DNA from: Fidelibacterota bacterium
GTDB taxonomy: Bacteria; Pseudomonadota; Alphaproteobacteria; Rhodospirillales; Rhodospirillaceae
Assembly: GCA_947476895.1 (NCBI GenBank)
Contig: CANJRX010000023.1
Span: 1-36,790 of the forward strand
Length of the DNA stretch: 36,790 nt
Direction: 5' to 3'
The stretch's first letter is position 1; each line of letters opens with the position of its first letter. The notes beneath the pieces are model-generated. The model searched no databases and had not been told where the DNA came from. It was given only the letters and a program-made list of their open reading frames with translations. Both the position numbers and the translations under genes were made by a program. Below are positions 1 through 36,790 of the stretch, piece after piece.

Positions 1-79
1 ACTTGCCCTGCGCCATCAGCACCTCGATCTGCCTTAACTTGGAAACAATCTGCTCCGCGCCTAATCCACGTCTCGCCAT
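1..79 (-). CDS. IS3-family transposase OrfA, N-terminal fragment
   Basis: The frame starts at the ATG at 79 on the minus strand and gives MARRGLGAEQIVSKLRQIEV followed by LMAQGK before running off the window. OrfA of IS3-family elements is a small helix-turn-helix protein that binds the terminal repeats. An N-terminus with 'EQI..KLRQ.E.L' is typical of this family. A GGAGG ribosome binding site lies about 8 bp upstream. This is an edge truncation, not a broken gene. Confidence 0.8.
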   Translation of the reverse strand, partial: MARRGLGAEQIVSKLRQIEVLMAQGK

Positions 80-144
80 GTTCAGCTCCTCCTGTTGGGG
101 TCAATTCTCTCAAATCAACCGGTACAAAAAAAGCCGTCAGGTCA
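1..144 (-). mobile_element. IS3-family insertion sequence, left copy, orfA-proximal end only
   Basis: Bases 1-144 are identical, in reverse complement, to 36646-36789 at the other end of the window. Read on the minus strand the element starts TGACCTGACGG, passes a T-tract and a GGAGGAGC ribosome binding site and enters an orfA reading frame. A terminal TG...CA is usual for IS3-family elements. Only about 145 bp of an element that normally spans 1.2-1.5 kb is present, and the rest lies outside the window. The inner boundary at 144/145 is where the two copies stop matching, apart from two bases (CG) that match by chance. The insertion truncates the acetyltransferase gene that follows. Confidence 0.85.
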
Positions 145-412
145 CGTGGGCGTGAATCCCGCCGGCGTCATCTGGATGCTGTATGTGATGCCCAGCTATA
201 AGGGCTGCGGCGTCGGCTCAGCTCTCTATGACGACGCCATCGGCGCCATGAAACAAGCCGGAAGCCGCAAAGCGCTTTTGGAAGTCATGGCCAGCAATGA
301 AAATGCCGTGGCGTTTTACCGCGCGCGCGGTTGGGTGCCCGAAGGCCGGCGCACCGAACACATCCCAGGCTTTCGCTTCACCGCCGTGCGGATGGGCCTC
401 GCCTTAGCTTAA
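145..412 (+). pseudogene. GNAT-family N-acetyltransferase, 5' end removed by the IS
   Basis: From the IS border to the stop at 412 an open frame encodes the C-terminal part of a GNAT acetyltransferase. It has a beta-strand followed by an acetyl-CoA binding loop of the Q/RxxGxG/A type (YKGCGVGSAL). The motif 'NENAVAFYRARGW' then follows, which is the classical motif B end of the fold. The usual first 60-80 residues are missing, and an ATG at 95 lies within the IS and is not a genuine start. The family moves acetyl groups from acetyl-CoA to amines; the substrate cannot be told. The stop overlaps the kup stop by 4 bp in convergent orientation. I infer a gene broken by transposition whose 5' part lies beyond the IS. 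Confidence 0.75.
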
Positions 413-2322
413 ATCTCGACCTGCGTGCCCATCTCGACGACGCGGTTGGGCGGCAGCTTGAAGAAGTCCATGGCGCTGGTGGCCGAGCGCATCATCCAGG
501 CGAACAGATGCTCACGCCATAAGGCCATGCCAGGCCTTTGGCTCGGCATGACGGTCTCGCGGCCCAGGAAGAACGACGTTTCCATATCGTTGAATTCAAA
601 ATTGAACTTGGTCGCGTGTTTAAGCGCGGCTGGGATGTCGGTCTCGTCCATATAGCCGTAGCGCAAGAGGAAGCGATAGAAGCGCCGGCCGAGGTGCTGG
701 ACCTCAAGGCGATGGGCGTCCGAGACGTGCGGCACTTCTTCGGTGATCACGGTCAGGAACACAACACGCTCATGCACAACGCGGTTGTGCTTCAAGTTAT
801 GCAGAAGGGCGTGCGGCACACCTTCCGTCGTTCCAGACAGAAAAACCGACGTACCCGGCACGCGCGTGACATTGGGATTGAGCGAGTTCAAGAACGCTTC
901 TACCGGCATAGCTTCTTCGGCGCGGCGGGCGAACAAAAGCTCGCGGCCTTTTTTCCAGGTGGTGAGGAAGACGACGATCCCAGCCCCAATCGCGAGCGGG
1001 AACCAACCTCCATGGGTAAGCTTGGTCATGTTGGCGGCAAAGTATGCGAGATCGACGATGATGAAGAAACCGCCGATGAAGGCGGAGACCCACCACGCCC
1101 ACAGCCACAAACGGAACATCACGATCGTCAACTGAATCGAGGCAATCAGCATGGTGCCGGTGACGGCGATACCGTAAGCAGCGGCAAGGTTCGTGGAGCT
1201 TTGGAAACCCAGCACCAGCGCGATCACCGAGACCAACAGCAGCCAGTTTACAAAGGGAATGTAGATCTGGCCGGATTCAGATTCCGAGGTATGGATCGTC
1301 GCCATGCGCGGCAGGAAGCCAAGCTGCATGGCCTGACGTGTGATCGAGAACGCGCCGGTGATGACGGCCTGCGAGGCGATGACGGTGGCCATCGTCGCAA
1401 GCGCGACCATGGGCAAAATGGCCCACTGTGGCACCATCAAATAAAACGGATTTTCCACGGCCTTGGGATCGGTGAGCAGAAGCGCGCCCTGGCCGAAGTA
1501 ATTTAAAACCAGCGCCGGCAGCACTAATAAGAACCACGACTTTCGGATCGGATGAATGCCGAAGTGCGCCATATCGGCATAAAGCGCTTCGCCGCCGGTC
1601 AGCACCAGCACGACAGATCCTAAGGCCAGAAAGGCCGTCATCTTATAATCGAGGAAAAAATTTATCGCGTGCATCGGATTGATGGCGGCCAGAATGCGCG
1701 GTGCTTCCAGGATGTTCATGACACCCAGCACGCCGAGCGCCAGGAACCACACAATCATCACCGGGCCGAACAAACGCCCGACCACCGCAGACCCTCGGCT
1801 TTGAAAGAAAAACAGGATGACCAGAACGACCAGCGTGATCGGGATGACGTAATCGCCCGTGCCCGGGATGGCCACTTCCAAACCTTCGACCGCGCTCAAG
1901 ACCGAAATCGCCGGCGTAATCATGCTGTCGCCGTAGAACAGCGCGCCGGCGGAAATCCCCAGGAGCACAACAATCGGCGCGAACCAGGTGTTCTGCGATG
2001 CTTGATTGGCCAGCGCGAGCAGGCCGAGGCTGCCGCCCTGGCCTTTGTTATCCGCGCGCATGAGCAGCATCAGATATTTGCCCGAGATCACCAGGATCAG
2101 CGACCAGAACACCAGCGACAGTACGCCGAGGATATGGTCGGGATCGGCGGGCAATCGATGCGTGCCGTGGAACACTTCTTTAATGGCGTAAAGCGGGCTG
2201 GTGCCGATGTCGCCGTAAACGACGCCGATGGCACCGACCATAAGTGTAAGAAGTGAGGAAGGTTTGCACGGCGCCATATGGGCGGCGGCGGGGGAGTTCT
2301 GTTCCTGAGTCATTGCCTTCAT
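409..2322 (-). CDS. kup: KUP-family potassium uptake protein
   Basis: A protein of about 637 residues, close to the family norm (E. coli Kup is 622). Near the N-terminus it carries the KUP signature GVVYGDIGTSPLYA, followed by about twelve hydrophobic segments to roughly residue 460 and a hydrophilic cytoplasmic C-terminal domain. Kup imports K+ with protons across the inner membrane and is often the main K+ route at low pH. The start is uncertain: the open frame reaches a TTG at 2328, with ATGs at 2322 and 2313, and none has a convincing ribosome binding site. I chose the first ATG. The gene stands alone, convergent with the truncated GNAT and separated by about 110 bp from the nucleotidyltransferase gene, which is also on the minus strand. 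Confidence 0.95.
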   Translation of the reverse strand: MKAMTQEQNSPAAAHMAPCKPSSLLTLMVGAIGVVYGDIGTSPLYAIKEVFHGTHRLPADPDHILGVLSLVFWSLILVISGKYLMLLMRADNKGQGGSLGLLALANQASQNTWFAPIVVLLGISAGALFYGDSMITPAISVLSAVEGLEVAIPGTGDYVIPITLVVLVILFFFQSRGSAVVGRLFGPVMIVWFLALGVLGVMNILEAPRILAAINPMHAINFFLDYKMTAFLALGSVVLVLTGGEALYADMAHFGIHPIRKSWFLLVLPALVLNYFGQGALLLTDPKAVENPFYLMVPQWAILPMVALATMATVIASQAVITGAFSITRQAMQLGFLPRMATIHTSESESGQIYIPFVNWLLLVSVIALVLGFQSSTNLAAAYGIAVTGTMLIASIQLTIVMFRLWLWAWWVSAFIGGFFIIVDLAYFAANMTKLTHGGWFPLAIGAGIVVFLTTWKKGRELLFARRAEEAMPVEAFLNSLNPNVTRVPGTSVFLSGTTEGVPHALLHNLKHNRVVHERVVFLTVITEEVPHVSDAHRLEVQHLGRRFYRFLLRYGYMDETDIPAALKHATKFNFEFNDMETSFFLGRETVMPSQRPGMALWREHLFAWMMRSATSAMDFFKLPPNRVVEMGTQVEI

Positions 2323-2430
2323 GTACAACGTGACAGCGGCGCCAGGTCGAGGGTCGGAACCTCCCAGGGTCCCCTCAATAAGGCGCGTCGGTGTACCACT
2401 CCCACCCCCGCTTGCAAAGCCATGCTGGGG

Positions 2431-3186
2431 TTAGGCTTTGGTCTTGTCGCGGGCCTCGTCTTCTCTATCAACCCATTGATAAACCACTATTTTATTCCAC
2501 TCTGTGTGCCAACGTAGAGTCTTTTCATGGTAGACATGCGCCAATGTGAAGCCACGATTAGGCCGCACGACCATGTCCCAGACGTCGCCGAGGCCAAATG
2601 GCGCATAAACATCCATGAAGGTCTCGCCTGTCCGCTTCATCCCAAACGTCTGAACGGAACTGGGAAACCGTAAAATCCCCTCGCTCGCGGTCGTGAGCGG
2701 TGGATAAGCGATGCCGTATTTCTCGGGATACCAAAGGTGCACGCGCGCTTGGTTGCGCAGTTGCACTTTCACCGGCAGATCGGCGAATAACTTGGCGGCA
2801 TCGCGGATGACGACGTCCTCTGCTTCCCACGAGAGGTCCTCGGAGAAATAGCAAACGTCGTAGTCGGCGATGCCTTTGTCGGCGGGGCGGCCGCTGCGCA
2901 GGTTCCATACGGTTTGGAATAAACAGCCTGAAGCCAGCCACCAATCACGTAAACCGAGATCCGGCATGCGTTTCAGAATCTCGGCGTTGTTGCGGTTCAA
3001 CAGGCAAAGTTCTGTTACCCGGGCCGCCAGTCGCTCGGCGGGCGTATCGAGGGCGTCATCGTCCGTTGGCGGATCAAACAGCGCCAGCGAAGTCGGTGCA
3101 GCTTTTTTACGGGGTTTGGGCGCTTTGGGTTTGGGAAACAGGCGCAGGCGCAAACCGCGTCCATCGCTGAGAATAACCTGCGCCAT
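2431..3186 (-). CDS. nucleotidyltransferase family protein (NTP_transf_6 / DUF925 type)
   Basis: A 251-residue protein. Residues 83-125 read 'WWLASGCLFQTVWN', then 'DYDVCYF' (DxD at 108-110), then 'DLSWEAEDVVI'. This pattern is characteristic of the DUF925 nucleotidyltransferase-like family, in which the two Asp residues are the presumed metal ligands. The C-terminal half (HLWYPEKYG, then a T-rich segment and 'FMDVYAPFGLGD') also fits the family. Family members are usually about 190 residues; this one has an extra N-terminal stretch of about 50 residues rich in Lys, Pro and Arg. The biological substrate of the family is not established. A weak GAGG lies about 11 bp before the ATG. Confidence 0.8.
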   Translation of the reverse strand: MAQVILSDGRGLRLRLFPKPKAPKPRKKAAPTSLALFDPPTDDDALDTPAERLAARVTELCLLNRNNAEILKRMPDLGLRDWWLASGCLFQTVWNLRSGRPADKGIADYDVCYFSEDLSWEAEDVVIRDAAKLFADLPVKVQLRNQARVHLWYPEKYGIAYPPLTTASEGILRFPSSVQTFGMKRTGETFMDVYAPFGLGDVWDMVVRPNRGFTLAHVYHEKTLRWHTEWNKIVVYQWVDREDEARDKTKA

Positions 3187-3310
3187 ATAAGGAAAGCCTC
3201 ACGCTTTTCGGAACCGAGCGGCTCTCGCGGCCGATATTATAGCATAAAGCGCCGTCGCACGGCCGGGGAATTCTCTATAAAGTTACGGCTCGATATCAGG
3301 GAGGGACGCG

Positions 3311-6013
3311 ATGCTCCGTTTATTTATGGCCACCTTATTCTTTGCAGCAACTGCGGCGCAGGCTGCGGAAAGCTATCCCTCAGGCCAGCTTCCCGACGAC
3401 GCCACACCAACGCATTACGCGATCGATCTGACCATCGTGCCGGATCAAGACACCTTTACCGGCAAGGTCACCATCGACATCAAGCTGGCAAAAGCCACCG
3501 ACCTGATCTGGCTTCATGGCCGCGATCTTACCGTGAGCAGCGTGCAAGTCATCGACAGTGACGGCGCAGCGATTGCCGCGACCTGGACCGAGATTCCGAA
3601 CAGTGACGGCGTTGCGAAATTGACGCTCGCGAAACCCGCGCGCGGTCCGAATGCCAAGATCGCCGTGAGCTACACCGCGCCGTTCAACAAACAGCTGGAA
3701 GGCATTTACAAATCTATCGACGCTGGCGATGCCTACGTCTTCAGCCAGATGGAAGCCATCTCGGCACGCCTCGCCTTCCCCAGCTTCGATGAGCCGCGAT
3801 TCAAAACGCCCTATGATATGTCGCTGACCGTGCGCGAAGCCGACGCGGCGATTTCCAATACGCCTGTTTTGAAGACCGACAAACTGCCGGGTGGCATGAA
3901 GCATGTTCAATTCGCCACCACGAAGCCGTTGCCCACGTACCTGATCGCGTTCGCGGTCGGTCCCTTCGACGTCGTGGAATGGGAACCGATTCCCAAAACC
4001 GCCATTCGCGATCATGTGGTCCCCTTGCGCGGTATCGCCACCAAAGGCAAAGGCCCGCGCTTTAAATACGCGCTCGCCAATACCGCCGGCCTGTTGACGG
4101 CGTTGGAAGATTATTTCGGCACGCCCTACCCCTTTGAGAAGCTCGACATCATTGCCGCCACAGATTTCTCGGCCGGCGCCATGGAGAATGCGGGCGCCAT
4201 CGTCTATCGCGAGACGCTGATGCTGATGGATGAAAGCTCGTCGCTGTCTCAGAAGCGGCGCTACGCGACCGTTCACGCGCACGAAATGGCGCACCAATGG
4301 TTCGGCGATTTAGTGACGCCGATGTGGTGGAACGACATTTGGCTGAATGAGGCCTTCGCCACCTGGATGTCCAACAAGATTGCCACCACCTGGGCGGCCA
4401 AAGGCGAGTACGACCGCCTGACATTGCAGGGCGCGCTCGGCGCCATGTCCACGGACAGCCGCACCAACGCGCGGCGCATCGCGCAGCCCATTGAGACCAA
4501 TGACGACATCGATAACGCCTTCGATGGCATCACCTATGAAAAAGGTGGCGGCGTGCTGTCGATGTTCGAGCAGTACTACGGCGCTGAAGCGTTCCGTAAG
4601 GGCGTGAAGCTGCATCTCGACCGTCATGCCTGGGGCAACGCCACCGCCAAAGACTTCCTGCAATCGGTGGCCGACGCCAGCAACGACACCAAAGGTGTTG
4701 CTGCTTTCGAGACATTCCTCAATCAACCGGGCGTGCCGTTGATGACGTCGCAACTGAATTGCAGCGCGAAGAGTGCGGGCGTGTCCGTCACGCAAAGCCG
4801 CTACCTGCCCCGGCCCGGTGAAAAGCCGGTAGCGCAGACGCAAACTTGGAAAGTGCCGATGTGCGTATCCTACGGCGAAGGGTCTACGCGCGCGCAGACC
4901 TGCAGCCTGGTGGAAAATCGCAGCACGCGCGTTGCCCTCGACGCGAAAAGCTGCCCGGCCTGGATCATGCCCAATGCCGATGGTGCGGGGTATTACCGCT
5001 TCTCGCTCGACAAGAAAGGTTGGACAGCTTTGACCGCGGCCACCGACCAACTGACGGACAAAGAGATCCTCGCGGTGCTAGACAGCCTTGAAGCCAGCTT
5101 CGATACCGGCGACATGGATATCGGTGACTACCTGAATTACCTGTCGACCATTATGAGCAAAAAAGGCAATGCCATCGCTTGGGACGCGGCCGGTTCGCCG
5201 ATCTCGCATCTAGCGTGGGTGAAGGACGTCTTGGTCTCCGACAAAGCTCGCCCCGCCGCGCAAAAGCTGATCGCCGATCTTTACGGACCGCTCTACGACA
5301 AAATCGGACTTGATGCCACCTCGCCGCTCGACAAAAGCAATCCTATCCAGGCGACACTCCTGCGCACGCCGATTGTGAACGTGATGGCCGTGCAAGCCCG
5401 CGCGCGGACCGTGCGCGCCGAGCTCGCCAAACGCGGCGCGGCTTATTTAGGATTAAGTAACGGCGGTGACGCCAAGATTCATCCCGAAGCGGTCGACCCG
5501 AACCTGATGGAATTAGCGCTCACCATCGCCGTGCAGGATATGGGTACGCCGGTGGTGGATGCCCTCATGGCCATGATCAAGACCGAGCGCGACGGCACCA
5601 TCCGTTCGCGCATGATCGGCGCCCTCACGCGCTCCACCGATCCCGCCACGGCGGTGAAGGTGCGCGACCTTGCGTTCTCACCCGACCTGCGCGTCAACGA
5701 AATCCCCATCGTGATTTATGGCAGTGTGTCCGAGCGCGCCAACATGGCCGCCGGATGGGCTTGGTTCAAAGCCAACTACGAGGCCATCAAGGCAAAGATG
5801 CCGACCTTCGGCGTAGGTGGCCTTGCGGGCATCGGCGGCCGGTTCTGCACGGTATCCGAGCGCAATGACTTCAAAGCCTTCATGGAACCCAAGATCGGCA
5901 GCCTGACCGGCGCGCCGCGGGTCTATGCCGGGACCATAGAAAACATTGATCGCTGCATTGCACTAGTCGAAGGGCAAAGATCGAAGGCCGACACGTACTT
6001 TGCCAGGCGCTAA
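3311..6013 (+). CDS. secreted M1-family metallo-aminopeptidase
   Basis: A 900-residue zinc aminopeptidase. A signal peptide (hydrophobic stretch, AQA/AES cleavage near residue 18) sends it to the periplasm or outside. The exopeptidase motif GAMEN is at 289-293, and the zinc site HEMAH at 324-328 is followed after 18 residues by Glu347 (NEAF), so all catalytic residues are present. The C-terminal half, from about residue 530, matches the ERAP1-like helical domain seen in M1 peptidases. It removes N-terminal amino acids from peptides, probably for nutrition or peptide turnover. The start has a GGAGGGA ribosome binding site 5-6 bp upstream. It is transcribed alone; the next gene begins 53 bp later behind its own promoter-like motif. 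Confidence 0.93.
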   Translation: MLRLFMATLFFAATAAQAAESYPSGQLPDDATPTHYAIDLTIVPDQDTFTGKVTIDIKLAKATDLIWLHGRDLTVSSVQVIDSDGAAIAATWTEIPNSDGVAKLTLAKPARGPNAKIAVSYTAPFNKQLEGIYKSIDAGDAYVFSQMEAISARLAFPSFDEPRFKTPYDMSLTVREADAAISNTPVLKTDKLPGGMKHVQFATTKPLPTYLIAFAVGPFDVVEWEPIPKTAIRDHVVPLRGIATKGKGPRFKYALANTAGLLTALEDYFGTPYPFEKLDIIAATDFSAGAMENAGAIVYRETLMLMDESSSLSQKRRYATVHAHEMAHQWFGDLVTPMWWNDIWLNEAFATWMSNKIATTWAAKGEYDRLTLQGALGAMSTDSRTNARRIAQPIETNDDIDNAFDGITYEKGGGVLSMFEQYYGAEAFRKGVKLHLDRHAWGNATAKDFLQSVADASNDTKGVAAFETFLNQPGVPLMTSQLNCSAKSAGVSVTQSRYLPRPGEKPVAQTQTWKVPMCVSYGEGSTRAQTCSLVENRSTRVALDAKSCPAWIMPNADGAGYYRFSLDKKGWTALTAATDQLTDKEILAVLDSLEASFDTGDMDIGDYLNYLSTIMSKKGNAIAWDAAGSPISHLAWVKDVLVSDKARPAAQKLIADLYGPLYDKIGLDATSPLDKSNPIQATLLRTPIVNVMAVQARARTVRAELAKRGAAYLGLSNGGDAKIHPEAVDPNLMELALTIAVQDMGTPVVDALMAMIKTERDGTIRSRMIGALTRSTDPATAVKVRDLAFSPDLRVNEIPIVIYGSVSERANMAAGWAWFKANYEAIKAKMPTFGVGGLAGIGGRFCTVSERNDFKAFMEPKIGSLTGAPRVYAGTIENIDRCIALVEGQRSKADTYFARR

Positions 6014-6016
6014 AGC

Positions 6017-6041
6017 GGAACATTAGCCGTAACGCGCCGTT
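6017..6041 (+). promoter_or_regulatory. EcfG-type (general stress sigma factor) promoter
   Basis: GGAAC at 6017-6021 and CGTT at 6038-6041 are separated by exactly 16 bases, which is the consensus recognised by EcfG sigma factors in alphaproteobacteria. It lies in the 53-bp gap between the aminopeptidase and the histidine kinase and would start transcription about 20 bp before the kinase ATG. A nine-base match at a fixed spacing is expected well under once in both strands of a window this size. The assignment comes from motif and position only. Confidence 0.6.
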
Positions 6042-6066
6042 ACATTATATTGTAGGCTGCGCGCGG

Positions 6067-8073
6067 ATGAGCGCCTGCGGGGATTTTGCTTTGGAACTTG
6101 GCGACAATCACCACGCGTCACTCTCGGAAGACGGCCGCTACCGGCTTCTGGTCGAGGCGGTCACCGACTATGCCATCTACATGCTCGACATTAATGGCAT
6201 CGTCACCAGCTGGAATGCCGGCGCCTTGCGTTTCAAAGGCTATCAAGCTGCCGAGATTATCGGCCAGCATTATTCCCGCTTCTACCCCGAAGAAGAACGA
6301 GCCTCAGGCGTCCCCACCCGCAATCTTGAAATCGCAGCTCGCGAAGGCCGGTTCGAAAGCGAAGGCTGGCGCGTTCGTAAAGACGGCACCCAGTTTTGGG
6401 CGCACGTCGTTATCGACCCCATCCGTGAGCCAGGCGGCACGCTCGTAGGCTTTGCCAAAATCACGCGAGATCTGACCGAACGCAAAAAAGAGCAAGAAGC
6501 TTTGCGGCTAAGCGAAGAGCGATTCAAGATTCTGGTTCAGGGCGTGACCGACTATGCCCTTTACATGCTCAGCCCCGATGGCCTGGTCAGCAACTGGAAT
6601 GTGGGCGCACAACGCATTAAAGGCTATGCACCTGCGGAAATCGTGGGGCACCACTTCTCGCGCTTTTATACCGAGGAAGACCGTGACGCCGGCGAGCCGG
6701 CGCGCGCCATTTCAACCGCCGCCAACGACGGCCGGTTTGAAAAAGAAGGTTGGCGCCTGCGTAAAGACGGCAGCCGCTTCTGGGCGCATGTGGTCATCGA
6801 TCCCATCCGTAATGATAGCGGCGAGATTATTGGCTTCGCCAAAATCACCCGTGACATTACCGAACGCCAAGCTGCACAAGTGGCCCTGGCGGAGGCGCGC
6901 GAAGCCCTGTTTCAATCGCAGAAGATCGAAGCCGTCGGCCAGCTCACCGGCGGAATCGCCCACGACTTTAACAACGTGCTGATGGCGGTGCTGAGCAGCC
7001 TTGAGTTAATGCGCAAACGCTTGCCCGACGATCCAAAAATCCTCGCGCTGCTCGACAACGCGGTTCAGGGTGCACAGCGCGGTGTGTCTCTGACCAAACG
7101 CATGCTGGCCTTTGCACGCCGGCAAGAGTTGACCCTAGAGCCGGTCGATGTACCGAATTTGGTGCGCGGCATGACGGAGCTGCTCGAGAGATCATTAGGT
7201 CCGTCCGTGATGATCGAGACCCGCTTTCCCCTCACCCTTGCGCCCATACTAGCGGATTCTAACCAGCTGGAACTCGCGCTGCTCAATCTTGCGGTCAACG
7301 CGCGCGATGCCATGCCCGAAGGCGGCCCACTGATCATTTCCGCGCGCGAAGAGGTGGTGACGGTCGACCACGCCAGCAAGCTTGCGCCAGGCGCATATGT
7401 TTGCCTCGCGGTCACAGACGCCGGCGAAGGTATGGATGAGCCCACGCTGCGCCGGGCCATGGAGCCGTTCTTTACGACCAAAGGGCCCGGCAAAGGCACT
7501 GGCCTGGGGCTTTCCATGGTGCACGGCGTCACCGAGCAATCGGGCGGACGTTTAATTTTGAAAAGCACTTTCGGAAAAGGCACCACGGTTGAGTTGTGGC
7601 TGCCAGCCGCGAAGCGCGCGGCCATACCGGCTCAAGCCGTCAGCCTGGCGCAACAGTCGGAAAGCGCTAAACGCGCCCTCACCGTGCTGGCCGTTGATGA
7701 TGATGCTCTGGTTCTGATGAACACCGTCGCCATGTTGGAAGAGCTGGGCCATCAGGTGCACTCCGCGATGTCTGGCCGAGACGCTTTGGAAATTCTGCGG
7801 CGTCACAAAATCGACCTCCTCATCACCGATCAGGCTATGCCGATGATGACGGGCTACGAGCTGGCCGAAAAAACCCATGCAGAGTGGCCGCAGATCCCCA
7901 TCATCCTGGCATCGGGATACGCCGAGCTTCCTGCGGGCGGTACAGCTATTTTGCATAAATTGGCGAAGCCGTTCTGGATGGACGAGCTCGCGCGCGTCGT
8001 ATCCGAAGCCACCGATCCCTCGCAACGGCCCACGCGAACGCCGCCTTACTTACGCGTTGTGGGCGGCGCTTAG
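6067..8073 (+). CDS. hybrid sensor histidine kinase, PAS-PAS-HisKA-HATPase-REC
   Basis: A 668-residue soluble kinase with no membrane segment. Two PAS domains (about 20-140 and 150-265) are close copies of each other, sharing 'TDYA.YML', 'SRFY.EE' and 'FWAHVVIDPIR', so one arose from the other by duplication. The phospho-accepting His299 lies in the H-box GGIAHDFNN. The ATPase domain shows N-box, 'TDAGEGMD' and 'GKGTGLGLSMVHG' motifs. A C-terminal receiver domain (about 540-655) has the acidic pair 'DDD' and the phospho-accepting Asp588. It should sense a cytoplasmic signal and relay phosphate through its own receiver. No separate response regulator gene is adjacent. The preceding EcfG-type promoter suggests stress induction. 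The ATG has only a weak ribosome binding site, so the exact start is less sure. Confidence 0.92.
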   Translation: MSACGDFALELGDNHHASLSEDGRYRLLVEAVTDYAIYMLDINGIVTSWNAGALRFKGYQAAEIIGQHYSRFYPEEERASGVPTRNLEIAAREGRFESEGWRVRKDGTQFWAHVVIDPIREPGGTLVGFAKITRDLTERKKEQEALRLSEERFKILVQGVTDYALYMLSPDGLVSNWNVGAQRIKGYAPAEIVGHHFSRFYTEEDRDAGEPARAISTAANDGRFEKEGWRLRKDGSRFWAHVVIDPIRNDSGEIIGFAKITRDITERQAAQVALAEAREALFQSQKIEAVGQLTGGIAHDFNNVLMAVLSSLELMRKRLPDDPKILALLDNAVQGAQRGVSLTKRMLAFARRQELTLEPVDVPNLVRGMTELLERSLGPSVMIETRFPLTLAPILADSNQLELALLNLAVNARDAMPEGGPLIISAREEVVTVDHASKLAPGAYVCLAVTDAGEGMDEPTLRRAMEPFFTTKGPGKGTGLGLSMVHGVTEQSGGRLILKSTFGKGTTVELWLPAAKRAAIPAQAVSLAQQSESAKRALTVLAVDDDALVLMNTVAMLEELGHQVHSAMSGRDALEILRRHKIDLLITDQAMPMMTGYELAEKTHAEWPQIPIILASGYAELPAGGTAILHKLAKPFWMDELARVVSEATDPSQRPTRTPPYLRVVGGA

Positions 8074-8223
8074 CCCCACTCCCCAAAATTTCTTCCCGCG
8101 TTTCCGCCCCAATGAGAAAACTTTCCTATTTCTCTACTAATTCTATAGGGAATACGTAAAAATGGGGTGCGAAGGCTACAACCCCGTGCGACTCTGCGTC
8201 TCGTTAGAAACGGAGGCGTCGCC

Positions 8224-8376
8224 ATGCTTCAAAATGTCATGCTTCACAATTCTATGATGCAAACCGCCACAGAGCTGCAACACAACTCTGTCACAAGACT
8301 GCGCGGAACAATCACGTCTCTGCGCCGTTTGGAACCAGTCACCGCATCCCGCCAAAACGGTCGATGTAAGGACTAA
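8224..8376 (+). CDS. possible small protein, 50 residues, unknown
   Basis: An ATG at 8224 follows a good ribosome binding site (ACGGAGG, 7 bp spacing) and opens a frame of 50 codons. The product is rich in Met, Asn and Gln at the N-terminus (MLQNVMLHNSMMQTATELQ) and Arg-rich further on, with one Cys near the end. I recognise no family. Its stop codon lies inside the 5' arm of the hairpin at 8370-8457, and an EcfG-type promoter match sits inside the frame. A short ORF followed by a stem-loop with a C-rich loop is the arrangement seen at cuckoo RNA loci, where the ORF is usually a DUF1127 protein; this one does not resemble DUF1127. It could equally be a chance frame in a leader region. Confidence 0.4.
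   Translation: MLQNVMLHNSMMQTATELQHNSVTRLRGTITSLRRLEPVTASRQNGRCKD
8305..8329 (+). promoter_or_regulatory. second EcfG-type promoter
   Basis: GGAAC at 8305-8309 and CGTT at 8326-8329 with a 16-base spacer is the same exact match as before the histidine kinase. Transcription would begin near 8336-8338 and produce a leader of about 150 bases, containing the whole 8370-8457 hairpin, before the 84-residue ORF. It lies inside the possible 50-residue ORF. If that ORF is real there must also be an upstream promoter. Confidence 0.55.
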
Positions 8377-8457
8377 CCAAAACCACGGGAAGAGTGCAGT
8401 TAGGTTTCTCCCGAACCTTTCCCTCCTCCCCCCGCGCTTTTCCCGTGGTGTTAGTCC
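8370..8457 (+). ncRNA. structured RNA with C-rich anti-Shine-Dalgarno loop, cuckoo/CcsR-like
   Basis: Eight bases (GGACTAAC, 8370-8377) and ten bases (ACCACGGGAA, 8382-8391) pair perfectly with 8450-8457 and 8440-8449. This gives an 18-bp stem interrupted only by a four-base bulge (8378-8381). The 48-base interior holds a small hairpin (AGGTT 8402-8406 with AACCT 8414-8418) and then an unpaired C-rich run, CCTCCTCCCCCC at 8422-8433, complementary to Shine-Dalgarno sequences. Cuckoo RNAs of alphaproteobacteria (CcsR1-4 of Rhodobacter) are stress-induced stem-loops with a CCUCCUCCC loop motif placed after a small ORF. The match in layout is good but homology is inferred. It could instead be a 5'-leader control element of the next gene. 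No U-tract follows, so it is not a simple terminator. Confidence 0.5.
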
Positions 8458-8488
8458 GATGGTTCTTATTTATGTAGCGGAGTGCGTT

Positions 8489-8743
8489 ATGACTGAAGGT
8501 TTAGGTTATGTTATCGAGCTGGCTGGCAAAGCCGCTGGTCTGGTGGTGAGAGACGGCAACCGGTTCCGCTTTTATGCGGCCGAAAAGGACTTCTTCGGCC
8601 TGGAGCGCAACCTTTTCCAGTCCCCCGGCGAGGCTGAAGACGCCTGCCGCCGTATCCTGTGGCCGGGCCGCGCGCCGCGCCCCCATAACAACAACGACGG
8701 TTACATCCCTGCCAGCTTTGCACGCCGTTTTGCGGTGTCGTGA
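8489..8743 (+). CDS. small conserved-looking protein of unknown function, 84 residues
   Basis: I chose the ATG at 8489 rather than the one at 8459 because GCGGAG lies 6-7 bp before it. The product is soluble, with a compact central segment 'GLVVRDGNRFRFYAAEKDF' and 'LFQSPGEAEDACRRI', then a Pro/Asn-rich tail. Small proteins with a similar 'VVR....FRF.AA...F..L....F.SP.EAE.A.R' pattern are familiar in alphaproteobacteria, but I know no function. Codon use and the strong terminator immediately downstream support a real gene. The EcfG-type promoter and hairpin upstream suggest stress control. The possible 50-residue ORF lies 112 bp before it. Confidence 0.7.
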   Translation: MTEGLGYVIELAGKAAGLVVRDGNRFRFYAAEKDFFGLERNLFQSPGEAEDACRRILWPGRAPRPHNNNDGYIPASFARRFAVS

Positions 8744-8796
8744 GGCTCCCAAGTCTGTCCTGACCGGTGCTTTCACGTAAGCCGGTTTACCTTAAG

Positions 8797-8826
8797 CCCC
8801 GGGTCCTCACAGACCCGGGGTTTTTT
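8797..8826 (+). terminator. Rho-independent terminator
   Basis: A perfect 9-bp stem, CCCCGGGTC (8797-8805) with GACCCGGGG (8812-8820), a six-base loop and six T residues at 8821-8826. It ends the transcript of the 84-residue ORF and separates it from the cytochrome gene. Confidence 0.92.
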
Positions 8827-8880
8827 CTGGCCCCGTTCTCCGCTAGTATCACCCACCTGGGGCTTGGGAGAGGGACTGCC

Positions 8881-10179
8881 ATGAGCATCATGAAACGCGT
8901 CGCGGGCGCCGCACTTGTTGGCCTCGCGTTTTCAACATCGGTCTTCGCCGCTGATGATACGCCGACGGACCGCGGTGAATATGTTGCCAGACTGGGCAAC
9001 TGCGTAGCCTGTCACTCAATCCCTGATGCGCCGCCGTTCTCGGGCGGCTTGAAAATGGCGACGCCTTTGGGCGCCATCTACACCACCAACATCACGCCCG
9101 ACGCCAAGACCGGCATCGGCGGTTACACCTACGAGGAATTCGACAAGGCCATGCGGCTTGGCATCGCCAAGGACGGCCACCGCCTGTACCCGGCCATGCC
9201 TTACCCTTCGTACGCCAAGATGAACGCAGAGGACATGCAAGCGCTCTACGGCTTCTTCATGAAGTCGGTCGCGGCAGCGGACGTGCCTAATAAGCCCAGC
9301 GAGATCCCAGCCCCCCTCAACATGCGTTGGCCCCTGGCGATCTGGAATTTTGTGTTTGCCGAAGACGACCGTTATGAAGCCAAAGCCGATAAGGACGCGG
9401 CCTGGAACCGCGGCGCTTACCTGGTGCAGGGCCTCGGCCACTGCGGCGCTTGCCATACCCCGCGCGGGCTGGCCTTCAACGAAAAAGGCTACGACGAAGG
9501 CGACAACGACTTCCTGGTCGGCGCGCCGCTGGATAACTGGTCAGCCTCGAACCTGCGCCAGGATGTGAATACCGGCCTTGGCCGCTGGACCCAGGAAGAG
9601 CTCAAAGAGTTCCTCAAGACCGGCCATAACAAGTACGGCACGGCCTTTGGCACCATGACCGAGGTCATCAACAATTCCGGCCAGTACATGACCGACGCGG
9701 ATATCACCGGCATCGCCACGTACTTGCGCGACATTCCGGGCAGCCGTGAAGGCAAGACCTCGCCCTTTGCCTATGACGCCGCAGCGGCGAAGGATTTACT
9801 GGCCCGTGAATACACCACCGCCGGTGCGCTGACCTATTCGCAGCAGTGCATGACCTGCCATTTGGCCGACGGCGCGGGCCACGCGCCTTACCTGCCGCCG
9901 CTCGCGGGCAACCCCATCACCGTCGACCCGCATCCGGAATCGCTGATCAACATCGTGCTCAACGGCACCATGCGCATCGTCGTGGACGGCATGCCCGATG
10001 CTTACAAAATGCCGCAGTACCGCGTGCTGCTGACGGATCAGGAAGTCGCCGACGTGGTGAGCTTCATCCGCACCAGCTGGGGTAACAAGTCGGAGAAAGT
10101 GACGGCGGAAAAGGTCGCGGAAATCCGGAAATTGACCGACCCGGCGAGTGATCAGATCCATATACTGAGGATGAAGTAA
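8881..10179 (+). CDS. tri-heme cytochrome c, alcohol/gluconate dehydrogenase subunit type
   Basis: A 432-residue protein with a signal peptide (cleavage FAA/DD near residue 22) and three heme c sites: CVACH 41-45, CGACH 188-192 and CMTCH 323-327. Three cytochrome c domains of about 140 residues with this spacing are typical of the electron-transfer subunit of membrane-bound quinoprotein or flavoprotein alcohol, gluconate and aldehyde dehydrogenases, which pass electrons to ubiquinone or an oxidase. No catalytic subunit lies next to it, so its partner must be elsewhere or it serves another donor. I placed the start at 8881, after GGGAGAGGGA, and not at the frame start at 8767, which lies upstream of the terminator. 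Confidence 0.9.
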   Translation: MSIMKRVAGAALVGLAFSTSVFAADDTPTDRGEYVARLGNCVACHSIPDAPPFSGGLKMATPLGAIYTTNITPDAKTGIGGYTYEEFDKAMRLGIAKDGHRLYPAMPYPSYAKMNAEDMQALYGFFMKSVAAADVPNKPSEIPAPLNMRWPLAIWNFVFAEDDRYEAKADKDAAWNRGAYLVQGLGHCGACHTPRGLAFNEKGYDEGDNDFLVGAPLDNWSASNLRQDVNTGLGRWTQEELKEFLKTGHNKYGTAFGTMTEVINNSGQYMTDADITGIATYLRDIPGSREGKTSPFAYDAAAAKDLLAREYTTAGALTYSQQCMTCHLADGAGHAPYLPPLAGNPITVDPHPESLINIVLNGTMRIVVDGMPDAYKMPQYRVLLTDQEVADVVSFIRTSWGNKSEKVTAEKVAEIRKLTDPASDQIHILRMK

Positions 10180-10190
10180 TCCACTCCACT

Positions 10191-10333
10191 GTCATCCTCG
10201 GACTTGTTCCGAGGATCCAGGGTAAATGGACTTTAAGGGTCGCTTGAATACGACGGTTTCCAACGCGCACTGTTGGACTTGGCAGCTTTTCTTCAATACT
10301 GCTCTGGACCCTCGCGACAAGCCCGAGGGTGAC
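10191..10333 (+). repeat. palindromic MITE-like repeat, copy 1
   Basis: Begins GTCATCCTCGGACTTGTTCC and ends with the mirrored unit ...GACAAGCCCGAGGGTGAC. Each end is about 32 bp, is itself a hairpin (CCTCGGA-CTTGT-TCCGAGG on the left) and is an imperfect inverted copy of the other end. The 143-bp unit matches copy 2 at 10915-11058 in the same orientation, including inner blocks such as TTTCCAACGCGCAC and TTCAATACTGCTCTGGA. It is non-coding and lies between the cytochrome and tspO. Such dispersed palindromic elements are common in alphaproteobacteria. Confidence 0.85.
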
Positions 10334-10401
10334 GATTGTATGTTGGGTAATATACGAACTCGCCCGCAACTTCTCCATTTTCTTAGGCGTTACCTGCCAT
10401 C

Positions 10402-10893
10402 ATGACCACCTCTCCCCGCACACGAAACATCGGATACATCGCACTGGCCGCCGGCAGCGTTGTTGCCGCGTCGGCGATTGGCCAGCTGGCCACCTTCCCT
10501 AACCTCGCGCCGTGGTACGAAGGCCTAATCAAGCCGTCGTTCAATCCGCCCAACTGGATATTCGGGCCGGTGTGGACCAGCCTTTATGTGCTGATGGCTT
10601 TCGCGTTCTGGCGCATCCTGCGCGTGCCGGTCGGGACGCCAGGGCGTTCCACGGCGATTGCGCTATTCGCAGTTCAATTGGTCGCGAATGCTGCCTGGTC
10701 CTGGATGTTCTTCGCTGCTCACAATCCGCTGCTCGGGCTGATCAACATCATCCCGCAATTTCTGTTAATCCTTGCGACCATTGGCGCATTTCAGCCTTTG
10801 GATAAAATCGCGGCGGCCTGTTTGGTCCCGCTAGCGGCCTGGGTCTCGTTCGCCAGCGTTCTGAACTTCGAGATTTGGCGCCTGAACGGCTAG
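10402..10893 (+). CDS. tspO: TspO/MBR-family tryptophan-rich sensory protein
   Basis: A 163-residue membrane protein with five hydrophobic segments and the TspO hallmark 'KPSFNPPNWIFGPVWTSLY' at about 46-64, plus the 'NAAWSW.FF' segment near 93-101. Trp and aromatic content is high, as expected. TspO binds porphyrins and related tetrapyrroles and in Rhodobacter modulates pigment and stress responses. It sits in the membrane (outer membrane in Rhodobacter). It forms its own unit, flanked on both sides by directly oriented copies of the palindromic repeat. The ribosome binding site before the ATG is weak. Confidence 0.93.
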   Translation: MTTSPRTRNIGYIALAAGSVVAASAIGQLATFPNLAPWYEGLIKPSFNPPNWIFGPVWTSLYVLMAFAFWRILRVPVGTPGRSTAIALFAVQLVANAAWSWMFFAAHNPLLGLINIIPQFLLILATIGAFQPLDKIAAACLVPLAAWVSFASVLNFEIWRLNG

Positions 10894-10914
10894 GCGGCCG
10901 AATAAAACATAAAT

Positions 10915-11058
10915 GTCATCCTCGGACTTGTTCCGAGGATCCAGGGTACGGAACTACAGCAGCAACTTGAAGGCTCCGCGTTTTCCAACGCGCACAGGCG
11001 GTTATGACAGCCGTTCTTCAATACTGCTCTGGACCCTCGGGACAAGCCCGAGGGTGAC
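10915..11058 (+). repeat. palindromic MITE-like repeat, copy 2
   Basis: A 144-bp copy of the element at 10191-10333 in the same orientation: GTCATCCTCGGACTTGTTCC at the left and CCTCGGGACAAGCCCGAGGG then TGAC at the right. The right hairpin (ACCCTCGGG-ACAAG-CCCGAGGGT) is perfect here but has one mismatch in copy 1. It lies between the tspO and pntB stop codons and may act as a bidirectional transcription barrier. Confidence 0.85.
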
Positions 11059-11067
11059 GACTGAGTG

Positions 11068-12465
11068 TTAATCCAACCCGCCCACAATCTGTTCCGTCAT
11101 CTTCTTCGCATCGCCCAGCAGCATCATGGTGTTGTTGCGGTAGAACAGCTCGTTATCCACACCGGCGTAGCCCGTCGCCATGGAGCGCTTCACGAACAGC
11201 ACGGTCTTCGCCTTTTCCACGTCTAGGATCGGCATGCCGTAGATGGGGCTGGTGGGGTCGGTCTTGGCGGCAGGATTGGTCACATCGTTCGCGCCCAGCA
11301 CGTACACCGCATCGGCGGTCGAGAATTCGTGGTTGATCTCCTCGAGCTCGAACACTTCGTCGTACGGCACATTCGCTTCGGCCAGCAGCACGTTCATGTG
11401 GCCGGGCATGCGGCCCGCCACGGGATGAATGGCGTATTTCACTTCCACCCCGGCGTGCTTCAGTTTGTCGGCCATTTCGCGCAAGGCATGCTGCGCTTGC
11501 GCAACCGCCATGCCGTAGCCCGGCACGATGATGACCTTGCTCGCGTTCTTCATGATGAAGGACGCGTCATCGGCCGAACCGGCTTTGTGTGAACGGACTT
11601 CTTTCTTCGCGCCACCCGCCGCAGCGGCAGTGTCGCCACCGAAGCCGCCGAGGATGACGTTGAAGATCGAGCGGTTCATGCCTTTACACATGATGTAGGA
11701 GAGGATCGCGCCCGACGAGCCGACCAGCGCGCCGACAATGATCAGCAAGCTGTTCTGCAGCGTGAAGCCGATGCCAGCCGCCGCCCAGCCCGAGTAGCTG
11801 TTCAGCATCGAGACCACGACCGGCATATCAGCGCCACCAATTGGCAGGATCAAGAGGAAGCCGAGCAGGAAGCTGACCGCCGTGAGCGCATAAAACAACG
11901 TGTGATCTTCGTTTTGGCAGAACATGATGATCAGCCCAACGATGCTTAAGCCCAGCAGGGCGTTCAAGGCATGCTGGCCTTTGAATACCAGCGGATTGCC
12001 TGTCATCAGCCCTTGCAGCTTCGAGAACGCGATCACCGAACCTGAGAACGTGATCGCGCCGATGGCGACGCCCAGGGACATTTCCACAAGACTGCCGGCA
12101 TGAATTTCACCGACGACGCCGATGCCGAAGTTCTCGGGCGCCAGCAGCGCGCCGGTTGCGACCAGCACCGCGGCCATACCGACCAGCGAGTGAAACGCTG
12201 CTACGAGTTCGGGCAGCGACGTCATCGCGATTTTCTTGGCGATGACGTAGCCGATAACGCCGCCGGCCAAGAGTCCACCGAAAATCCAGGTGTAGTCCTG
12301 GACCACCGGCGAAGTCAGCGTGGTGGCGACGGCGATGGCCATACCGAGCACGCCGAGCTGGTTGCCGCGCCGCGCGGATTCAGGGCTCGATAGACCGCGC
12401 AGGGTCAAAATGAAAAAGATGCCTGCAATGATGTAGGCAAGAAGGGTTGCGCCGACGACTGTCAT
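11068..12465 (-). CDS. pntB: NAD(P) transhydrogenase subunit beta
   Basis: A 465-residue protein. About nine membrane helices fill the first 270 residues and form the proton channel with the alpha2 subunit. The C-terminal domain III (about 290-465) binds NADP(H) and shows the signature 'VPGYGMAVAQAQHALREM'. The enzyme uses the proton gradient to reduce NADP+ with NADH, supplying NADPH in the cytoplasm. Length matches PntB of other bacteria. It is the last gene of pntAA-pntAB-pntB, starting one base after the pntAB stop. It converges on tspO, with a palindromic repeat between the two stops. Confidence 0.96.
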   Translation of the reverse strand: MTVVGATLLAYIIAGIFFILTLRGLSSPESARRGNQLGVLGMAIAVATTLTSPVVQDYTWIFGGLLAGGVIGYVIAKKIAMTSLPELVAAFHSLVGMAAVLVATGALLAPENFGIGVVGEIHAGSLVEMSLGVAIGAITFSGSVIAFSKLQGLMTGNPLVFKGQHALNALLGLSIVGLIIMFCQNEDHTLFYALTAVSFLLGFLLILPIGGADMPVVVSMLNSYSGWAAAGIGFTLQNSLLIIVGALVGSSGAILSYIMCKGMNRSIFNVILGGFGGDTAAAAGGAKKEVRSHKAGSADDASFIMKNASKVIIVPGYGMAVAQAQHALREMADKLKHAGVEVKYAIHPVAGRMPGHMNVLLAEANVPYDEVFELEEINHEFSTADAVYVLGANDVTNPAAKTDPTSPIYGMPILDVEKAKTVLFVKRSMATGYAGVDNELFYRNNTMMLLGDAKKMTEQIVGGLD

Positions 12466-12466
12466 G

Positions 12467-12793
12467 CTACTTGCCCTTCTTTTTGAACATCGAGAGCATG
12501 CGCTGGGTCACCAGGAACCCACCGAAGATGTTGACCGAGGCCAGCATCACGGCGAAGAAGCCGAGGATTTTTGAGGCGCTGGTTTCCATGGGGCCTGCTG
12601 CCAGGATCGCGCCGACGATAATCACCGACGACACAGCGTTGGTGACCGCCATCAGCGGCGAATGCAGCGCAGGTGTCACACTCCACACCACGTAAAAGCC
12701 GACGAAGACCGCCAGCACAAAGACGGTCAGCAAATACCAAAAGTCGTTGGGACCGTGAGCGACAAGACCCGCGAGTTCAGTGACGTGTTCCAT
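12467..12793 (-). CDS. pntAB: NAD(P) transhydrogenase subunit alpha2 (membrane part)
   Basis: A 108-residue protein with three to four hydrophobic helices, including 'YLLTVFVLAVFVGFYVVW' and a conserved stretch around 'TPALHSPLMAVTNAVSS'. It corresponds to the C-terminal membrane section of E. coli PntA and forms part of the proton path with PntB. A separate small gene for this section is the Rhodospirillum-type arrangement common in alphaproteobacteria. It starts 9 bp after the pntAA stop. Confidence 0.95.
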   Translation of the reverse strand: MEHVTELAGLVAHGPNDFWYLLTVFVLAVFVGFYVVWSVTPALHSPLMAVTNAVSSVIIVGAILAAGPMETSASKILGFFAVMLASVNIFGGFLVTQRMLSMFKKKGK

Positions 12794-12802
12794 GACTTTC
12801 CC

Positions 12803-13951
12803 CTAACCCGCGAGTCCAGAATGAACGATGGCGCCGTCTTTGGTGACCAGTGTGCCTTTGACCAGTTCATCGTCCCAATTGATCTTCAGATTGCCGGTGT
12901 CTTTTTCCAGCATCGGCGTGACGAAGTTCAGGATGTTCTTTGCGAACAACGAACTTGCGTCGCGGCCCAAACGTGATGACATGTTGGTGTAGCCCAGGAT
13001 GGTGACGCCGTTGGCGGTCACCGTGGCCTGGTCTTTCACCGTGCCTTCAACGTTGCCGCCAGCTTCGGCAGCCAGATCGACGATCACCGAACCATTTTTC
13101 ATGCCGGCCACCATGGCAGCCGTCACCAGCTTTGGCGCAGGGCGGCCCGGGATGAGCGCGGTGGTGATGACAATGTCGGCCTTCAAAACTTCAGCATGGA
13201 CCGCGTCAGCCTGCTTCTTCTTGAAGTCGTCGTCCATTTCCTTGGCGTAGCCGCCGGCGGTTTGCGCGGCCTTCATTTTTTCTTCGTCCACGACGATGAA
13301 CTTACCGCCAAGAGATTCCACCTGCTCCTTGGTCGCATAGCGCACGTCGGTTGCATATACGACCGCGCCCATGCGCTTGGCGGTGGCGATAGCTTGCAAG
13401 CCCGCAACGCCCGCGCCGAAAATCAGCACACGCGCCGGAGCAATGGTGCCTGCCGCCGTCATCATCATCGGCATGGCTTTGCCGAAGGTGGCGGCCGCAT
13501 CGACCACCGCTTTGTAACCGGCGAGGTTTGATTGCGACGAGAGAATGTCCATAGCCTGGGCGCGGCTGATACGCGGCATCAGCTCCAACGCGAAGCTCGT
13601 GACGCCTTGCGTCGCCAGCGCCTGCATCAGCGGCTTGTCGGTGAGCGCGCCCAACGAGCACATGAGGATCGAGCCGGACTTGAGGTAACTCACCTCGTCC
13701 AGACCTTCCGCCGCCGTCATGGGCTTTTGGATCTTGAACACCATATCGGCGCTGCCGGCTGCGGCGGCGGCCGAGGGCGCTATCGTCGCGCCGGCGTCCT
13801 GGAAAACGCTGTCGTTAAACGACGAGCCTGCCCCTGCCCCGGTTTCAACCGTGACCTTAGCGCCGGCGGCGATGAATTTTTTGACAGTGTCAGGTGAGGC
13901 CGCGACGCGGGATTCACCTGCGCGTCGCTCCTTAAGAACGGCAATCTGCAT
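12803..13951 (-). CDS. pntAA: NAD(P) transhydrogenase subunit alpha1 (NAD-binding part)
   Basis: A 382-residue soluble domain I protein. It begins MQIAVLKERRAGESRVAASP, as in alanine dehydrogenase and PntA relatives, and has the Rossmann loop 'IFGAGVAGLQAIATAKRMGA' near the middle. It binds NAD(H) at the cytoplasmic face and passes hydride to domain III of PntB. The start has a good ribosome binding site (AGGGGGAG) on the minus strand. It is the first gene of the three-gene operon; its promoter should lie in the 13952-14241 gap, where I found no clear motif. Confidence 0.96.
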   Translation of the reverse strand: MQIAVLKERRAGESRVAASPDTVKKFIAAGAKVTVETGAGAGSSFNDSVFQDAGATIAPSAAAAAGSADMVFKIQKPMTAAEGLDEVSYLKSGSILMCSLGALTDKPLMQALATQGVTSFALELMPRISRAQAMDILSSQSNLAGYKAVVDAAATFGKAMPMMMTAAGTIAPARVLIFGAGVAGLQAIATAKRMGAVVYATDVRYATKEQVESLGGKFIVVDEEKMKAAQTAGGYAKEMDDDFKKKQADAVHAEVLKADIVITTALIPGRPAPKLVTAAMVAGMKNGSVIVDLAAEAGGNVEGTVKDQATVTANGVTILGYTNMSSRLGRDASSLFAKNILNFVTPMLEKDTGNLKINWDDELVKGTLVTKDGAIVHSGLAG

Positions 13952-14241
13952 CGACTCCCCCTATGTGCCACGACGAACCAGCTGGCACTCAAGGGAGTCG
14001 GATCAGTCGGCCCCAGAGTGGCTTACCGTGTCGTACTCGTTTAAAAGCTTAGCCTTAAACTCGTCCCGGGCAACAGGGAAAATTTAATGTCCGGTCAAAA
14101 GGTGAACATCTGCCGGGACTTAAGGCCGCAGACCGGGGTTTGGGAACTTCCGAGCCGATTCGCGCGTCTTACTTCATAGATATGCAGTGCACAAATCCAT
14201 TACACTCAGCGCCAGCAAACAGCCCCGGGAGCGAGCGGCCG

Positions 14242-15126
14242 ATGCAAAAGTCATGGCGTGCTGCTTTAGCGCTTTTAGTCTCAGCTCTATTCATATCGAC
14301 ATCGGTGTTAGCGGCGGCCCTGCCCGGCTTGCCGAGTCAGGACGAACGCCTGACCTACGCCATCATGGTGGGCGGCATTCATTTGGGTGACGCGCTGATC
14401 GTGCTGAACCAATCGCCGACCGGTTACACGACAGAGATGAAAGTCACCGCCCGCGGCGTCGCCAAGATGGTCAAGAACTTCAGTAGCGAGATGCGCGGCG
14501 AAGGCCGTTTCACGGACGGCATTAAACCGCAGCCCGCAGTTTACAGCCGCCAATGGTCGACCGACGAAGTGGCCGCCGAAATGACCATGACTTACGACGC
14601 CAGCGGCGCGGCGAAGTCCGACGAACGCTATTACAACCCGGCGACCGCGGCCCCGATCCCCTTCGATCAATTGCCGTGGAACGATCGCGGCGAAAAGCCG
14701 CGTGATGTTCCGCAGGATATGCGCAGCAATGCGTTCGACCCCATGGCGGCCTTCATCGCTGCGCGCGGTCAGATTAGGGCGCAGGGTGTAACGGCGGGAC
14801 CCAAAAACTTCCGCGTGCCGATTTTCGATGGTCGCCGGCGCTATGACATCGTCGGCAAGGCCGACGCCGCCCGCGACGTCACCATTAATGGAACGACGCA
14901 CACCGTCATTCCGGTGGTCGCGAAGCTAGAGCCGGTATTTGGTTTTGGCCGCAAGTCGGAAGAGCGCATGAAAGATTCCGAAGGCAAACTGCTGTTTACC
15001 AATGACGCCCGCTTCATCCCGGTTCAGGTTACCATCAGTAACGAAATGCTGAGCGGCGTCATGAACCTCACCGCCGACTGTAGCCAGAACGCCGCCGCTT
15101 GCGATACCTTCGGGAAAGCGGAATAG
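14242..15126 (+). CDS. secreted DUF3108 domain protein
   Basis: I placed the start at 14242, after GGAGCGAG, giving 294 residues; the frame is open further up to 14140. The first about 30 residues form a signal peptide (KSWRAALALLVSALF... then LAAALPGLPS). The mature part reads as a beta-rich periplasmic domain: 'LTYAIMVGGIHLGDALIVL' is the typical opening of DUF3108. DUF3108 proteins are periplasmic or cell-surface proteins of unknown function, many in alphaproteobacteria. Three Cys occur, one ending the signal region and two near the C-terminus (CSQNAAAC). The next gene starts 36 bp downstream in the same direction and is also secreted, so the two are probably co-transcribed. Confidence 0.8.
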   Translation: MQKSWRAALALLVSALFISTSVLAAALPGLPSQDERLTYAIMVGGIHLGDALIVLNQSPTGYTTEMKVTARGVAKMVKNFSSEMRGEGRFTDGIKPQPAVYSRQWSTDEVAAEMTMTYDASGAAKSDERYYNPATAAPIPFDQLPWNDRGEKPRDVPQDMRSNAFDPMAAFIAARGQIRAQGVTAGPKNFRVPIFDGRRRYDIVGKADAARDVTINGTTHTVIPVVAKLEPVFGFGRKSEERMKDSEGKLLFTNDARFIPVQVTISNEMLSGVMNLTADCSQNAAACDTFGKAE

Positions 15127-15162
15127 GCGCGGATCGCTGAGGCGGTCCTTCGGGGGATTTCC

Positions 15163-16182
15163 ATGATTCGGTTGAGACGCTGTTTAGGTGTGATCTGCGC
15201 CTTGGCCTTCGCGTCTTTCTCTGTTCACGCCGCCGATGCGCCGTCGGATAAATGGGTGAAGATAAAAACCCTCGATGGCATTGAGCGCCCCGCCGGCTGG
15301 TGTGGTACATCCGATCAAATCATTTATCAAACCCTCGGCAAGGGTCTGGTCGTAGAAGATGTGCGGACGGGCAAGAGCCACACCTTCCCGGCCATCAGAA
15401 GTGCGTCCAACATTTCCTGCAATGCCGCTGGCACGCATTTGATTCAGTCCATGCCCAAACAGTTGGTGGGCTACGATATGTCGGGCGGAAAGGTCTTGGA
15501 TGTACCACTGACCAATCGCGTTCTTCCCGCCAGCGACAGCGATAACGCGATTTTTGTGGGCGGTGGGGAAGATATCGCCGCGCCCTGGGGCACGATCAAG
15601 GCGATGAACCTCGCAAATGGATTCATCAATTTGCGTCTGCGCAAATGGTCCATGGCGCGGGGCCGCGTGGCGATCCAGGCTGACCAGAATAAATTCGGCG
15701 GTGGCGACGCTTACGTCGCCGACCTCTCCACCATGAAAATGTGCAGCCTCGGCCACCATGACCGGCTCGAGCGCATAGAATACGCCGGCAATCGCGTGGT
15801 GATCTTCAAGAACATGCAGTTTGAGTTTGAACACACGTTGAAAAACGGCCTCGCCCAGACCGGCGAGATTTTGGCGATGGTGTATTCCCTCGGCCAGAAC
15901 TGCCGCATGTCGCACGAGTTCGATGTGCACGAAGCCGCCTGCTTCGATCTGGCCAACGATGGTTCCTATGCCACCTGTGACGGTAAAGAGGTTAAGGTCT
16001 GCGACCGCACGCCGGATTTATGCAAGACCGTGGCGAAGACCGACGAAGATATGCAAACCGCCGTATCCTTCTCCGCCGATGGACACAAGCTTCTCGTCTA
16101 CGACACGGCCCCTGCACGCAAACCACCGCCGGGCGGAACATATCGCGCCACGACCCAGGTGTTCGAGCGGCAGATCAAATAG
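15163..16182 (+). CDS. secreted protein of unknown function, beta-propeller-like
   Basis: A 339-residue protein with a signal peptide ending HAA/DA near residue 24 and a good ribosome binding site (GGGGGA). I recognise no named family. The mature part alternates short beta-rich repeats ('GKGLVVEDVRTGKSHTF', 'QLVGYDMSGGKVLDV', 'AYVADLSTMKMCSL', 'SFSADGHKLLVYDT'). This resembles a WD40/TolB-like propeller in which each blade reports a value or state. Seven or more Cys residues suggest disulfides in the periplasm. It follows the DUF3108 gene by 36 bp and converges on the VOC gene, with stops 1 bp apart. Confidence 0.6.
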   Translation: MIRLRRCLGVICALAFASFSVHAADAPSDKWVKIKTLDGIERPAGWCGTSDQIIYQTLGKGLVVEDVRTGKSHTFPAIRSASNISCNAAGTHLIQSMPKQLVGYDMSGGKVLDVPLTNRVLPASDSDNAIFVGGGEDIAAPWGTIKAMNLANGFINLRLRKWSMARGRVAIQADQNKFGGGDAYVADLSTMKMCSLGHHDRLERIEYAGNRVVIFKNMQFEFEHTLKNGLAQTGEILAMVYSLGQNCRMSHEFDVHEAACFDLANDGSYATCDGKEVKVCDRTPDLCKTVAKTDEDMQTAVSFSADGHKLLVYDTAPARKPPPGGTYRATTQVFERQIK

Positions 16183-16183
16183 C

Positions 16184-16576
16184 TTAAGAACGATTTGGCG
16201 GGTGCTTGGCTTCAAGCCTGTAGCCGTCGGGATCGATCACGAAGGCGGCGTAGTAGTCCGCACCGTAATGCGGGCGCAGGCCCGGCGCGCCGTTGTCCTT
16301 ACCGCCAAATTCCAAAGCCGCTTTATGAAAACGATCCACCGCTTCGCGACTGGGCGCATTAAAGGCCAAGTGAAAGCCTTTGCTGGGCGGCGTCACCGGC
16401 TCACTTTGTTGAGCGAGAAAGAATTGGTCTTCCCGGGCCGCCGCACCGGTCGGTCCGTAGCCGATGCCATGCTCGGCCGTAAAGACACGCTCGTATCCGA
16501 GCGCCGTCATGATGGCGTCGTAAAACACCTGGCTGCGTGCGAGGTCTTTTACGCCGAAGGAAATGTGTCCGAGCAT
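16184..16576 (-). CDS. VOC-family protein (glyoxalase/bleomycin-resistance fold)
   Basis: A 130-residue protein with one VOC module pair: 'HISFGVKDLARSQVFYDAIM' at the N-terminus and 'YYAAFVIDPDGYRLEAKH' at the C-terminus, the usual first and last elements of the fold with His4 and a late Glu as likely metal ligands. Family members include glyoxalases, dioxygenases and antibiotic-binding proteins, so the substrate is open. Its ATG overlaps the stop of the ABC1 kinase gene (TAATG), which shows translational coupling. It is the last gene of the pepF operon. Confidence 0.85.
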   Translation of the reverse strand: MLGHISFGVKDLARSQVFYDAIMTALGYERVFTAEHGIGYGPTGAAAREDQFFLAQQSEPVTPPSKGFHLAFNAPSREAVDRFHKAALEFGGKDNGAPGLRPHYGADYYAAFVIDPDGYRLEAKHPPNRS

Positions 16577-17925
16577 TAGTACAGTCCCGCCTTCTTCAGG
16601 GCTGCGCTCTGCGCTTTCTCTAAATTCTTCGCATCAAACCCAGCGATCGTGTCGTGGAACAGGCGGTGCCAGTTCACTTCGGCGCGTAGATGCATGAAGA
16701 CGGAGCCGAGGCCGACGGCGGCGCGGTCCATCAGCACGAATTCGCGTGGCGGTTTGACGCCGCCTAAGCGCCGCAATTCCTTGTGCACTTTGGCTACGGT
16801 TTCGCGGCCGTACTCGGCGGCGTTGGTTTCTTCGATCAGGCGTGGGCGGTCTTCCATCAGCGGCGCGTAAACGAACGCGGCCCAGATGTTCAGTGTGTCG
16901 ATCATTTCGTTCGATAGGCCTGTGAAACCCCAGGTCTCGTAAGCCGAAACGGCCAACGCACGGTCGCCGTTTTGCAGTGCGCGGAACAGGTCGATCACGC
17001 CCTTCACAAAACTCGGATCAAAGATACGGATCGCGCCGAAATCCATGAGGTTGATGGTGGTGTCGTCACGCACCGTATAATTGCCCAGGTGCGGGTCGCC
17101 GTGGATCACGCCGAACTTGTAAAACGGCACGTACCAGGCGTGAAACATGTTGACGGCGATGGCATCGCGGGTTTTTTGATCGGCGCGAGCAGCGACGTCT
17201 TTGATGGCGTCGCCTTCCAGCCACGTCATGCTGAGCAAGCGCTTGGTGGAAAGTTCGTCCAACACTTCGGGCACGTGCACGCCCTTCTCTTTCGCCAGCA
17301 TGTGGCGATAGAGCGCGAGGTTGCAGGCCTCGTTCTTGTAATCGAGTTCTTCCTTTAGGCGCGCGGAAATTTCAGTGTGGATCTCGCTGGGATCGATGGC
17401 CGGGTCCATGCGGCGATAAGCTGCAAAAACCAACTTCAATTGCTTGAGGTCGGCTTCCACAACAGAGTCCATATCAGGATATTGCAACTTGCACGCCAAG
17501 GCGCGGCCGTCATGAGCGACAGCTTTGTGAACCTGCCCCAAGGACGCCGCGCGGGCGGCCTCGCGCGAAAAGCTTTTGAACTTGTCCTTCCACCCCTCGC
17601 CCAACTCCGACGTCATGCGGCGGTTGACGAAGGGCCAGCCCATATGCGGCGCGTTGGCCTGAAGCTGCGAAAGCTCTTTGGCGTATTCCGGCGGCAGAGC
17701 TTCCGGGATCGTGGATAGAATCTGCGCCACTTTCATCAGCGGGCCTTTGAGACCGCCGAGAACTAGCTTCAGACCTTCGGCATTCTTGGCCGGATCGCTT
17801 TTGAGTCCCAGTACACGTTCACCGGCCACACGTGCGGCAAAACCGCCGATGGCAGTGCCCACTTGCGCGTATCGTTTAACCCGGCCTTGGAGCGTGTTTT
17901 CGTCGGAAGGCTTTTTCGGTGGCAT
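16576..17925 (-). CDS. ABC1/UbiB-family atypical kinase
   Basis: A 449-residue protein with ABC1-family signatures: an N-terminal 'GPLMKVAQILS' (Lys65, in place of the usual KxGQ motif and with Ala for Gly), the Ala-rich 'REAARAASLGQVHKA', 'ACKLQYP', a catalytic loop 'HGDPHLGNY' and the metal-binding 'DFGAI'. UbiB/Coq8 relatives are ATP-dependent proteins needed for ubiquinone synthesis and lipid-soluble isoprenoid handling. This one lacks an obvious C-terminal membrane anchor and is shorter than UbiB (about 546), so it is better called an ABC1 paralogue than ubiB. It lies between two VOC genes, 2 bp after one and overlapping the next by one base. Confidence 0.88.
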   Translation of the reverse strand: MPPKKPSDENTLQGRVKRYAQVGTAIGGFAARVAGERVLGLKSDPAKNAEGLKLVLGGLKGPLMKVAQILSTIPEALPPEYAKELSQLQANAPHMGWPFVNRRMTSELGEGWKDKFKSFSREAARAASLGQVHKAVAHDGRALACKLQYPDMDSVVEADLKQLKLVFAAYRRMDPAIDPSEIHTEISARLKEELDYKNEACNLALYRHMLAKEKGVHVPEVLDELSTKRLLSMTWLEGDAIKDVAARADQKTRDAIAVNMFHAWYVPFYKFGVIHGDPHLGNYTVRDDTTINLMDFGAIRIFDPSFVKGVIDLFRALQNGDRALAVSAYETWGFTGLSNEMIDTLNIWAAFVYAPLMEDRPRLIEETNAAEYGRETVAKVHKELRRLGGVKPPREFVLMDRAAVGLGSVFMHLRAEVNWHRLFHDTIAGFDAKNLEKAQSAALKKAGLY

Positions 17926-17927
17926 GT

Positions 17928-18350
17928 TCAGGTGGCGAACAACTGGTCCATGTCTTTGAAGGCCTTGAACTCCAGCGCATTGCCGGAGGGGTCATACAGA
18001 AACATGGTGGCCTGTTCGCCCACTTCGCCTTTAAAGCGAATGTGCGGTTCGATCACGAAGGGCACGCCGTTGTCTTTCAGACGTTCCGCGAGCCCGGCCC
18101 ATTCATCCATGTTCAACACAACGCCGAAGTGCGGCACCGGCACATCGTGGCCGTCGACAGGGTTATGGTGAACGCTGGCCTTCATATTCGGATTGAGGTG
18201 GCAGACAAACTGGTGGCCGTAGAGGTTGAAATCCACCCAGGCCGTAGAGCTGCGCCCTTCGGGACAGCCGAGCAACCCGCCATAAAACCGCCGGGCTTCG
18301 GCGATGTCATGCACCGGCACCGCGATATGAAACGGCGTGATATCGGCCAT
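17928..18350 (-). CDS. VOC-family protein, dioxygenase-like
   Basis: A 140-residue protein: '[20 protein letters not shown]' opens and '[16 protein letters not shown]' closes the VOC fold. His8, an internal His and the late Glu are the probable metal site. The internal '[15 protein letters not shown]' strand is typical of lactoylglutathione lyase and extradiol dioxygenase-like members. The ATG overlaps the pepF stop (TAATG), so it is coupled to pepF. It differs clearly from the second VOC protein of this operon, so the two are not a recent duplication. Confidence 0.85.
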
Positions 18351-20173
18351 TAGGAGGTTTTCTCCAGCTCATCAATGAAGCCTTCGATAGTCTTCATGCC
18401 ACGGCGCCAAAAATCGGGCTGCGAGGCATCAAGACCAAAGGGCGCGAGCAGCTCCTTGTGGCGCAGCTTGCCGCCGGCCGCGAGCATATCGAGATATTTG
18501 GATTCAAAATCCGGCACGGCCTTGGTGGCATAGACGTTATAGAGCGAATTCACCAAGCAATCGCCAAACGCATAGGCGTAAACGTAAAACGGCACATGCA
18601 GGAAATGGCTGATGTAGGCCCAGTAGTATTTATATTCGTCGTCGAAGTGGAAGGCTGGGCCCAAGCTTTCTTTCTGCACGTTCATCCAGATATCGCAGAT
18701 CTGTTCTTGCGATAGTTCGCCGGCTTTACGCGCATCGTGCACCTGGCGCTCGAAATCGTGGAAGGCGATTTGGCGCACCACGGTGTTGATCATGTCTTCG
18801 ACCTTACCCGCCAACAACGCGCGGCGCTGTACGGGATCCTTCTCCTGCGCCAAGAGCGCGCGGAAGGTCAGCATTTCACCGAAAACCGAAGCGGTTTCCG
18901 CCAGCGTCAGCGGCGTGCCGGAAATCAACGTGCCTTGCGGCGCGGCGAGCACGTTATGCACGCCGTGACCGAGTTCGTGTGCCAAGGTCTGCACGTCACG
19001 CGCGCCGCCAAGATAGTTGAGTAGGATATAAGGATGCACCGAGGGCACCGTCGAATGGCAGAACGCACCCGAAGCCTTGCCTGGGCGCGCGGGCGCATCG
19101 ATCCAGTTCTTCGCGAAGAAGTCGTCAACAATGCTGGCCAGCTTCGGCGAGAAACCGTTGTAGGCCCCGCGCACGGTGGCTTGCGCTTCCGCCCAGGGGA
19201 TGTCGCGGTGCGTGGCGGTCGGCAGCGGCGCGTTGCGGTCCCAATACTCCAGCTTGTCTTTACCCAACCATTTGGCTTTGAGTTTGTAATAGCGGTGGGC
19301 GGTATCGGCGAACGCGCCTTTGGCGGCCGACACCAGCGCGTCCACCACTTCGTCTTCAACCAAGTTGGCGAGATTGCGGGACGACACGGGTCGCGCGAAC
19401 TTGCGCCACTCGTCCTCGACCGCTTTATCTTTCGCCAGAGTATTGGTGATCAGCGTGAACAGCGAAGCCTCGCCGGCCAAGGTTACGCCGATGGCTTTGG
19501 CGGCAGTTTTGCGGCGTTCTTCTTTCGGGTTCGAAAGCAGGTTCAGTGCTTGCGTGAGTGTGAGGATTTCACCGTCCACATCGCAGCGCATGTTGGCGAG
19601 CGTTTCATCGAACAACCTCACCCAGGCGGTGCGGCCGGTTTGTGATTTATCGAGGAACAGCTTTTCCAGATCGTCGCTGAGTTCGTGCTGGCGCATGACG
19701 CGCAAATCGCGCACCCACGGCTCATAGCGCGCCGCAGTCGGGTGCTTCATCTTGGCAGCCAGCACTGCATCGTCCAGGCGATTGATCTCAAGCGTGAAGA
19801 ACAACAGCTGTCCCCCGAGAACCGTCATGCGCTCGATGGTGTCCTGGTAAAAACGCCCGCGCTCGGGACTTGATACGTCGCCGGACTGGTGCAACTGCGC
19901 GAAGCTCGCGATCTTGCCGGTCAGTTCGCTCAGCGCTTCGTATTCCACAATCGCCGCGCCAAAAGCGGCGGCGTCTAAATCTGCAACCTTGCCGCGATAG
20001 CTTTCAAAAACGGTCGCGCGCTTTTCAGCGGCGACGAAGTCGGCTTTGAAATCGGCCCCATCGGGCGCGCTGTAAAGGTCAGCCAGATTCCACTCGGGCA
20101 GCGGGCCGAAATTGGCCGCGCCACCGGCGGGTTCGTCTTTGCGTGTAACATTAAAGAAACGATTGGAAATCAT
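18350..20173 (-). CDS. pepF: oligoendopeptidase F, M3 family metallopeptidase
   Basis: A 607-residue cytoplasmic zinc peptidase. The motif HELGHG starts at residue 399, and a downstream '[10 protein letters not shown]' supplies the third zinc ligand. The N-terminal part ([11 protein letters not shown]) is typical of the PepF branch of M3. It cleaves short peptides of about 7-17 residues, contributing to peptide turnover. A near-perfect ribosome binding site (AAAGGAGG) precedes the ATG. It heads an operon of pepF, VOC, ABC1 kinase and VOC with overlaps of one base or gaps of two, so all four should be made together. No known pathway links these functions. Confidence 0.94.
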
Positions 20174-20312
20174 GTGGGGAGCCTCCTTTAGCCCATATAG
20201 GCGGGAACCACCCCCCTCGCCAACACTAAATCACCCGCTGTGAAAGACAAGCTAGACAGAGGCCAATATAAGCCTGAAGAATATATGATATGCCCGCAGC
20301 AGGGAGAGAGTT

Positions 20313-22133
20313 GTGGCGGACACGAGGATTTCCGACGGCGCCCTCGCCATCGATACTGGGACGGTCACGAGCCTGCCTGCCATGTTTTTCGCCCAAGCCC
20401 GTCGCCTGGGCGAGCGCCCATTCCTGTGGGCCAAGGTGGATGACGTTTACCGCCCGCATAGCTGGAATGAAGTCGCCGACCGTGTCACCGCCGCAGCGCA
20501 TGGTCTGAAAGCTGCCGGCGTGAAAGCCGGCGACCGCGTGATGCTGGTTTCGGAAAACCGCCCCGCGTGGTTGATCGCCGATATCGCCATCATGAGCATC
20601 GGCGCCATCGCTGTGCCGGCTTACACGACAAACACCGCCGCCAACCACCTACACATCATCAATGACTCCGGTTGTAAGGTGATCGTTATTTCAACGCCAC
20701 AACTGGCGCGCGCTGTGTTGGCCGCCGCCGCAGAGTGCGACCGCAAGCTCACGCTCTACGTTATGGACGAGCCGGAAAAAACCATGCGCGCGGAAACCGA
20801 AGTGCTCGCGTGGTCAGACCTACTTGCCTCCGGGGCAAACCAAGCCTCGCCGCCGCCCGACGTGGTGGAGCTGAAGCGCAATGCGGTGTGCTGTTTGATC
20901 TACACCTCCGGCACCGGGGGTTTGCCCCGCGGTGTGATGCAAACGCACGGCAATATCCTGACCAATTGCGCGGGTGCCTTGGAAGTTCTGCGTCCGCTGG
21001 GCGTAGGCGATGAAGTGTTCCTCTCGTTCCTGCCGCTCTCGCATTCTTACGAACATACCGGCGGGCAATTTTTTCCGATCTCGCTGGGCGCACAGATTTA
21101 TTATGCCGAACGTGTGGAGACGCTGACCACCAACCTCGGTGAGGCGCGGCCCACCATCATGACGGCCGTGCCGCGGCTTTATGAAAGCATGCGCGCGCGC
21201 ATTCTCGCAGGGCTCAAAAGCCAGTCCTCGATCAAGCGCAACATGTTCCAGCTCGCCTTGGAGTTGGGCGTGAAGCGCTACGAGACGCCCGAGGCCATGA
21301 CGTTGTGGGACAAGACCCGCGACAAAGTTGCGGACCTCATGGTGCGCAGCAAAGTCAGCAAACGTTTCGGCGGGCGGTTGAAGGCCATGATCTCAGGCGG
21401 TGCGCCGCTGAACTATGACGTGGGCGTGTTCTTCATTGCGCTCGGTGTGCGGCTCTTACAAGGCTACGGCCAAACCGAAGCGGGACCGGTGGTCAGCGCC
21501 AATCTTGCTTTCAAAATAAAATTGAAAACCGTCGGCCCGCCGCTAAAGGGTGTCGAGATAAAAATCGCCGACGACGGCGAAATCCTGATCCGCGGCGAGT
21601 TGGTAATGAAGGGGTATTGGAACGATCCCGACGGCACCATCGCCGCCATCGATCCCGACGGCTGGCTGCATACGGGCGATATCGGCCGCCTGGATGAAGA
21701 CAACTACATCGAAATCACCGACCGCAAAAAAGATATCATCGTCAATTCCGGCGGCGACAACGTTTCGCCCCAACGCATCCAGGGTGTTTTAGGATTGGAA
21801 GAAGCCATCGCGCAGGCCATGGTTTACGGCGACAAGCGGCCTTACATCACCGCGCTGATCGTTCCCGACGCCGACTTCGCTGCGGCGTGGGCGAAGGCGC
21901 ACAGCACCGACAGCGATCTCGCTTCATTGGCCCACAACGCCGAGTTTAAATCCGCTGTCGGCAAAGCCGTTGAGAACGCCAACAAACAACTCAGCGCCAT
22001 CGAAAAGGTGCGTAAGTTCACGCTCGCCACACAGGCCTTCACGGTAGAAAACGGCCAGATGACGCCGACCTTGAAAGTCCGCCGTCACGCCATCTTGCGG
22101 GAATATCGCGGGGCGTTGGACGCCCTCTACTGA
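20313..22133 (+). CDS. AMP-forming acyl-CoA ligase, long-chain type
   Basis: A 606-residue adenylating enzyme starting at a GTG 6 bp after GGGAGAGAG. The AMP-binding loop 'YTSGTGGLPRGVMQTH' (about 197-212) has Gly where many members have Thr, a variant known in bacterial long-chain ligases. 'GYGQTEAGPVVS' and the late 'GWLHTGDIGRLDEDNYIEI' and 'DRKKDIIVNSGGDNVSP' motifs complete the family set. It joins a fatty or aromatic acid to CoA through an acyl-AMP intermediate; length and the central region favour long-chain fatty acids. It is followed after 27 bp by an MFS transporter, so the pair may import and activate a substrate. Confidence 0.9.
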   Translation: MADTRISDGALAIDTGTVTSLPAMFFAQARRLGERPFLWAKVDDVYRPHSWNEVADRVTAAAHGLKAAGVKAGDRVMLVSENRPAWLIADIAIMSIGAIAVPAYTTNTAANHLHIINDSGCKVIVISTPQLARAVLAAAAECDRKLTLYVMDEPEKTMRAETEVLAWSDLLASGANQASPPPDVVELKRNAVCCLIYTSGTGGLPRGVMQTHGNILTNCAGALEVLRPLGVGDEVFLSFLPLSHSYEHTGGQFFPISLGAQIYYAERVETLTTNLGEARPTIMTAVPRLYESMRARILAGLKSQSSIKRNMFQLALELGVKRYETPEAMTLWDKTRDKVADLMVRSKVSKRFGGRLKAMISGGAPLNYDVGVFFIALGVRLLQGYGQTEAGPVVSANLAFKIKLKTVGPPLKGVEIKIADDGEILIRGELVMKGYWNDPDGTIAAIDPDGWLHTGDIGRLDEDNYIEITDRKKDIIVNSGGDNVSPQRIQGVLGLEEAIAQAMVYGDKRPYITALIVPDADFAAAWAKAHSTDSDLASLAHNAEFKSAVGKAVENANKQLSAIEKVRKFTLATQAFTVENGQMTPTLKVRRHAILREYRGALDALY

Positions 22134-22160
22134 TATAGTACCCTCGGTTCGGGGGGACAC

Positions 22161-23336
22161 ATGAACAATCCGCGTAAAGTCATCGGCTTCGTCAATGCCG
22201 CACACTTTATCGATCACTACGCCATGCTGGTTTTTGCAGCGGCCGTAGTTGTCATGGCGCCCCTGTTCGGCATGGCCTATTCGGAACTCCTGCCCTACGC
22301 GACGCCGGGCTTCATTGCTTTTGGCGCGGGTTCGCTTCTCACCGGATGGCTAGGAGATCGCTGGAGCCGCCGTCATATGCTGGCGATATTCTTCGTTGGC
22401 ATTGGTCTTGCAATGATTGGCGCGGGCCTCACGAACACGCCGCTGCAATTGGGCTGCGCCCTCTTCGCCATTGGCGCTTTCGCTTCCATTTATCATCCCG
22501 TCGGAACCGCAATGCTGGTCGCCAATGCCGAAAAGGTGGGCCGCGAAGTTGGTATCAATGGCGTGTGGGGAAACCTGGGCGTTGCGTCCGCAGCGCTCGT
22601 CACTGGTCTTGTTACGCAATACTTGGGCTGGCGCTGGGCTTTCATTGTTCCGGGCGTGATCGCTATTGCCATCGGTGCTGCGTTCGCTCGCACCGTCACC
22701 CATGAAAAACCCGGCAGCCGCGCGGGCGCGCAAACCGCTGCCCGCGTCGCACCGGCCGCAATGAAGCGCGTGATTGCAGCCCTTGTCGTCACCGTCATCG
22801 CCAGTTCGACGACTTTCAACGCCGTCACCGTCGCTGTGCCCAAGCTATTCGCTGAACGCCTCTCGGACCTGACGCAAAGTCCGGCGTTGCTAGGTCTGAT
22901 CGCTGCCGCGGTCTATGTATTCGGCGCGTTGGCGCAATACATCATCGGGCACCTCATCGACCGGTACGCGTTGAAGTCGATTTTTCTGCCGCTGGCTTTC
23001 ATCCTCTCGCCGTTGCTAGCCGTCGCGGCCTATCTCAGCGGTTTGCCGTTGATCCTGATTGCGATTGGCATCGTCATTGGCATTTTTGGCCAAGTGACCG
23101 TCAACGACGCCATGGTGGCGAAGTACACCAGCGACGAATGGCGCGCGCGGGCTTTTGCCGCGCGTTACTTCTTAGGATTCACAGCTGCCGGCGCATCGGT
23201 TGCGTTAGTGGCGTGGCTCTATGATCGCGGCGGCTTCACGCTGATGCTGCAAGCCTTCGCCGGATTGTGTGTGCTGGTGATTATCGGCGCGTTCATCTTT
23301 CCGAATGATCGCGTAACCACGTCTAGTGGAACGTAG
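22161..23336 (+). CDS. MFS transporter, 12 membrane helices
   Basis: A 391-residue protein with about twelve hydrophobic segments. The cytoplasmic loop between helices 2 and 3 carries the MFS motif as 'GWLGDRWSRRHML', and the same loop in the second half reads 'GHLIDRYALKSIF'. The N-terminus 'NAAHFIDHYAMLVF' resembles the branch containing fosmidomycin-resistance-like exporters. The substrate cannot be read from sequence. It starts after GGGGGGA and lies 27 bp behind the acyl-CoA ligase, probably in the same transcript. Confidence 0.88.
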   Translation: MNNPRKVIGFVNAAHFIDHYAMLVFAAAVVVMAPLFGMAYSELLPYATPGFIAFGAGSLLTGWLGDRWSRRHMLAIFFVGIGLAMIGAGLTNTPLQLGCALFAIGAFASIYHPVGTAMLVANAEKVGREVGINGVWGNLGVASAALVTGLVTQYLGWRWAFIVPGVIAIAIGAAFARTVTHEKPGSRAGAQTAARVAPAAMKRVIAALVVTVIASSTTFNAVTVAVPKLFAERLSDLTQSPALLGLIAAAVYVFGALAQYIIGHLIDRYALKSIFLPLAFILSPLLAVAAYLSGLPLILIAIGIVIGIFGQVTVNDAMVAKYTSDEWRARAFAARYFLGFTAAGASVALVAWLYDRGGFTLMLQAFAGLCVLVIIGAFIFPNDRVTTSSGT

Positions 23337-23370
23337 GCGTTCCAACATAGATCATGGCGTAGAGCGCCAT
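23327..23370 (+). repeat. two small hairpins at the MFS stop codon
   Basis: TGGAACG (23327-23333) pairs with CGTTCCA (23338-23344) around the stop codon, and ATGGCG (23354-23359) with CGCCAT (23365-23370) just after. No T-tract follows, so at best this is a weak or Rho-assisted stop or an mRNA 3'-end protector. The rest of 23371-23516 is GC-rich with no gene visible. Confidence 0.45.
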
Positions 23371-23516
23371 AGGCCGCGCACGGCGGCGGTTCGCGCAACG
23401 GCGCGTGGTACGCACGTTACGCTTCGGCTTCTGCGCATGAGCAAGAGTGATATCGCGCTGCGGGCTAGGCCGGCGCGACGTGAAGGTTAGGAAACGCAAA
23501 GCCTACATTCCGCCCA

Positions 23517-23768
23517 TTACATTCCAATAGCGTCGATGTAGACCTGCATCAGGGCTTCCTGCTCCTGGCGCTCGGCGGCGTCCAGGCGGCGCAATGCAAT
23601 GACCTTGCGCATGATCTTGGTGTCAAATCCCGATGACTTGGCTTCGGAATAGACTTCGCGGATGTCCGCGCCCATGGCCTTTTTTTCTTCTTCCAGGCGC
23701 TCAATGCGCTGGATGAAGCTTTTCAGCCGCGTCGCCGAAACGCCCTTGTCTGCCGAACCGTCGGGCAT
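23517..23768 (-). CDS. gapR: GapR-family (DUF2312) DNA-binding protein
   Basis: An 83-residue protein matching the DUF2312/GapR family along its whole length: an N-terminal helix 'LKSFIQRIERLEEEKKAM' and then 'DIREVYSEAKSSGFDTKIM' and 'RKVIALRRLDAAERQEQEA'. In Caulobacter GapR clamps around overtwisted DNA ahead of polymerases and stimulates type II topoisomerases. Basic residues in the helices fit that role. The ribosome binding site AGGAG lies about 10 bp before the ATG. It is separated by about 100 bp from the DUF1244 gene upstream on the same strand. Confidence 0.92.
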   Translation of the reverse strand: MPDGSADKGVSATRLKSFIQRIERLEEEKKAMGADIREVYSEAKSSGFDTKIMRKVIALRRLDAAERQEQEALMQVYIDAIGM

Positions 23769-23864
23769 GAACCATACTCCTGGGAACCTGTGAAACAGGA
23801 GCGGACCATAGCAACATGCCCGGGCCGGACAAGCTGTGGATAACGGGGATAACGGGGACAGAAA

Positions 23865-24185
23865 CTAAGGTTCTACAACCGAAATTTTAGCGTGCAGGGC
23901 CTTACCATCGTCGTAGGCCTTTTCCTGCGCCGGTGTGGCGGGCTTTTGGTGCTGCGCTTTCCATTCGGCGAGCGGCATGCCGTAGACCACCTGATGCGCG
24001 TCTTCGATGGTGATCGGCGCGCCGTAATGTTCGGCGGCGGCTTTGTACCATTTGGACAGGCAGTTGCGGCAGAATCCGGCCAGGTTCATCAGGTCGATGT
24101 TCTGAACATCGCTGCGCTTTTGCAAATGCTGCACGAGGCCGCGGAATGCCGCGGCCTCGGCTTTCAGGCGTGTGAGTTCATCCAA
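23865..24185 (-). CDS. DUF1244 family protein
   Basis: A 106-residue protein with the family core 'DVQNIDLMNLAGFCRNCLSK' (two Cys, about 26-45) followed by 'WYKAAAEHYG' and 'VVYGMPLAEWKAQHQ'. The family is common in proteobacteria and has no assigned function that I can state; the CxxC pair may bind metal. The start must be the TTG at 24185, because no in-frame ATG gives the normal N-terminus (DELTRLKAEAAAFR), and the family's usual length fits this start. It begins five bases after the stop of the secreted-protein gene, so the two are co-transcribed. Confidence 0.9.
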   Translation of the reverse strand: MDELTRLKAEAAAFRGLVQHLQKRSDVQNIDLMNLAGFCRNCLSKWYKAAAEHYGAPITIEDAHQVVYGMPLAEWKAQHQKPATPAQEKAYDDGKALHAKISVVEP

Positions 24186-24190
24186 CCGGA

Positions 24191-24622
24191 TTACTTCTTA
24201 TGCGGACTTGGCGTGCTGGGAATGTTGCCGTTCATATCGTTCATGTTCTGCTGGCGATTGAGCGTGCGCGGGTCGCGGCCTTCGAACTGAATGAAGATGC
24301 TGTCCTTGGTATTGGTCTTGAACGCCATGGGCTGGCCGATATTGCCAAGCGGCGTGGCCAAGTAGGAATCCTTATCGTACTTCGAAAAGGTGACTTCGAT
24401 GGTGGTCGGCGGGCCACTGCTATAGCCCTCGCGATTGACCATCAGGAACGAGACGGTGCCCGAGCTGATGGTCGTCACCATAAACGAGCCATCGGGCAAG
24501 CGATCTTCCCAAACACCGACAATCGGGGTCACGTCCTCAAGAACCTGGGCCTGCGCGGCCTGGCCAAACGCAATCAACGTCAAAAAGCCGATCACGGCCA
24601 TTCCGAACTTCGCAACTTTCAT
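24191..24622 (-). CDS. small secreted protein of unknown function
   Basis: A 143-residue protein starting at the ATG at 24622, 7 bp after GAGGAGG; the frame upstream stays open across the EamA gene but lacks support. The first 25 residues are a signal peptide ending QAAQAQ. The mature part (GVWEDRLPDGSFMVTTISSG, then 'SSGPPTTIEVTFSKY') reads like a small beta-barrel or lipocalin-like fold, and the tail is Asn/Met/Pro-rich. I recognise no family. It precedes DUF1244 in an operon. Confidence 0.7.
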   Translation of the reverse strand: MKVAKFGMAVIGFLTLIAFGQAAQAQVLEDVTPIVGVWEDRLPDGSFMVTTISSGTVSFLMVNREGYSSGPPTTIEVTFSKYDKDSYLATPLGNIGQPMAFKTNTKDSIFIQFEGRDPRTLNRQQNMNDMNGNIPSTPSPHKK

Positions 24623-24637
24623 GAAATCCTCCTCTGG

Positions 24638-24658
24638 TCCCTCTTCGGACAAGAGGGA
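24638..24658 (-). promoter_or_regulatory. hairpin in the 5' leader of the secreted-protein gene
   Basis: TCCCTCTT and AAGAGGGA form an 8-bp perfect stem with a five-base loop, ending about 5 bp upstream of the ribosome binding site of the minus-strand gene. It could stabilise the mRNA or affect initiation. No T-tract follows on either strand. Confidence 0.4.
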
Positions 24659-24734
24659 TGATATAAGACTGGAGTATATAGGAGGTTCGGCCGGCTTCAC
24701 GATCTGAAAATGGACCAAATGGGGCGGGAATTTC

Positions 24735-25691
24735 ATGAATGTAACACCCGGCGGCGCGGACCCGGACCGCCTGACGCTAGCGCCTGTGGAGGCACTACCG
24801 GCGCGCGATAGTTTTATCGCGCGGCATCGGTTTCCCATTCTGCTTCTGGGTCTGCTGGGCGCGGCCTTCTCGCCGATCTTTGTGCGCCTTTCCGAAGTCG
24901 GGCCCATCGCCGCCGCCGTTAATCGCATGGCCCTGCCCTTGCCGCTGTTCTTTGCGGTGTTGTGGCTACGTCCGCAAGACCGCATCCCCATGGGCACACC
25001 TGCGGGCCGCCGGGAATTCTGGTTGGTGGCTTTGAGCGGCGCGTTCTTCGCCGGCGATCTGGCGCTGTGGTTTTCGTCGGTCATGATGACCTCGGTCGCG
25101 AACGCCAGCATGCTTTCGAATGTCACGCCGGTGTTTGTGGTCATCGGCGGCTGGCTCCTGTTCAAGGATCGGCCCAAGCCGATGTTCATTGTCGGCATGG
25201 TTGTCGCCCTCATGGGTTCGGCGATCATGATGGCGGAAAGCCTGCAGCTGTCCGGCCGCTCGGTCGCGGGCGATCTGTTGGCCATGTCGGCAGCGATTTT
25301 CTACGCGGGCTATGTGCTGACCTTGGGCCAGGTGCGCAAACGCGTTTCGATCATGGCGACCATGGCCATCGGCGGCTTGGTCGCGACGATCCTTCTGCTG
25401 ATCCTCGCCGTTTTCACCGAGGATCAAATCTGGCCACACACCATGAACGGCTGGCTGGCCGCGGGCGGCATGGCGCTTTTTGTCCAGATCGGCGGACAGA
25501 TGCTGATTGCCATGGCGCTCGCATACGTGCCCGCCGGTTTGGTCGCGACCATGTTCCTGATGTCGCCCATCATCTCGGCCTTGGTGGCCTGGCCGTTATT
25601 CGGCGAGAGCATCACTCTGAATCAGTTTGCCGGTGGCGCGGCCCTGCTGGCCGGGCTGGAAATCTCGCGGCGTGGAACCACAAAAGAATAA
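24735..25691 (+). CDS. EamA/DMT-family transporter
   Basis: A 318-residue protein with ten hydrophobic helices in two EamA repeats (about 36-165 and 180-310). Typical segments are 'FSPIFVRLSEVGPIAAAVNR' near the start and 'PIISALVAWPLFGESIT' near the end. DMT transporters export amino acids, metabolites or drugs; the substrate here is unknown. It is divergent from the secreted-protein gene and 47 bp upstream of pyk in the same direction. Confidence 0.9.
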   Translation: MNVTPGGADPDRLTLAPVEALPARDSFIARHRFPILLLGLLGAAFSPIFVRLSEVGPIAAAVNRMALPLPLFFAVLWLRPQDRIPMGTPAGRREFWLVALSGAFFAGDLALWFSSVMMTSVANASMLSNVTPVFVVIGGWLLFKDRPKPMFIVGMVVALMGSAIMMAESLQLSGRSVAGDLLAMSAAIFYAGYVLTLGQVRKRVSIMATMAIGGLVATILLLILAVFTEDQIWPHTMNGWLAAGGMALFVQIGGQMLIAMALAYVPAGLVATMFLMSPIISALVAWPLFGESITLNQFAGGAALLAGLEISRRGTTKE

Positions 25692-25738
25692 TCCGCAAGA
25701 CTCTCGCCTAATCCCCTAACCCTGTGTAATATTTAGCT

Positions 25739-27196
25739 ATGACGACATCTTCACTCGCTCCTGCGCATCGTGGCCGCCGCGCCAAGATCATCGCCACTCT
25801 AGGACCCGCCAGCCGGGATCCCCAAACCATTGCCGACTTATACGAAGCGGGCGCCGACGTTTTCCGCCTGAACTTCAGCCATGGCACGCACGCCGACCAC
25901 GCGGCTTCGGTCGCTGCGATCCGTGCGTTGGAACAGGAAACCGGCAGGCCCATTACGATCCTGATGGACCTTCAGGGGCCTAAACTGCGCGTCGGCACCT
26001 TTCAAGGCGGCAGCGTGGTTTTGCAGCCGGGCGCGAATTTCCGCCTCGACCTTAATCCCGAGATTGGCTCGGTCGAGCGCGCATGCTTGCCACATCCTGA
26101 AATCTTCGCGGCGCTGCGGCCCGGCGCAAGTTTGCTGATCAACGACGGGCATCTACGCCTGCGTGTGAAAACTTGCGGTAAGGATTTCGCCGAAACCGAA
26201 GTGATCGTCGCGGGCGTAATTTCGGACCGCAAGGGCGTGAACGTTCCCGACGTGACGCTGCCGATTCCGGCCCTCACCCCCAAAGACAAAGCCGATCTTG
26301 ATTTTGGATTGTCGCAAGGCGTGGACTGGGTTGGCTTGTCGTTCGTGCAGCGCCCGGAAGACGTCGCCGCAGTGCGCGAAATGGTGCAAGGACGCGCCGG
26401 AATTCTTTCAAAACTCGAAAAGCCCTCGGCGCTCGATCACCTGGACGCCATCGTCGAGTTATCGGACTCCATCATGGTCGCGCGCGGTGACCTGGGCGTG
26501 GAAATGCCCTTAGAGCAAGTGCCCGTCCTGCAGAAGCGCATCGTGCGCGCCTGCCGCAAGCGCGGTAAGCCCGTGGTAGTCGCCACGCAAATGTTAGAGA
26601 GCATGATCAAATCGCCGGTGCCCACACGCGCCGAAGTTTCGGACGTCGCCACCGCAATCTACGACGGCGTCGATGCTGTCATGCTGTCAGCTGAAACCGC
26701 CGCGGGGAGTTTCCCGGTGCGCGCCGTATCGACCATGCATCGCATTATCGGTCACGTCGAAAGCGATGAGCACTACCTCGATCTGATGCAGGCCGGTCAT
26801 AATGAAACCGAGCACTCCTCGCCCGCTGCTATCACCGCCGCCGCCGGACAAATCGCGCATACGCTCAAAGCTGCGGCCATCGTCACTTTCACATCGTCCG
26901 GGTCCACGACCTTGCGCGCCGCGCAAGAACGTCCCGACGTGCCGATCCTCTGTGTCACGCCCAGCCTTAATGCCGGGCGTCGCTTAGGTTTGGTGTGGGG
27001 CGTGCACGCGCTGGTCGGCGATTTTATTGATTCGGTGGACGACATCGGCGACGTGGCCGTTGAAGGTGCAAGGCGCTGCGGCATCGGCAAAGAAGGCCAA
27101 GCACTCGTCATCACCGCAGGCATGCCCTTCGGCAAAGTCGGCTCGACCAACATGGTCCGCGTCGTGTGGATCGGCGGCGAGACTAAGACGAGCTAA
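25739..27196 (+). CDS. pyk: pyruvate kinase
   Basis: A 485-residue enzyme that converts phosphoenolpyruvate and ADP to pyruvate and ATP. Family landmarks are in order: 'RRAKIIATLGPASR' at the N-terminus, 'RLNFSHGTH', the active-site stretch 'IMVARGDLGVEMPLEQVPVL' and 'VATQMLESMI', then the regulatory C-terminal domain with 'FTSSGSTTLRAAQERPDVPI'. Length is normal. The ATG lacks a clear ribosome binding site and follows an AT-rich stretch (GTGTAATATTTAGCT), so a very short leader is possible. Its last 23 bases recur at the end of the following GNAT gene. Confidence 0.96.
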   Translation: MTTSSLAPAHRGRRAKIIATLGPASRDPQTIADLYEAGADVFRLNFSHGTHADHAASVAAIRALEQETGRPITILMDLQGPKLRVGTFQGGSVVLQPGANFRLDLNPEIGSVERACLPHPEIFAALRPGASLLINDGHLRLRVKTCGKDFAETEVIVAGVISDRKGVNVPDVTLPIPALTPKDKADLDFGLSQGVDWVGLSFVQRPEDVAAVREMVQGRAGILSKLEKPSALDHLDAIVELSDSIMVARGDLGVEMPLEQVPVLQKRIVRACRKRGKPVVVATQMLESMIKSPVPTRAEVSDVATAIYDGVDAVMLSAETAAGSFPVRAVSTMHRIIGHVESDEHYLDLMQAGHNETEHSSPAAITAAAGQIAHTLKAAAIVTFTSSGSTTLRAAQERPDVPILCVTPSLNAGRRLGLVWGVHALVGDFIDSVDDIGDVAVEGARRCGIGKEGQALVITAGMPFGKVGSTNMVRVVWIGGETKTS

Positions 27197-27197
27197 C
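27175..27197 (+). repeat. 23-bp direct repeat, copy A, at the pyk 3' end
   Basis: CGGCGAGAC-T-AAGACGAGCTAAC matches 27722-27744 at 22 of 23 positions. It spans the last codons (GETKTS) and stop of pyk plus one base. Confidence 0.85.
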
Positions 27198-27743
27198 GTG
27201 GCCAGCCCGATCCAAATCCGCACGTTGGATGTTATCGGCGACCCTGAAATTCAAAGCCTGAGTGATATTCTGATCGACTGCGTTGAAGGCGGCGCATCGG
27301 TTAGCTTTATGCTTCCCATTTCAAGAGCAAAAGCCGAAACGTTCTGGCGTAGTTCAGCCGAAAGTGCCGCACGCAAAGAGCGCGTATTACTGGTCGCCGA
27401 AGATGCTCAAGGCAAGATCATTGGAACCGTGAGCTTGGTCTGGGCGCCTCAAGAAAATCAGCCACACCGTGGCGAAGTAGCTAAGATGCTGGTGCACCGC
27501 GCCGCGCGCGGTCAGGGCGTCGGCGCTGCTCTGCTCACTGCCGCTGAGCGTTATGCCGCCGAAGCGGGGAAAACGTTGCTCGTGCTCGATACCGTGACCA
27601 ACACGGAAGCCTATCGTCTGTACGCCCGCAATGGCTGGCAACGGTGTGGTGAAATTCCAAACTATGCGCTTTGGCCCGACGGCAAACCATGTCCGACGAC
27701 AGTCTTTTTCAAAGCCGTGCGCGGCGAGACGAAGACGAGCTAA
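27198..27743 (+). CDS. GNAT-family N-acetyltransferase
   Basis: A 181-residue protein read from a GTG at 27198, one base after the pyk stop. The acetyl-CoA site is 'VHRAARGQGVGAALLTAAER' and the end of the fold is 'TEAYRLYARNGWQRCGEIP'. Length is normal for a single GNAT domain with an N-terminal beta-hairpin. The 'YALWPDGKPCPTTVFFK' ending resembles GNATs close to the phosphinothricin/tabtoxin-acetylating group, but the substrate is unknown. The start is uncertain, since no good ribosome binding site precedes the GTG; translational coupling to pyk is likely. The C-terminal six residues equal those of pyruvate kinase. Confidence 0.85.
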   Translation: MASPIQIRTLDVIGDPEIQSLSDILIDCVEGGASVSFMLPISRAKAETFWRSSAESAARKERVLLVAEDAQGKIIGTVSLVWAPQENQPHRGEVAKMLVHRAARGQGVGAALLTAAERYAAEAGKTLLVLDTVTNTEAYRLYARNGWQRCGEIPNYALWPDGKPCPTTVFFKAVRGETKTS

Positions 27744-27744
27744 C
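27722..27744 (+). repeat. 23-bp direct repeat, copy B, at the GNAT 3' end
   Basis: The partner of 27175-27197, with one mismatch (G for T at the tenth base). It encodes the same GETKTS-stop ending in the same frame and is followed after 10 bp by a palindromic repeat element. Confidence 0.85.
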
Positions 27745-27754
27745 AACACCACTC

Positions 27755-27853
27755 GTCATCCCGGCCAAGCGAAGCGCGAGCCGGGATCCACTTCCCAAAA
27801 CACTCCGGACCGCAATCTGTTGCACGATGGATCCCCGCCTTCGCGGGGATGAC
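27755..27853 (+). repeat. palindromic MITE-like repeat, copy 3 (shorter relative)
   Basis: Starts GTCATCCCGGCCAAGCGAAG, ends CCCCGCCTTCGCGGGGATGAC and is 99 bp long. The ends form imperfect inverted repeats, each itself a hairpin (ATCCCGGC...GCCGGGAT; CCCCGC-CTTC-GCGGGG). It has the same plan as the repeats around tspO but a different stem sequence, so it is a related subfamily and not a direct copy. It lies between the convergent GNAT and rpmJ genes and may end transcription from the left. Confidence 0.8.
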
Positions 27854-27883
27854 AACCGGTGTTGGCTAAAACATCCAGGCAAT

Positions 27884-27912
27884 AAAAAACCGCGGGACAA
27901 AGATGCCCGCGG
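27884..27912 (-). terminator. Rho-independent terminator of rpmJ
   Basis: On the minus strand CCGCGGG pairs with CCCGCGG across a nine-base loop and is followed by six T residues (27889-27884). It begins about 40 bp after the rpmJ stop. Confidence 0.9.
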
Positions 27913-27953
27913 CTTTGGAGTTCCTCCCTTACACAGGGACTGATTATTACGGA

Positions 27954-28079
27954 TCAGCCCTGACGCGCCTTAAAGCGCGGGTTCTTTTTATTGATGAGAT
28001 AGACGCGTCCCTTACGGCGGACGATCTGGCAGTTCTTGTCACGCAGCTTGGCGGACTTAAGCGAATTACGCACTTTCAT
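27954..28079 (-). CDS. rpmJ: 50S ribosomal protein L36 (bL36)
   Basis: A 41-residue protein with the L36 pattern: '[20 protein letters not shown]', then '[20 protein letters not shown]' and a final Gly. It is the zinc-less form, with one Cys (17) instead of the four-residue zinc site, and with the 'NSLKS' start and 'FKARQG' ending usual in alphaproteobacteria. It binds 23S rRNA in the large subunit. It stands alone, as is usual in this class, and is followed by its own terminator. Confidence 0.96.
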
Positions 28080-28232
28080 AACCGGTATCCTGTAGATGGC
28101 GCGCCGTTTTTGAGGGCCGCGCTCGCGAAAGGAGGCCGTTCTATACTCAATCGCCCGGACCCGTGCAACTGAAGAAGCGCTTGCCTAAATGCGGCCTGCA
28201 GGCTATTTCTGGTGTTCAATCCCAAACTTCAT

Positions 28233-28258
28233 ATAACTTATTGATACATATAAGTTAT
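28233..28258. promoter_or_regulatory. AT-rich inverted repeat, possible operator
   Basis: ATAACTTAT (28233-28241) and ATAAGTTAT (28250-28258) form a perfect 9-bp inverted repeat with an eight-base spacer. It is much more AT-rich than its surroundings and lies about 120 bp before the FKBP gene. The form suits a dimeric repressor site; no regulator gene is adjacent. Confidence 0.45.
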
Positions 28259-28304
28259 TTAGTGAGGATGCAATCTCTTCCTGACTCACCTGTCCGGCAT
28301 TTAA

Positions 28305-28366
28305 ATCGCAAAACAGCCGGTTGAGTTGCCTCAATTTTGCGATATGACTGTCTCAACTCAATCGGC
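28305..28366 (+). promoter_or_regulatory. mutually exclusive stems in the leader of the FKBP gene
   Basis: Stem A: ATCGCAAAA (28305-28313) with TTTTGCGAT (28335-28343), 9 bp, enclosing a 5-bp hairpin TTGAG-TTGC-CTCAA (28321-28334 region). Stem B: GCCGGTTGAGTTG (28316-28328) with CAACTCAATCGGC (28354-28366), 13 pairs including one G-U. Stem B uses the bases of the inner hairpin and crosses stem A. It ends directly before the AGGGAG ribosome binding site at 28367. This suggests a two-state RNA switch, though the same bases could be protein-binding DNA sites. Confidence 0.5.
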
Positions 28367-28378
28367 AGGGAGCCTTTT

Positions 28379-28987
28379 ATGAAGTACCGCTTTGTTATCG
28401 CTGCGCTGACCTTCGCGGGCGTTGCGACCAGTTATGTTCAATCCGGGCCGGTGTTCGCCGCAGAACCAGCCGCCAAACCGGCCGCCGCTGCCCCCAAACC
28501 CGCCGCCCCTCAAGGAGCTCCCGCACCTATGGCTAAGCCAGCAACGTCACCCCAAGCCGCTTACCTTGCCGCCAACCTGAAGAAGCCCGGCTGGAAAGCC
28601 ACCGCCACAGGTCTGCAATACCGCGTCATCAAAGCCGTGCCCGCCGCCAGCGGCCCGAAGCCCGCCTCGGGCAGCATCGTGACCGTGCACTATGACGGCA
28701 CCTTCACCGACGGCGCCAAATTCGATAGTTCGTACGACCGTCAAGAACCGGCGACGTTCGAACTCTCCAACGTCATCCCCGGCTGGCAAGAAGGCGTGCC
28801 GCTGATGCGTGAAGGCGAAACCTGGGAATTCGCGATCCCCTCGGACCTCGCTTACGGTCCAGAGACCCGCGGCCCGATCCCCGGTGGCTCGACGCTATTG
28901 TTCAAAGTGCGCCTGCTGTGGGTGGCGACGCCTGCGCCTGAAGCAAAGGCCGCTCCTGCTGCACCAAAGCCTGCAGCGAAGCCTTAA
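28379..28987 (+). CDS. secreted FKBP-type peptidyl-prolyl isomerase
   Basis: A 202-residue protein starting at 28379, six bases after AGGGAG. A signal peptide ends near residue 27 (PVFA/AEP), followed by an Ala/Pro/Lys-rich linker of about 50 residues. The FKBP domain (about 90-185) shows 'VTVHYDGTFTDGAKFDSSYD', 'VIPGWQEGVPLMREGETWEF' and 'IPSDLAYGPETRGPIPGGST', the standard active-site pattern. A second Ala/Pro/Lys tail ends the protein. It should speed proline isomerisation and folding of exported proteins in the periplasm. It precedes the DUF1800 gene by about 145 bp. Confidence 0.94.
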   Translation: MKYRFVIAALTFAGVATSYVQSGPVFAAEPAAKPAAAAPKPAAPQGAPAPMAKPATSPQAAYLAANLKKPGWKATATGLQYRVIKAVPAASGPKPASGSIVTVHYDGTFTDGAKFDSSYDRQEPATFELSNVIPGWQEGVPLMREGETWEFAIPSDLAYGPETRGPIPGGSTLLFKVRLLWVATPAPEAKAAPAAPKPAAKP

Positions 28988-29131
28988 ATCGGCTGAAAAT
29001 CCGCGCCCGCCGGATACCCATACGAGAATTAAGCCATTGAATTAGAAAGAAAATTCCTAGTTATTTTTGGTAGCGGGCAACTCTTCTACCTTTAGGTGTG
29101 TTAGCATACGGCTCCTGAGGGGGCCGCCCGT

Positions 29132-30739
29132 ATGCCGGACACGCTGCCGAACTTTGAGCGCATCGCGCTGAACCGCGTGACCTTTGGCGCGCGCGATACC
29201 GAGATCGCAGCCGTTCAGCGGGACGGCTGGTCTGTCTGGGTTGAAGAGCAACTCAATCCCCCGGTCGGTGACGATGCGACCCTGGATCATTATCTGCGGT
29301 CGCTGATCGTTCATATCCAATACGACGCCTTCGACGACAAACGGCTGAATTACCACAACGTGGCAGTCAACGAAGACCGGCCGCTGAACTACCTATACGC
29401 ACCGCACGAACAGATCTGGAGCACTGCGCGCAAGGTGCCGTGGTCCATCGCACCGGCCGAAACGAACCGCATGGAGTTCGAACTGATCTCCGGCATCTTC
29501 ATGCGCAATGCGCACAGCCATTATCAGCTGCGCGAGTTCATGACGGATTTTTGGCTGAACCATTTCAACGTCGCTAAATCAAAAGGCACGCTGGTTGCCG
29601 TGTCCGCGATTGCCTACGACCGCGACGTCATTCGCCCGAACGTGTTTGGGAATTTCCGCCAGATGCTGGAGGCCGTCGCCAGTTCCGCAGCCATGTTGTG
29701 GTATCTCGACAATGCCGGCAGCACGGCCGCCCTCCCCAACGAGAACTACGCCCGCGAGCTTATGGAACTTCACACCATGGGCCGCGATGCTTATTTCGGC
29801 AAAAATCCTGGAGGTGAAGACGTCAGCGCCAAAGGATTTACCGACGAAGATATCGTGCAGGCCTCACGTGCCTTGTCCGGATGGACCGTGCAGTTCGGGC
29901 AAAACGGCGCGTTGCCCGGCACGGCGTCTTATATGCAAGTCACTTATCCCGACAACGGAAAGTTCATTTACAATTCAACGGCGCACAATACGGAAGCCGG
30001 GCGCTTCCTCGGTTTCGACCTCTCGACAATTACCGACAACAATTCCTCACAAGGTAAAAAAGTACTCGACCTTGTGGCCTATCACCCGGCTACGGCGCCT
30101 TTTATCTGCGGCAAGATTTGCCAGCGCATCTTCGGCGACACACCACCGGCCAGCGTTGTACTTCGCGCGGTGAATGCCTGGAACGTATATCGCGACAGCC
30201 CTGATCAGATCGAGCATGTCTTGCGCGCCATTCTTTTAGACGGCGCGGAAATTGGCACAGGCCCGTGCGTCAAAATCAGGCGGCCTTACGAGCGCTTCAT
30301 TGCGATGATACGCACCACGGACACTGTGGTCGGTCCTGACTTTGCGTGGACCTGGTACTTTACCGACCTGAACGATAGTCCCTTCAACTGGGCGACGCCC
30401 GATGGCCGTCCCGACACCAATGAGTTTTGGCTTTCCACATACGCTCACGTCACGACGTGGGAGTACATGAAGCGCATCTCGGATACGGGCGGCCTTACCA
30501 CATCGTTTCGCGCGCAAACGCCAGTGGAGGTTCTGAAATCACCAACGCTGCTCGTGGAATATTGGTTGGCGCGGATGATTGGCACGACCCTGAACGACGA
30601 AGCGATGGCCGCCCTGATCGATCTTGGTGCAGGACTTCCTCCGCCCGCATCGGGTGACATAGACCTCTATTGGGAAACGGCCTTCGCGCGGCATGTTATC
30701 GCCACGATCGCAGCCGCTCCTGAATTTGTGTTGAGGTAA
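29132..30739 (+). CDS. DUF1800 family protein
   Basis: A 535-residue protein. The start 'ALNRVTFGARDTEIAAVQRD' and the internal 'REFMTDFWLNHFNV', 'NYARELMELHTMG' and 'EDIVQASRALSGWTV' are the hallmarks of DUF1800. The family is widespread in bacteria and almost always next to a DUF1501 gene; its function is unknown. No signal peptide is visible. The ribosome binding site is GAGGGGG. The DUF1501 gene follows after 5 bp. Conserved His, Asp and Trp residues in the 'FW.NHF' region could bind a metal or cofactor, but this is inference. Confidence 0.92.
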   Translation: MPDTLPNFERIALNRVTFGARDTEIAAVQRDGWSVWVEEQLNPPVGDDATLDHYLRSLIVHIQYDAFDDKRLNYHNVAVNEDRPLNYLYAPHEQIWSTARKVPWSIAPAETNRMEFELISGIFMRNAHSHYQLREFMTDFWLNHFNVAKSKGTLVAVSAIAYDRDVIRPNVFGNFRQMLEAVASSAAMLWYLDNAGSTAALPNENYARELMELHTMGRDAYFGKNPGGEDVSAKGFTDEDIVQASRALSGWTVQFGQNGALPGTASYMQVTYPDNGKFIYNSTAHNTEAGRFLGFDLSTITDNNSSQGKKVLDLVAYHPATAPFICGKICQRIFGDTPPASVVLRAVNAWNVYRDSPDQIEHVLRAILLDGAEIGTGPCVKIRRPYERFIAMIRTTDTVVGPDFAWTWYFTDLNDSPFNWATPDGRPDTNEFWLSTYAHVTTWEYMKRISDTGGLTTSFRAQTPVEVLKSPTLLVEYWLARMIGTTLNDEAMAALIDLGAGLPPPASGDIDLYWETAFARHVIATIAAAPEFVLR

Positions 30740-30744
30740 GCCTC

Positions 30745-31962
30745 ATGAATCTCAAACGGCGCACTCTTTTAGCGGCTGCGGGCGGCGGACTGCTCGGACT
30801 AGCCCCCGGATTGCGGATCGCTTTCGCAGATGAGCCCGCGCAAAAATCTGACGTCATTGTTTTCCTGTTTCTGCGCTTCGGCATGGATGGGCTGTCGATG
30901 GTGGCGCCCTCTGAAGACGGCATATACCGCAGCGCCCGACCCACAATAGGCGTGCGCAGTTCAGGCCCGGGCGCAGGGCTGTTCCTCGACACGCATGAGG
31001 GCGTTCCCTTCTTTATGAATGCGGCGGCATCGCGCCTGCATCAGATGTTCGTGGACAAAAAGCTCGCCATCATCCACGCGGCGGGTGTTCCGACCCAAAA
31101 CCGGAGTCACTTCGAGACTCAGGAAATGGCCACGCACGGCCTTGCCGACAACGAACCCAACCGCAAAACCGGTTGGCTCGCGCGCCACCTTTTGGCCAAG
31201 GCCGATGTTCTTGGCGATTTTGAAGCTGTATCCGACGGTCAAGGCGTCACCACCACGCTTGATGGTGCCGGCGGCTCAATATCCTTCAACAATCTCGCCT
31301 CACTCGGCTCTGTCCTTCAAGGCAGATATGCCGACGCCATCACGGCCATGCATAAGGGCAACGGGTTGTATGATGTGTCGGCGCAGAAAGCGTTGCGTGC
31401 GGCGGTGGCGGTGCGTGAGAAGGCGTTATCAATGCCGCTCGAAGCGCCCAATCCCAACTACACCTACGGCGGTCTGTCAGCGGTGTTGCGACCCCTCGCC
31501 CAAGTCTTGAAGTTGGATATTGGCGTTCAGATCGCTACGGCGGATTTTATTGGTTGGGATCATCACGAATACCAGCCGACCGCCTTTCCGCGTCAGGCGC
31601 AGGAACTGGCGGACTCGCTGTACGCCTTCACCGACGACCTTGGCCCGATGGCGAACCGCGTGACGATCGTAGCCATGACTGAATTCGGCCGTCGTGTTCG
31701 CGAAAACGCCAACAACGGCACGGACCACGGCTCAGGCTCGGTGATGTTCGCACTTGGCGCGGGCGTGAACGGTGGAAAATTCTACGGACAATGGCCGGGG
31801 CTCGGCTCGGGCACGTTGGACCGCGGCGACCTTCCCGTCGTCACAGACTATCGCCGCGTGCTTAGTGAACTTCTGGTGCGCCGTCAGGGCCAGAAAAATC
31901 TGGATCAGGTATTTCCCACTGTGCCGTACAACCCGCTGGGAATTTTCCGACCGCTTTCCTAA
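30745..31962 (+). CDS. DUF1501 family protein with twin-arginine signal
   Basis: A 405-residue protein. The N-terminus KRRTLLAAAGGGLLG is a twin-arginine (Tat) type signal, cleaved near FADEPAQ. The family, related to sulfatases and alkaline phosphatases, is recognisable by 'IVFLFLRFGMDGLSMV', 'AGVPTQNRSHFETQEMA' and, near the C-terminus, 'MTEFGRRVRENANNGTDHGS'. The His and Asp residues in these motifs match the metal-binding places of the alkaline phosphatase fold. It is translated right after DUF1800 with GAGG at the junction. The stop overlaps the TerB-like gene stop in convergent orientation. Confidence 0.92.
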   Translation: MNLKRRTLLAAAGGGLLGLAPGLRIAFADEPAQKSDVIVFLFLRFGMDGLSMVAPSEDGIYRSARPTIGVRSSGPGAGLFLDTHEGVPFFMNAAASRLHQMFVDKKLAIIHAAGVPTQNRSHFETQEMATHGLADNEPNRKTGWLARHLLAKADVLGDFEAVSDGQGVTTTLDGAGGSISFNNLASLGSVLQGRYADAITAMHKGNGLYDVSAQKALRAAVAVREKALSMPLEAPNPNYTYGGLSAVLRPLAQVLKLDIGVQIATADFIGWDHHEYQPTAFPRQAQELADSLYAFTDDLGPMANRVTIVAMTEFGRRVRENANNGTDHGSGSVMFALGAGVNGGKFYGQWPGLGSGTLDRGDLPVVTDYRRVLSELLVRRQGQKNLDQVFPTVPYNPLGIFRPLS

Positions 31963-32423
31963 GCCCCGAGCCCCAATTTTTCCCGCACGCGCCGACGTGC
32001 GGCACCGCGTGCAAAGTCGGAGACATATAAAAGTCCGGCGACTTTGCGGATCATCGCATCTTCATGCGCATCGAGCACGCCGTCGGCATAGGCCACTTCC
32101 CACAGCATCTCGACCACTTCGATGCGCTGGGCTTCGTCCATGTCTTTGATCAACTTGCGCACAAAGCCAAACAGTTCCATCGCGCCGTGTTTGGCTTTCT
32201 CAGACGCTTCGAACAGCTGCTTGGTCGCATCTTCGGCGAGATCAAAACGTTCGGCGAGAATGCGCGTGATCGCCGTGCTTTCGGCGGCATCAAAGACGTC
32301 ATCGCGCAAAGCGGCTTCGACCAGCAACGCGCCCACGGCGATTTGCAGATCGTCCGGTTTGGTTGACGCATCTTTCGAGACCGACGCCTCGCCGCGCAGA
32401 GCTGAAACAATCCGATTGAACAT
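31959..32423 (-). CDS. TerB-like (tellurite resistance domain) protein
   Basis: A 154-residue all-helical protein. The TerB fold appears as 'LQIAVGALLVEAALRDDVFD' and later 'MLWEVAYADGVLDAHEDAMI', each with acidic residues that bind metal in TerB relatives. The start is the ATG at 32423; a GTG lies just before it. The role of isolated TerB domains in alphaproteobacteria is unknown, and this should not be taken as proof of tellurite resistance since no other ter gene is present. It starts 4 bp after the upstream hydrolase gene ends. Confidence 0.85.
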   Translation of the reverse strand: MFNRIVSALRGEASVSKDASTKPDDLQIAVGALLVEAALRDDVFDAAESTAITRILAERFDLAEDATKQLFEASEKAKHGAMELFGFVRKLIKDMDEAQRIEVVEMLWEVAYADGVLDAHEDAMIRKVAGLLYVSDFARGAARRRVREKLGLGA

Positions 32424-32427
32424 CACG

Positions 32428-33126
32428 CTATCCTAACCAGTACCTAAACACGGCCGTCGTTGCTTCCGGCCGCTCTAGGGATACGAGATGGCCGCAGTCT
32501 TCCACCAGCACCAATTTTCCATTGGGCAAGCGTTCGGCCATTTCCTCCTGAACCTTGGGCGGACATAGCACATCCTGGCGTCCGGCAAGCACCAGCGTGG
32601 GCACCCGGATTGTCTCAAGGTCGCCGCGCCCATCCTTTCGGCCCATGATGGCTTCCTGTTGGCGCTTGAAGGCCTGCTGCCCAACCCGTTCCGCCATTTC
32701 CATGACCACACCGGCCACGGTGGGATCATCCATGCGCGAGGGATGGATCAGGTTCGGCAAAAGCCTGGGGGTCACGCCCTTGAAGGTGCCCATTTCGGCC
32801 AGCTTAATCAGCTCGCCCCGGGTCTTCCGCTGTTCCTCAGTATCGGCCCGGGCGTTGGTATCGAGCAGCGCCAGGCGTTCCACCCGGTCCGGGGCTTGGC
32901 GCATGATCTCCTGGGCCACGTAGCCGCCCATAGACAGGCCGGCCAGGGCAAAGGTCGGCGGGGCGGCAGCCAGCACCCGTTCAGCCATGGCCGAGATCGA
33001 GTTGTCTTGCGTCAAATCCGCAACCTGGATTTCGCAGATATCCTTCAAATGCTCGACCTGATGCCGCCAGAGGGCGGCGTCGCACAGCAGGCCGGGGAGC
33101 AGGACAAGGCGGTTGGAGCGGATCAT
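32428..33126 (-). CDS. alpha/beta hydrolase
   Basis: A 232-residue protein from the ATG at 33126; the frame is open to 33225 but the extension is Arg/Lys-rich and not typical. Features are 'LVLLPGLLCDAALWRHQVEH' (oxyanion-hole region), the nucleophile elbow GLSMGG with Ser65, a likely Asp in 'VLAGRQDVLCPP' and a late His in 'EDCGHLVSLE'. The triad is complete. The substrate could be an ester or a lactone; the family does not say. It lies just upstream of the TerB-like gene on the same strand. Confidence 0.88.
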   Translation of the reverse strand: MIRSNRLVLLPGLLCDAALWRHQVEHLKDICEIQVADLTQDNSISAMAERVLAAAPPTFALAGLSMGGYVAQEIMRQAPDRVERLALLDTNARADTEEQRKTRGELIKLAEMGTFKGVTPRLLPNLIHPSRMDDPTVAGVVMEMAERVGQQAFKRQQEAIMGRKDGRGDLETIRVPTLVLAGRQDVLCPPKVQEEMAERLPNGKLVLVEDCGHLVSLERPEATTAVFRYWLG

Positions 33127-33328
33127 GGCTAAAAACCTGGTTTTAATGCGGGTAAAGATCGCCGGGACGCCGCGAGACACCCGGTTTTTCAGGGTTTTAC
33201 GACGTTGACACCCGCAAACTACCACCTATTATGCCGCGCCGTGAACCTGTCGCGCCGCGCTGCCCGTCATTCTGACGGATTGCTCACGCAGCCTTAACAC
33301 CCGCCGCGACCGAGATTTTTCCGACCCC

Positions 33329-35089
33329 ATGGATTTTGCAGACCTCGGCTTATCGCCGGACACATTAAAAGCCGTCACGGACGCGGGTTACACCACCCCG
33401 ACGCCTATTCAGGCGCAGGCGATCCCCGTTGTGCTGATGGGCCGTGACGTTTTGGGCGTGGCCCAGACCGGCACCGGCAAGACCGCAGCCTTCACCGTGC
33501 CGATGATCGACATTCTGGCCGGCGGCCGCTCCAAAGCGCGTATGCCGCGCTCGCTGATCATTGCGCCCACCCGCGAGTTGGCAGCGCAGATCTCCGATAA
33601 CTTCATTAAGTACGGCAAGTACCAGACGCTCTCGATGGCGCTCCTCATCGGCGGTGAATCTTTCACCGACCAGGAGAAGGCCCTCGACCGCGGCGTGGAC
33701 GTTCTGATCGCCACACCGGGCCGCCTGCTCGACCTTTATGAGCGCGGACGCATCCTTCTGAACGACGCGAAGATTCTCGTCATCGACGAAGCCGACCGCA
33801 TGCTGGACATGGGCTTCATCCCCGACGTGGAACGCATTGTCAGCCTGTTGCCGAAGATGCGACAGACGCTGTTCTTCTCGGCCACCATGGACAAAGAAAT
33901 CCGCAAGCTGGCGGACAAGTTCCTGATGAACCCGAAAGAGATTGCGGTGACCGCATCGGCAACCGCAGCGACGACCATCGAGCAAGGTCTCGCCACTGTC
34001 CGCACCATGGATAAACGCGAAGCCCTGCGTCGCATTCTACGCGCCAAAGATGTTCACAACGCTTTCATCTTCTGTAATCGCAAAAAAGACGTCGATATTC
34101 TTTTCAAGTCGCTCGAGAGCCACGGCTTCAGCGCCGTCGCCCTGCACGGCGACATGCCGCAGTCCAAGCGCAACGACATGCTGGCCAAGTTCAAAGCGAA
34201 TGAAGCCGAGCTATTGGTGTGTTCTGACGTCGCGGCACGCGGCCTGGATATTTCCGACGTCAGCCACGTTCTCAATTTCGATGTGCCCGTGAATGCGGAA
34301 GATTACATCCACCGTATTGGCCGCACGGGTCGCGCCGGTAAAACCGGTCACGCCTATACGCTGGCCACGCCAGGTGATGCGCGCCTTTTGAGCGCCGTTG
34401 AAAAGATGCTCAAGCAAGCCATTCCGCCCCTCGTCATTCCTGAACTGGCCGACTTGATCGTGTCGCCGGATTCAGCGGATGAAGGCGACACTGGCCGCGG
34501 CCGGGGACGCAGCGCGCGTCCGCCGCGCGGTGGCGCCAAAGAAGCCGGCCGTGGACGCGGCCGCGAACGTGCGCCCCGCAAGAGCGCATCTGCTGATCAA
34601 GCCGTTGAAGTCGCCGAGACTCCTGTTTTAGAAGCGGCGCAGACCGAAGCCCCTGTGGTCATCGACACACCCGCACCGGCTTATGTAGAACCCGAAGTGG
34701 TTATGACCGCCCCGGAGCCGATGGCCGCAACGCCGGACGCCGAAGCTGTCAGCGAAGAGTACGCGCCCCGCGAACGCAAAGAACGTCCGCGCAAAGACAA
34801 AGACCGTGCGCGCCAAGATCGTAATAGCGACGCTCGCGGCGCCGAAGATCGCGCCCGCAAAACGCGCCGCAATCCGCATGGCATCGCCGAAATGGATATC
34901 GCCGACAACATCGTCGCCTTCGGTGGCTTCACACCCGCCTTCTTGCTGGTGGACCCTTACGGCGGCAAGGGCGCTCCGCCCATCACGGCGCTTGAAGACG
35001 AAACCTTCGACGAAGAACATGAGGAAAAGCGCACAGAGTCCGTGCCCGAGCCTCAGCAAGATCAGCCCAGCGCGGACAGCGCTAACTAG
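33329..35089 (+). CDS. DEAD-box RNA helicase, RhlE-like
   Basis: A 586-residue ATP-dependent RNA helicase. Motifs in order: Q motif with 'PTPIQAQAIP', Walker A AQTGTGKT (45-52), 'PTRELAAQI', DEAD (153-156), SAT, and in the second domain 'RGLDISDVSHV' and 'HRIGRTGRAGKTG'. After about residue 390 comes an Arg/Gly-rich stretch, an acidic and Pro-rich linker and a second basic block, giving an unstructured RNA-binding tail of about 190 residues. It should remodel structured RNA, for example in ribosome assembly or the degradosome. A single gene with its stop overlapping the next gene's stop by 4 bp. Confidence 0.94.
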   Translation: MDFADLGLSPDTLKAVTDAGYTTPTPIQAQAIPVVLMGRDVLGVAQTGTGKTAAFTVPMIDILAGGRSKARMPRSLIIAPTRELAAQISDNFIKYGKYQTLSMALLIGGESFTDQEKALDRGVDVLIATPGRLLDLYERGRILLNDAKILVIDEADRMLDMGFIPDVERIVSLLPKMRQTLFFSATMDKEIRKLADKFLMNPKEIAVTASATAATTIEQGLATVRTMDKREALRRILRAKDVHNAFIFCNRKKDVDILFKSLESHGFSAVALHGDMPQSKRNDMLAKFKANEAELLVCSDVAARGLDISDVSHVLNFDVPVNAEDYIHRIGRTGRAGKTGHAYTLATPGDARLLSAVEKMLKQAIPPLVIPELADLIVSPDSADEGDTGRGRGRSARPPRGGAKEAGRGRGRERAPRKSASADQAVEVAETPVLEAAQTEAPVVIDTPAPAYVEPEVVMTAPEPMAATPDAEAVSEEYAPRERKERPRKDKDRARQDRNSDARGAEDRARKTRRNPHGIAEMDIADNIVAFGGFTPAFLLVDPYGGKGAPPITALEDETFDEEHEEKRTESVPEPQQDQPSADSAN

Positions 35090-35505
35090 TTTAAAGCGGG
35101 CGGCTCTTCATCTTCCAACGACTGCGGATCAATGTTCACCGGGCCAGCTTGGTGATGAACGATGGCCCAGAGCTGTCCCACACGCACAAACACATTTGTC
35201 GCGGTAAGAAATTCAGCACTGTCTTTGTCGCCGGCGATTTGCTCGATACAGGTCACGACGGCGCATTCGCCGTAGATTGTGGCCCGTTCCGCACGGCAGG
35301 TGATGCGCGGTGCTTTTGCATTGCCGAGAATCGAGCGCCAACTCGCCATGACCTCGGCCCGGCCCACCAAAGGCTGCCATCCCGGATGCGTGCAGCTGAT
35401 GGATTTATCCTTGGCCCAGACCTTTTCCATGGCGGCGAGGTCGCGGCTGGCGAAGGCCGCGTAAAAGGCCTCGTTAGCAAACAGCACGGCATCCTGATCA
35501 GACAT
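35086..35505 (-). CDS. NTF2/SnoaL-like domain protein
   Basis: A 139-residue protein of the NTF2-like fold: 'FYAAFASRDLAAMEKVWAKD' opens, 'CTHPGWQPLVGRAEVMASWR' and 'FVRVGQLWAIVHHQAGPV' follow, as in SnoaL-like and DUF4440-like proteins. Some of these are enzymes and many only bind small molecules; no function can be assigned. It converges on the helicase. Confidence 0.85.
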   Translation of the reverse strand: MSDQDAVLFANEAFYAAFASRDLAAMEKVWAKDKSISCTHPGWQPLVGRAEVMASWRSILGNAKAPRITCRAERATIYGECAVVTCIEQIAGDKDSAEFLTATNVFVRVGQLWAIVHHQAGPVNIDPQSLEDEEPPALN

Positions 35506-35579
35506 GGGTGGCCACTACACTAAAATGCGTTAAACTTATGCGTATTCAAGCGAAGACAATTTAATCCATTGGAGTGCGG

Positions 35580-36284
35580 ATGGCCACGGTCGATGCCCTT
35601 AAAGGTCCCAAGCTTATGCCGGCGTCCGGCAAAGCCCCCTCGTCCGCCGTCGTGCTGCTGCATGGCTATGGCTCCAACGGTGACGATCTCATCGGCCTTG
35701 CGCCCTTCTTCGCCCGCGTGCTGCCCGATACCGTGTTTTATTCGCCCAATGCGCCGCAAGCGATCGAAGGCGGTTTCATGGGCGGCTATCAGTGGTTCAG
35801 CCTGGCCACCTATGACCCGGAGTTGATGCGCCGCGATGCCAAGCGCATGGAAGAAACCTTCCGCCTTTTCCGCCAGGGCGCTGCGGCGTCCACGGCGATT
35901 GTGAACACGTACATGGATCAGATCCTCGCCGCTCATGGGCTAGAGGACCGCAAACTGGCGCTGTTAGGTTTCTCGCAAGGCACCATGATGGCGCTGCATG
36001 TGGGCCTTCGGCGTACAAAACAGATCGGCGGCATTCTGGGGTATTCGGGCGCGTTGACCGGTACAGATGTTTTGGCGTCCGAGATCAAAAGCAAACCACC
36101 CGTAGCGTTGGTGCACGGTGATGCCGATGCCATCATTCCGCACGAAGCCTTAGCCGCCGCGGCAAAAGGTTTGGCGGATGTCGGAATCAAGGCCGAAACT
36201 CATACGGTGCGTGGATTACAGCACGGCATCGACGGCGATGCGGCGCAATTCGGCGCGACGTTCTTGCATAAGGCTATCGGTTAG
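35580..36284 (+). CDS. phospholipase/carboxylesterase family hydrolase
   Basis: A 234-residue protein of the Abhydrolase_2 group. The start is the ATG at 35580, 5 bp after TGGAG, rather than the GTG at 35574. Signs: 'VVLLHGYGSNGDDLIGLAPF' near the start, the nucleophile Ser132 in GFSQG, 'ALVHGDADAIIPHEAL' with the acidic residue and a C-terminal 'GLQHGID' with the catalytic His. Members hydrolyse carboxyl esters of small or medium chain length. It is transcribed alone and converges on the small membrane protein gene. Confidence 0.92.
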   Translation: MATVDALKGPKLMPASGKAPSSAVVLLHGYGSNGDDLIGLAPFFARVLPDTVFYSPNAPQAIEGGFMGGYQWFSLATYDPELMRRDAKRMEETFRLFRQGAAASTAIVNTYMDQILAAHGLEDRKLALLGFSQGTMMALHVGLRRTKQIGGILGYSGALTGTDVLASEIKSKPPVALVHGDADAIIPHEALAAAAKGLADVGIKAETHTVRGLQHGIDGDAAQFGATFLHKAIG

Positions 36285-36289
36285 CCGCG

Positions 36290-36604
36290 CTAGAGGTCTT
36301 CAACCTCTTCGTCGTCGTTAGCCTTCTTTTCTTTTCCGTCGCGATCTAATTTGCGGAAGGAACCGGGACTGTGACGTGCCCGCGCCGCCGAGGCGGCCTT
36401 CTGCTTTTTCTTTTCCTGCGCGCGCAGCCAGATCAAAACGTAGATCATGCCGAACCCTACCAAGGCCCAGGGAATAATCAGCGAGATGGCCATCTCATGA
36501 TCCATCTCGGCGCGAACCGAACTGCGACAGGTGGGAAGCTCGTTAGCGCAGGCTTCGCGTGCGCGCTGCTCACTGGGTGAAAAGAAGAAAAACGGGATGG
36601 TCAT
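36290..36604 (-). CDS. small membrane protein of unknown function, possibly cut by the IS
   Basis: From the ATG at 36604 it gives 104 residues: a Phe-rich start (MTIPFFFFSP), two Cys nine residues apart (EACANELPTC), one membrane helix (AISLIIPWALVGFGMIYVLI) and a highly charged tail ending in acidic residues. The frame is open upstream to the IS border at 36645, and there is no ribosome binding site before the ATG, so the true start may have been removed. I recognise no family. It may be a pseudogene. Confidence 0.45.
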   Translation of the reverse strand: MTIPFFFFSPSEQRAREACANELPTCRSSVRAEMDHEMAISLIIPWALVGFGMIYVLIWLRAQEKKKQKAASAARARHSPGSFRKLDRDGKEKKANDDEEVEDL

Positions 36605-36645
36605 GCCGTAGGGCTTGATGACCGCCGGCTGCGCGGCGCGCGCCG

Positions 36646-36790
36646 TGACCTGACGGCTTTTTTTGTACCGGTTGATTTGAGAGAATTGACCCCAACAGGA
36701 GGAGCTGAACATGGCGAGACGTGGATTAGGCGCGGAGCAGATTGTTTCCAAGTTAAGGCAGATCGAGGTGCTGATGGCGCAGGGCAAGTC
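36646..36790 (+). mobile_element. IS3-family insertion sequence, right copy, orfA-proximal end only
   Basis: The inverted, base-for-base copy of 1-144 (one base longer here). Starts TGACCTGACGG and continues through GGAGGAGCTGAAC into orfA. Both copies face with their orfA ends toward the window interior and their orfA genes read outward. Confidence 0.85.
36711..36790 (+). CDS. IS3-family transposase OrfA, N-terminal fragment
   Basis: The frame from the ATG at 36711 is MARRGLGAEQIVSKLRQIEV then LMAQGKS, identical to the fragment at 1-79. It is incomplete because the window ends. Confidence 0.8.
   Translation, partial: MARRGLGAEQIVSKLRQIEVLMAQGK

Follow-up and report, generated by a model that had tools for sequence, protein, structure and literature searches.

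Rrf2-type regulators of cysteine metabolism of the CymR type are known from Firmicutes. Mycobacteria are reported to carry leaderless polycysteine ORFs in which a short upstream ORF senses the cysteine supply (Canestrari 2020). In the alphaproteobacteria, the available part of one report describes uORFC-8-2, a cysteine uORF before cysS in Rhodobacterales, usually with tandem Cys codons at positions 14-15 and with an intrinsic terminator in the leader (PMC8632094). Among small RNAs, excerpts of three papers (PMC10253847, PMC8625941, PMC10746234) present CcsR1-4 as sRNAs processed out of the 3' UTR of a gene for a DUF1127 protein, with an RpoHI/RpoHII promoter and a terminator at the 3' end, and the alpha-r14 RNAs as three hairpins carrying CCUCCUCCC. 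The works nearest to a tandem of SAM-II-like RNA and a Cys leader, among the matches listed, are PMC9373788, PMC1273637, PMC10117765, PMC4239095 and PMC12452182. The excerpts of PMC9373788, PMC1273637 and PMC4239095 make no mention of a Cys leader behind SAM-II, and neither this arrangement nor the genus version described below, which lacks that RNA and has a C-loop hairpin, was found in titles or abstract openings of open-licence PMC articles, among the matches listed.

The locus described here lies in a window, the whole stretch of DNA that was analysed, of 36,790 nucleotides. Positions 8130-8826 are best explained as one short transcription unit with a putative Rrf2-type operator, a leader, a spacer with a C-loop hairpin, an 84-aa gene and a terminator. 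We hold with moderate confidence that the region is an attenuator which senses cysteine and belongs to a sulfur regulon of the Rrf2 type, the leader controlling the 84-aa gene. The unit is composed as follows:

8130..8153, plus strand: palindromic operator-like element TTCTCTACTAATTCTATAGGGAAT, putative site of an Rrf2-type sulfur regulator (pattern and matrix matches)
8212..8216, plus strand: GGAGG, Shine-Dalgarno of the leader ORF, seven bases before the ATG (read from the sequence)
8224..8376, plus strand: leader ORF of 50 aa ending in NGRCKD, with stop TAA at 8374-8376 (Arg-Cys invariant in nine genus leaders; position matches Cys-rich leaders class-wide)
8362-8367, plus strand: Arg-Cys codons CGA TGT of the leader ORF (read from the sequence)
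8370..8377, plus strand: lower helix, 5' arm, overlapping the leader stop codon (8 bp, perfect with 8450-8457)
8378-8381, plus strand: 4-nt bulge of the stem (predicted fold)
8382..8449, plus strand: upper hairpin, arms 8382-8397 / 8434-8449 and 36-nt loop (fold, genus comparison and covariation)
8402..8418, plus strand: inner hairpin AGGTTT-CTCCC-GAACCT inside the loop (TTTCTCCC common to genomes G000, G009 and G012)
8422..8433, plus strand: anti-Shine-Dalgarno-like run CCTCCTCCCCCC in the loop (C-rich loop in 7/10 genus loci)
8450..8457, plus strand: lower helix, 3' arm (fold)
8478..8482, plus strand: CGGAG, Shine-Dalgarno of the 84-aa gene (read from the sequence)
8489..8743, plus strand: 84-aa gene, family YVIEvxGxxAGiVVrexxxFRFfA... 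(conserved relatives)
8794..8826, plus strand: intrinsic terminator 3' of the 84-aa gene, a 12-bp stem running into six T (fold, dG -23.1, z -4.8)

The scan of 8000-8900 for consensus promoters and terminators listed none, and no sigma-70-type match, although the terminator at 8794-8826 is plain by folding. Upstream of the unit, the window has a gene at 6067-8073 for a full PAS/histidine kinase/receiver protein; by eye, G009 has in the corresponding place only a PAS-domain coding fragment (locus L002, 1001-1190). Downstream lie a cytochrome c gene (from about 8881) and a TspO/MBR gene (10402-10893), and a similar cytochrome c ORF also comes next in L002, L004, L005 and L006, again by eye.

The hairpin is real. 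It folds at -43.2 kcal/mol. Dinucleotide shuffling, repeated 200 times, gave -20.6 +/- 3.0 and never a value as low (z -7.56). The initial annotation was right about a stem-loop directly 3' of a small ORF; the stem-loop is strong and covaries, and the ORF looks translated. Its ORF of 50 codons is present at 8224-8376 with the stop (TAA, 8374-8376) inside the stem, and the anti-Shine-Dalgarno-like run that it saw in the loop is exposed (CCTCCTCCCCCC, 8422-8433). It was right about a single interruption of four bases but not about a stem of 18 bp, since by fold the stem has 24 bp, made up of 8 bp (8370-8377 / 8450-8457) and 16 bp (8382-8397 / 8434-8449, some of them G-U) on either side of one 4-nt bulge. 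The 36-nt loop (8398-8433) contains 17 C and 4 G; within it are a small hairpin of 6 bp, whose own loop reads CTCCC, and the run CCTCCTCCCCCC. Between the C-run and CGGAG, the Shine-Dalgarno of the 84-aa gene itself, only 4 bp could be drawn by eye, and this pairing was rejected.

We detected a hairpin with a C-rich loop in seven of the ten genus loci with an unbroken gene (G000, G009, G016, G001, G012, G003 and G006), and the whole-spacer folds of these seven have z values of -3.0 to -5.0. The other three (G002, G011 and G015) have no C-loop hairpin or C-run, and their spacers fold at z -1.2, 0.0 and -1.4; for G003 and for the broken copy in G007, the point from which the fold was computed had been chosen manually. 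In that copy (L022, G007:C265) the 84-aa gene is broken by an in-frame stop, and the Arg-Cys leader and the hairpin are both absent. The initial annotation had held that loss of the loop in close relatives would speak against it; the loop is lost in three of these loci but kept in seven. The exact motif CCTCC occurs in six of the ten, modestly over the chance expectation of 1.94, so that the motif itself is weak evidence.

In the stem, four of the eight outer pairs have changed on both sides across six sequences, a count that 3 of 500 shuffles reach, and slid controls give at most one two-sided pair. The measures of two-sided change are reached by 3 and 0 of 500 shuffles, and a count by further pair types is not over shuffles (183/500). 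Covariation, the absence of which would likewise have spoken against the initial annotation, is present by the measures of two-sided change. The count used six of the seven hairpins and omitted G001, which was misplaced in the MAFFT alignments (those of the seven whole hairpins and of the arms only with G001), and whose own stem pairs at 12/12 positions; a figure of 100% paired is so by construction because the arms were chosen as paired beforehand. The covariance model of the hairpin, resting on three sequences that are all among its own matches, found it in 4/73 family genomes, each time at this locus and under strict filters that may lose weak copies. Without filters, the model picks up G001 at 24.5 bits and G006 at 16.3 bits (E 0.29) as well but still misses G003, whose hairpin is counted by shape and place. 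As the hairpin is a near-palindrome, the model matches both strands.

The initial annotation had placed this RNA close to the cuckoo/CcsR family, and that membership is without support. It had itself remarked that the ORF does not look like the usual DUF1127 protein and that only one hairpin is present, and we agree on both counts: the leader ORF has no Pfam match, and one hairpin was found. DUF1127 (PF06568) was found in none of the 12 genus genomes searched (of 19, own genome included) and in 6/7 more distant genomes. The loop does match the cuckoo pattern CCUCCUCCC through CCTCCTCCC at 8422-8430, a match that is not exact in relatives. Cuckoo RNAs come as several hairpins or in clusters; here there is a single hairpin, which the covariance model finds in 4/73 family genomes, each time at this locus. 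The C-loop hairpin follows a small ORF, but the unit continues through the 84-aa gene to the terminator at 8794-8826, and we read the hairpin as part of the 5' leader of a conserved gene. The evidence does not identify the C-loop RNA as a cuckoo RNA: its ORF is not DUF1127, no DUF1127 was found in the 12 genus genomes, there is one hairpin, and the 84-aa gene comes before the terminator; we rejected membership on the lack of DUF1127 matches, hairpin number, copy number and genomic setting. The Rfam scan of the window gave no family at its cut-off, and a permissive scan of 8080-8860 gave seven weak matches, of which six fell at 8743-8836, where the terminator lies, and the seventh matched the hairpin's minus strand.

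The hairpin could also be cut from the leader transcript so that its CCUCC/CUCCC loops pair, in the manner of cuckoo-type RNAs, with the Shine-Dalgarno sites of other mRNAs, whose translation sulfur limitation would then lower. The window loop exposes two C-rich stretches, and the C-rich loop is kept in 7/10 genus loci despite different stems. Moreover, G003 keeps the operator, the C-loop hairpin and the gene without an Arg-Cys leader, and the hairpin may therefore act without the leader. We nevertheless regard a trans-acting RNA as unlikely, given a lone hairpin confined to a single locus in all four genomes with a match, no terminator directly behind it, a C-run missing from G002, G011 and G015, and CCTCC in only 6/10 loci where 1.94 are expected.

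The reading of the small ORF as a putative leader peptide with a cysteine near its end is well supported by comparison across genomes, and the ORF is presumably translated. The nine genus leaders range from 11 to 57 aa and have in common only a start and Arg-Cys, then two to six residues, with Arg-Cys encoded by CGA TGT in all nine. This leader is absent from two of the 11 genus loci, namely G003 and G007, the latter with its gene broken by a stop. That of G011 is present and fails the Shine-Dalgarno part of the rule given below, and that of G016 reads RCSWQTCF and starts with TTG. Beyond the genus, the same position often holds a Cys-rich leader, with ends such as MCCR, LCCCR, RTCCCRT, MRCC and GTCC. 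A fixed rule, applied to the 360 nt upstream, asks for a Shine-Dalgarno-like start and for either two Cys among the final 8 residues or RC among the final 6. It found leaders at 8/11 genus, 3/5 family/order and 17/29 class loci, where dinucleotide shuffles gave 0.2, 0.2 and 1.2, respectively. Of the 43 profile matches outside the window, the 29 whose DNA was available make up the class loci. Twelve of the 29 class loci fail the rule, including L056 and L061, which by eye have Cys-rich ORFs lacking the required Shine-Dalgarno letters; L055, L057, L059 and L076 have no leader by the rule. The leader ORF is missing from two gene tables examined that cover the site (Azospirillum sp. B510 and Microvirga ossetica), in a collection whose tables are incomplete. 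We infer that the genus leader descends from the class-wide Cys-rich leaders or shares an origin with them.

In the attenuator that we favour, sulfur shortage would open the promoter, at which an Rrf2 protein would bind the operator at 8130-8153, and ribosomes would then translate the leader. With Cys-tRNA plentiful, ribosomes would finish and leave, allowing bases at or just behind the Arg-Cys codons to pair ahead of the Shine-Dalgarno of the 84-aa gene, and with this helix formed the gene would probably be poorly translated. With Cys-tRNA scarce, a ribosome would stall at TGT, three codons before the stop, and the helix would remain open and the 84-aa gene be translated. Given the footprint of a ribosome, a stall at the Cys codon would keep the Arg-Cys helix open in every locus. 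The window leader has a single Cys codon near its end where known attenuators have tandem Cys, which counts against an attenuator.

At six of nine loci, the segment that spans the Arg-Cys codons and the stop can form a perfect helix of at least 6 bp with the stretch before the gene, compared with 1.04 expected. In four of the nine (0.17 expected), the CGATGT codons face exactly ACATCG, and the 3' arm of the helix lies at -19 to -23 relative to the start codon. The helix of G011 uses ATGTAAC at -21, and that of the window uses GGACTAAC at -39, two bases behind the Cys codon and 32-39 nt before the ATG; G016, G012 and G006 have no helix of 6 bp. Predicted spacer folds favour it at three of these six, with mean pair probabilities of 0.98 (window), 0.71 (G001) and 0.68 (G011), and do not favour it at the other three (G009 0.15, G015 0.11, G002 0.25). 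The window helix leaves the Shine-Dalgarno uncovered, and any effect there would consequently have to be exerted indirectly, by way of spacing, mRNA stability or the C-rich loop. As a model, a helix that serves as a cysteine-responsive translational switch is plausible.

The same loop, C-rich and G-poor with its 17 C and 4 G in 36 nt (8398-8433), could instead be a loading site for Rho, the leader working through Rho-dependent termination and not through a block of translation. We consider this improbable, as the hairpin that encloses the C-rich stretch is very stable, relatives without the C-run retain leader and gene, and a ribosome stalled at the Cys codon would leave the C-rich stretch uncovered. 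That the small ORF encodes a functional peptide, its hairpin merely protecting or separating the messages of a two-gene operon, would suit its good Shine-Dalgarno and spacing and a partial similarity (...TIxSxxR...) among genus leaders, but is very improbable for peptides of 11 to 57 aa in which only Arg-Cys is invariant besides the start.

The 84-aa ORF at 8489-8743, with its own Shine-Dalgarno and 3' of the hairpin, had no place in the initial annotation. Its profile found relatives in 11/19 genus, 14/73 family and 18/317 order genomes, and a wider profile found them in 36/385 genomes drawn from the class, the own genome being counted throughout; the weakest relatives, G072 and G189, were not recovered when their loci were re-scanned. 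Named relatives are from Azospirillum (12 plasmid records) and Microvirga (3), where they are called 'hypothetical protein' if annotated at all. Relatives from the same class that stand close to Azospirillum place the genus in the Alphaproteobacteria. The window protein has no significant match in Pfam, NCBIfam or PHROG, and the family profile matched no solved structure significantly among PDB sequences. Pfam identities for the family were rejected, the best being Diox-like_N (0.004) and DUF6894 (0.0063), each in 1/15 members.

From its neighbours in some relatives, the 84-aa family looks sulfur-linked. In Azospirillum sp. B510, the order is a SAM-II core, a leader ending in CMMRSGLCCR, the 84-aa family gene, metQ, metN, metI and metQ; in Microvirga ossetica, a SAM-II core and a leader ending in MTTCRAC stand before the gene, and an oxidoreductase and an ABC transporter behind it. 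Pfam searches of proteins flanking five relatives returned ABC_tran with NIL (two of MetN type), SBP_bac_11, TauD, NMT1_2 and Rrf2, and by eye a MetQ-like protein follows the family gene in G066. There are also neighbours not related to sulfur, such as the LysR-like regulators seen by eye in L067, L068 and L073, and in the genus the neighbour of the 84-aa gene is a cytochrome c gene and no sulfur gene.

We found that the 24-bp palindrome-like element ahead of the leader recurs, with at most 3 mismatches, in 7/8 genus genomes searched (not in G016), once in each and twice in G003; the reversed control of the pattern gave 0 matches. The second copy in G003 precedes a Porin_O_P gene; some 0.9 kb upstream, an Rrf2 gene begins. 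Four Rrf2 genes are present in the own genome, and one of them (L094) shares 68-73% identity with two other Rrf2 proteins, one close to the gene in G078 and the other close to the G003 porin. A position weight matrix found a 24.2-bit site before an ORF that by eye resembles a sulfate-binding protein and that precedes the L094 Rrf2 gene. As the G003 porin site is among the nine from which the matrix was made, it is not independent; the independent sites are that of L094 (24.2 bits) and a further 21.0-bit site near the G003 porin. In the window, no other site reaches at least 9 bits except the reverse strand of the operator itself (13.1), none was found at this threshold around the remaining three Rrf2 genes of the own genome, and the maximum over six loci in five other genomes was 12.4 bits. 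The element at 8130-8153 is, by motif and position, a probable, if putative, binding site of an Rrf2-type sulfur regulator.

In G003, the two operator-like sites lie near 10233 and 10660 of L085 (G003:C7), by the Porin_O_P and Rrf2 genes, and may possibly point to a wider sulfur-limitation regulon. The sulfate-binding-like ORF of L094 (G000:C22) is short, with 168 codons from stop to stop, and its resemblance, as judged by eye, is confined to the front part of these proteins; it may be truncated.

Outside the genus, many relatives carry a further conserved element upstream, CCGCGG.ATTTGA...CAGCTTGCGCCGCG.CACCAAACGCTAAAGCGCC, which we detected at 18/29 class, 2/5 family/order and 0/11 genus loci. 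This SAM-II-like RNA is present in 14 of the 17 class loci that have a leader by the rule. In a permissive scan, Rfam SAM_alpha (RF00521) matched 6/24 loci on the right strand at 20.7-25.6 bits (E 0.06-2.7), and at the Rfam cut-off of 36 it matched 0/15 and 0/20 relative loci and nothing in the window; because the scores are below the cut-off, we term the element SAM-II-like. The RNAs concerned (L048, L053, L054 and 17 further loci) have the SAM_alpha core and score well below the Rfam cut-off where they score at all, and they may be a sub-class of SAM-II.

A covariance model of the SAM-II-like RNA, with a hand-written structure and 17 of 20 copies, replaced one with an automatic structure. 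It matched 79/372 class genomes, source genomes included; in the genus it gave weak matches only (20.7-29.4 bits, 5/19 genomes), none of them at this locus or in the own genome. When loci were chosen by the SAM-II-like RNA, a Cys leader lay within 200 nt in 18/30, compared with 0.33 expected, and these loci are not all independent of those chosen by gene, since 18/30 also carry the 84-aa family. Among SAM-II-like loci without the family, a Cys leader was found in 5/12 where 0.15 were expected. Of those five leaders, G450, G550 and G631 are convincing and MHRCPPSP is probably noise, and by eye a metN-like ABC gene comes next in G550 and G631.

A wider scheme would join these elements into a three-input sulfur switch, widespread in alphaproteobacteria and carried by a single leader RNA, with an Rrf2-type repressor at the promoter, a SAM-II aptamer for SAM and a Cys leader for cysteinyl-tRNA. 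In the freshwater genus, the riboswitch would have been lost and replaced by the hairpin of the cysteine switch, which would also be released and act in trans, cuckoo-like, on Shine-Dalgarno sites. Taken whole, this scheme is speculative and we doubt that it holds. If SAM and cysteine are indeed read on one leader RNA, this would be so in many alphaproteobacteria, including Azospirillum and Microvirga, and the genes behind the dual control would be those for methionine transport or for a conserved small protein that has no name. Such loci would then offer a test bed for combined riboswitch and leader-peptide control and an orphan protein family tied to sulfur. The locus would also, if the attenuator reading is true, show how a hairpin with an anti-Shine-Dalgarno loop can come about in an RNA that is not of the cuckoo family.

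Compared with known systems, the locus resembles the CymR systems in having an Rrf2 protein encoded next to a sulfate-binding-like protein, a porin or an 84-aa family member, and in its palindromic site, but differs in that the pair of regulator and site is here a putative one, deduced from position and motif. Like the mycobacterial polycysteine ORFs, it has a short upstream ORF that would sense the cysteine supply; it differs from them in belonging to a different phylum. With the cuckoo/CcsR and alpha-r14 RNAs, as far as the excerpts describe them, it shares a C-rich anti-Shine-Dalgarno loop, a variable stem and an adjoining small ORF, whereas here there is no DUF1127, one hairpin, a position in the 5' leader of a gene and one locus per genome. 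Like uORFC-8-2, in the available part of its report (PMC8632094), it has an alphaproteobacterial leader ORF with conserved Cys codon(s) and a proposed ribosome-mediated attenuation; unlike it, Arg-Cys lies near the end, a sulfur-linked small gene stands downstream, and no terminator comes before the gene. In contrast to SAM-II (SAM_alpha, RF00521) leaders, the genus has no such RNA at this locus, but in likeness to them many relatives in the class carry a SAM-II-like RNA, some of them ahead of methionine-transport genes.
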